From Crocinitomicaceae bacterium (GTDB taxonomy: Bacteria; Bacteroidota; Bacteroidia; Flavobacteriales_D; Crocinitomicaceae): a stretch of 64,000 nt of DNA. The notes under the pieces are model-generated. The model worked only from the letters and a program-made list of their open reading frames with translations. It was not told the origin of the DNA and made no database searches. Below are positions 1 through 64,000 of this stretch, in pieces; the stretch's first letter is position 1, and each line of letters starts with the position of its first letter. The position numbers were made by a program, and so were the translations under genes. The stretch spans positions 1 to 64,000 of the forward strand of contig JAQXCN010000054.1 of the NCBI GenBank assembly GCA_029251865.1. The letters run 5' to 3'.

Positions 1-135
1 AACGAGCAGTACAAGAAAAAACTTGAACAGGCCTACAAAATGTCAACCAGCAATCGCACGGAAAGCGATCGCTTGACCAAAGAGGCAGATGAAATACTTG
101 ATGAAATTAAGAAAATAGAAATAGCAGAATCTTAA
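1..135 (+). CDS. C-terminal end of an unknown protein (5' cut by window edge)
   Basis: Frame 1 is open from the first base to a TAA at 133-135 and encodes the last 44 residues of a protein that begins outside the window. The visible part is very hydrophilic and rich in Lys and Glu, with a pattern compatible with a helix or coiled coil (it ends DEILDEIKKIEIAES). I do not recognise the family. Its stop codon interlocks with the stop of the convergent lipoprotein gene through the shared tetranucleotide TTAA (132-135). That tight convergent arrangement supports it as a real gene end. Confidence 0.55.
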   Translation, partial: NEQYKKKLEQAYKMSTSNRTESDRLTKEADEILDEIKKIEIAES

Positions 136-3100
136 TCTCTTTTCCAATCAGCCCCCTTATTTTGAGTGTATGGTATTATACCATCCAACTTATCCTCGAC
201 TACAGATAAACGCTTAATTACTTTATTCAACTCCTCCTTCAGTTTAACGTATTGCTTTTCCGCTATGCGCTTGTTCTCACGATGCGTATTCGTAACTCCT
301 GTAGTATTCTGGTAAAGCTGATATCCGACCATCCCCAAACGCTCTGAAATACTAGGAACCGTCTCAAAATCCCTTGAAGTCCTTACTTTATCACCCCACA
401 TTGACACTTCTAAATCCTTAAAGGTCATTTTCATATCACGTATTGATTTCAACATACTCAAATCTGTATTTGGATAGTTAAGCAATGCCTTCTCAATCAG
501 CGCGATGCTTTCCTTGGTCTCACCCATGACCTTCTCCGTGCCACTTACTTTTCTATTTAGCTCTGCAATTTCGGCACGAAATGCCTTGAGTTCTTCAGGG
601 TTTTCAGCGAGTAAGGTCTGATTATTCAAGCCCTTTACGATGAAAGGTTCTTTAACAATAAGCGCCTCTACTGAACCATCTTTTACATAAGAAACGCTTA
701 AAGCAAAGTTTCCTGGGGTAACCAAGAAACCACTGCCGCGAGAACCGATAGGATCAGTAGAATTTGTCCTCAAATCCCATACCTGTCGCTGTATTCCTTT
801 TTTTGGAGAAGATTTCATTCGTCTAATCTCATTTCCTGAGGCATCGTAAATTTGCCAGATTAGAGCGGCTTTTCCCTCTGCATCTTCTGCTCTTATTTCG
901 TCAAAACTAGGATAAAGAACGTCTCCACCTTCTTTCTCTAGTTCCTTTTCATTTTTTTGACGTTTTGACTTTAAGGATGTCTCAACCGCATTTAGATGTA
1001 AACTGAATGTTGCACCATAAACGGGGTTCTTAGCAGACCACATGTTATGTCCCTGAGAACCCGTGCCTCCTCCACCTAAAGGTGTTGCTGGGATGTACAA
1101 TAGTGCATCCTTGACTGGAAATAGATGCGCTCTTTTAGTCACAATCTCTTTTCCAATAGTTCGAAATGGTTCATAATTATCTAAAACATAAAAACCACGA
1201 CCAAAAGTAGCGGCAACTAGATCACTTTCTCTTTGTTGAATATCTAAATCATAAACTGCAATCGTAGGCAAGCCTGAGAGTTTAGTCCAGCTTTGCCCCT
1301 TATCAATTGAGAAAAACGCACCAAATTCCGTGCCTGCAAAAAGTAAATTCGGATTAATATGATCTTGTTTAATACAATATACATTCCCGCGCTCTGGAAG
1401 ATTTGAAGTAATTGATTCCCATGTCTTTCCTCGATCGCCTGAGCGCAATAGGTAAGGCGTAAAGTCTCCATCACGTTGACTATTGAAGGCTACAAAAACC
1501 TCGTTTTCATCATGTAGTGAAGCTGTAAGCATATTGACCTTTGTTCGGGTTGGAACACCCTTAATGGCATCAACCTTAAGCCAGGTTTTTCCGTCATCGT
1601 TCGTGATTTGGATCAAACCATCATCTGTTCCAGCATAAAGCAGCCCTTTCTTTATTGGGGATTCATCCAAGGCAACGATATTTCCATAAATGGTAGTGGA
1701 CTTATTCTTCATCACCGCATCCATGGACCAAACCTGACCCATAACCGGTAATTTGTTTCGGTCTAGTTGCCGGGACAAATCTGGAGAAATTGTTGACCAA
1801 TCATCTCCTCTATTCTCAGATTTAAATAATTTATTCGCTGCAAAATATATTGTAGATGCATTATGGCGAGAAACAAGAAGTGGAGCATCCCAATTCCAAC
1901 GATAAGCTGGCTCATTTTCACCGGGCATAGGTTGAATGGGCACTTTTTCTCCTGAAGCTTTATCATATCTTACAATCCATCCATATTGCGCCTGAGCATA
2001 AGTAATATTTGGGTTTTCCCAATCCGTAGCCGATTCAAATCCATCTCCACCATTCGTTATGAACCAATCTGAATTAATTATTCCTGCCGCACTGTTAGTA
2101 GCAGAAGGACCTCCCATGGAGTTGTTGTCTTGTGTTCCTCCGTAAATATTGTAGAAAGGCGCATCGTTGTCTGTGGTTACTTTATAAAATTGAATTATTG
2201 GGATATTAGCAAAATAACGCCACTCTTTTGCGTGCGTGTAGGTTTCATAAACGCCTCCATCACAACCCACTACCCAATGATCTGTATTATTGGGGTCTAT
2301 CCAGATTACATGATTATCGACATGCTTCTTTTTCTCTCCGGTTCTTTTAAAGGTTTTACCTCCATCTTCTGTATGATGCAAATAAGTATTCATTGAAAAT
2401 ACTTTATTCACATCCTTAGGGTCACAAAAAATCTCTTGATAATAATTTCCACTGGTTGCATAATCACTCTGCTTACTCCAGTTTTCCCCTTTATTTGTTG
2501 AACGGTAAAAACCTTTCTTACCGTATCGTGCTTCGGCAATAGCGTATATAACATTCGGATCCGCTGGGGAAATAGCCATTCCGACGCGCCCCATATAGCC
2601 TTGCGGCAAACCTCCATTTATTTCTTTCCAAGTTTCGCCACCATCAATTGACTTATACAGCCCAGACTCAGGACCACCGCTAATAAATGTCCATTCTCTT
2701 CGGCGACGTTGATGTGCAGAGGCATAAAGAATACTAGGATTCGATGGGTCCATATGCACCTCAGCAATACCCGTATTCTCAGAAATAAAAAGGGTCCTAT
2801 TCCAGGTTTCCCCTCCATCAATACTTTTATAAACGCCGCGATCCCCCCCACTACTCCATAAGGGACCATAAGCTGCAACCCAAATAGTGTTTTCGTCATC
2901 TGGATGGATAACAATACTACCTATATGTTCACTATTCTTGAGCCCCATGTTTTTAAATAACCCACCTCCATTCAAGGATTTATACACTCCATCACCATAT
3001 GATACTGATCTTTGATTGTTGTTTTCTCCAGAGCCCACCCAAATTGTATTTTTATTGGATGGCGCAATCTCGACACAACCTATAGAGTATGAATCATAGT

Positions 3101-3347
3101 TGTCAAAAATGGGATTAAAAGTAATACCATGATTTTGCGTCTTCCACAACCCTCCAGATGCCGTTGAAACATACCATGTATCGGTATTTGTAGGGTGAAT
3201 TGCAATGTCTGATACACGACCTGATGTTAACGCAGGACCTACCATTCTAAAAGAAACTGCCGATACTGTCCCTGCGTCAATTGTATTTTTTTCCTGCGCA
3301 CATGCTGAAAAAGCAAGAACAATAAATAAGAGATTTAGATTTTTCAT
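132..3347 (-). CDS. Large BNR/Asp-box propeller lipoprotein (sortilin-like)
   Basis: 1071 residues. The N-terminus is a lipoprotein-type signal ending FSAC at Cys16, though the -3 residue is Phe rather than the usual Leu, so lipidation is likely but not certain. The body holds at least seven Asp-box motifs of the S-x-D-x-G-x-T-W type (SIDGGETW twice, STNKGENW, NDDGKTW, SGDRGKTW, SIDKGQSW), the signature of BNR/sortilin-like beta-propellers. Proteins of this size and layout are often labelled glycosyl hydrolase, but I see no sialidase catalytic set, so no enzymatic role is claimed. The last 150 residues are charged and helical and there is no T9SS tail. It lies 43 bases downstream of another Asp-box protein on the same strand, probably in one transcript. 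Likely role: binding of extracellular protein or glycan at the cell envelope (inference). Confidence 0.8.
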   Translation of the reverse strand: MKNLNLLFIVLAFSACAQEKNTIDAGTVSAVSFRMVGPALTSGRVSDIAIHPTNTDTWYVSTASGGLWKTQNHGITFNPIFDNYDSYSIGCVEIAPSNKNTIWVGSGENNNQRSVSYGDGVYKSLNGGGLFKNMGLKNSEHIGSIVIHPDDENTIWVAAYGPLWSSGGDRGVYKSIDGGETWNRTLFISENTGIAEVHMDPSNPSILYASAHQRRRREWTFISGGPESGLYKSIDGGETWKEINGGLPQGYMGRVGMAISPADPNVIYAIAEARYGKKGFYRSTNKGENWSKQSDYATSGNYYQEIFCDPKDVNKVFSMNTYLHHTEDGGKTFKRTGEKKKHVDNHVIWIDPNNTDHWVVGCDGGVYETYTHAKEWRYFANIPIIQFYKVTTDNDAPFYNIYGGTQDNNSMGGPSATNSAAGIINSDWFITNGGDGFESATDWENPNITYAQAQYGWIVRYDKASGEKVPIQPMPGENEPAYRWNWDAPLLVSRHNASTIYFAANKLFKSENRGDDWSTISPDLSRQLDRNKLPVMGQVWSMDAVMKNKSTTIYGNIVALDESPIKKGLLYAGTDDGLIQITNDDGKTWLKVDAIKGVPTRTKVNMLTASLHDENEVFVAFNSQRDGDFTPYLLRSGDRGKTWESITSNLPERGNVYCIKQDHINPNLLFAGTEFGAFFSIDKGQSWTKLSGLPTIAVYDLDIQQRESDLVAATFGRGFYVLDNYEPFRTIGKEIVTKRAHLFPVKDALLYIPATPLGGGGTGSQGHNMWSAKNPVYGATFSLHLNAVETSLKSKRQKNEKELEKEGGDVLYPSFDEIRAEDAEGKAALIWQIYDASGNEIRRMKSSPKKGIQRQVWDLRTNSTDPIGSRGSGFLVTPGNFALSVSYVKDGSVEALIVKEPFIVKGLNNQTLLAENPEELKAFRAEIAELNRKVSGTEKVMGETKESIALIEKALLNYPNTDLSMLKSIRDMKMTFKDLEVSMWGDKVRTSRDFETVPSISERLGMVGYQLYQNTTGVTNTHRENKRIAEKQYVKLKEELNKVIKRLSVVEDKLDGIIPYTQNKGADWKRD

Positions 3348-3390
3348 AAATGAAGCGATTTGAATTTATTTTGACTGATGTATGACAAAA

Positions 3391-6300
3391 TTATTTTATT
3401 GTGATTTTTTCGATGTAAGTTTTGACACCATCATTTACGTGTAAAATATACACTCCTGATTTAACATCGAGATTAATTAGCGTATGTTCGGTTTGTAAAA
3501 TTTGATGGAATACAACCCGGCCATCTGCACTGAAGATTGCTAAGTCAGGGTTTGATAAAGTGTGCGAAATGGTAAATTGACCCTTTGAAGGATTCGGAAA
3601 AACAACAAATGGTGAGGCTAATTGATCAACACCACTTAATTGCCCCATTACGTTGATGTTGTCCATGAAAAAATTATTTCCCCAACCATTTATTGCAACA
3701 AATCTTATTGCTACGCTTTGACCCAAATAAGAGGTTAAGTCGATTGAATTGTTTGCCGACCAATCAGAACAATCGGAAGGATACCATTCATCGTTTGTAC
3801 TAGGAACAGTAATTAAATCATCTCCAAATGCGTAGAATAAAGTATCATATGAAGCCCAACAGTCGGAACTAATATCAATTCTAAAGCCGTCTTCATATGA
3901 ACCACCCCATTTCGTGTAGGCATAATCAAATTCAAGCATTGCACTAATGGCATTTGTCAAATCAATTTTAGGTGTAATTAACTCGGCCTCATCTTCCACT
4001 TGATTAATAGAAAAGTGGTTGACCATTACACAATTCGTAACTTCACAATCAGGTCCGTTTTCGGTATTAAATGGCGACCAACCATAAGAATTGTTTGCAT
4101 TATACTGTGTCCAAAACTCCGTAATACCTGATTCGAAATCCTCTATAACGTCCAATTGAGCAAGCGACTCCTCAAACTCAATAAACATTGAATAGGATTG
4201 TGAACTACTACCAAAATCATCTGTTACTGTGAGTGTAACATCATAGAATCCTGGATCATCATACTGCACTAGGGGATTTTGTTCACTTGATGAAGCAGGT
4301 GATCCACCCGAAAAAGTCCAAGACCAAGTCGGATTATTCGATGAAAGAACCGAATGGTCAATAAACTGAACTTGGTTATCCAAACAAGAAACTTTAAACT
4401 TATCTGCTGCAATTTGAGCCATTGGTTGGGAATCTTCATATAAATCAACTTCATAAACACTTCTGTTTGTCGCATTCCGAAGTAAACCATCTTTATACTT
4501 GATCACAAGCTTTGTGGATGTTGAACTTAAGGGTAAATTATTGTTAAACAAGGCCCAGTCAGTCATTGTGTTATTTCGGTAATAAACTGCACGCCGGGTC
4601 CCAATATAAACTCCCCCATTTGTTCCTTTTTGGTGCTCAATATTCGTAATAACTTCTCCATCAAGCGAACTACTTGAATAGTTACCCCAAGTTTGACCAC
4701 CATTTGTAGATTTAAAGACCATCCTTCCATTTAAATTCGTATTCCCATATTGAGAGGTCCTTGCCGCCCAAAGTACATTTTCGTTGCTGGCACTTACCGC
4801 AATATCAAAAGGAACCCAAAGTTCCCCATTTAAGAGCGCCAGAGGTGGTGTTATATCGGCCCATGTCACCCCGCCATCTTGACTGCTCCATATTTTTTTA
4901 TCGCCCCACCAACTTTCGTAGGTAGTCACATAAATAAAATTCAAATCAGCACGTGAAAGTTCAATACTCATTACCCTATGGTCGAATGAATGCACAATAG
5001 TATAGGATAATCCATTGTCCAAGGTCTTTAATAAGTTCTGACCTCTACCTAGGTATATATGCTGATTATTTCTCGGATCCCATTCCATAGTAGAGGACTC
5101 ACCAAAAATATATGAGCCATTTGGCAAAGAATCGAATTGAAATCCAACTATGTTTTGTGTGCGGTCTCCAGAGAGGACTCTTCCCTCGTAATCATCATAA
5201 GCAATACGGTCATCTCCAAAATTCACAAATCCACGCACCCCATCCCCACCTCCGGTACAAATCCAATCATTAATGTAAGTGTCGTTATCTTTTAATAAAG
5301 TTCCGTTGTGGTATGCCCCTCCTAACATAACGTCAGATTGTGGACTTGCGCCAAAACCCCAAAAATCAGTACCCTCAATCCCGACCTGAGACTTATTGAT
5401 CGTGGTTCCTCCGTCCGTTGACATAAAAATACCTCCATCACAAGCAATCCATAATTCGTCCCCAAAAAACCGTATGTCATGAATATCAGCATGCACATAG
5501 CCAAGTTCGGCAGGTTCAGACCACTTTGCTGGACAGATCCAAGTAACACCAGCATCTGTTGAAATCCAATGATTAACACCGCCTAAATGCAGTTTATCCG
5601 GATTAGTTGGATCTACTGCTAATCCAACATCGTAATAATATTGTCCTCCATTATCCTCTCCTTCCTTGTCCCAACCCATCATATTTATATTGGTTAAAGA
5701 CGGTGGACCCGCTGGCTGTTCACCACAACATTGAAAAGTCCATGATACGCCTTCATCTTGAGAGAGGTAAATGCCATAAGTGCCGCTTCCACCATTAGCA
5801 GAACCTGTAGCATTGGCATAAATTAAACTGGGATTTGCCGGAGTCACAGCGATTTCAACGCGCTCTTGATGGTCATCAGGACCAGTCGGATTTGGCCAGC
5901 CGTTGGTTTGAATAGCAAAGGTATTTGCACTATTTGTTGATTTGTAGAATTCTGTATGATTGTCGACTACTTTAATTGTATAAACAATCGATGGGATAGA
6001 AGGGTGCAATTCAATCTCTTGAAATTCGCCATCCATAATCTCTGTCCAAGTTTGTCCTGAATCTGTTGTCTTAAAAAAGCCTTTGTTAGATGTTAAATAG
6101 ATTTCAGATGCTACAGATGGGTGCATAACAATATCTTTTACGTTATGTGATTCCGCTTGAAAAGCGGGATCTCCAATTACCGCCCAAGAAAGTCCACCAT
6201 CTTGGGTTTTGTATAAGTTTCCATTGCTTTCGAAATACACAATATCGGGGTTTTCATGGTCTATTTCCAAAGCAAAAATCCGGTTCAAAACAAGGTCTCG

Positions 6301-6810
6301 CGTCATTAAGCTCCATGTATTCCCTGCATCAATGGACTTCCAAAGACCTGCAGTAGCAGTACCAGCAAACATTACACTTGTGTTGCTGACAGACCGCTCA
6401 ACTGTATAGACATGAGCGGCACCTGGCGCATAACTTCGGCTTGCTGCATCCTTATCAAAATCGAAAGGTCCAATACAATTCCATTCCGAATCAGAATCCT
6501 TTTGTTCGCGTAGGGCCATAGAGCGCTTGATATAATTTTGATCTGCTTTTGAAGATGACGAATAACTATATTGTCTGCTAAATTCGCGCAACCAACGTTT
6601 GTAATATTGTGTATGCTCGTCTTTATAAGGATCGTTCGTTTCAAAATAAGCATCGTGTTGCTTCATTACGAGCTCTGGATCTATACCTTCGGTATACATC
6701 GAAACAACCCACTCAGGAGAGTTAATATCGGCGCCATACTTCCTCTCAAGCTGCGAAGAAGAGAAAAAAGTAATAGTGAACAAAACATAAAAAAGAATAA
6801 GGCGTCTCAT
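3391..6810 (-). CDS. T9SS-exported Asp-box propeller protein with PKD and MAM-like domains
   Basis: 1139 residues. The signal peptide is residues 1-19. Asp-box propeller repeats (SIDAGNTW, TTDSGQTW, STDAGVTW, SSQDGGVTW, STNGGQTW) fill roughly residues 110-780. A PKD domain follows (about 815-900, with the typical PGFYDVTLTVTD strand), then a jelly-roll segment starting EDFESG that resembles MAM or choice-of-anchor modules (about 910-1060). The C-terminus is a type-A T9SS sorting domain with FPNPSKGQF and a final KITIK. Such proteins cross the outer membrane through T9SS and are released or attached to surface polysaccharide. No catalytic motif was seen, so an adhesin or carbohydrate/protein-binding role is the best inference. 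It precedes the related lipoprotein gene by 43 bases, so two propeller proteins with different export routes are probably made together. Confidence 0.85.
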   Translation of the reverse strand: MRRLILFYVLFTITFFSSSQLERKYGADINSPEWVVSMYTEGIDPELVMKQHDAYFETNDPYKDEHTQYYKRWLREFSRQYSYSSSSKADQNYIKRSMALREQKDSDSEWNCIGPFDFDKDAASRSYAPGAAHVYTVERSVSNTSVMFAGTATAGLWKSIDAGNTWSLMTRDLVLNRIFALEIDHENPDIVYFESNGNLYKTQDGGLSWAVIGDPAFQAESHNVKDIVMHPSVASEIYLTSNKGFFKTTDSGQTWTEIMDGEFQEIELHPSIPSIVYTIKVVDNHTEFYKSTNSANTFAIQTNGWPNPTGPDDHQERVEIAVTPANPSLIYANATGSANGGSGTYGIYLSQDEGVSWTFQCCGEQPAGPPSLTNINMMGWDKEGEDNGGQYYYDVGLAVDPTNPDKLHLGGVNHWISTDAGVTWICPAKWSEPAELGYVHADIHDIRFFGDELWIACDGGIFMSTDGGTTINKSQVGIEGTDFWGFGASPQSDVMLGGAYHNGTLLKDNDTYINDWICTGGGDGVRGFVNFGDDRIAYDDYEGRVLSGDRTQNIVGFQFDSLPNGSYIFGESSTMEWDPRNNQHIYLGRGQNLLKTLDNGLSYTIVHSFDHRVMSIELSRADLNFIYVTTYESWWGDKKIWSSQDGGVTWADITPPLALLNGELWVPFDIAVSASNENVLWAARTSQYGNTNLNGRMVFKSTNGGQTWGNYSSSSLDGEVITNIEHQKGTNGGVYIGTRRAVYYRNNTMTDWALFNNNLPLSSTSTKLVIKYKDGLLRNATNRSVYEVDLYEDSQPMAQIAADKFKVSCLDNQVQFIDHSVLSSNNPTWSWTFSGGSPASSSEQNPLVQYDDPGFYDVTLTVTDDFGSSSQSYSMFIEFEESLAQLDVIEDFESGITEFWTQYNANNSYGWSPFNTENGPDCEVTNCVMVNHFSINQVEDEAELITPKIDLTNAISAMLEFDYAYTKWGGSYEDGFRIDISSDCWASYDTLFYAFGDDLITVPSTNDEWYPSDCSDWSANNSIDLTSYLGQSVAIRFVAINGWGNNFFMDNINVMGQLSGVDQLASPFVVFPNPSKGQFTISHTLSNPDLAIFSADGRVVFHQILQTEHTLINLDVKSGVYILHVNDGVKTYIEKITIK

Positions 6811-6894
6811 AGATTTAGTTTAGAGCATTAAAGATAATCAAAAGAATACGAAGTTGTTTTCAAATACAACAAGGAGTCTTGCAAAGAAATATAG

Positions 6895-6902
6895 TAACTT
6901 TG
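6895..6902 (+). promoter_or_regulatory. Candidate -7 promoter element for the osmC-rlmB pair
   Basis: TAACTTTG fits the Bacteroidetes -7 consensus TAnnTTTG exactly and lies 18 bases before the OsmC start codon. No well-spaced -33 TTTG is evident (the nearest TTG is only 13 bases upstream), so this is a partial match. Confidence 0.4.
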
Positions 6903-6920
6903 CCACTTAAAATGTAATCT

Positions 6921-7322
6921 ATGCTCATTTCAGAAGTAAGTTATCTCGGCAATTTAAGGACGGCAGCAACACATCTAAAGTCTAAAGACACCATAATTAC
7001 TGATGCCCCAACAGACAACAACGGCAAAGGACAAGCATTTTCACCCACTGACCTTGTTGCAACCTCTCTTGCATCATGCGTCATGACAATAATTGGTATC
7101 CATTGTAATGCAAAAAATATTCAGTTTGATTCCTGTGATGCAAAAGTTGAAAAAATTATGGGAGCAAATCCAAGAAGGATTAAAGCCATTAATTTGGAGT
7201 TTGATATTTCTAAAAACAATTGGGATCAAGAAACACGAAATAGCGTAATAAAAGCGGCCAAATCCTGCCCTGTAGGAATCACGCTTGAAGGCCAAGTAAA
7301 AGTTGATTATAAATTTAATTAG
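6921..7322 (+). CDS. OsmC family peroxiredoxin-like protein
   Basis: 133 residues, the usual length for OsmC/Ohr proteins. The two conserved cysteines are present: Cys53 in LATSLASC and Cys116 in AAKSCPVG. In the family these reduce organic hydroperoxides through a Cys-disulfide cycle. The segment FSPTDLVATSLASC is the typical substrate-pocket helix. The protein is cytoplasmic, with no signal peptide. The stop codon TAG at 7320-7322 is followed directly by the ATG of rlmB, so the two are very probably co-transcribed. It is closer to the general OsmC (YhfA-like) branch than to classical Ohr by eye, but the subgroup cannot be settled here. Confidence 0.88.
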   Translation: MLISEVSYLGNLRTAATHLKSKDTIITDAPTDNNGKGQAFSPTDLVATSLASCVMTIIGIHCNAKNIQFDSCDAKVEKIMGANPRRIKAINLEFDISKNNWDQETRNSVIKAAKSCPVGITLEGQVKVDYKFN

Positions 7323-8093
7323 ATGGAACACAGAAAAGAACAATACCAAAGAAAAGAAAAAAAAGATATCATTTTTGGTATCCATCCAGTTATTGAGGCA
7401 ATAAAATCAAAGCAAGAACTTAATAAAATTATGATTCAACGCGGGATTGATAAAGAGCTTTTCCGTGAACTTAAAGAGGCTCTTGCCGATAAGGACTATT
7501 ACATACAATATGTACCGATTCAGAAATTAAATACCCTTACAGCAGGGAACCACCAAGGAGTTGTAGCTTTTGTAACTCCAATTGCCTACCAAAATATTGA
7601 GCAGTTGGTTGATCAGTGGGTTGAAGAAGAAAAGAAACCATGTATTCTAGCATTAGATAGAATTACCGATGTGAGAAATTTTGGAGCAATCGCGAGGTCT
7701 GCTGAATGCCAAGGTGTAGATGCTATTTTGATACCTTCAAGAGGCTCAGCTCTTGTAACTGCGGATGCGGTAAGAACTTCGTCTGGTGCTTTGAGTAGAA
7801 TTCCAGTGTGCAAAACCGAAGACCTAAAAAACAGTCTCTTCTATATTCAACAATCTGGATATCGTATCGTTGCATGTACTGAGAAATCATCCATGCCGCT
7901 TCAAGAGGTTAATCTGAGAGGTGCAATGGCTATTGTTATGGGTTCTGAAGAAAATGGTATTACATCAGATTTAATTAACATGGCAGATTTACGAACAAAT
8001 ATTCCTATGCTTGGAAATATTGCTTCTCTCAACGTTGGTGTCGCCACAGGCATAATCCTTTACGAAAAAATGAGACAAGAACTCAATAGATAA
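7323..8093 (+). CDS. rlmB: 23S rRNA (guanosine-2'-O-)-methyltransferase RlmB
   Basis: 256 residues. It has an N-terminal L30e-like RNA-binding domain (about 16-90, starting FGIHPVIEAI) and a SpoU/TrmH catalytic domain with its three motifs: motif 1 around 112-128 (DRITDVRNFGAIARSAE), motif 2 at 204-213 (IVMGSEENGI) and motif 3 at 227-248 (IPMLGNIASLNVG). These form the trefoil-knot SAM site. The enzyme 2'-O-methylates a guanosine in the peptidyl-transferase region of 23S rRNA (G2251 in E. coli). It starts one base after the OsmC stop codon. TrmH-family members on tRNA are the main alternative, but the L30e-like N-terminus and length favour RlmB. Confidence 0.9.
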   Translation: MEHRKEQYQRKEKKDIIFGIHPVIEAIKSKQELNKIMIQRGIDKELFRELKEALADKDYYIQYVPIQKLNTLTAGNHQGVVAFVTPIAYQNIEQLVDQWVEEEKKPCILALDRITDVRNFGAIARSAECQGVDAILIPSRGSALVTADAVRTSSGALSRIPVCKTEDLKNSLFYIQQSGYRIVACTEKSSMPLQEVNLRGAMAIVMGSEENGITSDLINMADLRTNIPMLGNIASLNVGVATGIILYEKMRQELNR

Positions 8094-8097
8094 CACG

Positions 8098-8817
8098 TTA
8101 AGTAGTAGCAAGAAGTTGCTTCGTTATCATTTCAGGGAGTTGAGATAAATGTGTGCACGTGTGAATATAATTCTCATTGGATGTTTGGTGAGGATCAAAA
8201 TGAATCGCCTTAATACCTGAATTAAGAGCTCCAGATACATCTGCTCTAAAGTCATCTCCAATCATAATTGAATCTTGAGCCTTGCAACCGGCTTGCTCCA
8301 TTGCGTATTGGAATATAGCTCGTGAGGGTTTGTTTTTACCCACCGCCTCAGAACATACCACAACATCAAAATAATTTGCGATACCGCAATTTTTAAGCTT
8401 TATAAATTGAACCTCTTCAAAACCATTTGTAATGATGTGAAGTCTAAAACCGATTGCCTTTAACTCATCCAAACATTGAATTGCCCCAGGGAAAAGACGC
8501 TTCTGAAAGGGTGAAAGCGCCACATACATACCTCCCATTTCTTTCGCTAAAGTCAAATTATCGATATTAAACTGATTTAGCGTTGCATTAAATCGCTCAT
8601 ATCTCAACACTTCTTTTGTTAATTTACCGTCACTATATAATGACCATAGTCGGGCATTCTGAGCTGCGTATGCGTTATAAAACCTTTCGAAAGTTTCAAA
8701 AATTGATTTCAGATTCAATTCACTGAAAATCTGCTTTAACGCAACTTTTGAATTTTCATCAAAATCCCAAAGTGTTCTGTCAAGATCAAAAAAAACATGC
8801 TTACTAGACAAAGACAT
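8098..8817 (-). CDS. yjjG: YjjG-type HAD noncanonical pyrimidine nucleotidase
   Basis: 239 residues from the ATG at 8817; a TTG two codons upstream is also in frame but less likely. HAD motif I is FFDLDRTLWDF with nucleophile Asp11 and Asp13, motif II is the Thr in IITNGFEE, motif III the Lys in GKNKPS, and motif IV IGDDFRADV. The DLDRTLWDF sequence with a helical cap is characteristic of the YjjG group, which dephosphorylates pyrimidine nucleotides, including damaged ones, and so cleans the nucleotide pool. The gene follows a small membrane protein gene with a 14-base overlap and, upstream of that, uracil phosphoribosyltransferase, which fits a pyrimidine-salvage neighbourhood. Confidence 0.85.
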   Translation of the reverse strand: MSLSSKHVFFDLDRTLWDFDENSKVALKQIFSELNLKSIFETFERFYNAYAAQNARLWSLYSDGKLTKEVLRYERFNATLNQFNIDNLTLAKEMGGMYVALSPFQKRLFPGAIQCLDELKAIGFRLHIITNGFEEVQFIKLKNCGIANYFDVVVCSEAVGKNKPSRAIFQYAMEQAGCKAQDSIMIGDDFRADVSGALNSGIKAIHFDPHQTSNENYIHTCTHLSQLPEMITKQLLATT

Positions 8818-9262
8818 ATACAATAAATGAAGTTAAAAATGAATTGATTAACATACCAATCATAACATAAAAAAAGGTATATGAATATTTACCATAGAAT
8901 TTTGCTACTACAATTGACCCAATGGGAACAGAAAGTAAAAAGGGCGCCCAAAAGCAAATGCCTATTTTTCCAAAACGAAGCTTTAATTTTACAATACCTT
9001 TATTCATTCTTGAAAAAATCTTAATGTCCAAGAATTCACCCTTGGCCAAGGCTTCTTGTTTTAGCTTACGTCTTTTATCATTGGCGCGCTTCATAAAAAA
9101 CTCTCCTGAAAAATAGAAGAAAGAAGCGCTTATTACTCCTCCTGTAAATATAGAACCCACCGTTTCTAAAAAGCTAAGACCCAATGCTGGTCCGGGAATT
9201 GCAGAAAACATAAATTTAATTGTTGCCACTGAGGCTAATGTGATATATCCTGTCCAATTCAT
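8804..9262 (-). CDS. Small integral membrane protein of unknown function
   Basis: 152 residues from ATG 9262; a GTG one codon upstream is also possible and would overlap the upp stop codon. Hydrophobic segments lie near residues 5-50 and 103-150, flanking a basic cytoplasmic loop (KRANDKRRKLKQEALAKG), which suggests three or four membrane spans. I do not recognise the family; a distant relation to the SNARE-associated/DedA-like or COG2426 small exporters is possible but unproven. It sits between upp and yjjG with overlaps or near-overlaps on both sides, so the three are probably one transcript. Confidence 0.65.
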   Translation of the reverse strand: MNWTGYITLASVATIKFMFSAIPGPALGLSFLETVGSIFTGGVISASFFYFSGEFFMKRANDKRRKLKQEALAKGEFLDIKIFSRMNKGIVKLKLRFGKIGICFWAPFLLSVPIGSIVVAKFYGKYSYTFFYVMIGMLINSFLTSFIVYVFV

Positions 9263-9264
9263 CA

Positions 9265-9912
9265 CTATACTTTTACACCAAATGCTAAATCACCTGCATC
9301 GCCTAGACCAGGGACAATATAAGACTCAGAGGTGAGTTCAGGATCAATCGCGGCTGTCCATATATCCGTATTTGATGGTAACGATTGCTCAACTAAAGCT
9401 AGTGCTTGCGGGGTTGCTATTGCTACAGCTATAATAACTTTCTTAGGTTTACCAAACTTCAACAAAGCATTGTAAACCTCCACCATAGAGTTACCTGTTG
9501 CCAACATTGGATCAGAAATAAACCAAACCCTATCATCAAGATTTGGTGCTGCTAAATATTCGACCTCAATGGTGAAGTTTTCGTCGCTGGTATGGGATCT
9601 ATATGCTGAAACAAATGCACTCTCACATCGGTCAAACGTATCCATAAGACCATTATGCATTGCTAAGCCTGCGCGAAGGATAGTAATTAATACAGGCAGA
9701 TCAATAAGTCTTTTTTCGTTTGAATTACCTAATGGGGTTTCAACAACATGATCTTCAAAGGACATCTTTTTGGAAACTTCATAACCTAGTATCGAAGCAA
9801 TTCGTTCTAAATTCGCACGGAAACGTAAAGGGTCCTTTTGAATTTCAACGTCACGAATTTCAGATAAATAATGATTTACAATTGAAGAAACATCAGAAAG
9901 GTTGTACCGCAT
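9265..9912 (-). CDS. upp: Uracil phosphoribosyltransferase
   Basis: 215 residues, near the family length of about 208-216. The start is the ATG at 9912. The frame stays open upstream to 10035, but that stretch is hydrophobic, begins with TTG and would run into the divergent MFS gene, so it is excluded. The PRPP-binding loop is VWFISDPMLATGNSM (129-143), and the uracil-binding C-terminal signature is YIVPGLGDAGDLAFG (198-212). The enzyme makes UMP from uracil and PRPP in pyrimidine salvage. It is transcribed with a small membrane protein gene and yjjG. Confidence 0.93.
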   Translation of the reverse strand: MRYNLSDVSSIVNHYLSEIRDVEIQKDPLRFRANLERIASILGYEVSKKMSFEDHVVETPLGNSNEKRLIDLPVLITILRAGLAMHNGLMDTFDRCESAFVSAYRSHTSDENFTIEVEYLAAPNLDDRVWFISDPMLATGNSMVEVYNALLKFGKPKKVIIAVAIATPQALALVEQSLPSNTDIWTAAIDPELTSESYIVPGLGDAGDLAFGVKV

Positions 9913-10007
9913 AACGTAGTTATTTATTAAAATAAAGTTAAACAGAAAAAAAGATGTGGGATGTAAACCAAAACAATAAATTGTGAAAAAAAATAATACA
10001 TTCGCAT

Positions 10008-11303
10008 ATGACAGAAGGTAAAAAAAAGAACTCAAAAAAGGTAGCGCTACTAATTACAGTCGCTGCACTTGGCTATTTTGTTGACATCTATGATCTCGTA
10101 CTTTTCGGCGTGGTTAAGGCTGAAAGCTTAAGTATAATAATGAGTGGTCAAAGTCTTGAAATACAAGCATCTACAGGTAAGTTTTTATTCAATATGCAGA
10201 TGTTCGGTATGCTAATTGGTGGGGTACTATGGGGCGTTCTTGGCGATAAAAAAGGAAGAATAAAAGTGCTCTTTGGCTCCATTCTACTCTACTCTATTGC
10301 AAATCTTATCAACGCATTTGTAACTGATGTTACGACCTATGCAATAGTGCGCGTAATTGCCGGAATTGGACTTGCAGGAGAACTAGGTGCAGGAATTACT
10401 TTGGTCTCGGAAACCATGTCAAAAGAAAAACGAGGTTACGGCACGATGATCATCGTAACCTTTGGAGCGCTTGGCGCAGTTGTGGCATCGATAGTTGGTT
10501 CAGAGGGTGCGGTTATAGGTGATTTCATCTTCAATATGACTGCAGTTAAATTTGCAAACTGGCAAGTCACGTACATTGTTGGAGGCTGTCTTGGTTTACT
10601 CCTTCTACTTTTGCGCGTTGGAACAATTGAATCCTTATATTTTCAGGACATGAAGGGTGATAACAAAATTAAAAAAGGTAACCTACGCATACTTTTTTAC
10701 AATAAGAAAAACTTCATAAAATACCTTCACTGCATAGTCATAGGCATCCCCATCTGGTATGTCGTTGGGCTTCTTGTCATGAATTCAAAGGATAATTTTG
10801 CACCGATGATGGGCATATTGGATATTGAAAATGGCCAAGCTGTCATGTATACATATATTGGTTTATCTGTAGGCGACCTCATTTCGGGAGCACTAAGCCA
10901 GTGGCTAAAAAGTAGAAAAAAAGTAGTTGGCCTCTATTTAGGCTTCACACTCGTTTTAGTAACCTCTTTTCTGTTTTTCATGAATGGTGCATCAAAAGAT
11001 CTTTATTACACCATGTGCTTCTTACTCGGAACAGCGACAGGTTATTGGGCATTATTTGTATCTATTGCCGCTGAACAGTTTGGAACAAATATTCGTTCAA
11101 CAACGGCCAACACAATACCTAATTTCGTTCGAGGTTCTGTAAACCTCATCATGCTATGCTTTGGACTTTTGACCTCGTTAAGCCTAGGAGATGCCTGGTC
11201 TGCATTTGTTGTAGGATCTGTATTTATATTACTTGCCTTTTACAGCTTGAGTCAACTTAGCGAAACTTTTGGAAAAGATTTAGACTACTTCGAAACTGAA
11301 TAA
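10008..11303 (+). CDS. MFS transporter, substrate unknown
   Basis: 431 residues with about twelve membrane spans. Motif A between spans 2 and 3 is present as GVLWGVLGDKKGRIKVLFGS, and the N-terminus (ALGYFVDIYDLVLFGVV) resembles the metabolite:H+ symporter group, which carries sugars or organic acids. The second half contains a long polar stretch (KGDNKIKKGNLRILFYNKKN) between the two six-helix bundles. The ATG at 10008 lies only three bases after a near-consensus -7 box (TACATTCG, 9997-10004). It is divergent from upp, but nothing in the sequence shows that it carries a nucleobase. Its stop abuts the stop of the convergent FKBP-DUF1573 gene. Confidence 0.82.
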   Translation: MTEGKKKNSKKVALLITVAALGYFVDIYDLVLFGVVKAESLSIIMSGQSLEIQASTGKFLFNMQMFGMLIGGVLWGVLGDKKGRIKVLFGSILLYSIANLINAFVTDVTTYAIVRVIAGIGLAGELGAGITLVSETMSKEKRGYGTMIIVTFGALGAVVASIVGSEGAVIGDFIFNMTAVKFANWQVTYIVGGCLGLLLLLLRVGTIESLYFQDMKGDNKIKKGNLRILFYNKKNFIKYLHCIVIGIPIWYVVGLLVMNSKDNFAPMMGILDIENGQAVMYTYIGLSVGDLISGALSQWLKSRKKVVGLYLGFTLVLVTSFLFFMNGASKDLYYTMCFLLGTATGYWALFVSIAAEQFGTNIRSTTANTIPNFVRGSVNLIMLCFGLLTSLSLGDAWSAFVVGSVFILLAFYSLSQLSETFGKDLDYFETE

Positions 11304-12140
11304 TTACTTCTTCTCGACGAATGCAGAAATATTAAGCACATGCTCCTTTGTTTCTGTATTAGCCATTACACGAATAGATTTACTTTGCTTATTTAACTGA
11401 CCAACTTTTGGGTGAAAAACAACCTCTATTTCATCACTTTTCCCGGGAGCTATTGGATCTGTTGGTTTAGACGGAGTGGTGCAACCGCAACTTGCTTTGA
11501 CATCATTTATTACTAAAGGAAATTTCCCTGTATTGGTAACCTTAAAAACGGTCTTATTATCGGTATCCTCTTTAATTTTACCAAAGTCATGTTTCATTTT
11601 ATCAAACTTTAGGCTCGTAACATCGATCGACTTTTCAGCACCATCCAGTATTTCAAGAAGTTCAACATCAAAGATAAGTGGCATATAGGGCTTAATAATT
11701 GAACCTGGCTTTCCATTCGGACCATATGCCAATTCTTGTGGTATATAAAAACGATACTTTGAGCCTTCTGACATTAATTGAAGACCCTCTGTCCAACCCT
11801 TAATTACTTGATTCAATCCAAATTCAGAAGGTGTTCCGCGATCCACAGAACTATCAAAAATGTCTCCTTCTGGAGTTGTTCCGTGATAATGCACTTTTAC
11901 TTTTGTTGCTGGCCCCGGCTTTGGCCCCTCAGTTTTCTTCAAAACCTCATATTGTAGTCCCGACTCTGTGGTAATTACGCGTGACTTCTTCTTATTCAAT
12001 TTTAAGAATTCTTGTCCCTGTTTTTGATAGTCAGTAGCGCTTTCTTTTTCTATCACTACGTCTAAGGGTAGATCTGATGAGCAAGAAAACAACATTAAAG
12101 TAAATATTGAAATTGAAATAGTTAAGCATTTGTAAATCAT
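11304..12140 (-). CDS. Lipoprotein with FKBP prolyl isomerase and DUF1573 domains
   Basis: 278 residues from ATG 12140. The longer open frame upstream runs into tRNA-Leu and lacks a signal, so it is rejected. The lipobox LFSC places Cys20 as the lipidated residue. The FKBP domain is about residues 78-165 (VKVHYHGTTPEGDIFDSS, then GWTEGLQLM and YIPQELAYG), carrying the aromatic residues of the isomerase pocket. A DUF1573 domain follows (about 178-275) with its diagnostic SCGCTTP at 217-223. The combination suggests a periplasmic or surface-exposed folding factor. The FKBP part is strikingly similar to that of the gene at 25554-26243, pointing to duplication. The gene stop abuts the stop of the convergent MFS gene. 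Confidence 0.85.
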   Translation of the reverse strand: MIYKCLTISISIFTLMLFSCSSDLPLDVVIEKESATDYQKQGQEFLKLNKKKSRVITTESGLQYEVLKKTEGPKPGPATKVKVHYHGTTPEGDIFDSSVDRGTPSEFGLNQVIKGWTEGLQLMSEGSKYRFYIPQELAYGPNGKPGSIIKPYMPLIFDVELLEILDGAEKSIDVTSLKFDKMKHDFGKIKEDTDNKTVFKVTNTGKFPLVINDVKASCGCTTPSKPTDPIAPGKSDEIEVVFHPKVGQLNKQSKSIRVMANTETKEHVLNISAFVEKK

Positions 12141-12215
12141 AGTGTTAAAATAATTTCTTTTAAAAAATGAAAATTGCGTACAACGACATTTTAAAATAGA
12201 GGTTAAAAAAAAATG

Positions 12216-12297
12216 TGCCCACGACTGGATTCGAACCAGCACACCTTACGGCACCACCCCCTCAAGATGGCGTGTCTACCAATTTCACCACGTGGGC
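12216..12297 (-). tRNA. tRNA-Leu(GAG)
   Basis: Read on the minus strand, the acceptor arms GCCCACG (12297-12291) and CGTGGGC (12223-12217) pair perfectly. The anticodon stem CCATC/GGTGG encloses loop TTGAGGG, giving anticodon GAG (reads CUC/CUU). The long variable arm and the T loop TTCGAAT fit a class II leucine tRNA. The discriminator is A, and the following bases CA are not a full encoded CCA. Confidence 0.95.
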
Positions 12298-12307
12298 ATT
12301 TTTACTG

Positions 12308-12315
12308 CAAATATA
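12308..12315 (-). promoter_or_regulatory. Candidate -7 promoter element for tRNA-Leu
   Basis: On the minus strand this reads TATATTTG, an exact TAnnTTTG match 10 bases before the mature tRNA 5' end. A TTG lies 22 bases further upstream (12338-12340), at the long end of acceptable spacing. Confidence 0.45.
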
Positions 12316-12373
12316 GGCTATTTTTCATTTCAGAAATCAACAGATATAAACTAAACATTTTAAAAATTTCATA

Positions 12374-12381
12374 TACATTTG
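12374..12381 (+). promoter_or_regulatory. Candidate -7 promoter element for kup
   Basis: TACATTTG matches TAnnTTTG exactly, 16 bases upstream of the kup start codon. No clear -33 TTTG precedes it. It lies divergent to the tRNA-Leu promoter in the same 100-base intergene. Confidence 0.4.
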
Positions 12382-12397
12382 TTGGTAACTATAGCGC

Positions 12398-14359
12398 ATG
12401 AGTAATTCAAATGTTAGCAAAATGACATTTGCCGGTATCTTAATCAGTACCGGTATTGTATTCGGAGATATCGGAACTTCTCCCTTGTATGTTTTTCAAG
12501 CCATAACTGGAGGTGGGACAAACATAAGCGAAGCTTTCATTCTCGGAGGATTATCTTGCGTAATTTGGACACTTCTTTTGATTGCGACCTTTAAGTATGT
12601 CTATTTTGCATTGAATGCCGACAACAAAGGTGAAGGAGGAATTTTTGCACTTTTTGCCTTGCTCAAAGAGCGGAGATACAGATGGATAATTATTCCCGCA
12701 CTTATAGGATGTTCTACATTGATTGCAGATGGCTTTATTACTCCTGCGATTTCTATATCATCGGCTGTAGAAGGGCTCAATAATATCTATCCCAACCTAA
12801 AAGTAATCCCGATAGTTGTCAGTATTGTTGTAATTCTTTTCTCAGTCCAACAATTTGGCACCAATGCCATTGGCAAGTTATTTGGACCTGTAATGGTCAT
12901 TTGGTTTTTATTCTTAGGCTATTTAGGTGCGATGCAAATAATTGAAAACCCTACAGTGCTAAAAGCACTAAACCCGTGGTGGGCATTTAATCTAATTGTT
13001 AATGTAAATGGCGGGTTTTGGGTGCTTGGCGCAGTATTCTTGTGTACCACAGGAGCTGAGGCGCTCTATTCAGACTTAGGACATTGTGGCAAGGACAATA
13101 TACGCGTGAGTTGGGCCTTTGTGGCCTCACTTTTAGTTACAAATTATATGGGACAAGCAGCATTATGCCTAAGCCCGGGATTTACTTTAGCTTCAGGTCA
13201 AACTGTTTTTTATTCAATGGTACCCGAAAGCATAATGCCTTTTGCTATTGGAATTGCAACCGTAGCGACGGTTATTGCCTCTCAAGCCTTAATAACGGGT
13301 GTCTTTACGTTGATGAACGAGGCAATTAAACTGAAATTATGGACAAACCTAAAAGTAAAGTATCCGTCTGACAACAAAGGACAAATCTATATTCCATTCA
13401 TCAATTGGTTTCTTATGTTTGGTTGCCTTTTGGTCATTTTTATATTTAAAAAATCTAGTGCAATGGAGCACACTTATGGTCTTGCTATTACAATTGACAT
13501 GGTAATGACCTCAATACTCCTAGGTTTTTTACTCCTTGTAAAATATCCTAAAAGAAGAATGCTCTATTTATCAATCTTCCTATTATTTATATTGATCGAA
13601 GGCGTATTCCTGATGTCGAATCTTGGAAAAGTTGTATCCGGAGGATGGTTCACTTTAGTTTTGGCCGCAACTTTCTTCTCTTTACTCTTCCTTTACAACA
13701 AAGCGCGAGAGTTAAGAACGAGTATTACAGAATATGAATCGATGAAAAAGGTGATTCCCCTCTTAAATGCCGTAAAAAACGATGATAAAATTCCATTTGA
13801 CGCAACAAACCTCGTTTTCCCAACGAGAAGTAATTCGCCAAACAAACTAGATACCACGGTATTTCATTCTTTGTTTAACAAAAAACCGCGTAAAGCGGGA
13901 ATTGTATGGTTCCTTCACCTCGACATTCAAAATGAACCTTGGGGTGTTCATTATTCGGTAAATGAAATCATCGATAAATCTTGTTACTATGTTAGCCTGC
14001 AACTTGGATTTAAAGAGGAGCATCACATTGAATATATGATGCGAAAAATCCAAAGGAAAATGGTCGAAAAAAATGAACTTTCAGGAGAAAGTGTTTTTAA
14101 TGCCGTTCGTGGACACGTCGAAGAGGTTGATTATCGTTTTGTTGTAATTAATTCACGTGTTGCAATAGATAATGATCTAACGCCTTTCCAAAATATATGC
14201 GTAAAAGCTTATCGTTTTGTAAAGAGTACTGGATTAAAACCTGCAGAAGATTTCGGGCTTGACAAAACAAACGTCACCGTTGATTACGTTCCCATATCTG
14301 TCACGAACACCTTCGAGCAAGAGGTCATTGAAGATTTCGAGGATTATTCCGTTACTTAG
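12398..14359 (+). CDS. kup: KUP family low-affinity potassium uptake protein
   Basis: 653 residues, within the usual 620-670. The family signature GDIGTSPLY is at residues 23-31, followed by about twelve membrane spans (EGGIFALFALL, DGFITPAISI and GAEALYSDLGH are recognisable conserved segments). A C-terminal cytoplasmic domain of roughly 180 residues includes the typical ending seen in Kup proteins. It mediates K+ uptake, probably as H+ symport, across the inner membrane. The gene heads a forward run (kup, MBL-fold enzyme, SPOR protein, thioesterase) with gaps of 11 bases or overlaps, so K+ uptake may be transcribed together with envelope functions. Confidence 0.93.
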   Translation: MSNSNVSKMTFAGILISTGIVFGDIGTSPLYVFQAITGGGTNISEAFILGGLSCVIWTLLLIATFKYVYFALNADNKGEGGIFALFALLKERRYRWIIIPALIGCSTLIADGFITPAISISSAVEGLNNIYPNLKVIPIVVSIVVILFSVQQFGTNAIGKLFGPVMVIWFLFLGYLGAMQIIENPTVLKALNPWWAFNLIVNVNGGFWVLGAVFLCTTGAEALYSDLGHCGKDNIRVSWAFVASLLVTNYMGQAALCLSPGFTLASGQTVFYSMVPESIMPFAIGIATVATVIASQALITGVFTLMNEAIKLKLWTNLKVKYPSDNKGQIYIPFINWFLMFGCLLVIFIFKKSSAMEHTYGLAITIDMVMTSILLGFLLLVKYPKRRMLYLSIFLLFILIEGVFLMSNLGKVVSGGWFTLVLAATFFSLLFLYNKARELRTSITEYESMKKVIPLLNAVKNDDKIPFDATNLVFPTRSNSPNKLDTTVFHSLFNKKPRKAGIVWFLHLDIQNEPWGVHYSVNEIIDKSCYYVSLQLGFKEEHHIEYMMRKIQRKMVEKNELSGESVFNAVRGHVEEVDYRFVVINSRVAIDNDLTPFQNICVKAYRFVKSTGLKPAEDFGLDKTNVTVDYVPISVTNTFEQEVIEDFEDYSVT

Positions 14360-14370
14360 CATACAATCTC

Positions 14371-15225
14371 ATGCAAATACATGTTTTAAATACCGGTTAT
14401 TTTAAGCTTGACGGCGGCGCCATGTTTGGTGTCGTTCCGAAAAGCCTTTGGTCTAGAACCAATCCGACAGATGTTAACAATATGTGCTCTTGGGCGCTTA
14501 GGAGCCTGCTAATTGAGGATGGGAACCGACTAATACTCATAGATACCGGGATGGGAGATAAGCAATCAGATAAGTTTTTTTCACACTATTATCTTCACGG
14601 AGATGATTCTCTCGAAAAAAGTCTTAAAAAGCTAGGTTTTCATAGAGATGATATTACTGATGTTTTCTTAACACACTTACATTTTGACCATTGCGGGGGT
14701 GCTGTGGAGTGGAACGAGCAAAAAAATGGTTTTCGTCCTTCTTTTAAAAATGCAACATACTGGAGTACCAAAGACCATTGGGAATGGGCCATAAATCCAA
14801 ACGACCGCGAAAAAGCTTCTTTTTTAAAGGAAAATATCGCTCCTATTGAGGAAAGCGGACAGCTAAAGTTCATCGAAAAAAAAGGGAATTATACAAAAGA
14901 TGTTTTTGACAATTTCGATGTCTTATTTGTAGATGGACATACAGAAAGTATGATGATTCCGCATATCAAATATAAAAATAAGACACTTGTATTTATGGCT
15001 GATTTACTTCCCAGCGTAGGACACATTCCTTTACCCTATGTAATGGGATATGACACAAGACCTTTAATAACGCTAAAGGAAAAAGGGATTTTCCTCAATC
15101 AAGCCATGAATGAAAAATATGTTCTGTTCTTAGAACATGATGCCGTAAATGAATGCTGTACTTTAAAGGATACAGAAAAAGGAGTTAGACTTGATGAGAG
15201 CTTCGATTTTAAATCAATGTTTTGA
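14371..15225 (+). CDS. Metallo-beta-lactamase-fold hydrolase
   Basis: 284 residues without a signal peptide. The zinc-binding motif H-x-H-x-D-H is THLHFDHCGG with His102, His104, Asp106 and His107. His190 (VDGHTES), Asp211 (FMADLLP) and His256 (LEHDAV) supply the remaining ligands of a dinuclear site. The layout resembles the quorum-quenching lactonase/glyoxalase II side of the family more than true beta-lactamases, but the substrate cannot be told from sequence. It begins 11 bases after kup and its TGA overlaps the ATG of the SPOR gene as TGATG. Confidence 0.82.
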   Translation: MQIHVLNTGYFKLDGGAMFGVVPKSLWSRTNPTDVNNMCSWALRSLLIEDGNRLILIDTGMGDKQSDKFFSHYYLHGDDSLEKSLKKLGFHRDDITDVFLTHLHFDHCGGAVEWNEQKNGFRPSFKNATYWSTKDHWEWAINPNDREKASFLKENIAPIEESGQLKFIEKKGNYTKDVFDNFDVLFVDGHTESMMIPHIKYKNKTLVFMADLLPSVGHIPLPYVMGYDTRPLITLKEKGIFLNQAMNEKYVLFLEHDAVNECCTLKDTEKGVRLDESFDFKSMF

Positions 15226-15917
15226 TGGGTAAAAAAAACACTTCAGGCTCAAACGACCCAAAGGCTTACACAGATAAAGACCAATGGGAAGATGACTTAG
15301 ACCTACCACCAATAGGACATGAAAAAGAAAGGTTTAAAACACCAATCCTAGAGAAAGCAGAATTTGACAAGAAACGTAAACAAAATAAATTCACACCTCT
15401 CCTTCTTACTGCGGCATTAATTATGGGTCTTGGTTCATTTTTTATCTTCCGAAAATCTGACGATCAAAATATACAGCAAGCGAATACTGAGAGGAATATT
15501 CAAATCATTGATACAGAAAATGAAAGCAACAACCAAACTGAAGAATCAGAAATTGAACAGGAGTATGCAGTTGAAGATGACTCCTTAACTAAAATTGAAT
15601 ATGAGAATGACATTCAGGAGGACGCGGTTATTGTAGAAGAAATTAATGAGGAAATTAATATACAAAATGAAGAATGGGAATATAAAGAAACTAAAAACTA
15701 CCATATAATTGTAGGATCATTTGAGAACAGGTCCTATGCACAAAGCTGGCTAGATAAAACCGCATACGGGGAAGTCGATATCCAGTATATTCAAGAGTAT
15801 AACGGTTGGTATCGCGTTATTTTATTTTCATTCGCATCAAATGAAGAAGCCGAGATTGCAATTGACTCCGTTAGAAATGACTTAAAATTAAAAGCATGGA
15901 TCGCTTACATGAATTAA
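15225..15917 (+). CDS. Single-span membrane protein with C-terminal SPOR domain
   Basis: 230 residues from ATG 15225, which overlaps the preceding stop codon as TGATG; a TTG one codon upstream is the only alternative. A polar N-terminus is followed by one membrane span (about 56-74), then a long acidic linker rich in Glu, Asn and Gln, then a SPOR domain (about 155-229, NYHIIVGSFENRSYAQSW). SPOR domains bind denuded glycan strands of septal peptidoglycan, so the protein is probably recruited to the division site. The linker suits a tether that reaches from the inner membrane to the wall. Confidence 0.82.
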   Translation: MGKKNTSGSNDPKAYTDKDQWEDDLDLPPIGHEKERFKTPILEKAEFDKKRKQNKFTPLLLTAALIMGLGSFFIFRKSDDQNIQQANTERNIQIIDTENESNNQTEESEIEQEYAVEDDSLTKIEYENDIQEDAVIVEEINEEINIQNEEWEYKETKNYHIIVGSFENRSYAQSWLDKTAYGEVDIQYIQEYNGWYRVILFSFASNEEAEIAIDSVRNDLKLKAWIAYMN

Positions 15918-16321
15918 ATAGACCGCAACAAATCATCAATAAAATGCTTGAAAAAGACGCCTTCAGTAATTGGCTAAAGCTAGATGTTGAAGACATTAAA
16001 GAAGGTTACTGTGTATGCGCATGCACAGTAAGAGATGAAATGCTAAATGGCTTTGGAATAGCTCATGGAGGGATTACCTATTCCCTTGGAGATACTACAC
16101 TTGCATTTGCTGCGAATAGTTACGGTAAACAGAGTTTTAGTATCGAAACCTCGATATCACACCTGCACAAGGTGAATGAAGGTGACCGATTAATTGCAAG
16201 TGCTATTGAAATTCATAGAGGAAAAAAAACAGGCGTTTATCATGTCAATATTCATAACCAGAATAAGGAGCTCGTTGCTGTTTTTAAAGGCACTGTATAC
16301 ATCTCAAAAATTCCTTGGTAA
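15896..16321 (+). CDS. paaI: PaaI-type hot-dog acyl-CoA thioesterase
   Basis: 141 residues. The hot-dog fold signature is NGFGIAHGGITYSLGDTTLAFAANS at 51-75, shown here by its key residues: His57-Gly58-Gly59 binds the thioester and Asp66 is the catalytic acid. PaaI enzymes hydrolyse hydroxyphenylacetyl-CoA and related stalled thioesters to recycle CoA. The start overlaps the SPOR gene by 22 bases; a later Met (15944) would remove the overlap, but the N-terminal residues fit the family. A MarR regulator and a beta-oxidation gene follow, consistent with acyl- or aryl-acyl-CoA metabolism. Because a full phenylacetate operon is absent here, a general thioesterase role is also possible. Confidence 0.82.
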   Translation: MDRLHELNRPQQIINKMLEKDAFSNWLKLDVEDIKEGYCVCACTVRDEMLNGFGIAHGGITYSLGDTTLAFAANSYGKQSFSIETSISHLHKVNEGDRLIASAIEIHRGKKTGVYHVNIHNQNKELVAVFKGTVYISKIPW

Positions 16322-16322
16322 A

Positions 16323-16338
16323 ATTATGCGTGCATAAT
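16323..16338. promoter_or_regulatory. Perfect inverted repeat, candidate MarR operator
   Basis: ATTATGC-GT-GCATAAT is a 16-base palindrome with perfect 7-base arms, the size and form of MarR-family operators. It lies 26 bases before the MarR start codon and upstream of a near-consensus -7 box (TACTTTAG, 16350-16357), so it would cover the -33 region. Autoregulation is inferred from position. Confidence 0.5.
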
Positions 16339-16364
16339 ATTTTTTTTACTACTTTAGACTCCTA

Positions 16365-16817
16365 ATGGAGCAAAAGCCGCCCTTACTTATCGACTTTATG
16401 TTACGTCATGCTTGGCACAGAGTTTCACGCATGTACAACAATACAGCCAGTACTGAGGGAATGACAATGTCCGTTGGTTTTATCCTTATGATTGTTGAAA
16501 AAGATGGTACTCCTAGTACTCAACTCGGCCCGAAAATGGGCATGGAGCCTACCTCCCTATCCCGCACATTGAATAATATGGAAACCAATGAACTTATCGA
16601 GAGAAGAGAATTTGCTGGAGATAAGAGGAAAGTCAATATCTTCCTTACAGCAAAAGGTGTTGAAAAAAGAAAGCTCGTAAGGGATTTCCTCTTAGATTTT
16701 AATCAAAAAATAGCCTCCAAATTTAAAGAACGGGATCTTCAGGGTTTTATGAAGGTCATGAACGCTGTTGATCTTGCGATTGAAGAGGTAGAAATAAATA
16801 AGAATACAGAAGTATAA
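16365..16817 (+). CDS. MarR family transcriptional regulator
   Basis: 150 residues, typical for the family. The winged helix-turn-helix is clear: recognition region MGMEPTSLSRTLNNMETNELIERREF (about 61-86), followed by the wing with the conserved Asp-Lys-Arg-Lys (GDKRKVNIFLTAKG). Dimerisation helices flank it at both ends. The protein probably binds the 16-base palindrome just upstream and regulates itself and the adjacent dehydrogenase/hydratase gene, 10 bases downstream. In many Bacteroidetes a MarR gene stands in front of a fatty-acid beta-oxidation operon, so an acyl-CoA or fatty acid is the likely ligand (inference). Confidence 0.88.
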   Translation: MEQKPPLLIDFMLRHAWHRVSRMYNNTASTEGMTMSVGFILMIVEKDGTPSTQLGPKMGMEPTSLSRTLNNMETNELIERREFAGDKRKVNIFLTAKGVEKRKLVRDFLLDFNQKIASKFKERDLQGFMKVMNAVDLAIEEVEINKNTEV

Positions 16818-16827
16818 TTAATAGAAT

Positions 16828-19233
16828 ATGAAAAGATTTATAAGAAAAGTAGCCGTTTTAGGTTCAGGTGTAATGGGCTCTAGAATTGCCTGTCATTTCG
16901 CTAATGTCGGATGCGAAGTTTTACTTTTGGATATACCTCCTAAGGAATTAGATGCAATAGAGACGAAAAAGGGTCTCACATTAGATTCAAAATCAGTTCG
17001 TAATCGTATTGTAAATCAATCCTTGCAGTTCGCTTTAAAATCGAACCCATCACCTATTTATAGAAAATCGTTTGCCACGCGAATTGAAACTGGGAATTTT
17101 GATGACGATCTGCAAAAAATAAAAGATTGCGATTGGGTAATTGAGGTTATTGTTGAACGGCTAGATATCAAACAACAACTTTTTGAAAAAGTCGAACGCC
17201 ATCGAACTGCGGGATCACTTATTTCATCAAATACTTCCGGGATTCCGATTCATATGATGCTAGAGGGAAGGAGTGAAGACTTTCAAAAACACTTCTGTGG
17301 AACGCACTTTTTTAATCCCCCACGATATCTTCAGCTTTTAGAAATCATACCTACTCCAAAAACAGACAATGATGTAGTTGATTTTCTAATGGACTATGGA
17401 TCAAAGATACTAGGAAAGAAAACAGTCTTATGCAAAGACACACCCGCCTTTATCGCTAATCGTGTTGGAGTATACTCTATCATGGCCTTATTTCATGCGG
17501 TAAAAGAGATGGGTTTCTCAGTCAGCGAAGTTGATAAATTATCTGGCCCAATATTGGGACGACCAAAATCTGCCACTTTTCGAACCTGTGATGTCGTTGG
17601 TTTAGACACGCTCGTTCACGTCGCCAATGGGCTTAAACAAAATTGCCTTGACGATGAGGAGCGGGAACTCTTTGAGCTTCCAGATTACATTTCTAAAATG
17701 GTTGAAAATAATTGGCTCGGATCCAAATCTGGGCAAGGTTTTTATAAAAAGACAAAAGATGAAAATGGCAAGAAAACGATTCTCGCTTTAGACCTTGACA
17801 CCCTTGAATATAAAAAACCGGATAAAGTAAAATTCCCAACCCTTGAAATGGCTAAACCCATTGAAGATTTGAGACAACGAACTAAGATGCTCGTAATGGG
17901 AATGGACAAGGCCGGTGAGTTTTACAGACGTATTTTCGGTGGCCTACTGGCTTATGTTTCGAATAGAATACCTGAAATCTCTGATGAGTTTTATAAAATT
18001 GACGATGCGCTTAAAGCCGGATTTGGCTGGGAATTAGGTCCATTTGAATCTTGGGATTTATTCGGCTTTGAGAAAGGTGTTAAATATATAAAGGACGCCA
18101 ATAAACAAATGGGCAATGCCATTGATGAAATGCGTGAAGCCGGTATGACTTCTTTTTATAAGTCAGAAAACGGACGAAAAATGTTTTTTGATATGGCTTC
18201 AAAAAGCTATAAAGTGATACCTGGTACTGAAAAGCTTGTTGATTTAAATGCACTTCGGGAGGACAATAAGGTTTGGGGCAATTCCGATTGTACCCTTGTT
18301 CACCTCGGAGAGGGGATTCTAAATCTTGAATTTCATACAAAAATGAACACAATTGGAGGAGGTGTTCTTCAAGGGATTAATAAATCTATTGACATTGCAG
18401 AAAATGAATACAAAGGCCTCGTAATTTCAAATACAGGCCAGAATTTTTCTGCCGGTGCAAATGTTGGTATGATATTCATGATGGCTGCGGATCAAGACTT
18501 TGACGAACTTAATTTTGCGGTTAAGGCATTCCAAGATACAACGATGAGAATAAGATATTCAAACATACCTGTAATCGTTGCACCTCATAACATGGCACTT
18601 GGCGGAGGATGTGAAATATCACTCCATGCCGATAAAGTAGTTGCCCATGCGGAACTTTATATGGGTCTTGTTGAATTTGGTGTTGGTCTTATACCAGGAG
18701 GGGGTGGAACTAAGGAATTTGCGAAACGTTTATCTGATGAGCTGCATAGCGGAGATATCAAGATAAATAGACTTCGAGATCGTTTTCTAACTGTTGGACA
18801 AGCTAAGGTTTCAATGTCTGCGTACGAGGCTTTTGATTATGGATATCTTCGTGAAGGCATTGACGAAGTTGTCGTTTCAAGAGATCATCAATTGGCGCGA
18901 GCCAAGGCAGCTTGTATTGAGCTCTCAGAAAAAGGCTATGTTCCTCCGAAAAGAGAAAAGAATATAACCGTAGTTGGACAAGAAGGACTCGGAATCGTAT
19001 ATGTTGGGGCAAATTCTATGTTATCAGGAAATTATATGTCTGAGCACGACAGAATCATATCTGAAAAACTTGGATTTGTTCTTTGTGGAGGTGATTTATC
19101 TGAAAATACGGTCGTTTCAGAGCAGTATCTACTTGACCTTGAGCGAAAAGCTTTTCTGGAACTTTGCAAGGAGAAAAAGACCCTGGAGCGTATCGAAAGC
19201 ATTGTGAAATATGGTAAAATCCTAAGGAATTAA
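16828..19233 (+). CDS. 3-hydroxyacyl-CoA dehydrogenase / enoyl-CoA hydratase
   Basis: 801 residues. The dehydrogenase part comes first: NAD-binding GSGVMG at 12-17, then GTHFFNPPRY with the catalytic His, and a second C-terminal dehydrogenase lobe. The crotonase part is at about 480-740, with oxyanion-hole residues in FSAGANV and the two catalytic glutamates in GGGCEISLH and GLVEFGVGLIPGGGG. This order is the reverse of FadB/FadJ and matches FadN-type proteins. Together the two activities hydrate enoyl-CoA and oxidise the 3-hydroxyacyl-CoA in beta-oxidation. The thiolase and acyl-CoA dehydrogenase genes that often follow such a gene are not next to it; instead a convergent OmpA gene overlaps its 3' end by 12 bases. 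Confidence 0.9.
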   Translation: MKRFIRKVAVLGSGVMGSRIACHFANVGCEVLLLDIPPKELDAIETKKGLTLDSKSVRNRIVNQSLQFALKSNPSPIYRKSFATRIETGNFDDDLQKIKDCDWVIEVIVERLDIKQQLFEKVERHRTAGSLISSNTSGIPIHMMLEGRSEDFQKHFCGTHFFNPPRYLQLLEIIPTPKTDNDVVDFLMDYGSKILGKKTVLCKDTPAFIANRVGVYSIMALFHAVKEMGFSVSEVDKLSGPILGRPKSATFRTCDVVGLDTLVHVANGLKQNCLDDEERELFELPDYISKMVENNWLGSKSGQGFYKKTKDENGKKTILALDLDTLEYKKPDKVKFPTLEMAKPIEDLRQRTKMLVMGMDKAGEFYRRIFGGLLAYVSNRIPEISDEFYKIDDALKAGFGWELGPFESWDLFGFEKGVKYIKDANKQMGNAIDEMREAGMTSFYKSENGRKMFFDMASKSYKVIPGTEKLVDLNALREDNKVWGNSDCTLVHLGEGILNLEFHTKMNTIGGGVLQGINKSIDIAENEYKGLVISNTGQNFSAGANVGMIFMMAADQDFDELNFAVKAFQDTTMRIRYSNIPVIVAPHNMALGGGCEISLHADKVVAHAELYMGLVEFGVGLIPGGGGTKEFAKRLSDELHSGDIKINRLRDRFLTVGQAKVSMSAYEAFDYGYLREGIDEVVVSRDHQLARAKAACIELSEKGYVPPKREKNITVVGQEGLGIVYVGANSMLSGNYMSEHDRIISEKLGFVLCGGDLSENTVVSEQYLLDLERKAFLELCKEKKTLERIESIVKYGKILRN

Positions 19234-20769
19234 AATCTGAATTGATACCCTGCGATTAAGGGCTCTCTCCTGACTAGAAAGACTTTGATTTAAAGGTTCA
19301 TTTTCACCTTTAACGATGAGGTTCATCCGCTCCATCTTTACTTTTGAATGACGAATGAGCCATTCGCGCACCCCTTTTGCTCTAATTTTAGACAAGCTTG
19401 AATTATAGCAAGCACTGCCAATTAAATCCGTATGCCCTGTAATTATTAGCTCTGAATCTTTATCAAGCCTCTCTGAAAATAAAAGAAGTTTTTTAATTTC
19501 AACTTGTGATAATTGAGAGTCATCAAAATCAAAATATACCAATAACTCTTTTGGTAATGTCAGCGTATCATTCAAAGAAACGGTATCCGAGAACAACTTT
19601 TCTTCAGCTTCGAAGGCATAAAAATCATTTTGATACTCCTGGTAGCGCTCATTCTTAAAATGAATCATCTGAGATTCAAATGACTCATTTCCATAAATTT
19701 TAGACGTTAAATTATCATATAACACACTGCTAGAGTAGGTGTACTTTCCAATAGAATCTGTTAATGCGGAACCGACCTCAACCCCATTACTGTAAAATAC
19801 AACCCTTGTTTCTAATGGAACATCATTGAAGAACACGTTACCATAAATAAGAAAAGATTTATCGGGCTTTAATAATACGTTTGATTCTTTGAGGTTAGCG
19901 AAATAGATATCTAAATCTCGAATAAAGAAAGCAGCGTCTCCCATTCCCGAAATCACAAATCCCAAATCATTTTTATTTGTATTAAAAGGTTCACCAACAT
20001 TAATGACTTCACTCGCGTTTCCCTCAAACCAGGTGGTCTTTAGAATATCCAAACCACCAAATCCACCATGACCGTTAGAGGAGAAGTATATCGTTTTATT
20101 GTCAGAAGCGATATAGACAGAACGCTCATCTCCTTCAGTACTTACATTTAGCCTTTTTAAAAAGCTCCATTCACCATCTTGTTTGACACTGTAATATAGG
20201 TCCATATTACCCTCATAATTTGTACCGCATGCAACAATGAATAATTTTTCATCAGGCGAAACAGCCATACCGTCAGTTGCACAATTATAGTGTGCTCGAA
20301 ATTCCCTTCTAAAAAACTGATTGATACCACCGCCAAGACCTTTGATATTCGTTAATTCCCCATCACTTATTTCAGCCTCATAATAAGGGCCCCCGGAAGA
20401 TTGCCAGGAACCTGACCAACTTTGAAAAAATATTTTTTCACCATCATGTGAAACCGAAGGTTCGTCCTCACCATTATTGGTATTTATTTGTTCTATGTAC
20501 TGTGGAGTCATCCATTCTCGGTCTAAAAATATAGATTTATAGATATCGCCGTCTCCTGAATTGTTGTTAAATGGTTTTCTTCTTGTAGACATAAAATAAA
20601 GCTCTTTACCGTTGGGCATAATAGACAAGTTACATTCTCTAAACTTAGTATTCAGATGATCCAATCGCTTAATGGCGACTGATTTATTTGTCAATACGGG
20701 GATATCTTGTGCTAAAATGCGCGCATTTGAGATTAATAAAAAGCACAATAAACCAAACATTATCTTCAT
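19222..20769 (-). CDS. OmpA family protein with PD40/TolB-like propeller repeats
   Basis: 515 residues with a signal peptide (cleavage after about residue 20, ARILAQ). The middle carries PD40-type beta-propeller repeats (LYFMSTRRKPF, IFFQSWSG, IYFSSNGHGGFGGLDIL), then a short beta-rich linker, then an OmpA-like peptidoglycan-binding domain at about 405-515 (LVYFDFDDSQLSQVE, TGHTDLIGS, NRRVSIQI). The OmpA domain binds meso-diaminopimelate in the wall and the propeller faces the periplasm. Similar proteins accompany the gliding/T9SS machinery (SprE/PorE-like), but no T9SS core gene is in this window. It is convergent with the beta-oxidation gene and overlaps it by 12 bases. Confidence 0.87.
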   Translation of the reverse strand: MKIMFGLLCFLLISNARILAQDIPVLTNKSVAIKRLDHLNTKFRECNLSIMPNGKELYFMSTRRKPFNNNSGDGDIYKSIFLDREWMTPQYIEQINTNNGEDEPSVSHDGEKIFFQSWSGSWQSSGGPYYEAEISDGELTNIKGLGGGINQFFRREFRAHYNCATDGMAVSPDEKLFIVACGTNYEGNMDLYYSVKQDGEWSFLKRLNVSTEGDERSVYIASDNKTIYFSSNGHGGFGGLDILKTTWFEGNASEVINVGEPFNTNKNDLGFVISGMGDAAFFIRDLDIYFANLKESNVLLKPDKSFLIYGNVFFNDVPLETRVVFYSNGVEVGSALTDSIGKYTYSSSVLYDNLTSKIYGNESFESQMIHFKNERYQEYQNDFYAFEAEEKLFSDTVSLNDTLTLPKELLVYFDFDDSQLSQVEIKKLLLFSERLDKDSELIITGHTDLIGSACYNSSLSKIRAKGVREWLIRHSKVKMERMNLIVKGENEPLNQSLSSQERALNRRVSIQILIP

Positions 20770-20828
20770 CGTCTGACAATTAAATTCAATTTACTAAAAT
20801 TGTTACAAATGATTTTTAAAAAAAGTGT

Positions 20829-20857
20829 TTTGAATCGAAAAATTAAACTTACTTTTG
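20829..20857 (+). promoter_or_regulatory. Bacteroidetes-type promoter for tRNA-Asp
   Basis: TTTG (20829-20832) and TACTTTTG (20850-20857) are separated by 17 bases. Both match the -33 TTTG and -7 TAnnTTTG elements of the major Bacteroidetes sigma factor. Transcription would start near 20864, about 60 bases before the mature tRNA. This is the best two-element promoter I found in the window. Confidence 0.65.
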
Positions 20858-20923
20858 TATCTCCTTTTTGGAATGAACATTTTTGAATCTGACTGTTGTC
20901 AGAAATCGTAAGATTAAAAATAT

Positions 20924-20997
20924 GGTCTGGTAGTTCAGTTGGTTAGAATACCTGCCTGTCACGCAGGGGGTCGCGGGTTCGAGTCCCGTCCAGACCG
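20924..20997 (+). tRNA. tRNA-Asp(GTC)
   Basis: Acceptor arms GGTCTGG and CCAGACC pair perfectly. The anticodon stem CCTGC/GCAGG encloses loop CTGTCAC with anticodon GTC. The T arm GCGGG-TTCGAGT-CCCGT is canonical. The discriminator is G, and the following bases CAA are not an encoded CCA. Confidence 0.97.
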
Positions 20998-21022
20998 CAA
21001 GCCCATATGGCTGTGGGATTAG

Positions 21023-21058
21023 AAAAGCCTTGAGAGTATCAATTTCTCAAGGCTTTTT
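21023..21058 (+). terminator. Rho-independent terminator after tRNA-Asp
   Basis: A 13-base inverted repeat, AAAAGCCTTGAGA / TCTCAAGGCTTTT, with a 9-base loop ends in a T run. It stands 25 bases behind the tRNA and separates it from the downstream lipoprotein gene. Confidence 0.8.
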
Positions 21059-21144
21059 GATTTATATAAGTTTTCAGGCAACTTTTCATCTAGATTTACA
21101 TCTTAATTGTGGACCCGACACCGAATATTAGTTTATTCAATGCA

Positions 21145-21152
21145 TAAATTTG
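21145..21152 (+). promoter_or_regulatory. -7 box immediately before a start codon
   Basis: TAAATTTG, an exact TAnnTTTG match, is followed by only four bases (AAAT) before the ATG at 21157. If it works, the transcript would have almost no 5' leader. No -33 TTTG at normal spacing was found. Confidence 0.35.
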
Positions 21153-21156
21153 AAAT

Positions 21157-21735
21157 ATGAAGATGCTAAAACACGTTATTTTAATTAGTTTTCTTTCGAT
21201 TCTAACATTGGGCTGTTCAGACAACAGTGCTGAAAAAGAAATTAATAATCTCAAAGCAGAAATAGAACGTCTTCAAGAAAACAAGAAATTAAACCTTGAA
21301 ACACCTATTAACACTACAGACAAAATTATTGAACGTTACCCAACTGGAGAAAAGAAACTACTGGTCACATATGCCGGTTCAGGAAGCAAAGAATTTGTAG
21401 TTAGAAAAAGAAGCTATTATCGCAACGGTCAAATGAAAGAGGATGAGAATTATAATAATTTCGAACTTCATGGAGATTACAGAGAGTATTATAAAAATGG
21501 CCAGATATCAGTTAAATGCACTTATAATGGCGGAAAAAAAGACGGAGAATTCTTTGAGTTTTATCACGATGGTGTCGTTTGGGAACATGGATACTTCAGT
21601 TTAGGTGAATATGACGGTGAATACAGTACTTACTTCGTAGATGGCAAGCGAAAAAGTTACGAGCTTTATAAAAAAGGTGATCGTTTAGAAGCTATCTGGT
21701 ATGACAATAACGGAAACATCGAATATAAGAATTAA
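21157..21735 (+). CDS. MORN-like repeat (YwqK-type) lipoprotein
   Basis: 192 residues. The lipobox LTLGC gives a lipidated Cys20. A short coiled coil (about 25-45, EKEINNLKAEIERLQENKKL) is followed by four or five repeats of the form Y-x-N-G-Q/K-x-K...G-x-x-x-G-E (YRNGQMKEDENY, YKNGQISVKCTY, GKKDGEFFEFYHDG, GEYDGEYSTYFVDG). These are MORN-like hairpins of the kind labelled YwqK antitoxin in databases. The toxin-antitoxin label is not supported here, because no toxin partner is adjacent. A surface or periplasmic structural role is more likely. A related but shorter lipoprotein lies at 31628-32035. Confidence 0.78.
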   Translation: MKMLKHVILISFLSILTLGCSDNSAEKEINNLKAEIERLQENKKLNLETPINTTDKIIERYPTGEKKLLVTYAGSGSKEFVVRKRSYYRNGQMKEDENYNNFELHGDYREYYKNGQISVKCTYNGGKKDGEFFEFYHDGVVWEHGYFSLGEYDGEYSTYFVDGKRKSYELYKKGDRLEAIWYDNNGNIEYKN

Positions 21736-21856
21736 CATATTACTTAATTCTATTCAAATCTGAAATCTCACGAAATCATAAAATTTCAATTTTAACGCGA
21801 ATTCGTGTATTGAAAGCGTGCTTTTCTTAATTTTAAAGAATTCTTAAAAAAAGAAT

Positions 21857-22888
21857 ATGAGTGCAGAGATTTATATGCAACGGTGCATTGATTTGGCTAG
21901 AAAAGGAATAAGAAGTGTTGCTCCTAATCCGATGGTTGGATGTGTGCTGGTCGTAAATAATAAAATCATAGGCGAAGGCTATCACCAATTTTTTGGAGGT
22001 CCTCATGCTGAGGTTAATGCTATAAATAATGTTTTGAATACAAAGGCCTTAAAAAAAGCAACATTATACGTATCTCTCGAGCCTTGCTCTCACATGGGAA
22101 AAACAGCTCCTTGTGCTGATTTAATTATCAAAAAAGGAATTCAAAATGTTGTAATTGGTACCAGAGACCCCAATCCCTTGGTAGGTGGAAAAGGAATAGA
22201 AAAATTAAAAAATGCTGGTATTGAAGTTGAAGAAGGAGTGCTTCAAGACCAATGTTTAGAGCTTAATAAGCGTTTTTTTACTTTCCATGAAAAGCGAAGA
22301 CCATATGTTATACTGAAATGGGCGCAAACGCTTGATGGTTTTCTTGACAGAATCAGAGAAGACAATAAACAAGAGGTAAACTGGATTTCGGCTCCTGAGA
22401 CGAAAACACTAGTACATAAGTGGAGGAGTGAAGAACAAAGTATATTGGTAGGTAGAAATACAATTCTAAATGACAACCCATCACTAACCGTCAGGGAATA
22501 TGGAGGTACCAATCCTATACGGCTTGTAATAGATAGCCAACTCCAAATCAGTGGCTCACTTAATGTATACTCAGAGGACGCACCTACAATTGTTTTTAAT
22601 CGACTGAAAGATGCCACTGAAAAAAACATTGAGTTTGTAAAAATTAAAGAGACAAGTACAAAAAATATTCTTGATGAACTCTACAAGCGAGGTATACAAT
22701 CTGTTTTCGTTGAAGGAGGAAGTAGAACATTGCAATATTTTATAATTGATAATGTTTGGGATGAGGCACGCGTCATTGTCGGGAGAAAATCATTTAAGGA
22801 AGGATATAAAGCACCTGTAATCAATAGAATTCCAATCAAAACAATTCCATTCGGTAAAGATACTGTTCACTATTTCAAAAGAAAATGA
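21857..22888 (+). CDS. ribD: Bifunctional riboflavin biosynthesis deaminase/reductase RibD
   Basis: 343 residues. The N-terminal cytidine-deaminase-fold domain has His50-Ala-Glu52, Cys77 (LEPCSH) and Cys86 (APCADL), the zinc ligands and proton donor. The C-terminal reductase domain begins near residue 147 (PYVILKWAQTLDGFL) and includes LVGRNTILNDNPSLTVR and VEGGSRTL. The protein carries out the second and third steps of riboflavin synthesis, deamination of the diaminopyrimidine and reduction of the ribosyl side chain. No FMN riboswitch was recognised in the 121 bases upstream. Its stop overlaps the DMT transporter start as ATGA. Confidence 0.93.
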   Translation: MSAEIYMQRCIDLARKGIRSVAPNPMVGCVLVVNNKIIGEGYHQFFGGPHAEVNAINNVLNTKALKKATLYVSLEPCSHMGKTAPCADLIIKKGIQNVVIGTRDPNPLVGGKGIEKLKNAGIEVEEGVLQDQCLELNKRFFTFHEKRRPYVILKWAQTLDGFLDRIREDNKQEVNWISAPETKTLVHKWRSEEQSILVGRNTILNDNPSLTVREYGGTNPIRLVIDSQLQISGSLNVYSEDAPTIVFNRLKDATEKNIEFVKIKETSTKNILDELYKRGIQSVFVEGGSRTLQYFIIDNVWDEARVIVGRKSFKEGYKAPVINRIPIKTIPFGKDTVHYFKRK

Positions 22889-23751
22889 TTGCACTTATCG
22901 GGACAGTAATTTGCTCCACATTATTATTAGTCATTTTTAGAGCATTTGAAAAGTTTCAAATTGATACATTTCAAGCCATTGTTGTAAATTATTTCACCGC
23001 GTTTTTATGTGGCGTTATTATTTATTCGGCAGATATTAAGTCATCTATACTTGATGATTTAAGCTGGCTTCCTTTTATTGGGGTTTCTTCAGTCCTGTTT
23101 ATATCCCTATTTATTATTATGGCTAAAAGTGCGCAGAAAAATGGAATTGCCTCCACATCCGTAGCCGTTAAAATGAGCATGGGTATTTCAGTTCTCGGAA
23201 TGATCGTAATATACAATGAAGCCATTTCCCTCCTTAAAATTTCAGGGATCTTACTCGCTCTTACTGGTGTTTTTTTACTTGCTAAACCCGATCATAAAGC
23301 CAACAAAAGAAACGCCTCTTATATGCTTGTAATTCTGTTTTTCGGAAGTGGTTTACTCGACCTAAACCTTAATTATGCTCAAAATGTTGCACTTTCAAAC
23401 TTGAGCCCTTCACTATTTACTGCATTTGGCTTTGGGGCAGCAGGTACGATTGGTATGTGCGTCTATCTCGTGCAGTGCATACGGTCAAAGCAACAGCCCA
23501 TTTTGAGTAAGAATATCATCGCAGGAATTATCTTGGGAATTCCAAACTATTATTCTATCTATTTCATTTTACAATCCTATAGTTCATTAGATTGGAATGA
23601 CTCGAGTGTTCTTGCCGTAGCGAATGTATCCATTGTCATCCTCTCAATTGTTGTTGGATTGCTCGTATTTAAGGAACATGCGAACAGAATGAAGATAATT
23701 GGGATTTCATGTGCTTTATTGGCTATCTTCTTACTCTATTTATCATCCTAA
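22885..23751 (+). CDS. DMT superfamily (EamA-like) transporter
   Basis: 288 residues with about ten hydrophobic spans in two five-helix halves; the second half begins near residue 150 (YMLVILFFGSGLLDLN). This is the EamA/DMT layout of metabolite exporters or importers. Translation is coupled to ribD through a 4-base ATGA overlap, which makes a link to riboflavin or its precursors possible, though family membership alone does not show it. Confidence 0.8.
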   Translation: MIALIGTVICSTLLLVIFRAFEKFQIDTFQAIVVNYFTAFLCGVIIYSADIKSSILDDLSWLPFIGVSSVLFISLFIIMAKSAQKNGIASTSVAVKMSMGISVLGMIVIYNEAISLLKISGILLALTGVFLLAKPDHKANKRNASYMLVILFFGSGLLDLNLNYAQNVALSNLSPSLFTAFGFGAAGTIGMCVYLVQCIRSKQQPILSKNIIAGIILGIPNYYSIYFILQSYSSLDWNDSSVLAVANVSIVILSIVVGLLVFKEHANRMKIIGISCALLAIFLLYLSS

Positions 23752-23769
23752 TTACTACATTTATTTACC

Positions 23770-24420
23770 ATGAATATCATCAGAACTCTTTTTTTTAGCC
23801 TTTGCTCTTTTGCATGTTGTGCACAGAACAGTTTACATGTTGCCGTACTGAAGTACAATGGTGGTGGTGATTATTATGCAAACCCTACAGCACTTCCTAA
23901 TCTTGTTCGATTTTGTAATTCAAATTTAAAAACTGGCCTTAACGAAAAAGATATTCCATATGTCGAAGCAGGAAGTAAAGCTATTTTTGACTATCCTTTC
24001 GTTCATATGACTGGACATGGAAATGTTGTGTTTTCTCAACCCGAAGTGAAGAATATAAGAACTTATCTAGAGGCTGGAGGCTTCCTACATATTGACGACA
24101 ACTACGGAATGGATCCTTTTGTACGTGTAGAACTCAAAAAAATATTCCCGAATAAGGACCTCACTGAATTACCTTCAAACCACCCAATCTTTAACCAAAG
24201 TTATAATTTACCAGGATTACCTAAAATACACGAACACGACGGCAATCCAGCACAAGCATTTGGCTTTTTCATCGATGGAAGATTGGTTTGCCTTTATACT
24301 TTTGAATCGGATCTTAGCGATGGTTGGGAAGATCCTAATGTCCACAATGACCCTGAACTAAAACGAGTTGAGGCGCTTCAAATGGGTGCCAACATTTTAC
24401 ATTATGTTTTTACGCATTAA
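23770..24420 (+). CDS. DUF4159 domain protein, exported
   Basis: 216 residues with a signal peptide (about 1-18, SFACCAQ). The DUF4159 domain fills the mature protein: [20 protein letters not shown], then [11 protein letters not shown], a [11 protein letters not shown] motif and HEHDG near residue 157. The fold resembles glutamine-amidotransferase-like domains, but the catalytic role is unproven. Such genes often occur near MoxR/batA or gliding-type clusters; here it follows ribD and a DMT transporter. Its TAA interlocks with the stop of the convergent cyclophilin-FKBP gene through TTAA (24417-24420). Confidence 0.82.
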
Positions 24421-25535
24421 TGATTATGGTCATGTCCATCATGATTATGGTCGTGACCGTCGTGTTCATCATCTATTGGCTTTACACTCTTAAGCTCAAG
24501 AATTTCAAGATCAAAAATCAAATCGGAATACGGTGGAATAACACTTTGTCCTTTTTTACCATATGCTAAATAATAAGGAATAAACAACTTAACGACTCCA
24601 CCCTTTCCTACGATTTGAACGCCTTCTTCAAATCCAGAAATCATTTTCTGCGTCTTATAGCGAAACTTGAACGGTTTATTTCTGTCTCTTGAAGAATCAA
24701 ACTTTTTACCATCAGCGCGCAGAGTTCCCGTATAATGCAGTGTTACCTCCATACCCGTTTCAAGCTTTGGCTTACGTTTTCCACGTTTACTTTTGACGTA
24801 AACTAATCCTGATTTTGTCAGTTTTGCTCTACGATATTCCTTTTTAATTAATTTATACATGTATTTACTATACTCAGCATCTGTCATTTCCGCAATTAAT
24901 TTCAGTGCTTCATTCTTTTCATCCTCAACTTTTTTAAGAACATCATATACCCTATGGAAAGATTCATTAGCATTAAAAGCCGCGGCCTCCTCACCCACTC
25001 TAATGATATTGACAGCATTCATTATATCATCTTTTTCTATTGCGTTCACTACTGCCATACCTGAAACAACATGCCCAAAAACTGTATGCTTACCATTTAA
25101 CCAAGGCGTTTCTTTGTGCGTAATGAAAAATTGACTTCCGTTTGTATTCGGACCAGAGTTCGCCATTGACAAAATACCAGGTCCGTCATGATTTAATCCT
25201 TCAACTATCTCATCGTAGAATTCATAGCCAGGATCTCCTGTTCCATTCCCCAAAGGGCAGCCACCTTGTATCATGAAATTTGCAATTACCCGATGAAAGT
25301 TAAGCCCATCATAATAGGGCTTTTCGAAAGACTTACCGCTGACATTTAACTCTCCTTCTGCTAATCCAACAAAGTTACCCACGGTCATAGGAGCTTTTTG
25401 GAATTCTAGGAGACAGGTAATTTTACCTTTCGAAGTTGAGAACTCAGCATAGATTCCATCACTTAAGTTTGAATTCTGAGAAAAACCGAAAAAGCTGCAA
25501 ACAAGGAGTGCTAGTAATGTAAATACATTTTTCAT
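24417..25535 (-). CDS. Exported cyclophilin-FKBP fusion prolyl isomerase with His-rich tail
   Basis: 372 residues. Signal peptide 1-19 is followed by a cyclophilin domain (about 27-185) with the catalytic Arg in [14 protein letters not shown] and the conserved [14 protein letters not shown] charged helical linker leads into an FKBP domain (about 260-352) with [30 protein letters not shown] and YYLAYG. The last 18 residues are acidic and histidine-rich, with two copies of DGHDHNH, a likely metal-binding tail. Having both prolyl-isomerase families in one chain is known from dual-family immunophilins in some protists, spirochaetes and flavobacteria. The protein should fold exported proteins in the periplasm. 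It lies just after an FKBP gene in the same direction, with an 18-base gap. Confidence 0.9.
24420..24461 (-). repeat. Tandem 21-base repeat encoding DGHDHNH twice
   Basis: Two tandem, slightly diverged 21-base units at the very end of the cyclophilin-FKBP gene encode two copies of the heptapeptide DGHDHNH. Third-position differences show that the repeat has been kept at the protein level. Confidence 0.75.
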
Positions 25536-25553
25536 AAGGATCTTTTGAAATAA

Positions 25554-26243
25554 TTATTCTGTTTCAATGGCCAAAAGTTCAACTTCAAACACCAATGGCA
25601 TATATGGCTTGATGGCGCTACCTGGCTGTGGATTTGCACCATATGCCAATTCCTGGGGGATAAAGAACTTAAATTTAGAACCAACCGGCATAAGTTGAAC
25701 ACCCTCAGTCCAGCCTTTAATTACTTGATTTAAACCAAAAGTAATAGGCTCGCCTCTATCGACAGAACTATCGAATACAACGTCATCAGGTGTCGTACCA
25801 TGGTAGTGAACTTTAACCTTAGATGTAGCATTTGGTTTCGGACCTGTGCCCTTTTCTAAGATAATGTATTGCAGACCAGACTCAGTTACCTGAACATCCT
25901 TATTACTTTTATTCTGTTCTAGCCATTTTTCTCCTGCTAACTTTGTGAGTTGATTTTCTTTCTCTGCTTGTTGCGCTTTCAACTGACTTTTTTCTTGAAA
26001 ATAGGCACTTAAAATCGTGTTTCCTGGATCGGCACACAAAGGGTCAGTGTTGTTTAAACCATCACGCAAACCTTCAATTACAAGGGCTTTATTCGCTTCG
26101 CTCAAATCACGCATTACATTTGTGGCGATTGTTTGACCAATTAAGTAAGACACACTATCAACTTGATTATTTAATTTCGATTGACCGAATAAATTAGGTG
26201 CTAATACTAATGCGAGAAGCACAGAGGAGATTTTTGTTTTCAT
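25554..26243 (-). CDS. FKBP-type peptidyl-prolyl isomerase, FkpA/Mip-like
   Basis: 229 residues from ATG 26243; ten upstream in-frame codons lack signal character and overlap nadK. Signal peptide 1-20 (APNLFGQ) is followed by an N-terminal helical dimerisation domain (about 25-110) and an FKBP domain (about 140-228) with VKVHYHGTTPDDVVFDSS, GWTEGVQLMP and FIPQELAYG. This is the layout of the periplasmic folding factors FkpA and Mip. The FKBP domain is very close to that of the FKBP-DUF1573 lipoprotein at 11304-12140. It stands between nadK, five bases upstream, and the cyclophilin-FKBP fusion, so the folding factors are probably made together. Confidence 0.9.
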   Translation of the reverse strand: MKTKISSVLLALVLAPNLFGQSKLNNQVDSVSYLIGQTIATNVMRDLSEANKALVIEGLRDGLNNTDPLCADPGNTILSAYFQEKSQLKAQQAEKENQLTKLAGEKWLEQNKSNKDVQVTESGLQYIILEKGTGPKPNATSKVKVHYHGTTPDDVVFDSSVDRGEPITFGLNQVIKGWTEGVQLMPVGSKFKFFIPQELAYGANPQPGSAIKPYMPLVFEVELLAIETE

Positions 26244-26248
26244 TTTAT

Positions 26249-27127
26249 TTAGTTTCTTTTGTCGATGCCCCAAAGCATCTTGTTTCTAATTGTATCTAAA
26301 AAGTTATTGTTCTCAAATTTAATGACATTGATCATGAAGGCCGCCTTTTTGATAACAATTTCTTGTCCCTGCTTAATACTGTAGGATTTCCCATCGATAC
26401 TCATTAAGTAGGAACGTCCGCGTCCTTCAACATTTAAATTTATTGGCATATGATCAGGGATAACCATAGGTCTGACATTTAAATTATGTGGTGCAATAGG
26501 AGTAACAATATGTACCTGACAGCCAGGTGTTACAATTGGACCCCCACAGCTCAAATTATATGCGGTTGAACCTGTTGGCGTTGAAACAATTAATCCATCT
26601 GACCAATAAGAATTAAGGAAATTACCATCTAAGGAAACTTTAACTGTAATCATCGAAGACGAATCCTTCTTATGCAACGCTAGCTCATTCATAGCAAAGA
26701 AATCTTGCCCCCCACTACCATCTTTAACTTGAACACTCAATAGTGAACGTTTCTGAAAGATATATTTCTTTTCCTTTACTAAATTCAAGGCTTCTTGAAT
26801 TTGGTCTTTCGCAACGTTTGCTAAGAAGCCAAGACGCCCAGTATTAATACCCAAAACAGGGACCTCAGAATCACGTACATAATCTACAGACTTTAAAAAT
26901 GTCCCATCACCTCCTACACTAATCATTAAATCAACATCCTGCTTTAAGTCCGCGTAGGATGAAAAAGTCGTACAAGGATAATCAACACCACCTTTTTGTT
27001 CAAGCGATTTGTGCAAATCCTCCTCTAATAATATCCCCCAACCATAAGCAGAAATCGTTTTTAAAATTTCACTGAAGGCTGGCAAGGTAAGCTTTGTTAT
27101 TTTACGACCGTATATTGCAACTCGCAT
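26249..27127 (-). CDS. nadK: NAD kinase
   Basis: 292 residues, family-typical. The signature GGDGTF is at 72-77, and the second conserved block TPTGSTAYNLSCGGPIV is near residues 180-196, together forming the NAD and ATP sites. The enzyme phosphorylates NAD to NADP in the cytoplasm. The gene begins two bases after the stop codon of the CBS protein gene. In many flavobacteria pdxJ, a CBS gene and nadK stand together, as here, but are followed by undecaprenyl synthase and bamA; here two immunophilin genes follow instead. Confidence 0.93.
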   Translation of the reverse strand: MRVAIYGRKITKLTLPAFSEILKTISAYGWGILLEEDLHKSLEQKGGVDYPCTTFSSYADLKQDVDLMISVGGDGTFLKSVDYVRDSEVPVLGINTGRLGFLANVAKDQIQEALNLVKEKKYIFQKRSLLSVQVKDGSGGQDFFAMNELALHKKDSSSMITVKVSLDGNFLNSYWSDGLIVSTPTGSTAYNLSCGGPIVTPGCQVHIVTPIAPHNLNVRPMVIPDHMPINLNVEGRGRSYLMSIDGKSYSIKQGQEIVIKKAAFMINVIKFENNNFLDTIRNKMLWGIDKRN

Positions 27128-27129
27128 AA

Positions 27130-27792
27130 TCAGTATTTCAAATAATTCATTAATGCATCATAGCGCCATTTCAAATCATCAGAACCCATTCCATTTTGAT
27201 ACTCGGCTTTAACTGTGTAATCATAACGTTCAAAAGTTCGAACTATATGTGTCAGGTCTTCTTGGTTGAGCTTTAAGGTCACATCAATATTAGTTGATGA
27301 CGGATCAGATAAAATGGTGGAACTTAAGATTTTTGCATTATTGCTTTCTACGATTTGGGCAATTTGTGACATCGAATAATCAGATTGATTAATTTCCAGA
27401 ACCAGTATGCCTCCTTTCTCTTTGATGCTTGCCGTATTTGCTATAGTGGTCATAAGCTCAAAAATATTCGTGCATCCAACATACTTTTCATCCTTATCAA
27501 GGATTGGCATCACACTAATCTTAAATTCTGATATTTTTGCTAAAACCTCAAAAAGGTGCGCATCAGTCTTGACATAAGGTCTTGGTAAATGCTGAAAAAG
27601 CGAATCCAAATTTTTGCTAAAGTCTAACTTATCTAAAATATCAGCCTCAGAAACAAGACCAACATAGTTACCGTTTTTTAGCACAGGAAGATGAGATACC
27701 TTGAACTCATCCATCCACGTCATTGCCTTTTCTCCCGTATCAGAATGAACTAAGGGAGGGATATCGTACGTAATTAAATCTATTGCATTCAT
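27130..27792 (-). CDS. CBS-domain protein
   Basis: 220 residues from ATG 27792; a TTG four codons upstream is also open. Two CBS motifs form one Bateman module (about 1-130: HLPVLKNGNYVGLVSEADIL and ISVMPILDKDEKYVGCTNIFELM). An ACT-like or similar C-terminal regulatory domain appears to follow (about 135-210, GGILVLEINQSDYSMSQIAQIVE). Bateman modules bind adenine nucleotides, so a sensor role is likely. Its position directly upstream of nadK suggests, but does not prove, a link to nucleotide status. It is divergent from pdxJ. Confidence 0.82.
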   Translation of the reverse strand: MNAIDLITYDIPPLVHSDTGEKAMTWMDEFKVSHLPVLKNGNYVGLVSEADILDKLDFSKNLDSLFQHLPRPYVKTDAHLFEVLAKISEFKISVMPILDKDEKYVGCTNIFELMTTIANTASIKEKGGILVLEINQSDYSMSQIAQIVESNNAKILSSTILSDPSSTNIDVTLKLNQEDLTHIVRTFERYDYTVKAEYQNGMGSDDLKWRYDALMNYLKY

Positions 27793-27826
27793 GACCGAGT
27801 CCAAAGTAGTAAATTCATTTAAGAGT

Positions 27827-27840
27827 TTGTAAATTTACAA
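27827..27840. promoter_or_regulatory. 14-base palindrome between CBS gene and pdxJ
   Basis: TTGTAAATTTACAA is a perfect palindrome centred in the 64-base divergent intergene. It may be an operator or simply AT-rich symmetry; it includes a near -7 box, TAAATTTA. Confidence 0.3.
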
Positions 27841-27856
27841 CACCAAAATTAGTGCC

Positions 27857-28570
27857 ATGGTTAATTTAAGTGTAAATATTAATAAAATTGCTACCCTTCG
27901 AAACGCAAGAGGTGGTGCGCTTCCTAATCTTGTTCAATTTGCTAAAGACTGCGAAGGCTTCGGTGCTCAGGGTATTACAATTCATCCAAGACCTGACGAA
28001 AGACATATTACAACAAAAGATGTATATGACTTGGCACCTGTGGTTACAACAGAATATAATATTGAAGGGTATCCTGATAAAAGGTACATGAGACTAATAA
28101 AAGAGCTCAGGCCCGCTCAAGCCACATTGGTACCCGACCCTCCTGGAGTTCTTACCTCTGACAATGGATGGGATATTGAAAAGCACAAGGTGTTTTTATC
28201 TGACGTTATTTCTGAATTGAAAGACTTAGGAGTAAGGTCCTCAATTTTTGTCAATCCTGACTTGAAAAGTATTTCGCTAGCAAAGGAAGTGCGCACAGAT
28301 GCAATCGAATTGTATACCGGACCTTTTGCCGATGAATTTAATACGAATAAAGCTTTAGCTGTCAAGCCCTATATTGACGCGGCAGATTTAGCAAACAAAC
28401 TTGGCTTAAGAATCAATGCAGGTCACGATTTAAACCTTAAAAACCTGGGTTTTTTTAAAACAAGTGTCAAATACTTATCTGAAGTGTCAATTGGTCATGC
28501 CATCGTGACAGACGCCCTATATTTAGGTATAGAAAAAACTATCTCCGCTTATAAGAATTGTCTGATTTAA
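27857..28570 (+). CDS. pdxJ: Pyridoxine 5'-phosphate synthase
   Basis: 237 residues, the usual length. Characteristic segments are the N-terminal VNINKIATLRNARGG, the active-site ITIHPRPDERHI (His and Asp/Glu near 48-54), EGYPDKRYM and INAGHDLNLKNL. The enzyme condenses 1-deoxyxylulose 5-phosphate with 3-amino-2-oxopropyl phosphate to make pyridoxine 5'-phosphate, the last ring-forming step of the DXP-dependent vitamin B6 pathway. It is divergent from the CBS-nadK genes, and its TAA interlocks with the mscS stop through TTAA (28567-28570). Confidence 0.95.
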   Translation: MVNLSVNINKIATLRNARGGALPNLVQFAKDCEGFGAQGITIHPRPDERHITTKDVYDLAPVVTTEYNIEGYPDKRYMRLIKELRPAQATLVPDPPGVLTSDNGWDIEKHKVFLSDVISELKDLGVRSSIFVNPDLKSISLAKEVRTDAIELYTGPFADEFNTNKALAVKPYIDAADLANKLGLRINAGHDLNLKNLGFFKTSVKYLSEVSIGHAIVTDALYLGIEKTISAYKNCLI

Positions 28571-29667
28571 TCTTGAGAAGGCATATGCAGGGTTCTCTGC
28601 GGGTAAGGAATTCTAATATTGTGTTTTCTAAACAAGCGATCTATCTCAAATCTTATTTCAGATTTATACGTTTGAACATCCCAATGCTGGTCTGCCCAGA
28701 ATATCAACTCCAATTGCAAGCCATTATCTCCAAAATCCGACAGTCTGACAATAATCTGATGCGTCTTTTTCACTTTAGGGTGAGCATTTGCTGCTTCTTT
28801 TAAAAGATCCTTAACAAGTTCTGTATTTGACCCATACGCTACAGTAACATTTATAATGAACCGCGTAAGCTTTGAACCATGACTCCAATTCTCTACTTTG
28901 TCACGTGTCAAGATTGTATTCGGTATAACCAAGACATTACCTTCCCAAGTTTGAATCTGTGTGGTACGAATATTAATTTTCTTAATTCTTACAACGAGCG
29001 GCTCCTCTTGAGATGTTGGAGAAATTTTGATGACATCCCCTACCCTTATATTGCCTTCAAGTAACAATATAAAACCTGCGATTAAGTCTCTAAAAGCGTC
29101 TTGCAAACCAAGTCCAATACCAACAAGCACAGCGGTCGAACCAATAAATAAATTGGTTAGGGGTACATTTAGCGCTCGAAAACAAAATAGGAAGGCGAAA
29201 ACATAAATAACATATTTCGCAAGTTGTGTATAAATATATTCGTTGCCCTCATCATAGCTCGGGTTTTGGCGAAGACGCTTTAAAATGTAGAGCCGCGAGA
29301 AGAATACAGATACACGCGCCGAAAAGAGTACCGTTAAAATTACAATCACATGATAAAATGCAAACTTAAACTTGGCTATTTTTAGTATTGGGTAATTGAG
29401 TAAATCATCAAAACTCACATTGGGATTATTAACGCGTAAACTTAAAATACATAAATAAAAGGCCAGGAAATATACACTTTGACTTATCAACTTGAGTCGT
29501 GCAAGCTTTTTACCTTTGATGTTTAGCTCTGTTTTTACAACATACTTATCAATAAGCCTTAGGGCTAATTTCTTTCCTTTAAAAGCTAAATAAAACAATA
29601 AAGACAGAACAATAATGTTCCAGGCATTAATGTCAAAAGGTCCGATATTAAATAGTACTGTACTCAT
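28567..29667 (-). CDS. MscS family mechanosensitive channel
   Basis: 366 residues. Four hydrophobic segments (about 10-30, 62-80, 98-118, 145-165) are followed by the pore helix and MscS beta domain (about 165-260: FIGSTAVLVGIGLGLQDAFR, LLEGNIRVGDVIKI, GNVLVIPNTIL) and the alpha/beta C-terminal domain to the end. It should gate in response to membrane tension during osmotic downshock. It is the last gene of a reverse-strand run behind dnaG, two bases away, and its stop interlocks with the pdxJ stop. Confidence 0.9.
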   Translation of the reverse strand: MSTVLFNIGPFDINAWNIIVLSLLFYLAFKGKKLALRLIDKYVVKTELNIKGKKLARLKLISQSVYFLAFYLCILSLRVNNPNVSFDDLLNYPILKIAKFKFAFYHVIVILTVLFSARVSVFFSRLYILKRLRQNPSYDEGNEYIYTQLAKYVIYVFAFLFCFRALNVPLTNLFIGSTAVLVGIGLGLQDAFRDLIAGFILLLEGNIRVGDVIKISPTSQEEPLVVRIKKINIRTTQIQTWEGNVLVIPNTILTRDKVENWSHGSKLTRFIINVTVAYGSNTELVKDLLKEAANAHPKVKKTHQIIVRLSDFGDNGLQLELIFWADQHWDVQTYKSEIRFEIDRLFRKHNIRIPYPQRTLHMPSQD

Positions 29668-29669
29668 TG

Positions 29670-31631
29670 TTACTTTATTATTATTCTACCCAGCTTTTCT
29701 GACAACTCTTTTTTGATTTTTTCATACGTCATTTGCTCTGCCAAAAGATCTAACATTTGCTCGTTGTTCGACGTGCCGTTTTTAATAAGGTTTTTAATAC
29801 TTGTAATTGTCTCATCAATTTTATGGTACTTAAAATTGTATATTGAATTCATAACCGATTTATAAATATCGTCAATCTCAGAGGTCGTTCGGATGTTATA
29901 TTTATTCACCCAATTTACACTTAGTTCGATTTCACTGCTCTCGAGATGCGCTACGAAAGATACAATTTTTTGATTTTCTAAATTCTTGAAGTACGATGTA
30001 GATAACAAAACTTGGTTTGCCAAATTCATTTTGAACTCATCAAAAATACTCTGACACATGGGATGCTGAAACTCCAATTCATCATGGGTAAGTTCATCAT
30101 TAATTAACTCTATGACACTCGTTTTTAATACATCACCACTCTCATCAATAATTGAAATCTCACGCGTACCGAAAAGAAGCATCAATCTAATTAAATCAAG
30201 CTCATAGTCAAACGATTCCTCTTTCTTTTTTGCTACTGGTTGTTGTTCGGGAACAAATTGAGGCTCAGGATAAGCTTGTTGTTGAAAAGATCGATTATTT
30301 CCCTGCTGGTCTTTTGCAAGCTTTGAACGAAGGATTTTTAGCAATTCATTTGAAATTATCCTTTCATTAATCTCAAATTTCTTAGCGATTTCTTGTACAT
30401 ATACACTTCTCGTAATTTGATCGGGTATCAATGCGACAGATTGGACTACTTCACGAATCAACTTGGACCTTTGTATTGGGTCATCATCAACACCATCGGT
30501 TAGTACAGAAGCTTTAAATGAAATAAAATCCTGCTTGTTTTCAGCAATCATTTCCTTGAGCTCATCTAAAGAATGATTTTTCGCGAAGGAGTCAGGGTCT
30601 TCTCCATCAGGAAAAAGAACAACTTGCACGTTCAATCCCTCTTCAAGAATCAAATCAATCCCGCGAAAGGATGCCTTTATACCCGCTGCATCACCATCAT
30701 AAAGTATGGTAAGATTCTTTGTATAACGCTTTACAAGACGAACCTGCTCTTTGGTTAACGAGGTCCCAGAGGATGCTACAACGTTTTCAATTCCAGACTG
30801 AAACATTGAAATCACATCGGTATATCCCTCACAAAGGAAACATTCATCGTTCTTGATAATGGATCCTTTTGAAAAATATAAACCGTAAAGTATTTCACTC
30901 TTATTGTAGATTGGACTTTCCGGAGAATTATAGTATTTGGCTACTTTTTTATCACTCTTTAGAGTCCTTCCTCCGAAACCAAGTACACGACCAGAAATAC
31001 TGTGAATTGGAAAAAGAACACGTCCACGATAAAAATCAAAAGTATAATCGTCTTTTTGTTTGGTTAGACCAACTTTTGTAAGGTACTGGATCTTATAACC
31101 TTTTTCTATTGCCGCTTTCGTAAAGGAATCACTCTTATCGAGACAATAACCAAGCTGAAATTTATCAATCGTTTCTTGAGTAAAACCTCTTTCTAAGAAA
31201 TATGACAGACCAATAGCTTTACCTTCCTTGTCTTTCTTAATGTTATTTTGAAAGTAGTCATTCGCAAAATCATTAATAACATAGAGGCTTTCTTTTTCAG
31301 AAATTTGCTCAAGTTCCTCTTTAGTTTGCTCGCGAGGTGCAGGAATATTAATCCCATACTTATCAGCCAACCACCTTAATGCTTCGGGGTAAGTAAAATG
31401 TTCCTTTTCCATCAAAAAGGTAACAACCGTGCCACCCGTGCCTGTTGAAAAACACTTAAAAATTTGTTTGGCCGGAGAAACTACAAATGAGGGCGTCTTT
31501 TCATCTGTAAAAGGACTTAGACCTTTCAGATTTGAACCTGCCCTTTTAAGTTGCACAAAATCACCAATCACCTCTTCTACAAGAGCTGTTTGCATTATTT
31601 CATCAACAATATGTGCAGGGATTTTACTCAC
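29670..31631 (-). CDS. dnaG: DNA primase DnaG (GTG start, zinc ligands lost)
   Basis: 653 residues. The start is GTG at 31631, which overlaps the upstream lipoprotein stop as GTGA; the N-terminal residues match the family, so no later start fits. The zinc-domain fold is recognisable (GLSPFTDEKTPSF), but of the four ligands expected from E. coli only Cys60 remains: the others are Ser39, Thr42 and Thr63. The catalytic TOPRIM domain is intact, with FLCEGYTDVISMF and LYDGDAAGIKA (about 258-330). The C-terminal helicase-interaction region is longer and more divergent (about 430-653). Loss of zinc ligands is, from memory, common in Flavobacteriia primases. Confidence 0.93.
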   Translation of the reverse strand: MSKIPAHIVDEIMQTALVEEVIGDFVQLKRAGSNLKGLSPFTDEKTPSFVVSPAKQIFKCFSTGTGGTVVTFLMEKEHFTYPEALRWLADKYGINIPAPREQTKEELEQISEKESLYVINDFANDYFQNNIKKDKEGKAIGLSYFLERGFTQETIDKFQLGYCLDKSDSFTKAAIEKGYKIQYLTKVGLTKQKDDYTFDFYRGRVLFPIHSISGRVLGFGGRTLKSDKKVAKYYNSPESPIYNKSEILYGLYFSKGSIIKNDECFLCEGYTDVISMFQSGIENVVASSGTSLTKEQVRLVKRYTKNLTILYDGDAAGIKASFRGIDLILEEGLNVQVVLFPDGEDPDSFAKNHSLDELKEMIAENKQDFISFKASVLTDGVDDDPIQRSKLIREVVQSVALIPDQITRSVYVQEIAKKFEINERIISNELLKILRSKLAKDQQGNNRSFQQQAYPEPQFVPEQQPVAKKKEESFDYELDLIRLMLLFGTREISIIDESGDVLKTSVIELINDELTHDELEFQHPMCQSIFDEFKMNLANQVLLSTSYFKNLENQKIVSFVAHLESSEIELSVNWVNKYNIRTTSEIDDIYKSVMNSIYNFKYHKIDETITSIKNLIKNGTSNNEQMLDLLAEQMTYEKIKKELSEKLGRIIIK

Positions 31632-32035
31632 TCTTTTGAATAATTAATTTCAGAAACCACATCGCCCTTGGAATCATAGGTTGTCCAAATGCCCACTTTT
31701 TTATCACGGAACCATTCACCTCGATAAAAAATCAAACCATTTTCATGTTTAACAATTGAAAAACCTTCCCTAGATCCATGCGTGTAGGTCGTCATTGACT
31801 TTTCCATACCAGAGGTTAAATAGAATGACCATTTGCCATGCCGCTTCCCTTCATGGTCTAAATTACCCAAATATTTTATTTGTTGTTTTCCCGGGTACCA
31901 TTCTTTGTATATACCACCTGAAGAATCCACAAGTATTTCATCAGAGTCTTCAACGTTTACGGTAGCCTCTAAGGATGCTTCATTTGACCCGCATCCGAAA
32001 AGAAAAATAAAGCATAGAATATTAAAGAACCTCAT
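31628..32035 (-). CDS. Small MORN-like repeat lipoprotein
   Basis: 135 residues. The lipobox LFGC gives lipidation at Cys15. Three or four MORN-like hairpins follow (YKEWYPGKQQIKYLGNL, GKRHGKWSFYLTSG, GLIFYRGEWFRDKKVGIW), related to the YwqK-type repeats of the gene at 21157. It sits between a polyprenyl synthase gene, one base upstream, and dnaG, which it overlaps by four bases, so it is clearly part of the operon. There is no toxin partner, so the usual antitoxin label for such proteins is not supported. The function is unknown. Confidence 0.78.
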   Translation of the reverse strand: MRFFNILCFIFLFGCGSNEASLEATVNVEDSDEILVDSSGGIYKEWYPGKQQIKYLGNLDHEGKRHGKWSFYLTSGMEKSMTTYTHGSREGFSIVKHENGLIFYRGEWFRDKKVGIWTTYDSKGDVVSEINYSKE

Positions 32036-32036
32036 A

Positions 32037-33008
32037 CTATTTATCTCTATTCATTGTGAAATCAACAAGAGCAACTAAAGATGTCTTTGCTTGACTGTCA
32101 GGGAAGCCGTCAAGAATCGATTTAGCAGCGTCGGCGTATTCATGCATGATTTTATATGCATAATCAATCCCACCGTACTCCAAAACTAGAGATGTGGCGC
32201 GTTTTATTTTTGCACTATTTTCGTTGTGATTCTTGACAATATTTTTAAGCTCTGCTTTAATATTTGGAGGACAATTTTCAAGGGTATAAATTAACGGAAG
32301 CGTCATTTTTTGCTCTCGAATATCAATCCCTGTGGGTTTACCAATATTTCCAGGTGTACCATAATCGAATATATCATCCTTAATTTGGAATGCCAAACCA
32401 ACTTTTTCTCCAAAAACCCTCATCTTTTCTCTATACTCTTCTGCACCGACACTTATCGCTCCTGCCTCACAACAAGTTGAAATCAAAGAAGCTGTTTTTT
32501 TCTTAATCACCTGAAAGTAGATGTCTTCAGTGATATCTAAGGAACGTGCTTTTTCGATTTGCAAAAGTTCACCCTCACTCATTTCTTTTACTGAACGCGC
32601 TACAACCTCAAGAAGAGCAATATTCTCTTTCTCTATGGAAAGAAGAAGAATCTTTGATAGCATAAAATCACCAACGAGAACGGCAATTTTATTTTTCCAT
32701 AGGGCATTTACAGAAAAGAATCCCCTGCGCTCATTTGCATCATCTACGACATCGTCATGAACGAGGGTTGCAGTATGTAATAACTCGACAAGAGATGCAG
32801 CATGAAAAGTCGTATCATTTGTGTCAGCAAACAGCTTTGAAGATAAAAAAACAAATAGCGGACGCATCTGCTTTCCTTTTCTTTTTACTATGTATTGCGT
32901 TACTTTGTCTAGAAGTGGAACATTAGATTCAAGCGCCGCTTTGAAATAAGTTTCGAAAGAGCTCATCTCCGTTTTCACCGGTGCTATTATATGTTCTATA
33001 TTCGACAT
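32037..33008 (-). CDS. Long-chain polyprenyl diphosphate synthase
   Basis: 323 residues. The two aspartate-rich motifs of trans-prenyltransferases are HDDVVDD (Asp85, Asp86, Asp89) and KDDIFDY (Asp211, Asp212, Asp215), and the N-terminal RKGKQMRPLFV binds the diphosphate. Such enzymes (IspB-like) extend farnesyl diphosphate by isopentenyl units to make the menaquinone side chain; chain length cannot be fixed by eye. The gene lies 47 bases after carB and one base before the lipoprotein-dnaG-mscS genes. A TAnnTTTG box four bases before its ATG may give it its own promoter. Confidence 0.9.
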   Translation of the reverse strand: MSNIEHIIAPVKTEMSSFETYFKAALESNVPLLDKVTQYIVKRKGKQMRPLFVFLSSKLFADTNDTTFHAASLVELLHTATLVHDDVVDDANERRGFFSVNALWKNKIAVLVGDFMLSKILLLSIEKENIALLEVVARSVKEMSEGELLQIEKARSLDITEDIYFQVIKKKTASLISTCCEAGAISVGAEEYREKMRVFGEKVGLAFQIKDDIFDYGTPGNIGKPTGIDIREQKMTLPLIYTLENCPPNIKAELKNIVKNHNENSAKIKRATSLVLEYGGIDYAYKIMHEYADAAKSILDGFPDSQAKTSLVALVDFTMNRDK

Positions 33009-33012
33009 AGTA

Positions 33013-33020
33013 CAAATATA
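33013..33020 (-). promoter_or_regulatory. -7 box immediately before the polyprenyl synthase start
   Basis: On the minus strand this reads TATATTTG followed by TACT and then the ATG. The box matches TAnnTTTG exactly, and a transcript from it would be nearly leaderless. The nearest upstream TTG is only about ten bases away, so the -33 element is weak. Confidence 0.4.
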
Positions 33021-33055
33021 AAAAAAGGGACAACGAGATTAAGAATAAAATGTCA

Positions 33056-35872
33056 TTAACGTGACAAATGCATATTTCGCTCCGAATAAACTTTCCTAAA
33101 GAATGGATCTTTTAAATCTTCAATAAACCGAATCTCTTCACCTGTAGATTTCATTTCTGGGCCAAGTTCTTTTTTAACATCTGGGAATTTCTCATAGGAA
33201 AACACTGGGATTTTAATAGCATATCCCTTTTTTCGCGGTGAAAAAGTGAAGTCTTTAACTTTTTTCTCACCGAGCATTACTTTCGCAGCATAATTAACGT
33301 AAGGTTCATCGTAAGCCTTTGCAATAAAAGGAACTGTTCGAGAGGCACGAGGGTTGGCTTCAATCACGTATACTTTATCGTCCTTAATAGCGAATTGTAT
33401 GTTGATCAAACCTACAGTCTTGAGTTCAATCGCAATTTTCTTAGTAATATCCTCAATTTGAGTCATTACAAAATCTCCTAAATTATATGGAGGTAAAACA
33501 GCATATGAATCACCAGAGTGTATTCCAGCAGGTTCTATGTGCTGCATTATTCCTATGATGTAAACATCCTCTCCATCACAAATAGCATCTGCTTCAGCTT
33601 CAATTGCTCCCCCTAAAAAGTGATCTAAAAGAATTTGATTGTTACCCATTTCATTGATAATATCAACTACATGATGTTCGAGCTCGTCTTTGTTGATGAC
33701 GATTTTCATTTTCTGTCCTCCCAAAACATAAGATGGCCTGACCAGTAGAGGAAAACCTAAATCATCTGAAAGCTCGAGCGCTTGTTCAGCACTTTCAACA
33801 ACACCGTATTTGGGAAATGGAATTCCATTAGCCTCAAGAAGCTTTGAAAAACGCCCTCTATCTTCGGCAAGATCCAAGGCATCGAAGCTAGTCCCCATAA
33901 TCTTTATACCGTAACGGCTTAACTTCTCTGCAAGCTTCAATGCAGTTTGTCCGCCAAGTTGAACAATGACTCCCTCAGGTTTTTCGTGCTGAATGATGTC
34001 GTATATATGCTCCCAAAAAACAGGTTCAAAATAAAGCTTATCAGCCGTGTCAAAATCTGTAGAGACGGTTTCAGGATTACAATTGATCATAATCGTTTCA
34101 TAGCCACATTCTTTTGCAGCGAGTACTCCATGAACACACGAATAATCAAACTCTATGCCTTGACCAATTCTATTTGGACCTGAGCCCAAAACCACAACCT
34201 TTTTCTTATCCGAAACAATACTCTCGTTCTCAAATTCAAAGGTGGAATAATAATACGGTGTTTGTGCCGCAAATTCCGCTGCACAGGTATCAACAAGCTT
34301 ATATACACGATTCAATCCTATTGAACTTCGTTTTGTATGTACCTCAGACTCTAGACATCTCAAAAGGTGCGCTATCTGACGGTCTGCATAACCTTTTTGC
34401 TTGGCTTCAAAAAACAAATCATCAGGCAAGTTTTCGATATGGAATTTTTCAATTCTATCTTCTAGCTTAATTAAATCCTCAATTTGCTTCAAGAACCAAA
34501 TATCTATCTTGGTTTTTTCAACAATCGTTTTAAATGGAATCCCTAGCTTAATAGCATCATAAATATGAAATAAGCGGTTCCAACTTGCATTTTCTAACGA
34601 ATGCAAAATCTCATTTTGATTCGTGAGTTCTTTACCATCTGCACCTAGACCGTTTCTGTTTATTTCTAGTGACTGACATGCTTTCTGAAGCGCCTCCTGA
34701 AAAGACCTTCCGATTCCCATCACCTCGCCAACAGATTTCATCTGAAGGCCCAATTTTCTATTTGTTCCTGGGAACTTATTAAAATTCCATCTAGGAATCT
34801 TTACAATAACATAATCTAAGGTCGGCTCAAAAAGAGCTGATGTTGTTTTCGTAATTTGATTCTCTAGTTCATCTAATGAATAACCAATGGCAAGCTTTGA
34901 AGCAATCTTGGCGATTGGGTAACCCGTTGCCTTTGAGGCCAATGCTGACGAACGACTTACTCTTGGGTTGATTTCTATAGCAATAATATCCTCTTTTTCA
35001 TCAGGCGAAACTGCAAACTGAACGTTACATCCACCAGCAAATTCACCAATCGAACGCATCATCTTTATGGCCATGTCACGCATTCTTTGGAAGGTCGTAT
35101 CCGACAATGTCATTGCAGGCGCAACAGTGATGGAATCACCTGTATGAATTCCCATCGGATCAAAGTTCTCAATAGAACAAATAATAACAACATTATCATT
35201 AGCATCCCTCAAAAGCTCTAATTCAAATTCTTTCCAACCTAGAAGTGCTTTATCAATCATCACTTCATGTATAGGAGAAAGCTGAAGACCACGCTCTAAT
35301 AGGTTATCAAACTCATTTGGGTCATGTAAAATTGAAGCGCCTGAACCACCTAAGGTGTATGACGGTCTAATACAAAGAGGGAAACCGAATTCTTGTGCAA
35401 TTTCTTTTCCTTCTAAAAAGGACTTGGCTGTTTTTTGAGGAGCCATCGGCACCCCAATCTCCGTCATCAAATCTCTAAAAGCTTCTCTGTTTTCAGTTAT
35501 TTCAATGGCATCTATGTTAACCCCTACGATTTTCACATCAAATTCGTCCCACAAGCCCATTTCATCACACTTAATGCACAAATTTAATGCAGTCTGACCA
35601 CCCATAGTGGGAAGCACCGCATCAATGTTATGCTGCTCAAGAATTTCTCTCACGCTCGCTGGCTCGAGTGGTTTCAGGTAAATGTTATCGGCCACAACTT
35701 TATCTGTCATGATCGTCGCAGGATTGGAGTTAATTAAAGTGACTTCAATTCCTTCTTCCCGCAAGGATCGAGAAGCTTGAGAACCCGCATAATCAAATTC
35801 ACAGGCTTGACCAATTACAATGGGACCACTACCAATAATTAAAATAGATTTTATAGAAGAATCTTTGGGCAT
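33056..35872 (-). CDS. carB: Carbamoyl-phosphate synthase large subunit, lacking the allosteric domain
   Basis: 938 residues against about 1073 in E. coli. Both ATP-grasp halves are complete: the first begins IKSILIIGSGPIVIGQACEFDYAG and contains IRPSYTLGGSGAS, the second begins VVVLGSGPNRIGQGIEFDY and contains VRPSYVLGGQKM. The protein stops about 30 residues after the GPEMKSTGEE segment, so the C-terminal MGS-like domain, which binds UMP and ornithine in E. coli, is missing. The enzyme makes carbamoyl phosphate for pyrimidine and arginine synthesis. Flavobacterial CarB proteins of about 950 residues are known, so this looks like a lineage trait and not a frameshift; the carA gene is not in the window. 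Confidence 0.95.
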   Translation of the reverse strand: MPKDSSIKSILIIGSGPIVIGQACEFDYAGSQASRSLREEGIEVTLINSNPATIMTDKVVADNIYLKPLEPASVREILEQHNIDAVLPTMGGQTALNLCIKCDEMGLWDEFDVKIVGVNIDAIEITENREAFRDLMTEIGVPMAPQKTAKSFLEGKEIAQEFGFPLCIRPSYTLGGSGASILHDPNEFDNLLERGLQLSPIHEVMIDKALLGWKEFELELLRDANDNVVIICSIENFDPMGIHTGDSITVAPAMTLSDTTFQRMRDMAIKMMRSIGEFAGGCNVQFAVSPDEKEDIIAIEINPRVSRSSALASKATGYPIAKIASKLAIGYSLDELENQITKTTSALFEPTLDYVIVKIPRWNFNKFPGTNRKLGLQMKSVGEVMGIGRSFQEALQKACQSLEINRNGLGADGKELTNQNEILHSLENASWNRLFHIYDAIKLGIPFKTIVEKTKIDIWFLKQIEDLIKLEDRIEKFHIENLPDDLFFEAKQKGYADRQIAHLLRCLESEVHTKRSSIGLNRVYKLVDTCAAEFAAQTPYYYSTFEFENESIVSDKKKVVVLGSGPNRIGQGIEFDYSCVHGVLAAKECGYETIMINCNPETVSTDFDTADKLYFEPVFWEHIYDIIQHEKPEGVIVQLGGQTALKLAEKLSRYGIKIMGTSFDALDLAEDRGRFSKLLEANGIPFPKYGVVESAEQALELSDDLGFPLLVRPSYVLGGQKMKIVINKDELEHHVVDIINEMGNNQILLDHFLGGAIEAEADAICDGEDVYIIGIMQHIEPAGIHSGDSYAVLPPYNLGDFVMTQIEDITKKIAIELKTVGLINIQFAIKDDKVYVIEANPRASRTVPFIAKAYDEPYVNYAAKVMLGEKKVKDFTFSPRKKGYAIKIPVFSYEKFPDVKKELGPEMKSTGEEIRFIEDLKDPFFRKVYSERNMHLSR

Positions 35873-35918
35873 ACAATGTTCAATTTAAATGAAATGAAAT
35901 AACACAATAAATCGAGAG

Positions 35919-35952
35919 CAAATTTAATTGAAATACTATTATTTGTAGTCAA
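35919..35952 (-). promoter_or_regulatory. Candidate carB promoter
   Basis: On the minus strand, TTG (35952-35950) and TAAATTTG (35926-35919) are separated by 23 bases. The -7 box is exact and the spacing is at the long end. The leader would be about 40 bases. Confidence 0.4.
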
Positions 35953-36046
35953 TTATGTGAAATGTTTATACACAAATTTCAACCACAATGTTAATTAAAG
36001 GGTAATCCTGTTAATAAAAAGCAACTTATGAACTATTTTAGAGGTA

Positions 36047-36859
36047 ATGAATTCACTTTTAATTACAGAAGAGAACGTAACAATAGAGTACTATATTCAG
36101 GGTTCAGGGGATGATACCCTGATTTGTTTTCATGGACACGGCAGGCAGGTTGACGATTTTTTGTTTTTAAAGCATAAAGACCGAAAACTAATTTTAATTG
36201 TCCTACCTCATCACGGGAATTCCCAATTTCCAGCAGAAAGAATCGAAACACAACCATTGTCGGTCACAGAACTCAGTTCTATGTTTACAAAAATACTTGA
36301 AAAAGAGGCAGTTGTTGATTTTCATTTTATTGGATTTTCACAAGGTGGAAGATTCGTATTGTCACTACTTCCATTTTACAAAGATCGCTTAAAATCAGTT
36401 CACGTGATTTCTCCTGACGGAATGGACCCGATGAGCTTTTATAATCGAACCTCACGAATGCGTTTAGCTAGACTATTATTTCAAAAATGGGAAAATTCAC
36501 CAGAGACGTTTATTAGAATGGCGAAACTCGTATTTAAACTTGGATTGGTACGACCTAAAGTTTTTTCCTTTATTGAATTATTTGCAGCAAATAAAGAGAA
36601 ATTTCAAAGAGCCTCAAGAACTTGGCGAGGATTCAGGAACATTACCCCTGACCTCAATACAATCGGAAAATCGCTAGATTCCAACAATATATACTTTAGG
36701 GTGATCATGGGTAAATACGATCAGGTCATTCGAACCCGACAAGCCGAATCATTTTTAAAAAGAATCAACCAGGTAGATGCGCTTATTGAAATTGAATGCG
36801 GACATGATTTTTTCAAAAAAGAAAATCTAAAACTATTATCAGATATCCTTAAACTATAA
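36047..36859 (+). CDS. Alpha/beta-hydrolase
   Basis: 270 residues, cytoplasmic. The nucleophile elbow GFSQGG places the serine at 98; the acid is probably the Asp in MGKYDQVIR, and the histidine lies in IECGHDFF near the C-terminus. The oxyanion segment is CFHGHG. The cap region is basic and helical (MRLARLLFQKW). The substrate is unknown; esterase or lipase-like activity is the general expectation. The gene stands alone between carB and dnaK, with a terminator directly behind it. Confidence 0.8.
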   Translation: MNSLLITEENVTIEYYIQGSGDDTLICFHGHGRQVDDFLFLKHKDRKLILIVLPHHGNSQFPAERIETQPLSVTELSSMFTKILEKEAVVDFHFIGFSQGGRFVLSLLPFYKDRLKSVHVISPDGMDPMSFYNRTSRMRLARLLFQKWENSPETFIRMAKLVFKLGLVRPKVFSFIELFAANKEKFQRASRTWRGFRNITPDLNTIGKSLDSNNIYFRVIMGKYDQVIRTRQAESFLKRINQVDALIEIECGHDFFKKENLKLLSDILKL

Positions 36860-36881
36860 AAGGCACCCGAGGGTGCCTTTT
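36859..36881. terminator. Bidirectional Rho-independent terminator
   Basis: AAAGGCACCC-GA-GGGTGCCTTT forms a perfect 10-base-pair hairpin with A and T runs on its two sides. It can stop transcription from both the hydrolase gene and dnaK, which converge here with a 56-base gap. Confidence 0.85.
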
Positions 36882-36915
36882 AACGTATAACCAAATAATC
36901 CTTTACTACCAGAGA

Positions 36916-38826
36916 CTATTTCTTTTCATTTACCTCTTCGAAATCAACATCAGTGACTTCGTCTTGAGCATCCGCAGCTTCTTCACCTTGAGGTTGCGCG
37001 CCGTTTGGATCGCCTCCCTCTTGATTAGCAGCATTGTACATATCTTGAGATGCCGCTTGGAAAACATTATTTAGTTTCTCCATTGCAGGTTCAAGGTTCT
37101 CCATGTTCTTCGCTTCAAACTCCTTTTTCAATTCCGCCAATGCATCCTCGATAGGTTGTTTTTTGTCTGCAGGAAGTTTATCACCATACTCTTTAATCTG
37201 TCTTTCTGTTTGAAAGATTGTAGAATCGGCTTTATTTATTAATTCAACTTCATCTTTTTTCTTCTGATCCGCATCAGCATTTGCCTCTGCCTCTGCTTTC
37301 ATTCTTTCGATTTCTTGATCAGATAAACCTGAAGAAGCTTCAATTTTTATTGACTGCTCTTTTCCGGTGCCTTTGTCTTTTGCCGAAATATTCATGATTC
37401 CATTTGCATCAATATCAAAAGTAACCTCGATTTGAGGCACACCTCTTTGTGCTGCTGGTATATCACTCAATTGGAACCTACCTAAAGACTTGTTATCATT
37501 TGCCATAGGTCGTTCTCCTTGAAGAACATGAATATCTACAGATGGTTGATTGTCAGCTGCGGTAGAAAATACCTCTGATTTTTTCGCTGGAATCGTTGTA
37601 TTTGACTCGATTAATTTAGTAAATACACCACCCATTGTTTCAATTCCTAAAGACAATGGTGTAACGTCTAGCAATAAAACATCTTTAACTTCACCTGTTA
37701 AAACACCACCTTGAATCGCTGCACCAATAGCAACCACCTCATCAGGATTCACTCCTTTTGAAGGCGCCTTCCCGAAGAAATTTTTCACTGCATCTTGAAT
37801 GATTGGAATTCTTGTAGAACCACCTACGATAATGACCTCATCAATATCACTTGCAGATAAACCAGCATTTTTAAGTGCAGATCTACAAGGTGAGATTGTT
37901 CGTTCAACTATTTCAGAAATGAGTTGTTCAAATTTTGCACGTTGTAGTGTACGGACCAAGTGTTTTGGAACACCATCTACAGGCATAATATATGGCAAGT
38001 TAATTTCAGTTGAAGTTGTAGAGGAAAGCTCAATTTTCGCTTTCTCCGCTGCTTCCTTCAATCTTTGAAGCGCCATTGGATCTTTTCTCAAGTCAAGACC
38101 TTCATCTTTTTTAAATTCATCTGCTAACCAAGATATGATTGTTTCATCAACGTCGTCACCACCAAGATGCGTATCTCCATCCGTTGAAAGAACTTCAAAA
38201 ACACCATCTCCAAGCTCAAGGATCGAAACATCATGGGTTCCACCACCGAAGTCAAAGACTACGATTTTTTGATCCAATCCCTTTTTGTCTAACCCATAAG
38301 CCAAAGCAGCCGCTGTAGGCTCGTTAATAATTCTTTTGATTGTTAAGCCAGCTACTTCACCAGCTTCTTTCGTTGCTTGTCGTTGTGAATCATTGAAATA
38401 TGCAGGAACGGTAACGACCGCCTCTGAAACCTCTTGACCTAAATAATCCTCGGCTGTTTTCTTCATTTTTTGAAGAATCATCGCGGAAATTTCTTGTGGT
38501 GAATATTTACGATCATCGATTTCAACACGAGGTGTATTGTTATCTCCCTTAACCACTTTATATGGCATTCTAGATACTTCTTTTTTACAATCGTCAAAGC
38601 TTGACCCCATAAATCTCTTTATAGAGTATATTGTTTTGGTTGGATTTGTAATGGCTTGTCTTTTGGCTGGGTCACCGACTTTACGCTCACCGCCTTCAAC
38701 AAAAGCTACAACAGAAGGCGTTGTTCTTTTACCTTCTGAGTTTGCTATAACCACTGGTTCATTTCCTTCCATGACCGAAACGCACGAATTTGTGGTTCCT
38801 AAATCAATTCCTATTATTTTTCCCAT
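36916..38826 (-). CDS. dnaK: Chaperone DnaK (Hsp70)
   Basis: 636 residues, standard length. The nucleotide-binding domain begins [17 protein letters not shown] and contains the [10 protein letters not shown] phosphate loop and IVGGSTRIP. The substrate-binding domain includes [14 protein letters not shown], and the C-terminal tail is acidic and ends EEVNEKK. DnaK binds hydrophobic peptide stretches in ATP-driven cycles with DnaJ and GrpE, neither of which is in the window. No CIRCE element lies upstream; instead there is a TGACAAT/ATTGTCA inverted repeat about 100 bases before the start codon. Confidence 0.97.
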
Positions 38827-38925
38827 GTTATTTTATTTTCCAGACATATGACAATTAATATGCCATGGTAAAAAACAAGGGTTTATTATGACAAAAAGGG
38901 CATGCATTAAATTTATACATGTCTA

Positions 38926-38946
38926 ATTGTCATACTTTCTGACAAT
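38926..38946. promoter_or_regulatory. Inverted repeat upstream of dnaK, possible heat-shock element
   Basis: ATTGTCA-TACTTTC-TGACAAT is a perfect 7-base inverted repeat with a 7-base spacer, 100 to 120 bases upstream of dnaK. No TAnnTTTG match was found on the dnaK strand in this intergene, so an alternative promoter or operator is plausible. Confidence 0.4.
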
Positions 38947-38978
38947 AAAAGATTAAGATTTAGAGTTTAGACAGGTCG

Positions 38979-39839
38979 CTAATGTAGAATGACTTTCTTT
39001 ACATACACGTTCCCAAGCGCCTCTACAGAAACAATATAAATACCTGATTCGAAAGTACTTAAATCGTATTTATTTTGAAGATTAGATAGCTTCGTGTCCA
39101 TACGTACCTTACCACTTAAATCAATGATTCTAAAAAAACCTTCAGAATCAAAGGATGATAGCTCAATACTTAATAAGTTTTTGTTAATATTTACATTGAC
39201 TTCTTGAGGTGTAAACTCAGTGATATTCGTGTTCATATTCCCAACACTGAGGGGATCCCCACTTTGAGATGCATCATAACCATATGAATGAAGTGTGATT
39301 TGACTTCCGTCAGATAATACAGAAACTTCTATCCACCCCAAGTGCAGACTCCCGGCAATATCAAACATTGCTCCCAAGTAACCTTGTTCACCACGAAATG
39401 CACCATATTGATAGGGTAGGCTTCCAATTACACCAGTATTAATAATAAGATCAATACCAATAGCATAACTTGTATCTTCACCGTACTCCTGGAAAACTGT
39501 AAGCTCATCTCCAGCAACGAGTCGTGAAACGTCAAATGCTGAGGTCTCAGCAGAGGTGGCACCAGCAGGCTTTCCATTTTCACAACCGAGTAAGGCACCT
39601 GAACCTTCATATGTAGCAGGTAAACCCGCAATTGTAGTATCACCACTTAGATCTTGAACTAAAAAATAGAACTCAATAACACCATCACCGTTAAAATCGA
39701 AGGCATATGGCTCACTGGATGCATCAATCGTAACTTCAGGAGAAAAGTTACTACTAATTACCTGGGCCTGATATTTACCCATTAAGCTAAAAAGAAGAAA
39801 AGTGAAAATTATAAGTACGTTACTGCGTTTATTTTTCAT
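38979..39839 (-). CDS. Small T9SS-exported protein of unknown function
   Basis: 286 residues from ATG 39839; a TTG further upstream overlaps the DUF983 gene and precedes the signal peptide, so it is rejected. Signal peptide 1-25 (GKYQAQ) is followed by a domain with an FNGDGVIEFYF motif, suggesting a calcium-binding or hydrolase-attached repeat, and a beta-rich body that I do not recognise. The C-terminal 75 residues form a type-A T9SS sorting domain (FRIIDLSGKV, FESGIYIVSVEA, VKKVILH). It is transcribed after the DUF983 gene, with a 44-base gap between the two. Confidence 0.78.
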   Translation of the reverse strand: MKNKRSNVLIIFTFLLFSLMGKYQAQVISSNFSPEVTIDASSEPYAFDFNGDGVIEFYFLVQDLSGDTTIAGLPATYEGSGALLGCENGKPAGATSAETSAFDVSRLVAGDELTVFQEYGEDTSYAIGIDLIINTGVIGSLPYQYGAFRGEQGYLGAMFDIAGSLHLGWIEVSVLSDGSQITLHSYGYDASQSGDPLSVGNMNTNITEFTPQEVNVNINKNLLSIELSSFDSEGFFRIIDLSGKVRMDTKLSNLQNKYDLSTFESGIYIVSVEALGNVYVKKVILH

Positions 39840-39883
39840 GATTGTATTGATTTGTTTCGAAATTACAAAAAGGACACGAACTA

Positions 39884-40273
39884 TCAATTCTCATCAGCCA
39901 CCTTCTTACTTGTATCCTTATCAAAATGAATAAAGATATTGGCATAAATGATTTTCGATAGTGCAAAAAGTAAAGGGCTTAATATTATAATTAGAAAAGT
40001 AAGCACTGAAATCTGAGTCCAAACAGAAACATCTCCGAAAAACCAATTTGCACCTGCCCATATTGCTACAAATAATGCAACTCCCAAGGCATAAGAAACG
40101 TACATTGCACCAAAATAAAAACCCGGCTCGGGAATAAAATTTGTTTTACATTTAGGACATTCTTTTAATACATTTCCAAGACGTTTTAAATCATACACAT
40201 GAGATTCAAAAAACTTACCGTGTAAGCACTTTGGACATCTCAATTTGAAAATACTGTATAATTTAGGCATCAT
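39884..40273 (-). CDS. DUF983 zinc-ribbon membrane protein
   Basis: 129 residues from ATG 40273 (ATG 40270 is equally possible). Two CxxC pairs (Cys13/Cys16 and Cys39/Cys42) form a zinc-ribbon-like head, followed by two membrane spans (about 53-75 and 87-108) and a charged tail. This is the DUF983 layout, common in Bacteroidetes and alphaproteobacteria, with unknown function. A TAnnTTTG box ends six bases before the first ATG. Confidence 0.85.
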   Translation of the reverse strand: MMPKLYSIFKLRCPKCLHGKFFESHVYDLKRLGNVLKECPKCKTNFIPEPGFYFGAMYVSYALGVALFVAIWAGANWFFGDVSVWTQISVLTFLIIILSPLLFALSKIIYANIFIHFDKDTSKKVADEN

Positions 40274-40279
40274 AGCATA

Positions 40280-40287
40280 CAAAGATA
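40280..40287 (-). promoter_or_regulatory. -7 box immediately before the DUF983 start
   Basis: TATCTTTG on the minus strand, followed by TATGCT and the ATG at 40273. It is an exact TAnnTTTG match that would give a nearly leaderless transcript; no clear -33 element was found. Confidence 0.4.
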
Positions 40288-40382
40288 TAGAATCTGACTT
40301 TGATTAATGTATGAATTAGTCTTGGTTGAAACATTATTTTTTCAGGTCTGAATTCCGTATATTGAAGTTCTAAAACTAAACG

Positions 40383-42716
40383 ATGAGAAATTTTTATTCA
40401 CTTTTCAGTGCGCTCGCCTTGTATATTCATGCCTTTGGCCAATGCACCACAACAAATGCTACGAGCTGTGAATGCGCAGACGGAACTACCAACTGTTTAC
40501 TTTTGCCTGATATTACTGCATCCTGGCAGGGTATTGCCGATAATGGCTGGATCGAATATCCACAAAATGGTGCGGGACAAAACTTTAATAATCAAGGTCC
40601 CGATGACGGACGCTTGAGAGTAACTGGTTCTACGCCTAATATTGGACATGGTTCATTTACAGTTCGTGGAGTCGACTCGAATGGTTACAGGGCTTTTATA
40701 TGTGGAAATGACACCATTTATGACGAGAATTCATCCGGCTCATTTACTTGTCCTAATGGAGAAGAGAATCCGAAACAAATGCTTTTACAACGTGTTTACA
40801 AGAAAGAGGGGAATACCATGAGTTATGAGGATACATGGACTGGAAGTATGACTTATCATGAAAGCCATGGCCATAATCATGTAGATGATTGGGCCGTTAT
40901 GACCTTGAGGATTCCGACTACTGATCCAAATCCGTTGAATTGGCCTATTGTTGGAGACGGTGCAAAAATCGGTTTTTGCCTCATGGATTATGGACAATGT
41001 GGCACTACTGCCGGCAGTACATATTATGGACATTGTAGAGATGATAATACATCATTTAATGGTGGTAATGTCATGGCGAATGTTGACTTTACAAATTGGA
41101 ATTTAGGAGGAGGCAGTTACGGCTGCTCCGTAGTTGAACAAGGTATTTCTTCAGGTTGGACAGATGTCTACGGCTACTGGCTTGATGGGATGTGGATAAA
41201 TATACCAGAAAACACCTGTAATGGAGACTACTACATTGTTATGGAGGTAGATAAGAATAATTATTTTCAAGAAGAAGATGAAGATAACAATTATACGGCC
41301 GTACCTGTTACGCTAACACAACAGCATCCTGAAAACTCGGGAATACTCCCAACCATAAATTCCAATGAATCCAATAACCTCTGCTTAGGACAGACGATTA
41401 CACTTACCGCAACTGCAGGAACTGATTTTCTATGGTCCAACGGCGCCACAACTCAAAGTATCGTTGTATCCGAACCCGGAAGTTACGAATGTACAGTAAC
41501 TAATTTTTGTGGTTCAAATACCTCATTACCATTTGTTGTAAGTAGCGCAGTTCCTTCACCGCCTGTAGTTGAAGATGTAAGCGCATGCACGGGAACGTAC
41601 GTTGTTCTTGAGGCATCATCAACAGGAGAGATTGAATGGTTCGATGATAATGGAAACTTTTTAAATAATGGTATCACACATACAACAAACCCACTAATTG
41701 AAAATATGACGATTTGGGTTCAAAATACAGATTCGTATACAGAAACAGTAAATGCAGAACCTTACACGAATGGTATTGGCGGTGGCGGGTACCTCAGCTC
41801 TAACCATGGTAGTATCTTTCATGCCTATACACCCTTTACATTGAAGAGTGTATTGCTCTATGCACTGAACGGGGGAAGCGTTACTATCGAATTACAGGAA
41901 GAAGACGGTACTGTGATCCAAGTTTTTACAGAAACTGTACCTGCAGGAGCAAGTCGAATAAATTTAAATTTCGAAATTCCAATAGGCTACAATTACCAAT
42001 TGGTGGGTACAAATCTCCCAAATGGAGGCCTGTATAGAAATAACAACTCTGCAACTTATCCTTACATATTGGATGATATACTTTCGATTGTTGGCGCTAC
42101 TTCAAGTTCTTCTTATTTTTATTACTTCTATGATTGGGAAATTGAAACAGAAAACGGCACTTGTACGAGTGACTTAATCCCTGTTCAAGTAACTGTGGCA
42201 GATCCAGATGCGCCAATTGCAGAAGGAACAACAATTTGTACAAATGAGGTTGCACAACTCACGGCATCAGGCTCAGGAACTCTCAATTGGTTGGATGCGT
42301 TAGGAACTATTTTAGGTTCGGGGCCGAATTTCTCTACACCAACGTTGACAGAAACAACGACCTTTTATGTTCAAGCATCTGAAAATAATTGCACCAGCAT
42401 TTCAGTACCAGTTGAAGTTCTTGTTGAATCTTGCGCTGACCTCAGTGCACTTACAATAAAAAACACAATTGGGATTTCTCCCAATCCTTCAAACGGAATA
42501 TTTTTGATTTCTTATGACCTTGCTCAGAAAAACAAAGTAGAAATCGAGATTATTAGTACTACTGGTAAACGCATATTTAAGAAAAGTTATCAAGACCAAG
42601 CGGGAGAAAACAATCATGAAATCTCTTTAAAAAACGTCTCAGATGGAATCTATTCAATCATAATTTCATCAGGGCAAGAAATTTACACAGATAGATTAGT
42701 CATTCAAAATGACTAA
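40383..42716 (+). CDS. T9SS-exported lysyl-oxidase-like copper amine oxidase
   Basis: 777 residues. Signal peptide 1-19 (HAFGQ). Residues about 40-310 form a lysyl oxidase domain (Pfam Lysyl_oxidase type). The copper motif H-x2-H-x-H-x-H is HESHGHNH at 159-166. Lys195 in GAKIGFCLMD and Tyr263 in SGWTDVYGYW align with human LOX Lys320 and Tyr355, the pair that forms the lysyl-tyrosylquinone cofactor; flanking motifs QGIS and GDYYIVMEVD...DNN also match. Two Ig-like modules follow (about 325-390 and 605-680), with a jelly-roll-like stretch between, then a type-A T9SS tail (SPNPSNGIF to the end). The expected activity is oxidative deamination of lysine or other amines at the cell surface, with H2O2 release. 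The next gene overlaps by eight bases. Confidence 0.85.
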   Translation: MRNFYSLFSALALYIHAFGQCTTTNATSCECADGTTNCLLLPDITASWQGIADNGWIEYPQNGAGQNFNNQGPDDGRLRVTGSTPNIGHGSFTVRGVDSNGYRAFICGNDTIYDENSSGSFTCPNGEENPKQMLLQRVYKKEGNTMSYEDTWTGSMTYHESHGHNHVDDWAVMTLRIPTTDPNPLNWPIVGDGAKIGFCLMDYGQCGTTAGSTYYGHCRDDNTSFNGGNVMANVDFTNWNLGGGSYGCSVVEQGISSGWTDVYGYWLDGMWINIPENTCNGDYYIVMEVDKNNYFQEEDEDNNYTAVPVTLTQQHPENSGILPTINSNESNNLCLGQTITLTATAGTDFLWSNGATTQSIVVSEPGSYECTVTNFCGSNTSLPFVVSSAVPSPPVVEDVSACTGTYVVLEASSTGEIEWFDDNGNFLNNGITHTTNPLIENMTIWVQNTDSYTETVNAEPYTNGIGGGGYLSSNHGSIFHAYTPFTLKSVLLYALNGGSVTIELQEEDGTVIQVFTETVPAGASRINLNFEIPIGYNYQLVGTNLPNGGLYRNNNSATYPYILDDILSIVGATSSSSYFYYFYDWEIETENGTCTSDLIPVQVTVADPDAPIAEGTTICTNEVAQLTASGSGTLNWLDALGTILGSGPNFSTPTLTETTTFYVQASENNCTSISVPVEVLVESCADLSALTIKNTIGISPNPSNGIFLISYDLAQKNKVEIEIISTTGKRIFKKSYQDQAGENNHEISLKNVSDGIYSIIISSGQEIYTDRLVIQND

Positions 42717-43932
42717 GATTTTAAGTTGTACTTTACACTTAATATTTATTGTGCTTGCCTCGAAAGGGCAGGCACAATTTATTTACAACTATACCGCAGA
42801 AAACTCGCCACTTCCATTTAACACTGTTCGATGCCTTGAGTCATCATCTTCAGCGCTATGGATTGGAACTGATGAAGGTCTCGCCAAATTAAGTGGTGGA
42901 AACAATTGGACCATCTATAACGCAGGTAATAGTGGCTTATGGAGTAACGATGTTCGTGCACTAAAAAATGATGGTGATTCTTTACTTTGGATTGGAACGG
43001 TTCAGGGAGGATTATTTTCATTTGACGGTTTAAACTGGACCAATTACACACCTCTAAACTCTGGTCTTGGAGATTATCTGGTGAGGGGTATTGATATTGA
43101 TATACAAGGAAATATTTGGATTGCGACTACGGAAGGCTTATTCGTTTATGATAGAACGAATTGGAATACTTATACAACTAATGATGGTTTACTATCGAAC
43201 AATACAACAACCATTTGCGCAGCAGGAAACACAAAATATATTGGAACCATTAACGGTGGCGTATTATACTTCGACGAAACAAACAATTTTATAAATCATA
43301 CAATTGTGAGTTCTGGAATACCAGATAATTCTGCTCTTGATATAGAAATTGATAACAATGGTAGGCCATGGTTTATATCACCTGCGGCAGGATTGTTTGT
43401 AGATGATGGAGATGGTGGACCTTGGGACGTCTTTAATTCCGGGAATTCAGCTATCGCGTCGAATAGCCTTCTTTGTCTACAACATGGGCCCCAAGGTCAG
43501 ATCTTCATAGGCACCGAAACGGATGGTATTGTAACAAAAAATGGCAACCAGTATTCGAATTTAAATATTGATAATTCAGCGCTTACTGATAATCATATTT
43601 TATGCTTAGAAAAGAATGAAGAAAATACTTTATGGGCGGGCACTTTTAATGGTGGATTGTGCGAAATTCATGATATTGCAGGGTTATTACAAAAAGGTAG
43701 TTATCCACCTAATATTCACCCGACAATCGTGAACGCAGGCGCGTCAATTCATTTTTCTAAAAATGTAAATTGTACTTATTCCCTAGTAAATATGCTTGGA
43801 GATGAATTTAAAACAGGCACACTAAAAAATTCAAGGACAATAAACATCCCAAAGACAATAAAACCAGGTGTGGTATTTATTTACTATTCAATAGATAATA
43901 CAATCTTTACGAGGAGAGTAATTGTTCACTAG
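42709..43932 (+). CDS. T9SS-exported two-component-regulator-type propeller protein
   Basis: 407 residues with a signal peptide (about 1-22, SKGQAQ). Seven or so repeats of the Reg_prop kind follow (LWIGTDEGLAKLSGGNNWTIY, LWIGTVQGGLFSFDGLNWTNY, IWIATTEGLFVYDRTNWNTY, LWAGTFNGGLCEI), forming a beta-propeller usually found as the sensor of hybrid two-component systems. Here no kinase is attached; the C-terminal 75 residues instead look like a divergent T9SS tail (VVFIYYSIDNTIFTRRVIVH). It is translationally coupled to the lysyl-oxidase-like gene by an 8-base overlap, so the two may work as a pair on the cell surface. The stop codon interlocks with that of meaB (CTAG, 43929-43932). Confidence 0.8.
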   Translation: MTKILSCTLHLIFIVLASKGQAQFIYNYTAENSPLPFNTVRCLESSSSALWIGTDEGLAKLSGGNNWTIYNAGNSGLWSNDVRALKNDGDSLLWIGTVQGGLFSFDGLNWTNYTPLNSGLGDYLVRGIDIDIQGNIWIATTEGLFVYDRTNWNTYTTNDGLLSNNTTTICAAGNTKYIGTINGGVLYFDETNNFINHTIVSSGIPDNSALDIEIDNNGRPWFISPAAGLFVDDGDGGPWDVFNSGNSAIASNSLLCLQHGPQGQIFIGTETDGIVTKNGNQYSNLNIDNSALTDNHILCLEKNEENTLWAGTFNGGLCEIHDIAGLLQKGSYPPNIHPTIVNAGASIHFSKNVNCTYSLVNMLGDEFKTGTLKNSRTINIPKTIKPGVVFIYYSIDNTIFTRRVIVH

Positions 43933-44987
43933 TCATTTTTAGTCTGAGACAATAGAAAAGCTTTATATTTTAGAAATAGTAAGTCCACAGCATGTCCAGG
44001 ATTAATTGCCCCAGACTCTAATTTTTTTTCCAGTTCGTTTAGATAGGTCTTTAATGATTCATGAGCTTCAATGTCATTTAGTATTAAATGTGAAAAGTTC
44101 TCTCTTAAAAACCGTGCATTCTGATTGCGTCGGTTCATTGAAAAGTAACCATTACGCTGCGTCAAATGAAAAAAGCTATTTAATGTTTCCCATACCTTAC
44201 CCAAACCCTTTTGATCCAAACTACTTGTCGTAAGTACATTTGTAATCCAATTACTATCTTTCCCAGGGAAAAGATGAACAGCATTGGCGTAAGAACGCGC
44301 AGCCAGTTCTGATGCTTTTTCATTACCAGAATCTGCTTTTGTAATCAAAATAGTATCCGCAAGCTCCATGATTCCGCGCTTCATCCCTTGAAGTTCATCC
44401 CCTGCTCCAGCGAGTAAAAGCAAAAGGAAATAATCTACCATTCCGTGAACCATTGTCTCCGATTGACCTACGCCAACTGTTTCAATCAGAATGATATCAA
44501 ACCCTGCTGTTTCACAGAGCAGCATTGCATCACGAGAATTCCTTGCAACCCCCCCAAGATTACCTGCGGCAGCGGTTGGTCTAATAAATGCATTTTCTTC
44601 ACGAGACAGGGTATTCATCCTTGTTTTATCACCTAGAATACTTCCACCTGAAACATTAGAAGAAGGGTCTACAGCGAGAACCGCAAGTTTGTGTCCTGCA
44701 TCTAATATTTGTGAGCCAAATGCTTCAATCAATGTGCTCTTACCAACCCCCGGAACACCTGTGATCCCTATCCTCCATGATTTTGAAGGGCTCGCAGAAC
44801 ACATATCAATGAGTTTGTTGGCTTCTATTCTTGCCTCTGGATGCGTACTTTCAATTAAAGTGATTGCTGAACTCAGCGCTGGCTTATCTCCGCTTAATAG
44901 CAAAGGGTATAACTCATCCGCCTTAAAAGATTTCAATCTTTTTTTCCGGGAAGAAATCCACTGTTCTATTTTCTTTTTTGAGGACAT
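43929..44987 (-). CDS. meaB: MeaB/ArgK-type GTPase, methylmalonyl-CoA mutase chaperone
   Basis: 352 residues. The P-loop GVPGVGKS is at 77-84, DPSSNVSGGSILGDKTRM contains the switch I region, ETVGVGQSE is the G3 motif and TKADSG the G4 motif. MeaB protects methylmalonyl-CoA mutase by exchanging damaged cobalamin and gating cofactor loading, in a GTP-dependent way. The mutase genes are not adjacent. The name ArgK reflects an old, wrong assignment as a kinase. The gene is monocistronic by appearance, convergent with the propeller gene. Confidence 0.92.
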   Translation of the reverse strand: MSSKKKIEQWISSRKKRLKSFKADELYPLLLSGDKPALSSAITLIESTHPEARIEANKLIDMCSASPSKSWRIGITGVPGVGKSTLIEAFGSQILDAGHKLAVLAVDPSSNVSGGSILGDKTRMNTLSREENAFIRPTAAAGNLGGVARNSRDAMLLCETAGFDIILIETVGVGQSETMVHGMVDYFLLLLLAGAGDELQGMKRGIMELADTILITKADSGNEKASELAARSYANAVHLFPGKDSNWITNVLTTSSLDQKGLGKVWETLNSFFHLTQRNGYFSMNRRNQNARFLRENFSHLILNDIEAHESLKTYLNELEKKLESGAINPGHAVDLLFLKYKAFLLSQTKND

Positions 44988-45024
44988 AATTTAAAGTCAA
45001 TTCACCCCTTAATTTACCGGGTAC

Positions 45025-46140
45025 CTACCTTACTAATTTAGTATAAATATCTTCATACATCGGAAGTACTTTAGCTATTGTAAACGCTTTGGCTTGAACC
45101 AACGCATTCTTCTTAAAAGCATCCAAGCGATTCTCTGAAAAAATGTAAACTAAATTCTTAGACATATCTTGCACGTCACCTACATCAGATAAAAACCCTG
45201 AAAAACCTTGCTTATTCACCTCTGGAATACCTCCAGAATTACTGGATATTACTGGGACTGACATAGCCATAGCTTCTAGCGCAGCTAAACCAAAACTTTC
45301 TGTTTCAGAGGGCAATAGAAAAGCATCAGAAATCGCTAAAACATCAGAAATATCTCTGATCTTGCCTAGAAATAAAATGTGCTCACATAAACCCAACTTT
45401 CGGCACAATTGCTCACAACTATAGCGTTCAGGACCATCACCTACAAATAATAATTTTGAAGGCACGGTTTTTATTGTCTCTGCAAATACAAGAATAACAT
45501 CCTCTACCCGCTTTACTTTTCTGAAATTTGAAACGTGACAAACAATTTTTTCGTTTTCAGAAGCATACAGGCTTCTGTTAATTTTAGAGTCCGACCGTTT
45601 TTTACTTAAATCGATGAAATTAGGTACAACTGTGATTTCATTTTTCACATCAAAATGTTTCAACGTATCTTTCTTAAGACTTTCAGAAACTGCTGTAACT
45701 GCATCAGATTCATTGATACAAAAGGTAATGACGGGCTCGAAAGAAGGATCGCGTCCGACCAATGTAATATCGGTTCCATGTAAGGTCGTAACATAAGGAA
45801 TTATAATACCCTGCGTTCTGAGTATCTGTTTCGCCATAAAGGCGGCTGAAGCATGAGGAATGGCATAATGAACATGGATTAAATCTAGTTTTTCATATTT
45901 TGCCACATCAACCATTTTACTTGCCAGTTCCGTTTCATAGGGCTGGAAATCAAATAGAGGATAATCAGATACAGAAACCTCATGATAAAATACATTTTCT
46001 GTAAATCCACCGAGCCTAACAGGTTGAGAATACGTTATAAAATGAATCTCATGGCCCTTTTTCGCAAGTGCTTTTCCCAATTCCGTCGCTACTACTCCAC
46101 TCCCACCAAATGTTGGGTACAATACTATTCCAATTTTCAT
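45025..46140 (-). CDS. bshA: N-acetyl-alpha-D-glucosaminyl L-malate synthase BshA
   Basis: 371 residues of a GT4 glycosyltransferase. The N-terminus KIGIVLYPTFGGSGVVATELG, the HVHYAIPHASAAFMA segment and LHGTDITLVGRDPSF are diagnostic of BshA, and the donor-site E-x7-E is in PSETESFGLAALEAMA. It catalyses the first step of bacillithiol synthesis, joining UDP-GlcNAc to L-malate. Bacillithiol is the main low-molecular-weight thiol of many Bacteroidetes. No bshB or bshC is nearby. It begins two bases after the stop of the unknown outer-membrane protein gene upstream. Confidence 0.93.
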   Translation of the reverse strand: MKIGIVLYPTFGGSGVVATELGKALAKKGHEIHFITYSQPVRLGGFTENVFYHEVSVSDYPLFDFQPYETELASKMVDVAKYEKLDLIHVHYAIPHASAAFMAKQILRTQGIIIPYVTTLHGTDITLVGRDPSFEPVITFCINESDAVTAVSESLKKDTLKHFDVKNEITVVPNFIDLSKKRSDSKINRSLYASENEKIVCHVSNFRKVKRVEDVILVFAETIKTVPSKLLFVGDGPERYSCEQLCRKLGLCEHILFLGKIRDISDVLAISDAFLLPSETESFGLAALEAMAMSVPVISSNSGGIPEVNKQGFSGFLSDVGDVQDMSKNLVYIFSENRLDAFKKNALVQAKAFTIAKVLPMYEDIYTKLVR

Positions 46141-46142
46141 TT

Positions 46143-46736
46143 TTATTCTTTGTTTGCTCCTAAAGGAAAAAAGAAGTTCACTCTGTAAATAATAGGAAGA
46201 ATCCGTTGTATCTGACCTTCGCTGTTCTTTATTCTTATGGAATAGTTAGGACGAAAAGGACTATTTTCAGAATTTACCACATCATAGAAAACACCAAGAT
46301 TAATTCTTACTTTGTTGTATAATTTTGAAAATCCACCTCCGACAAAAAGTGCTACAATCCAAGGTTTAAATTCACCACCCGTTTGGCTAAAATTAAACGG
46401 AGTTTTCAAAAGTTCAATTTCCACCCCTCCAAAAAGGGCATCTTTATATCTCGCATGCGCAAAAAGTCCACCACCGTATATACTTGCACTTGAAGGTACA
46501 TCACCGGCCAGTCCGTTGTATAAATAATTCCAAGTCCTGTGATATCTAAATGAGGGGCCAACTGCAAAGTTTTTGTTCAGAATTGCTGCATATTTTAATC
46601 CAAACCCCATCGTACCACCGTTGGATCCCGCTCTCGCGGCAAAAACCTCAACCCCTACTTCAGAACCATCAAACTCAGTTTGAGCAGAATAAGTAAATGT
46701 GCACAAGACGAAAAATAGTTGAAAAAAATATTTCAT
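46143..46736 (-). CDS. Predicted outer-membrane beta-barrel protein
   Basis: 197 residues with a signal peptide (about 1-18, TYSAQ). The rest alternates hydrophobic and polar residues with glycine- and aromatic-rich strands (TMGFGLKYAAI, FAVGPSFRYHRTWNY, GGGLFAHARY) and ends in alternating aromatic residues, as in small eight-strand outer-membrane barrels. I cannot name a family. It is transcribed just before bshA with a 2-base gap, and is divergent from folD. Confidence 0.65.
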   Translation of the reverse strand: MKYFFQLFFVLCTFTYSAQTEFDGSEVGVEVFAARAGSNGGTMGFGLKYAAILNKNFAVGPSFRYHRTWNYLYNGLAGDVPSSASIYGGGLFAHARYKDALFGGVEIELLKTPFNFSQTGGEFKPWIVALFVGGGFSKLYNKVRINLGVFYDVVNSENSPFRPNYSIRIKNSEGQIQRILPIIYRVNFFFPLGANKE

Positions 46737-46746
46737 TGTTAAATAG

Positions 46747-46808
46747 TTTTTACAAAGATACGATGTTTTAGACCTTTCGAAATACTTCCCTTATTATCTT
46801 TGTAAAAA
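46747..46808. promoter_or_regulatory. Symmetric divergent promoter pair in a 14-base inverted repeat
   Basis: TTTTTACAAAGATA (46747-46760) and TATCTTTGTAAAAA (46795-46808) are perfect reverse complements. Each arm contains TATCTTTG, an exact TAnnTTTG -7 box, one facing folD (12 bases before its ATG) and the other facing the outer-membrane protein gene (16 bases before its ATG). Confidence 0.6.
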
Positions 46809-46814
46809 AAAATC

Positions 46815-47693
46815 ATGCAACGTCTTAACGGAAAAGAAACCGCACATCAAATCAGAAAGGAGCTTCAAGAAAAAGTTTCAACGCGAAAAGAGATGGGTAA
46901 AAAGACCCCACATCTAGCTGCTGTTCTTGTCGGGAGTGATGGAGGTTCACTTTCCTATGTTACTGCAAAAGTTAAAGCTTGTGAAGAAATCGGCTTTGAC
47001 AGCACTTTAATACGTTTTGATTCAGATGTATCAGAAGACACCCTTTTAAATCAGGTAACTAAACTTAACGATGATCCAAATATTGATGGCTTTATTGTTC
47101 AGCTTCCCTTACCTAAACACATCAATGAAACAAAGGTCACAGACACCATCAGCCCAAACAAAGACGTAGATGGTTTCCATCCTATGAACCTTGGGAATAT
47201 GATGCTTAACTTACCTGGATTTCTTCCTGCAACACCAGCAGGTATCATCGAATTAATGCGACGCTATAAAATTGAAACCTCAGGTAAACACTGTGTGATT
47301 ATTGGAAGGAGCAATATTGTAGGAACACCACTAAGTATGATGCTCAGTAGAAATACTAACCCAGGAAACTGTACGGTCACACTCGCCCATTCTCGAACAA
47401 AAAACTTAAAAGAACTCTGTCTTCAAGCCGACATTTTAATTGCTGCTATTGGAAAACCAGACTTTGTGACTTCAGAAATGGTAAAGGACGGTGCTGTAAT
47501 CATCGATGTAGGAACGACAAGAGTTGAAGACACATCCCGCGAGCGGGGATGGCGGCTTGTTGGAGATGTAAACTTCAAGGAGGTTGCACCCAAATCAAGT
47601 TTTATAACACCCGTTCCAGGAGGGGTAGGTCCAATGACAATCGCCTCGTTGATGATAAACACATTAAAAGCAATGGAACTCAATGGAAAATAA
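46815..47693 (+). CDS. folD: Bifunctional methylenetetrahydrofolate dehydrogenase/cyclohydrolase
   Basis: 292 residues, standard. Motifs include the catalytic [15 protein letters not shown] with its Lys, the substrate loop [12 protein letters not shown], the NADP-binding [17 protein letters not shown] and the C-terminal [13 protein letters not shown]. The enzyme interconverts methylene-, methenyl- and 10-formyl-tetrahydrofolate for one-carbon metabolism. The gene overlaps the following S4-domain gene by 11 bases and has a strong -7 box close to its start codon. Confidence 0.96.
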
Positions 47694-47898
47694 AATAGAA
47701 TTTAAAATTAATGGAGAATACATTGAATTGTTAGCATTATTAAAAGCAATAGGCATAGCGCAAACAGGTGGACATGCAAAAATGATTGTTGATTCTGAAG
47801 AGGTGAATAGAAATGGGACGATTGAATTGAGACGACGCGCTAAGTGCATTAAAGGTGATATAATTATTGTAGGTGAACAATCCATAACACTTATTTAA
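47683..47898 (+). CDS. Small S4-type RNA-binding protein
   Basis: 71 residues, all one S4 domain of the YbcJ/YaaA type ([47 protein letters not shown]). The conserved basic face and Gly-His-Ala motif fit RNA binding, perhaps on the ribosome or tRNA, but the target is unknown. The start lies inside folD with an 11-base overlap, so translation is coupled. It is small but clearly real, with family-typical length. Confidence 0.85.
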
Positions 47899-47903
47899 TT
47901 CGT

Positions 47904-48473
47904 TCAATAGCCATAACCAATCTGATAATAAATACCCATGCTGGTATTTAGGGAGCTTTCTTCATAATTGAAAAGTGAGAAAGAAAACTTCCATCCAAAA
48001 ACACCCCTCCAAATAGGAACGTCTCCTCCCAAAGCAAAATAAGGCCCAAATCCAAAAAAGCTTTCTTGTTTTCTGAGGATATACACACATGGCGCCAAAC
48101 CGAGACCAATAAAAAAATAATTGGACTCAATATTACCATAATAAACCTCCATACTTATGGGAACCTCTGCACCGAGTATCACACCGCCCTTATTTTTATC
48201 CCCTGCAAATGCCAGAGCTGGACTGATGGAATTTCCTACTGTCAAATTAGGGAATATAAAATGTCGTCTGTGATTAAATAAATGAGTCCCTTTAAAAAAA
48301 ACGGAGGGCAGTAATTGGATGTTTGAATTCGGTAATGCAGATAGTTTTAGCTGCCCACCAACACTAGGGTATATCGCCTTTATTTGAGCCGAACCATAGG
48401 ATCCCAAAAGCGAGAAAATGATCAAAAACAAACGAAAGAAGAAGTGTTTCACTAAAGTTAAAGTTTGCAACAT
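47904..48473 (-). CDS. Predicted outer-membrane protein of unknown function
   Basis: 189 residues with a signal peptide (about 1-30, LGSYGSAQ; a start at the internal GTG of VKHFFF is also possible). The mature part is rich in glycine and aromatic residues with beta-strand alternation (FIGLGLAPCVYIL, FGFGPYFALGGDVPIW, FSFSLFNYEESSL), suggesting a small outer-membrane barrel. I recognise no family. It is convergent with the S4 gene, five bases apart, and resembles the barrel candidate at 46143 only in general character. Confidence 0.6.
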   Translation of the reverse strand: MLQTLTLVKHFFFRLFLIIFSLLGSYGSAQIKAIYPSVGGQLKLSALPNSNIQLLPSVFFKGTHLFNHRRHFIFPNLTVGNSISPALAFAGDKNKGGVILGAEVPISMEVYYGNIESNYFFIGLGLAPCVYILRKQESFFGFGPYFALGGDVPIWRGVFGWKFSFSLFNYEESSLNTSMGIYYQIGYGY

Positions 48474-48522
48474 TTAACACAAAATATATGCCAATGCGCT
48501 CATTCTTCAGCGTATGAATGTA

Positions 48523-49404
48523 TTAACGAGCATTTTCTGTTGCTTCGTAAATACGCAATACCAAAAGACCAAATATTACACTTGAAACAATGAGTGCAAT
48601 GTTCGTTAGTCCGTCGGTTGCAAAAGACAAACGAATCAAAATTGTACAAATAACAAAACCTGTATTTCGGATGAGTTGACTGTAGCGCTCCGTGTATTGA
48701 AAAGAGAGCAAAAGAATAAAAACATCAGCGAGTATAAGGATTGTGAAAAACTCGTTGTAAAAAATAGCATTTAAGTGGAATGATGAAGTTATAGACGCTC
48801 CTGAAAACTGAGAAGAAATCCAAAAAACTAATGTGTATAAACTCGTAACTACGAGCACAGGAAGCAATACTAAACTCACTGCGCGCTTCGAATTCACAAA
48901 GCGCTTGAGGTTGTCTGAAAGTTTTCCCTTCACCAGCTTAGAATGACTTTTGTTGAATAAGTAAATGAGAAAAAATAAAATGAGAATCCCGATCAAATCA
49001 TATATGAGTTGTAGATTAGCCTTCGCGCTAAACCAAGAAGCCATAAGGTCAATATGCGGAATTTCACCGAAAATACGTCGAATAACAATCAATGAGATAA
49101 TCTCAAACTGCTTTGAAACCGAAGTTGTAAATGAACGCGGCAAATAATGAACGAGGAGATAAATTTCGTAAATTAAAATAATTGAGAAGGGCGTATAAAT
49201 CGCCGATATTGGGTCGGCCAGTAGAATATTGTCCATGCGCGAGTGGAACACGTCATAGTTCTTACCAAGAATGAGCAATAAATGGACTATGAAACCAGCT
49301 ACGGAAACATTAATTGTTATCCGTTCTATAAACTTTCGGTTACGATCGGAAAAGACCCTAAAAAAAAGACGTTCTACAAAAGATTGCCATCCCTTACCAC
49401 TCAT
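48523..49404 (-). CDS. Multi-span membrane protein of unknown function
   Basis: 293 residues with about seven membrane segments (near 32-46, 68-85, 98-110, 132-150, 174-195, 213-232 and 245-285). A basic N-terminus (RVFSDRNRKFIERI) and a helical stretch with paired arginines (FEIISLIVIRRIFGEI) stand out. The latter is only loosely like a voltage-sensor helix, which I would not claim. The protein has no recognised catalytic motif. It appears monocistronic, with 70-base flanks on the upstream side. Confidence 0.6.
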   Translation of the reverse strand: MSGKGWQSFVERLFFRVFSDRNRKFIERITINVSVAGFIVHLLLILGKNYDVFHSRMDNILLADPISAIYTPFSIILIYEIYLLVHYLPRSFTTSVSKQFEIISLIVIRRIFGEIPHIDLMASWFSAKANLQLIYDLIGILILFFLIYLFNKSHSKLVKGKLSDNLKRFVNSKRAVSLVLLPVLVVTSLYTLVFWISSQFSGASITSSFHLNAIFYNEFFTILILADVFILLLSFQYTERYSQLIRNTGFVICTILIRLSFATDGLTNIALIVSSVIFGLLVLRIYEATENAR

Positions 49405-49474
49405 ATTTTAACAACAAGAAAACAGCTCGAATTGTTGTAATTCAAAGGATTAGTAGAAGCATAGACAAACCCAA

Positions 49475-50554
49475 CTACTTAAGATACCTAAAATCTTGAC
49501 CTGCCTTTATGGACTTAACCGTCTCAATAATCATTCTAATGCTATTCTCAACATCATCTTTATGAACCATTTCAACTGTAGTGTGCATGTAACGTAATGG
49601 AAGGGAAATAAGCGCACTCGTCACCCCTTCATTTGAATAAGCAAAGGCATCTGTGTCAGTACCCGTTGAACGCGACACGACAGCTCTTTGGAAAGGTATT
49701 TTGTTTTTTTCGGCAACTTTAAATATCTGCTTTAAAAAATTATTTTGAACGGCTGGTCCATAGGTCAAAACAGGGCCATCACCTGACTTCAAATCCCCAT
49801 TTTCAATTTTACTGACCATTGGGGTATTCGTATCATGACATACATCTGTTACTAAAGCAACATCAGGTTTTATACGTTCTGCAATCATTTGAGCCCCGCG
49901 CAGTCCTATTTCTTCCTGAACAGAATTTACTACATACAATGTAAAAGGGAGTTTAGTTTTGGATTCTTTTAGGAGTCTGGCAACTTCAGCAATCATAAAT
50001 CCACCCATCCTATTATCCAAAGCTCTTCCAACGTATTTGTTCTTATTAAGAATCATGAATTCATCCTCGAAGGTCGCTACACAACCAACATGGACACCTA
50101 AAGCTTCAACCTCTTCTTTACTTGTACATCCGCAATCCAAGAAGATGTTCTTCATACTAGGCGTTTCTTCTTTTCCCTTACGCATATGTATGGCAGGCCA
50201 ACCAAAAACCGCTTTGACTGGTCCATTGTCTGTATGAATATTGACTCTCTTTGAGGGCGCAATCATATGATCTGAGCCACCATTACGCATGAGATAAATA
50301 AAACCATCCTTCGTTATATAGTGAACAAACCAGGATATTTCATCGGCATGTGCTTCTATCACTACTTTATATTTTTTTCCAGGATTTATAATACCTGCGA
50401 CGCTTCCATAATTATCCGTTATGTAATCATCGACATATGGCTTCATATATTCTAACCAAAGTTTTTGACCTTCTGATTCAAAGCCGGTTGGGCTTGGATT
50501 ATTTAAATACTTTTCTAAAAAGCTTTCTGATTTCTTTGTAATAATTTTTTTCAT
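49475..50554 (-). CDS. M42 family metallo-aminopeptidase
   Basis: 359 residues, standard for M42 (glutamyl aminopeptidase/TET-like). Ligands and catalytic residues are visible: His69 in EAHADE, Asp in GRALDNRMGG, the Glu pair in NSVQEEIGLRGA, Asp in VTDVCHDT and His in RYMHTTVEM. These enzymes form large tetrahedral dodecamers that trim peptides. The protein is cytoplasmic, with no signal peptide. The gene starts one base after the stop of the 1355-residue CHU_C protein gene, so both are in one transcript. Confidence 0.92.
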   Translation of the reverse strand: MKKIITKKSESFLEKYLNNPSPTGFESEGQKLWLEYMKPYVDDYITDNYGSVAGIINPGKKYKVVIEAHADEISWFVHYITKDGFIYLMRNGGSDHMIAPSKRVNIHTDNGPVKAVFGWPAIHMRKGKEETPSMKNIFLDCGCTSKEEVEALGVHVGCVATFEDEFMILNKNKYVGRALDNRMGGFMIAEVARLLKESKTKLPFTLYVVNSVQEEIGLRGAQMIAERIKPDVALVTDVCHDTNTPMVSKIENGDLKSGDGPVLTYGPAVQNNFLKQIFKVAEKNKIPFQRAVVSRSTGTDTDAFAYSNEGVTSALISLPLRYMHTTVEMVHKDDVENSIRMIIETVKSIKAGQDFRYLK

Positions 50555-50555
50555 T

Positions 50556-53500
50556 CTACCTGATTAAAGTTACGTTTCCTTTCACTATCGATTTTAGTCC
50601 ACCCACGCATGTAACGTCTAGATAGTAATCATAAACATCTGGTTGTAATAATTTGTTTCTAAATGTGCCATCCCAGCCTTGAGAAACATCTGTTGATTCA
50701 AAAACCATTTCTCCCCAACGATCAAATACCCGAAATATTACCTCTTCGATATATAATCCGCGAACATACAAAACATCATTGTTATTATCGCTATTTGGCG
50801 AAAATGCATTTGGAACAAAGACAAATGGATCCTCACAAATAATTTCATACACCTTTATTTCAACAGTATCTTCTCGCGAACAAATACCATCCGAAACGGA
50901 AAGGGTATAAATTATATCTTCTTCAATAGATGCGTCTGTTTGTTGATTAGTTGGAGCATTCAAACCTGTTTCTGGAGACCATTGATAGGACAAAAGCCCA
51001 GAAGGAGAGCCGAATAAAGTAACGGTTGATCCCTGAGGAACAGCGTACTGAGAGGCACTTGCAATTACCAGAGTCGAATCAATATTCGTTACATTTATAA
51101 AGATAGAATCCTCGGCGACACAGTTTTCAGCGGACGTGGCTGTGATGTATACATATTGGGAACTCAAGGGTTGGACCTGTATCGTATTGCCATTATCTGC
51201 TATTATTATATCAAGCGGCAACCACTCATATGTAAAAGCAATTTCTGGTGTCAGATTTTCTACAAGGACATCAGAAAAATCATAAAGACAAATTGAATCT
51301 TGCCCAGTGAGCTCGATTTCGGGGTTAATAAAAGAAACAAATACTGAATCAATTAAAGCGCATTCAGAATTACTTAACTGAACATAAAACATTCCAGATG
51401 AAGAGACCACGACTGTGGAATCTCCTGTAGGATTTAAAACATCTGAGAAATCAGAGGTTGACGACCATTCAAATACTGTGGCTGTCCCATTACTATTTGC
51501 TGTCAGAGCAAAATCCCCCTCACACAAAGAGACTGAATCTAAACCGGAAACTGTTATTTGAGGAAGTACTGTTACATTCGCAAAACTCGTATCAGACGCA
51601 GGGCACAAAGAATCAAAAATATATAAACTTACGGTGTAATTACCTGGATTTAAATATTGCATGTTACCATCGAAATTTACAGAATCTACTATCCCGTTTC
51701 CAAAGTCCCAAAGAAAATAATCTGTTTGAATGGATTCATTCAAAAACGTCACCTCAAAAGGCGCGCAGCCAACACTATCAGGAATATTGAAAGAAGCTTC
51801 GGGTGCAACATCAAAAAGCACCTGAACAGTATCTTGTGTTGTACAAAGTCCATTACTCACAGAGATATAGTAGGTTCCATCCGAAGATACTGTTACAACA
51901 GAATCTTGGGGGGCATTAAGCGGATTTGTAAAGTTCGGGCTGGCAGACCAAACAAATTCGTTTGCCGTGCCAAAAGTATTAGCTGTCAAATTAAAGGGAA
52001 TGTTATCACATACGCTCATTTGATTAGGCACATCTAGGAGCACAGAGTCAACAACTACAACTGTGATTTGTGCTGTATCTGTCAATTGACAAACACTATC
52101 GGTTACAAAAAGATTGACCTGATAAATACCCGCTTCGGTATAGGTTATAACTGGGTTTAATGTAGTTGAGTCCAAAACTCCGTCTCCAAAATCCCATAAA
52201 TAAGTATCACTAACGGAAGAAATATTATCAAATGTTACCGTAAAATTATTACAACCGGTTGTTTGATCTGCTGTAAAATCTGCAACAGGTAAAATCCCAG
52301 AGTCAAACTTAAAAATGAGATTGTTACAATTCGAGCTATTGTTATTGGCGGACCAAGCATTTGGAGTCGTTGGGAAGTCACTATTTCCGCCACAACCTCC
52401 GCAAACAGACTGATAAACAATTCCATTTTTATCAAATCGAGAGGTACCACCATCGACGTGTTCTCTCGCAACTGCCCCACCTAAATAAGAACCATAAAGG
52501 ATATCAGAAAAATCTGCATACATCACCATTAAATAAAAGTCAAAGCCATTCGGTGGATTTGACTGAAATGCATCAGCAGTGATGGGCATTCCCGTCAGTG
52601 GTGTAGATTGAAGCAAGTCAGCTCCCCAACCAGAGACATAAATATTACCACAATTATCGACTAAAAATGCAGTTGGCGATATATGAATATTCGGGCTGTT
52701 ATTTCCAAAACGTGTTGAGGCAACATTGGTGGACAAGTTAGAATCTAATTTGATAATAAAATTACTACTTGCTCCATTAGAAAAAGCAGCATTATTGACA
52801 GGGAAATTCCCTCCAACTGATTGCCCTAGAAGAAAAACACTATTAACGCGATCAATCTCAACAAAGAAAACTTGATCATACTGGCCCATACCGATGTAAC
52901 TTGCACTCGTAATTGAACTTCCCGAAGGGGGAGTCTTTACGACGAAACCATCTGCAATGCCCCCACCATAGTTGTTTTGGTATCCCGATCCCATTCCTGG
53001 TAAATTTGTTGATTTTGTACCACCAGCAAAAATAAGGTTGTCAGACGCGTCAACCTTAACTGAATAACAGGCATCATTCTGGCTCCCCCCATAATAGGTT
53101 GAAAAAAGGAGCTGTGAAAAGTCAGCCGATAATTTAAACACCGTACCATCTTGAGCTCCTGAGTTGGAATTTTGAATAGCATTTACTACGGGGAAATCGT
53201 TTGAATGAGTGCATGAGGCTACGATTACATTATTGGCGTTATCCAGCATGATCTCACCACGGAAATTATCTCCATAGTTGCTCGTTAAGTCTGAAAATGC
53301 ACCAAAACTAGCTGCATTATAATTCACACCATCATTACCTGAACCTCCGACATAAGTTGAGCCTAATAAACTGGTTCCATCGGCACTGAGCTTTGATACA
53401 TATAAATCGATACCGAAAGCAGAGTGATTTACACCAGTACTCCCAAAATCATAACCCAAATCTCCCCCATTGTGATTTATATTATACGCCCCAGAACTAA

Positions 53501-54623
53501 CTGGAAAATCATCACTAGAAGTTGAACCAAAAAGGTATAAGTTATTACTCTCGTCACAAATCATACTGTGAGCCGTCTCCGTTCCTTGCGTATTATTCCC
53601 ACCCCCTAAAAAGGTGCTCCATAACATTTGTGCCCCATCTTCACTGTATTTACTTACAAAAACATCGGTTATTCCCATTGGACCATTTGCCACTGTGAAA
53701 TTTGAATTGATATCAAAAGCGCCGTTATCTGGTGTAGGATAGTCATTTCCATATACCGTACCTCCAGAATATGCTGTACCATCATAACCGTAAGTTGCGG
53801 TCATACCAAAATTATCGGTATTTGCCCCATTGTAGGTGGCAAAAACCAAGACAGGATCAACTATCAACTCTAAACTATGATCATAACTTCCTATGGCAAA
53901 ATTTACAGCTTGTTCTGAATTGAATTGAAAGTTGCATGGAACTTCAATTTTAACACCATCAATAATTTGATAGGCATAAGGTTTTTCCTCATAAATAATC
54001 CCAAGCCTTGATGTTATTTCTAAATCGCCATTTTCACTAATCTTAATTGCTTTATGACCGTCATATTTAAGGGCTACTTGGTTCGGGTCTGCGCCAACCG
54101 AGACGACAAATTCATACTTAAATTGATTGCCCTTATTGACAATCTTCATGTCAACCCCATCATAAAAATCAATTAATGTCGCGGCATCAAAGCCATGAAC
54201 ATCACTTGCCCATTTATCTGGATCGTTTCCTTTTAAAAAATTAAAATAATGCGTACTTGGTCCAGTTTTAACAATTTCATCGATATCATTACTACCAATA
54301 AAATTTAAATGAATGACTTCTTGTTTGGCTAAGGCATCATTCGTAGAAATTTGTGTTGGATTTAAATGCGCTTCACGCATTGCGGAGAAATCTTGCAAAT
54401 GATAAATAAATTTATTTTGCTGTACCCAAACTTTACCACCTTGCATCGGAGATTGAAAAAGCACTCCCTCTGGCCATTGACCTTTATTTTCTACTAATGA
54501 AGGAACCGTATTCAATTGATGCTCGTGATGATGCTCTATATGCTCCGTCAAATGCTCATCTTGGCTCCATGTTTGAAAACAAAACAGAACAAAGAAAATA
54601 CTAAAAAAGAAATGAATTTTCAT
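50556..54623 (-). CDS. Giant SBBP/PKD protein with CHU_C T9SS tail
   Basis: 1355 residues. Signal peptide (about 1-20, FQTWSQ) is followed by an N-terminal DUF7948-like domain (LVENKGQWPEGVLFQ), then SBBP beta-propeller repeats (AMLWSTFLGGGNN, LLGSTYVGGSGNDGVN, LLFSTYYGGSQNDACY), then several PKD and Ig-like domains (PVADFTADQTTGCNNF, DYFLWDFGNG). The C-terminus is a CHU_C domain (FVFVPNAFSPNSDNN, FRVFDRWGEMVFES, GWDGTF), the type-B T9SS signal also called gliding-motility-associated. This is the standard layout of giant adhesins in gliding bacteria. A histidine- and glutamate-rich run (EHIEHHHEHQ) near the mature N-terminus may bind metal. It is co-transcribed with the M42 peptidase gene. 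Confidence 0.87.
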   Translation of the reverse strand: MKIHFFFSIFFVLFCFQTWSQDEHLTEHIEHHHEHQLNTVPSLVENKGQWPEGVLFQSPMQGGKVWVQQNKFIYHLQDFSAMREAHLNPTQISTNDALAKQEVIHLNFIGSNDIDEIVKTGPSTHYFNFLKGNDPDKWASDVHGFDAATLIDFYDGVDMKIVNKGNQFKYEFVVSVGADPNQVALKYDGHKAIKISENGDLEITSRLGIIYEEKPYAYQIIDGVKIEVPCNFQFNSEQAVNFAIGSYDHSLELIVDPVLVFATYNGANTDNFGMTATYGYDGTAYSGGTVYGNDYPTPDNGAFDINSNFTVANGPMGITDVFVSKYSEDGAQMLWSTFLGGGNNTQGTETAHSMICDESNNLYLFGSTSSDDFPVSSGAYNINHNGGDLGYDFGSTGVNHSAFGIDLYVSKLSADGTSLLGSTYVGGSGNDGVNYNAASFGAFSDLTSNYGDNFRGEIMLDNANNVIVASCTHSNDFPVVNAIQNSNSGAQDGTVFKLSADFSQLLFSTYYGGSQNDACYSVKVDASDNLIFAGGTKSTNLPGMGSGYQNNYGGGIADGFVVKTPPSGSSITSASYIGMGQYDQVFFVEIDRVNSVFLLGQSVGGNFPVNNAAFSNGASSNFIIKLDSNLSTNVASTRFGNNSPNIHISPTAFLVDNCGNIYVSGWGADLLQSTPLTGMPITADAFQSNPPNGFDFYLMVMYADFSDILYGSYLGGAVAREHVDGGTSRFDKNGIVYQSVCGGCGGNSDFPTTPNAWSANNNSSNCNNLIFKFDSGILPVADFTADQTTGCNNFTVTFDNISSVSDTYLWDFGDGVLDSTTLNPVITYTEAGIYQVNLFVTDSVCQLTDTAQITVVVVDSVLLDVPNQMSVCDNIPFNLTANTFGTANEFVWSASPNFTNPLNAPQDSVVTVSSDGTYYISVSNGLCTTQDTVQVLFDVAPEASFNIPDSVGCAPFEVTFLNESIQTDYFLWDFGNGIVDSVNFDGNMQYLNPGNYTVSLYIFDSLCPASDTSFANVTVLPQITVSGLDSVSLCEGDFALTANSNGTATVFEWSSTSDFSDVLNPTGDSTVVVSSSGMFYVQLSNSECALIDSVFVSFINPEIELTGQDSICLYDFSDVLVENLTPEIAFTYEWLPLDIIIADNGNTIQVQPLSSQYVYITATSAENCVAEDSIFINVTNIDSTLVIASASQYAVPQGSTVTLFGSPSGLLSYQWSPETGLNAPTNQQTDASIEEDIIYTLSVSDGICSREDTVEIKVYEIICEDPFVFVPNAFSPNSDNNNDVLYVRGLYIEEVIFRVFDRWGEMVFESTDVSQGWDGTFRNKLLQPDVYDYYLDVTCVGGLKSIVKGNVTLIR

Positions 54624-54743
54624 AAAACTGAATATCTACTCTAAGATACACAATTTACGTTAAAAATTTAGTTTTAAAAAACCCATTATCGGCACTGTAA
54701 ACTTTATAATATTTAAATTCGCTTCAACGACAAATCATTTCAT

Positions 54744-55691
54744 ATGAAAAACAGGATTACCGAGCTTTTTAATATTGAATATCCAATTATACAGGCGGGA
54801 ATGATTTGGTGCTCAGGTTGGAAACTGGCATCTGCAGTATCAAATACTGGAGGATTAGGAATCATAGGGTCTGGCTCCATGTACCCTCAAGTATTAGACG
54901 AGCACATACTGAAATGTAAAAATGCAACTTCCAATCCATTTGCCGTCAATCTACCAATGCTTTACCCGAATATAGAGGAGCATATTGAAACCATAATTCG
55001 ACATAAGGTACCCATTGTATTTACCTCAGCAGGAAACCCTAAACTATATACGAGTCGACTTCAAAGTAAAGGGATTACTGTTGTTCACGTTGTGTCAAGT
55101 CTTTCGTTTGCTAAGAAAGCACAGGAGGCCGGAGTTGATGCAATAGTAGCCGAAGGTTTTGAAGCGGGTGGACACAACGGAAGAGACGAGACAACGACAC
55201 TATGCCTTATCCCAATGGTTAAAAAAGAAATCTCAATTCCAATTATTGCAGCGGGAGGAATCGCTACAGGTCAGGCTATGCTCGCTTGTATGGCTTTGGG
55301 TGCTGAAGGCTTTCAAATAGGTAGTAGATTTGTCGCTTGCAATGAATCTAGCGCACACACGAATTTTAAGCAGGCTGTAATTAATGCAAAAGAAGGAGAT
55401 ACTGAGCTTACCCTAAAAGAGCTTACCCCTGTTCGACTTTTAAAAAATAATTTTCATCAAACTATTAAAGCCGCATATAACAACAATGCCTCCAAGGAGG
55501 AGCTTCAAAACCTTCTGGGCAGAGGACGTGCGAAAAAAGGAATGTTCGAAGGAGACCTTGACGATGGAGAATTAGAAATTGGACAGATTGCTGGGCTTTT
55601 AGACAATTTAAAGTCAGCAGAAGAAATTGTAAAATCCTTAGTTTCGGAATTCAATGATGCAAAAAATCAGATAATAAATACTTCATTTTAA
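54744..55691 (+). CDS. Nitronate monooxygenase / 2-nitropropane dioxygenase-like FMN enzyme
   Basis: 315 residues. The TIM barrel begins NIEYPIIQAGMIWCSG; the FMN-phosphate site is in PIIAAGGIATGQAM with ALGAEGFQIGSRF following, and FEAGGHNGRDETTTL carries the conserved histidine of the class. Class I nitronate monooxygenases oxidise alkyl nitronates, but some homologues are enoyl-ACP reductases (FabK) with the same fold; the C-terminus here fits either group. The gene opens a forward run with the two M16 peptidases, four bases before the first. Confidence 0.85.
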   Translation: MKNRITELFNIEYPIIQAGMIWCSGWKLASAVSNTGGLGIIGSGSMYPQVLDEHILKCKNATSNPFAVNLPMLYPNIEEHIETIIRHKVPIVFTSAGNPKLYTSRLQSKGITVVHVVSSLSFAKKAQEAGVDAIVAEGFEAGGHNGRDETTTLCLIPMVKKEISIPIIAAGGIATGQAMLACMALGAEGFQIGSRFVACNESSAHTNFKQAVINAKEGDTELTLKELTPVRLLKNNFHQTIKAAYNNNASKEELQNLLGRGRAKKGMFEGDLDDGELEIGQIAGLLDNLKSAEEIVKSLVSEFNDAKNQIINTSF

Positions 55692-55695
55692 CTTC

Positions 55696-56934
55696 ATGAT
55701 TGAATTTGATAAATATAAGTTAGACAATGGCTTAACGGTCATACTTCACTATGACGCGACTACCCCAATGGCTGTTGTAAATACCTTGTACGATGTCGGT
55801 GCTCGTGACGAGAATGAGGATAAGACAGGGTTTGCGCATCTTTTCGAACACCTAATGTTCGGCGGATCTGTAAACGTTGAAGATTTTGATAAAGAGCTTC
55901 AAAAAGCTGGTGGTGAAAGCAATGCTTTCACGAGTAATGACCTGACCAATTACTACGAAATAATCCCTGCAAATAACATTGAGACTGCCCTATGGCTTGA
56001 AAGTGACAGAATGCTCTCTTTGGCTTTTACTGAAAAGAGTCTTGAGGTACAAAGAAATGTTGTAATTGAAGAATTTAAACAAAGGTATCTTAATCAGCCT
56101 TATGGCGATGTTTGGCTTGAACTTCGTCCCTTAGCCTATGAAAAACATCCTTACAAATGGGCTACAATAGGTAAAGACATAGCTCACATAGAAAATGCTG
56201 TGATGCAAGATGTTAAAGACTTTTTCAAAAAGTATTATTGTCCTGCAAATGCGATTTTATGTATTTCGGGAAACTTTGACTCAGAGAAAATTGAAGGTCT
56301 AATAGAGAAATATTACGGCTCAATTCCTGGCGGCATTAAGCCAGCTAGGTTGCTGCCATTTGAACCTGAACAGAAAAATTTCAGAGAACGAATTATAGAT
56401 AGAGATGTTCCGGCAGATGCATTCTATTACGCCTTTAAAATGTCAGAACGAAAAAATATAGGCTATTATCTTGGTGATTTTTTAAGTGATGCTATTGGTA
56501 AAGACCAATCTTCACTTTTAAACATTAGTCTTAAAAAAGAACAAGGTTTAGTTTCAGAAATAAATGCTTTTATTACGGGTTCTCACGACCACGGACTCTT
56601 CTTAATAACGGGTAAACTTTCTGAGGGTATTGATTTTAAAACTCTAGATGAAGCGCTTTGGGAAAAGTTAAATGAAATAAAGAAAATCGGCTTTTCAGAG
56701 CGTAAACTTAATTCACTTAAAAACAAATTAAGTACGGCAAAAGCTTTTCAAGAGCAAGGACTACTGAACAGGTCAATAAGCCTGTCTTTGTTTGAACTTC
56801 TGGGCGATGCGAATGGCATCAACGAAGAAATAGAAATCTATAATCAAATTGAAAATAAAGATATTCTTCATTTCGCTCAATCAACTCTTCTGAAAGAAAA
56901 CTGTTCCCTACTCAAAATCAATAAATCGAAATGA
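55696..56934 (+). CDS. M16 family zinc peptidase (active subunit)
   Basis: 412 residues without a signal peptide. The inverted zinc motif HxxEH is at 48-52 (HLFEH), and the third ligand is Glu125 or Glu126 in NVVIEEFKQRY, at the proper distance. NAFTSNDLTNYYE is the conserved substrate-facing segment. The length equals one half of a full-size M16 enzyme, so it works with the next gene product, which overlaps by four bases (ATGA). Such pairs degrade short peptides in a clam-shell heterodimer. Confidence 0.92.
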   Translation: MIEFDKYKLDNGLTVILHYDATTPMAVVNTLYDVGARDENEDKTGFAHLFEHLMFGGSVNVEDFDKELQKAGGESNAFTSNDLTNYYEIIPANNIETALWLESDRMLSLAFTEKSLEVQRNVVIEEFKQRYLNQPYGDVWLELRPLAYEKHPYKWATIGKDIAHIENAVMQDVKDFFKKYYCPANAILCISGNFDSEKIEGLIEKYYGSIPGGIKPARLLPFEPEQKNFRERIIDRDVPADAFYYAFKMSERKNIGYYLGDFLSDAIGKDQSSLLNISLKKEQGLVSEINAFITGSHDHGLFLITGKLSEGIDFKTLDEALWEKLNEIKKIGFSERKLNSLKNKLSTAKAFQEQGLLNRSISLSLFELLGDANGINEEIEIYNQIENKDILHFAQSTLLKENCSLLKINKSK

Positions 56935-58184
56935 ATCGAAGAAATGCTCCAAAAACCCGAAAAATAGGTGCTATTTCGTTCATAGCTCCCGAAATTCTTC
57001 AGCTCAACAATCAAGCAAAGCTTTTATGGATGGCGGATGTGCCGAACGAAACAGCAAGAATTGACTTGTACTTCGATGCTGGTCTCCGACAGGGAAAAAA
57101 TGCCGTTGTAAGTATAACTTCCTCAATGTTATTGTCTGGAACAAAGGAAATAGGATCTACAGAAATACATAGCAAACTTGATGACCTTGGCGCTTTTTTT
57201 GATATTGGCTTATCACATGAAGGAGTTATGGTGTCCTTATATGCCTTGAAGAAAAATATGCTTGAAGCTTTTAAAATCTTATTTGAATCAATTCAAAACG
57301 CAAACTTTCCAGAGCAGGAATTCAATGAGATTCAAGCGGAAAAAATTCAAAACTTCAAAATAAACATGACACGTGTAAGCGTACTCGCGCAAAGGTCATT
57401 TCAGCAACATATTTACCATAAAAGTCCCTATGCAGAGCTATCCGAGGAGATTGACTTAGAAACAACAAGAAGAAGCGACTTGATAAATTTTCACCATGAA
57501 CATTATAAAAAGGGTGTATTTAAAATTGCAATAGTTGGCGCACTTCAAGAGCAGCAAATTGCGGCAATTAAAGCACTTGTTACACCGCATTGTATTACAA
57601 ATGAATTGTCATTTCATACTGCGTTTTGTAACAAAGCGGGCTCCTTTCATATTGAGAAAAAAGATGCAGTTCAGACAGCAATACGCATAGGCAGAACACT
57701 ATTCAATAAAAAGCATGATGACTTTCTTGACATAAGTATTTTGAGTACTGTGTTGGGGGACTATTTTGGAAGCCGCTTAATGAAGAACATTAGAGAGGAC
57801 AAAGGCTACACCTACGGTATTGGAACAGCTATCGCTGAAACTGGTGGCTCTGGTTATTTCCTTATTGGTTCAGAGGTAGGATCAGAACATCTCAAGGCAA
57901 CATTGATAGAAATCAAAAAAGAAATGAATCTTTTGCAATCTGAAAAAATAAGTCAAGAAGAACTCCAATTGGTCAAAAATCACCTACTTGGACAACTTTT
58001 AAAGATGTCCGACGGCCCCTATGCCATGATGGACTTATTCTTAAGTGTTGAATCCTATCAAATGACATCAGATTTTTACAATGCTTACATTCAAAGAATC
58101 CATGATGTAAATCCTGAAGTACTTATGGAAATAGCCCAGAAGTATTTGAATTGGGATGAAATGTCCGTTATTTCTGCAGGTTAG
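56931..58184 (+). CDS. M16 family peptidase-like protein (inactive partner)
   Basis: 417 residues with the M16 fold but no HxxEH motif; the corresponding segment is SITSSMLLSG. The C-terminal half keeps the R/Y-type substrate-binding motif as EDKGYTYGIGTAI with GSGYFLIGSEV. This is the non-catalytic M16B-type subunit that completes the chamber with the active subunit encoded just upstream. Overlap of four bases (ATGA) implies coupled translation and balanced amounts. It is cytoplasmic, with no signal peptide. Confidence 0.9.
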   Translation: MNRRNAPKTRKIGAISFIAPEILQLNNQAKLLWMADVPNETARIDLYFDAGLRQGKNAVVSITSSMLLSGTKEIGSTEIHSKLDDLGAFFDIGLSHEGVMVSLYALKKNMLEAFKILFESIQNANFPEQEFNEIQAEKIQNFKINMTRVSVLAQRSFQQHIYHKSPYAELSEEIDLETTRRSDLINFHHEHYKKGVFKIAIVGALQEQQIAAIKALVTPHCITNELSFHTAFCNKAGSFHIEKKDAVQTAIRIGRTLFNKKHDDFLDISILSTVLGDYFGSRLMKNIREDKGYTYGIGTAIAETGGSGYFLIGSEVGSEHLKATLIEIKKEMNLLQSEKISQEELQLVKNHLLGQLLKMSDGPYAMMDLFLSVESYQMTSDFYNAYIQRIHDVNPEVLMEIAQKYLNWDEMSVISAG

Positions 58185-58241
58185 CAACTTTATTTGTTGC
58201 CTCTCGTTATAATACTACGTATTATGCTGCGTTCTATAAAT

Positions 58242-61200
58242 ATGTTTAAGGTACTTTCCATAGTTGTTTTTCTACTTGCATCGTTTGGCACTCAGGCTTC
58301 ACATGTAATGGGTGGAGAAATAACCTGGAGTTGTAGTGGCGGAAACGCCTATGAATTTCAGCTCGTATTTTATAGAGACTGCAATGGTGCAGAGGTTAAT
58401 GTTATATCAGAAGATATTCGTGTATGGAATCACCCTACTCTGAATACAATTCAATTGAATTTCGTCTCAAGGGAAGATATTTCGCCTACATGCACAGTTG
58501 TTCCTGGATCACCACCTATGTTAGAATGCGGCTCCGGAAGTGCTGCTGGAAATGGTGTCGGAGCTATTGAACGAATCACCTATATAAGCGACCCAATTAT
58601 TATAGATGGTTCACCCCCTGAGGAAGGTTGGATTTTCACTTATGAAAATTTTTCACGAAGTAATGCCGTAAGCAACTTATCGAATCCTTCCACATTTGGA
58701 ATTACCTTGGCGGCTAAGATTTTTGAAAATCAAAATAATATTGCCAGCTCGTGCACTGACTCTTCGCCTAGCTTTTTACAACCTCCAAATTTCGTAACCT
58801 GTGCAGGATCAGAATACCGATACAATATGAATGCAATAGACCCTGATTTAGACTCTCTGTCTTTTCAATTTGGTGTGCCCTATGATTACTTCCCTACCGG
58901 AAGTTATAACCCCCCTTCAAATCCAATGCCTGTTCCATTCGAGCCAGGATTTACTTATGAAACCCCCACGCCGTCAGTGGATATTGACCCAAATAATATT
59001 CCTGCTACAATAAACCCATCTACAGGCGAGTTAGTCTTTACTAGCTATACGATAGGGAATTTCAATATTAAAGTTACAGTGCAATCTTTTCGAGGAGGAA
59101 TACTCATAGCTGAAGTAGAGAGGGAAATTCAAGTGGTAGTGCTTCCTTGCAGTGACATTAACGAAGCACCAGTTATAACACCCCCATTTACAGGCGGTAA
59201 TTTTGAGACTACGGTTAGTGCAGGTGATTTGGTTGATTTTGATTTAATCGCAAACGACCTTGATTTATTACAAAACGGCGAAGTACAAAATGTCATTATA
59301 TCCGCAACTGGGCCAATGTTTGGAGAAGACTTCACAAGTCCTTCAGGCTGTGACATCGAGCCCTGTGCAACGTTGAATAACGCACCGCCAATTCAAGCAC
59401 CCCAGAACGCCACTGCAAGTTTTTCTTGGCAAACAACATGTGATCATTTGGTCAATCAATTTGGTGAAAACGCCGATATAATTCCTTACGATTTTGTTTT
59501 CAAAGTTCAGGATGATTTTTGTCAAGTCCCGAAAATAACCTACGCCACGGTTCGAATCAATGTAATCAATCCTGGAGTTATTCAAGCTCCTGAAATCAGC
59601 TGTATTCAAACAGATGTAAACGGAAATCGGACTCTTTTTTGGGAGCCAGTCTCTGATCCGACAGGCTCATTTGTCGAATACAATATTTTTTCTATTCAAA
59701 ATGAATTCATTGATGTTCTTACAGATATTAACACCAGTAATTACACGGTAAGCACTGCAGCATTTATACAAGATTATTACCTCACCGTGAGTTCTGGATG
59801 TGATGGGAATACCATAAATTACTCAGATACAATTTCAAATATTGTGCTGAACCTCACTAATCCTGGAAATGGTACCGCTGTTCTGAACTGGAACCCGCCT
59901 ACCACGAATCCTTTACCGAACTCAGGAAACTACTATCATATTTATCGTGAATATCCAACCGGGGCATTTAACCTCATTGATAGCGTCTCTATTACTACCC
60001 TTAGTTACATCGACACAATCGACGTTTGCTCTGCTTTCATAAATTATCAAATCCGACTTCCTGGCACCTATTGTGAGTTTTCCTCCAATATTATTGGTGA
60101 CCTATATGAAGATCTTCTTACCCCAGACATTCCTGTAATATCTTCTGTTGGTATTGATACGGTTACCAACGAAATGCATATTGAATGGAATGAAAACTTA
60201 CAAGAAGATACATATGGTTATGTCATTTACACTTTTAATGACGATGGTATTCTTTTTGAGCTCGATACGGTATATGGTGTAAGTAATACGCAGTACAACT
60301 ATCCAATATCATTTGAGAATGGCCCCTTTTCATATTCTGTCGCAGCATTTGACTCTTGCGAGACAAGTTCGACACCTGTTACTTATCAAACGAGTGCTAA
60401 AGCTCAAGTACACACGAGCATGGTGGCATCATCGCTCGTTTTTATGTGTGAACAAGAAGCTGAATTAACATGGAGTACTTATGGAGGAAGTACAATTGAT
60501 TTTTACGAAATCTGGAGTCTTTCAGACGGTATTTGGAACCTTCATGAAATTACTGAGGATACCTCAGTATTAATAACAGTTAATGCAAATCAGAGCTATT
60601 CGGTATATATAAATGCCTTATTTGTTAACGGTGAAAATGCATTTTCATCGCCCACATTGTTCAATGTGCCTGTTGCAGGCGATCCTTTGTACAATTACCT
60701 TAAACTCGCCACCATTGAAGACGGTAATGTGGAACTCTATGAATACATAGATGAATCGGTAGGCATCTCAGAAATTATATTTCAGCGTAGAGAATACAAT
60801 GGTGCATTTGAAGAAATTGGTCGTGCTGAAGCCAATCAAGATGTTGTTTATTTCATAGATGAGAATGCGGAAACATCATTTCAAGCTTGGGAATACCGAG
60901 CAAAATATGTAGATAGCTGCGGAGGAGATGGAGAATATTCGAATACGGTAAAAACAATTTTTCTAGAAGGAGAAGCAAACGATTATGATTATATCAATAC
61001 ATTAGATTGGTCTTCATACCTCGGCTTTGATGGAGGAGTTGAGGAATACACCTTGTACCGATCCATTAATGGTATATACGACCCAACACCTATTGCAATA
61101 TTTGACCCCGGGGATCAAACATTCATAGACGATATAAACGGACTTGGTGTGCAGTCTAAGGTTTGCTACAAAATTGAAGGTACAGAATTTCTAAACTTTT

Positions 61201-61529
61201 ATAATTTTAATGAAACAAGCAGCTCGAATGAGCTTTGTTTGACTTACAGCTCAAAAGTATTTATTCCAAATGCCTTTACGCCAGGAGGTATTAATCCTAT
61301 TTTTATACCTATTGTGTCACATATAAAAACTGAGACTTATCATTTCACAATTATCAACAGATGGGGTCAATTGGTTTTTGAAAGTTTTGATCCCTCCTAT
61401 GGTTGGGACGGTACAATACTGAGTAATGGGAAGCGAGCACTTAATGACGTATACATATACATGCTCCAAGCTGAAGATGACGAAGGTAATTTTATTCAGA
61501 AGAAAGGTTTCGTTTCATTAATTGAATAA
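58242..61529 (+). CDS. T9SS-exported multi-domain protein with CHU_C tail
   Basis: 1095 residues from ATG 58242, which gives a clean signal peptide (LLASFGTQA); ATG 58224 is also possible. The mature N-terminus SHVMGGEITWSCSGG and FYRDCNG are typical of a large family of Bacteroidetes exported proteins. A cadherin-like or PKD region with DPDLDSLSFQFG (about 200-440) is followed by three or more fibronectin type III-like repeats (about 440-980), and the protein ends with a CHU_C domain (KVFIPNAFTPGGINP, FTIINRWGQLVFES, GWDGTI), the type-B T9SS signal. No catalytic motif was seen. It stands between the M16 pair and a GT9 gene that starts one base after its stop codon. Confidence 0.83.
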   Translation: MFKVLSIVVFLLASFGTQASHVMGGEITWSCSGGNAYEFQLVFYRDCNGAEVNVISEDIRVWNHPTLNTIQLNFVSREDISPTCTVVPGSPPMLECGSGSAAGNGVGAIERITYISDPIIIDGSPPEEGWIFTYENFSRSNAVSNLSNPSTFGITLAAKIFENQNNIASSCTDSSPSFLQPPNFVTCAGSEYRYNMNAIDPDLDSLSFQFGVPYDYFPTGSYNPPSNPMPVPFEPGFTYETPTPSVDIDPNNIPATINPSTGELVFTSYTIGNFNIKVTVQSFRGGILIAEVEREIQVVVLPCSDINEAPVITPPFTGGNFETTVSAGDLVDFDLIANDLDLLQNGEVQNVIISATGPMFGEDFTSPSGCDIEPCATLNNAPPIQAPQNATASFSWQTTCDHLVNQFGENADIIPYDFVFKVQDDFCQVPKITYATVRINVINPGVIQAPEISCIQTDVNGNRTLFWEPVSDPTGSFVEYNIFSIQNEFIDVLTDINTSNYTVSTAAFIQDYYLTVSSGCDGNTINYSDTISNIVLNLTNPGNGTAVLNWNPPTTNPLPNSGNYYHIYREYPTGAFNLIDSVSITTLSYIDTIDVCSAFINYQIRLPGTYCEFSSNIIGDLYEDLLTPDIPVISSVGIDTVTNEMHIEWNENLQEDTYGYVIYTFNDDGILFELDTVYGVSNTQYNYPISFENGPFSYSVAAFDSCETSSTPVTYQTSAKAQVHTSMVASSLVFMCEQEAELTWSTYGGSTIDFYEIWSLSDGIWNLHEITEDTSVLITVNANQSYSVYINALFVNGENAFSSPTLFNVPVAGDPLYNYLKLATIEDGNVELYEYIDESVGISEIIFQRREYNGAFEEIGRAEANQDVVYFIDENAETSFQAWEYRAKYVDSCGGDGEYSNTVKTIFLEGEANDYDYINTLDWSSYLGFDGGVEEYTLYRSINGIYDPTPIAIFDPGDQTFIDDINGLGVQSKVCYKIEGTEFLNFYNFNETSSSNELCLTYSSKVFIPNAFTPGGINPIFIPIVSHIKTETYHFTIINRWGQLVFESFDPSYGWDGTILSNGKRALNDVYIYMLQAEDDEGNFIQKKGFVSLIE

Positions 61530-61530
61530 G

Positions 61531-62493
61531 ATGAAAAAGAAATTCTTAATCATTCAAACCGCATTTATTGGAGATGTTATTTTGGCTACGCCGGTTATAA
61601 ATAATCTATATCAAAGCAACATACCCATCGAAATTGATGTGCTCGTTAAAAAGGAGAATGCATCTGTATTAAAAAACCACAGTCAAATCAATCAACTTTT
61701 CACTTTAGATAAATCCTCTAAGTTTAGTTCTGCCTTATCGCTTATCCGTCATTTCAGAAAAAAGAAATATGATGTTGTCATCAACCTACAACGTTTTACT
61801 ACCTCAGGATTAATAACCGCATTTTCTGGAGGGGCAATTCGGATTGGCTTTGACAAAAATCCTCTTTCTCTTTTCTATAGTAAAAAGTATTCACACACCA
61901 TTGGGGATGGTACCCACGAAGTGGATAGAAATCTTAAACTAATCGAGGATTGGGTCTCGACACCTGACCGAATGCCCAACCTCCTTTTAAGTAATGAAGA
62001 AATTCAGGAAATAAAAAAGTTTCAGAACAAATCATATGTTTGTTTGGCTCCAGCATCGGTTTGGGCTACCAAAGAGGCCCCCGAGTCCATTTGGGTTAAA
62101 ACAATTTCACAAACTTCACAAAAAATTCAGTGCTTTTATCTCATAGGTGGTCCAGGAGATTTTGATAAATGTGAAAAGATTAAAGAAGCTGTAAAGGACC
62201 GAGAAATTATCAATTTATGTGGCAAACTAAACCTTAGAACGTCGGCTGCATTAATGAAAGATGCTTCCATGAACTATGTGAATGATTCTGCGCCATTACA
62301 TCTTGCCTCAAGCGTTAATGCACCCGTTCGGGCATTTTTCTGCTCAACCTCCCCTGCTTTTGGTTTTGGACCGCTTTCTTCAGACTCGAAAATAATTGAG
62401 GTGCAAAATCTACAATGCAAACCGTGCGGATTACATGGTCACAAATCATGTCCCAAAGGACATTTCAGATGTGGTAAAGAATTAATTCTCTAA
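61531..62493 (+). CDS. Glycosyltransferase family 9 (heptosyltransferase-like)
   Basis: 320 residues from ATG 61531, one base after the preceding stop; an upstream in-frame TTG would overlap the CHU_C gene. The N-terminal GT9 signature KFLIIQTAFIGDVILATPV is clear, as are HEVDRNLKLIE, the nucleotide-sugar site FYLIGGPGDFDKCE and VNDSAPLHLASSVNAPV. The cysteine-rich C-terminus (CKPCGLHGHKSCPKGHFRCG) is typical of heptosyltransferases I/II. It probably adds a core sugar to lipopolysaccharide on the inner face of the inner membrane, although other GT9 members act on other surface sugars. Its stop interlocks with that of sucC. Confidence 0.87.
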   Translation: MKKKFLIIQTAFIGDVILATPVINNLYQSNIPIEIDVLVKKENASVLKNHSQINQLFTLDKSSKFSSALSLIRHFRKKKYDVVINLQRFTTSGLITAFSGGAIRIGFDKNPLSLFYSKKYSHTIGDGTHEVDRNLKLIEDWVSTPDRMPNLLLSNEEIQEIKKFQNKSYVCLAPASVWATKEAPESIWVKTISQTSQKIQCFYLIGGPGDFDKCEKIKEAVKDREIINLCGKLNLRTSAALMKDASMNYVNDSAPLHLASSVNAPVRAFFCSTSPAFGFGPLSSDSKIIEVQNLQCKPCGLHGHKSCPKGHFRCGKELIL

Positions 62494-63701
62494 GACAAAA
62501 CCTCTTTAACCTTGTCCGCTGCCTCTTGAAGTAATACTGCTGAATGCACATTTAAACCAGAATCATCGATAAGCTTCTTGGCTTCCACCGCATTTGTCCC
62601 TTGTAAACGAACGATAATAGGAACAGGGATTTTTCCCATATTTTTGTATGCATCAACAACGCCTTGAGCTACACGATCACATCTAACAATTCCTCCGAAA
62701 ATATTGATCAAGATGGCCTTTACATTTGGATCTTTAAGAATAATATGAAATGCTTTTTCAACACGTTCAGCATTTGCTGTACCACCAACATCTAAAAAAT
62801 TAGCTGGATTACCACCAGATAATTTTATGATATCCATCGTTGCCATTGCAAGCCCTGCACCATTTACCATACAGCCAACATTACCATCTAACTTTACAAA
62901 ATTCAGTCCAACCTCATCAGCTTCGACTTCTGTGGGATCTTCCTCCGTTTTGTCACGCATGGCCGCATAATCTGGATGACGGAACAAACCGTTACCATCC
63001 ATGGTTACCTTCGAATCTACAGCAATGATTTTATCATCAGCTGTTTTGAAGAGCGGATTAATCTCAAACATAGAGGCATCTATACCGATATATGCTTTAT
63101 ACAAGGACCCTACAAATTTGACCATTCCTTTAAACGCTGCTCCCGATAGTCCCAGATTAAAGGCAATCTTCCTTGCCTGAAATCCTTGAAGACCTAAATG
63201 AGGATCAATAAATTCTTTAAATATTTTATCCGGCGTATGCTCAGCAACATGCTCAATATCCATACCTCCTTCAGTAGAATATACAATTACATTTTTACCA
63301 TGATCCCGATCTAGAAGAACAGACATGTAGAATTCTTTTATTTCTGATGGACCTGGATAATAAACATCTTGAGCAATTAGCACTTTATTGACTTTCTTCG
63401 CCTTGCCGTTGGTTTGTATCGTTTCTAGATGGCCTCCAAGAATACCTTTTACGGTCTCCTCAACCTTATCAATACCTTTAGCTAATACTACTCCATGTGA
63501 ACCCGTTTCCTCAACAGTTCCCTTTCCTCGACCTCCAGCATGAATTTGGGCTTTCACCACAAACCAGCTTGTTCCTGTTTCATCGCTAAGTTTTTGTGCT
63601 GCCGCGACAGCGTCTTCTACTTTGTCAATGACTACTCCTTCCTGGATTGCAACGCCGTAGCTTTTTAAGATTGATTTTCCTTGATACTCGTGTAAATTCA
63701 T
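62490..63701 (-). CDS. sucC: Succinyl-CoA synthetase beta subunit
   Basis: 403 residues against 388 in E. coli. The ATP-grasp domain begins NLHEYQGKSILKSYGV, with the phosphate loop GGRGKGTVEETGSHGV and GPSEIKEFYMSVLLDRD. The C-terminal ligase domain includes GNVGCMVNGAGLAMATMDII, GTANAERV and INIFGGIVRCD. The subunit binds nucleotide and, with SucD, makes succinate and ATP or GTP from succinyl-CoA in the TCA cycle. sucD is not adjacent in this window. Its stop codon interlocks with that of the GT9 gene, and an exact -7 box lies 18 bases before the start. Confidence 0.95.
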   Translation of the reverse strand: MNLHEYQGKSILKSYGVAIQEGVVIDKVEDAVAAAQKLSDETGTSWFVVKAQIHAGGRGKGTVEETGSHGVVLAKGIDKVEETVKGILGGHLETIQTNGKAKKVNKVLIAQDVYYPGPSEIKEFYMSVLLDRDHGKNVIVYSTEGGMDIEHVAEHTPDKIFKEFIDPHLGLQGFQARKIAFNLGLSGAAFKGMVKFVGSLYKAYIGIDASMFEINPLFKTADDKIIAVDSKVTMDGNGLFRHPDYAAMRDKTEEDPTEVEADEVGLNFVKLDGNVGCMVNGAGLAMATMDIIKLSGGNPANFLDVGGTANAERVEKAFHIILKDPNVKAILINIFGGIVRCDRVAQGVVDAYKNMGKIPVPIIVRLQGTNAVEAKKLIDDSGLNVHSAVLLQEAADKVKEVLS

Positions 63702-63719
63702 AAGTCAAATTTTGTTAGG

Positions 63720-63727
63720 CAAAAATA
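63720..63727 (-). promoter_or_regulatory. Candidate -7 promoter element for sucC
   Basis: On the minus strand this reads TATTTTTG, an exact TAnnTTTG match 18 bases before the sucC ATG. A TTTG (63760-63757) lies 29 bases upstream, which is longer than usual. Confidence 0.35.
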
Positions 63728-63771
63728 ATTTTTTTTAAATGAATATCGGCGGAATGCAAACATTAATTTAT

Positions 63772-64000
63772 TTAGTGTCTTTTCCAAGCGGAGGAAATAA
63801 CTTTGGATTGAAATTCTTTGTTTTTCATCGTAACCTCCCTTTCCCAAATCTGCTCAATAGAAGCGGCTAACGCAACAGATTCTTCTTTTAACTCTTGATG
63901 CAGAAGCATGGGGTTGGGTAAATACTTTTGAATGAAATTTGTATCAAAATCTCCACTTCTAAATGCAGGGTGCTGTAAAACAAATTTCCCGAAATCCAAT
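63772..64000 (-). CDS. C-terminal end of a biotin carboxylase (5' end outside the window)
   Basis: The last 75 codons of a reverse-strand gene that begins beyond the window. The segment FVLQHPAFRSGDFDTNFIQKYL matches the end of biotin carboxylase subunits, where a conserved HPxF...G-x-x-DT-x-FI precedes a variable tail. The tail here ends at ISSAWKRH without a biotinyl domain, so the biotin carrier is probably a separate protein. Acetyl-CoA, propionyl-CoA or a related acyl-CoA carboxylase is possible; the visible part does not separate them. It is co-directional with sucC. Confidence 0.65.
   Translation of the reverse strand, partial: LDFGKFVLQHPAFRSGDFDTNFIQKYLPNPMLLHQELKEESVALAASIEQIWEREVTMKNKEFQSKVISSAWKRH

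Follow-up and report, generated by a model that had tools for sequence, protein, structure and literature searches.

A divergent lysyl oxidase of Bacteroidota with a T9SS sorting domain and a recurring propeller partner

Lysyl oxidase (LOX) is an animal enzyme that cross-links collagen. The 64,000-nucleotide stretch of DNA analyzed in this work, referred to below as the window, encodes a protein of the LOX family whose gene overlaps that of a predicted beta-propeller, and the conservation of this pair among relatives is a sign of a two-protein system, so far undescribed, at the surface of the bacterial cell. The reading that we favor, and regard as reasonably probable, is that the first protein is a surface-displayed copper/lysyl-tyrosylquinone (LTQ) amine oxidase of a divergent LOX subfamily, which works with a dedicated propeller. 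The recurring propeller offers a genetic handle on the role of prokaryotic LOX, as a specific second protein that may act in binding, targeting or substrate presentation. That role is treated as an open question in the sections consulted of two papers (PMC4448552, PMC6452851). In the open-licence literature no paper was found that deals with a regulator propeller and lysyl oxidase together, the combination of T9SS and lysyl oxidase led only to an unrelated Porphyromonas/cancer review, and none of the matches listed concerned the biochemistry of this subfamily.

Membership in the lysyl oxidase family

The LOX gene occupies 40383..42716 on the forward strand, as do all the features described for its product; it starts with ATG and encodes 777 residues, according to the open reading frame listing and to Pfam and NCBIfam profiles. 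Residues 1-19 (40383..40439) were recognized by eye, from this sequence and those of relatives, as an N-terminal signal peptide with likely cleavage before QCTTT. The LOX domain comprises residues 20-318 (40440..41336), on the basis of alignments A1-A3, an AlphaFold2 model and a match to human LOXL2 (5ze3). Homology to lysyl oxidases had been proposed in a first-pass annotation made from the sequence, and this proposal was borne out: the protein matches PF01186 (Lysyl_oxidase) with 28.9 bits against a cut-off of 20.4, and LOXL2 is the only strong PDB match of the predicted domain. The PF01186 match covers only profile positions 128-197 of 204, the C-terminal third, and is the sole one at E <= 0.001 in the 2.38-Mb genome to which the window belongs; all 50 members of alignment A3 match the profile at this same threshold.

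PF01186 is rare in the phylum, with matches in 4 of 392 evenly drawn genomes when the window's own is counted. In a set of 100 genomes from its genus and order the profile found a match in 34, and the proteins fall into two classes, canonical and divergent. Canonical proteins align from PF01186 positions ~29-49 to 190-197, about three quarters of the profile, with E about 1e-25 to 1e-34, whereas those of the divergent class, which includes the window LOX, match the last third only. Both classes coexist in five genomes (G009, G018, G047, G052 and G065), and the canonical Bacteroidota LOX (L002-L017, from the same genus and order) stand on a separate side of the tree from the window type with support of 100/100. 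By its sequence, then, the window LOX belongs to a divergent subfamily of Bacteroidota.

The distance between this subfamily and the animal enzymes can be bridged by profiles. A joint profile of canonical and window-type rows reaches LOXL2 5ze3 at E 3e-29, in an alignment that runs through the lysine discussed below. When the window-type profile is used alone the match is at E 7e-4 and is carried by the tyrosine segment (21.1 bits), and the lysine segment lines up with GHKASFC of LOXL2 but is weak by itself (4.1 bits). The AlphaFold2 model of the LOX domain (pLDDT 89.4, pTM 0.88) gave, in Foldseek, two chains of LOXL2 5ze3 (prob 1.00) as its sole matches at E <= 0.001, and in VIA it was matched to 5ze3 with Z 13.0 over 178 residues at 3.4 A, the next entry having Z 6.9. 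CARDB (Z 6.9) and GH2 domains were considered as relatives of the model and set aside, since we take them to share Ig-like sandwich parts only. Because the invariant residues described in the next section, the profile matches to LOXL2 and the predicted fold agree, membership of the window protein in the lysyl oxidase family is secure.

Catalytic residues and their constraint

The motif HESHGHNH at residues 159-166 (40857..40880), Lys195 in GAKIGFC (40965..40967) and Tyr263 in TDVYGYW (41169..41171) are all found in the sequence as annotated earlier. By homology, H162, H164 and H166 are the predicted copper ligands. Profile alignments to 5ze3 place Lys195 and Tyr263 opposite the LTQ pair of LOXL2, as had also been claimed; the partners of these residues lie in the LOXL2 segments GHKASFC and WDMY, respectively, and the two are thus the predicted LTQ lysine and tyrosine.

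Conservation was assessed in the best 80 of 102 LOX loci of relatives taken from genome_contigs, all of them by their titles metagenome-assembled or uncultured. These counts refer to loci and not to independent events, as several loci come from one genome and two (L105 and L106) are nearly identical. At position 159 histidine is kept in 78 of the 80, and at 162 and 164 in 76 each; position 166 is H in 75, Y in four and unread in one. The three ligand histidines, described in the first-pass annotation as intact, are present in the window protein and are found together in 75 of these 80 relatives, with one partly unread and four in which they have been lost. Every row that can be read at position 195 (79 rows) has Lys and every row that can be read at 263 (75 rows) has Tyr, and three histidines plus a readable Lys and Tyr are present in 70 of the 80. 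Since the histidines, the Lys and the Tyr are kept across the best 80 of 102 loci, the HESHGHNH motif is not a product of chance. Alignment A2, with 13 rows drawn from both classes, shows no variation at H162, H164, H166, K195 and Y263 or in 18 other columns.

The window locus was also compared with L031 for dN/dS, which was ~0.017 for the LOX domain, 0.089 for the Ig/tail part and 0.162 for the next gene; these values come from a simple Nei-Gojobori count with dS near or beyond saturation, and only the contrast between the parts is meaningful. The same order was obtained in three more comparisons, and the catalytic domain is therefore the most protected part of the locus. From these sequence comparisons the LOX domain is judged to be under strong purifying selection.

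These results bear on the alternative that the protein is a catalytically dead LOX fold that serves at the surface to bind metal or in a purely structural capacity. We think this improbable, given the retention of the histidines in 75 of the best 80 loci and of Lys and Tyr wherever they can be read, and given that no other part of the protein is nearly as constrained as the LOX domain. Such a reading would nonetheless be in keeping with the altered cysteine pattern, and with a side clade, described below, that lacks the copper histidines and keeps Lys and Tyr, so that the fold can evidently persist without copper. The distance of Lys195 and Tyr263 from the histidines would not be decisive for LTQ, because the solved structure of the LOXL2 precursor (5ZE3) has a separation of 16.6 A between Lys653 and Tyr689, according to the part of PMC9659206 consulted.

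Differences from canonical, animal and archaeal LOX

The window LOX shares with human LOXL2 and LOX the predicted fold (5ze3), the H-x2-H-x-H-x-H motif and the aligned LTQ lysine and tyrosine. It differs from them in its cysteine pattern, in carrying Ig modules and a T9SS tail where the human proteins have SRCR domains or a pro-region, and in the spacing from Lys to Tyr. This spacing is 68 in the window LOX and 62-68 in those relatives in which the search pattern located both residues, compared with 32-33 in 16 canonical Bacteroidota LOX and about 35 in the human proteins (35 for human LOX from the K320/Y355 numbering, as given in the accessible portion of PMC4448552). The longer spacing and the insertion that the earlier annotation had deduced are thus confirmed. 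Alignments place ~33 extra residues within the stretch of residues 203-250 (40989..41132), the precise borders of the insertion varying with the alignment, and three cysteines conserved in the family (C206, C218 and C248) lie within this Lys-Tyr stretch. Canonical Bacteroidota LOX have invariant HxHxH, Lys, Tyr, Trp and several Cys; in A2 the two cysteines that flank the LTQ tyrosine and the cysteine of the canonical xCHxHxH are absent from the window type.

The first histidine of the animal motif, corresponding to H159, occurs in none of the eight canonical rows of A2, and the 2015 survey, in the text consulted, describes it as missing from bacterial sequences and its loss as tolerated (PMC4448552). 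The window subfamily shows that the animal-type first copper histidine does occur in bacteria.

A characterized prokaryotic LOX is HTU-LOX from Haloterrigena turkmenica, which the sections of PMC6452851 used here report to be active, copper-stimulated and BAPN-sensitive. Being archaeal, HTU-LOX would not be expected to have a T9SS tail.

Export and proposed chemistry

Beyond the LOX domain the 777-residue protein carries Ig_7 modules, which are over the Pfam cut-off (72 bits in two stretches, the higher-scoring one at 42204..42425, PF19081), and a type-A T9SS C-terminal sorting domain at 42474..42704. The latter was detected by PF18962 (Por_Secre_tail, 48.1 bits, cut-off 27) and by TIGR04183 (36.5 bits, cut-off 23). 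The same genome encodes SprA (TIGR04189, 2386.8 bits, cut-off 200) and contains 82 sorting-tail matches. Both the Ig-like modules and the type-A tail had been reported in the first-pass annotation, which regarded their fusion to LOX as a new element. The modules and the tail are present; the tail, at least, is not new, because Por_Secre_tail is found on 8 of the 10 canonical LOX scanned from relatives (10 of the 11 complete proteins among 16 loci, some of them closely related) and because LOX in Bacteroidetes has already been published (PMC4448552, in the portion consulted). By these profile matches, T9SS-tailed LOX is not new to the window protein.

On the basis of family knowledge, we propose that the LOX protein would reach the cell surface by way of Sec and T9SS and be displayed there, and that copper bound by H162, H164 and H166 would oxidize Tyr263. 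The oxidized tyrosine would then join Lys195 to form the LTQ cofactor, and primary amines would be converted to aldehydes with the release of H2O2 and ammonia. As to the substrate, our guess is lysyl side chains and/or small amines, and for the propeller it is likewise a guess that binding to the substrate matrix, or tethering of the enzyme, is the most likely role.

The identity of the amines matters for a second reading, in which the protein is an active copper amine oxidase that does no cross-linking and has a nutritional or antagonistic role, obtaining ammonia and aldehydes from small amines or directing H2O2 against neighbors. We consider this a serious though doubtful possibility. HTU-LOX has a relaxed specificity and oxidizes many primary amines, according to the same sections of PMC6452851, and this lends the idea some weight; the tail, the Ig modules and the recurring propeller, however, fit a function at the surface or in the matrix at least as well.

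The propeller protein

The gene directly downstream, at 42709..43932 on the forward strand, encodes a Reg_prop beta-propeller of 407 residues with a hydrophobic N-terminus, identified by Pfam, NCBIfam and a structural model (pLDDT 91.2, pTM 0.74). The two genes share 8 nucleotides (ATGACTAA), where the start of this one lies within the end of LOX; this overlapping gene had been missed in the earlier annotation. Reg_prop is found in all 49 members of alignment A4 and Por_Secre_tail in 33 of these, and the tail of the window copy scores 18.8 against the NCBIfam cut-off of 23 and so falls below it.

PorZ (5m11) and the sensor propellers BT4663 and BT3049 are of the Reg_prop type like the partner, with a Foldseek probability of 1.00 and profiles that match the same entries. 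The partner differs from these in having one propeller and a tail within 407 residues and no histidine-kinase part. An identification with PorZ itself was rejected, as NF052228 gives 48 bits against a cut-off of 260. No strongly conserved Lys, His or Cys was found in the partner, the best columns reaching 76% for Cys, 67% for Lys and 57% for His, and for this reason the ideas that it delivers copper as a chaperone or serves as a fixed lysine substrate were also rejected. Relative to L031 the propeller is 58% identical, as compared with 93% for the LOX domain, a fast change of the kind that a variable recognition protein might show.

Pairing and co-occurrence of the two genes

In the best 80 of 102 loci, a propeller is paired with LOX in 61: it follows LOX immediately in 54, precedes it immediately and on the same strand in six, and lies downstream after one open reading frame in one. 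A partner was called at over 60 bits, and seven of the 80 loci were not assessable since the sequence ends within 300 bp. (A laxer first pass, which took the next open reading frame at E <= 1e-3, gave 56 downstream partners, including weak tail-only matches.) The single locus with an intervening frame is L035, in which that frame follows a run of undetermined bases within LOX and probably represents the remaining part of LOX itself. The partner was not seen in 12 of the 80 loci (L069, L080, L081, L085, L094, L099, L101, L104, L105, L106, L108 and L109), two of which have short downstream sequence (513 bp in L094 and 1445 bp in L080). The six loci with reversed order cluster together in the tree (100/95). 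The next commonest neighbor of the window, a DUF983 gene, was present in 25 of the same 80 loci, which are of unequal length.

Co-occurrence was then scored in the 100 genus and order genomes, which are related and are therefore not 100 independent observations. The LOX subfamily is present in 25, a propeller orthologue (169 bits or more) in 24, both in 23 and neither in 74. In propeller-rich genomes scoring was limited to 18 candidates each, and weak matches in G085 (84.9 bits) and G062 (82.1 bits) were treated as paralogues and left out of the count. For G036 and G040, in which the LOX gene is split over contigs, the presence of the genes was scored and not their adjacency. The three discordant genomes all have the relevant gene at a contig end: in G006 the contig stops inside a frame resembling the propeller start, in G039 it opens, just before the propeller, inside a sorting tail resembling that of LOX, and in G051 it stops inside LOX.

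It could be argued that the propeller gene is an operon passenger that does no joint work with LOX. Reg_prop-like candidates are numerous in these genomes, the propeller evolves far faster than the LOX domain when both are compared with L031, and 12 of the best 80 loci have no partner. Against this, the pair is found in 61 of these loci and other neighbors in 25 or fewer, it is kept in reversed order in one clade, and, apart from contig ends, the two genes are present or absent jointly in the 100 relatives. We accordingly give the passenger explanation a low probability.

A side clade without copper histidines

The four loci in which all three copper histidines have been lost (L105, L106, L108 and L109, among the best 80 of 102) keep both Lys and Tyr. 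The LOX-like proteins of L105 and L106 are the same, and those of L108 and L109 share 74% and 61% identity with them, which means that Lys and Tyr have been kept through real divergence. In the tree, three histidine-less rows group at 100/100, and L085 joins the histidine-less loci at 93/91, short of starred support. Because Lys and Tyr persist here without a copper site, their conservation alone is no proof of LTQ, and these natural losses within the subfamily provide material for studying the mutual dependence of Lys, Tyr and copper. Another LOX homologue lacking the histidine core was described from a red alga in the consulted part of the 2015 survey (PMC4448552).

No propeller is found at these four loci or at L085 and L099, and in all six the LOX-like gene (near 5944 in L105, L106 and L108, 5458 in L109, 5941 in L085 and 5875 in L099) heads a tight cluster in which genes for a Fer4_5/TPR protein, a cytochrome c and a DUF5777 barrel follow. 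Five of the six also have a second cytochrome c-like gene, the sequence of L105 ending before such a gene. These genes were assigned partly by Pfam and otherwise by BLAST, and the second cytochrome is over the cut-off only in L099 and weak in L106. The loss of the propeller together with the change of operon fits a propeller that belongs to the copper enzyme; in L085 and L099 the propeller is missing and the histidines are present, which shows that the two losses are not strictly linked.

Among the best 80 LOX loci, DUF5777 is confined to these six. A general link between LOX-like genes and DUF5777-cytochrome operons was rejected, since DUF5777 is widespread in the class (259 of 296 genomes) and since no match to the LOX profile at E <= 10 was found in 20 DUF5777 regions, mostly best matches and three of them shortened by contig ends. 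BLAST of these 20 regions with the LOX-like protein gave stretches of 38-48 bits in three only.

Combining these observations, one may imagine a two-protein LOX system on the surface of uncultured Bacteroidota, in which LOX and a co-exported propeller would oxidize and cross-link the extracellular proteins of the cell itself or of a neighbor, as a counterpart in bacteria to the cross-linking of the matrix in animals. In the side clade a cytochrome operon would have adopted the scaffold, with cytochromes in place of copper and oxygen making or using the quinone cofactor. We offer this wider scheme as a speculation that is, taken whole, rather unlikely.

Other genes at LOX loci

Carriage by viruses was considered and rejected, as none of 66 pattern-matching stretches in viral_contigs encoded a relative. 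Close upstream of LOX in the window, at 38979-39887 on the reverse strand, is a gene for a 302-residue protein of unknown function that has its own T9SS tail; BLAST relatives of this protein, which may include tail-only matches, are present in 22 of the best 80 loci. The LOX gene of L104, from a metagenome-assembled chromosome titled complete, is split or frameshifted: its open reading frame (5944-6774) ends after ~276 residues and is followed by a frame (6957-8237) containing Ig_7 and a sorting tail, and no propeller was seen. In the clade with the upstream propeller, a gene for an FG-GAP/UnbV_ASPIC protein of 735 residues lies directly 3' of LOX in L082 (4252-6459), and a gene of similar size occupies the same place in L090.
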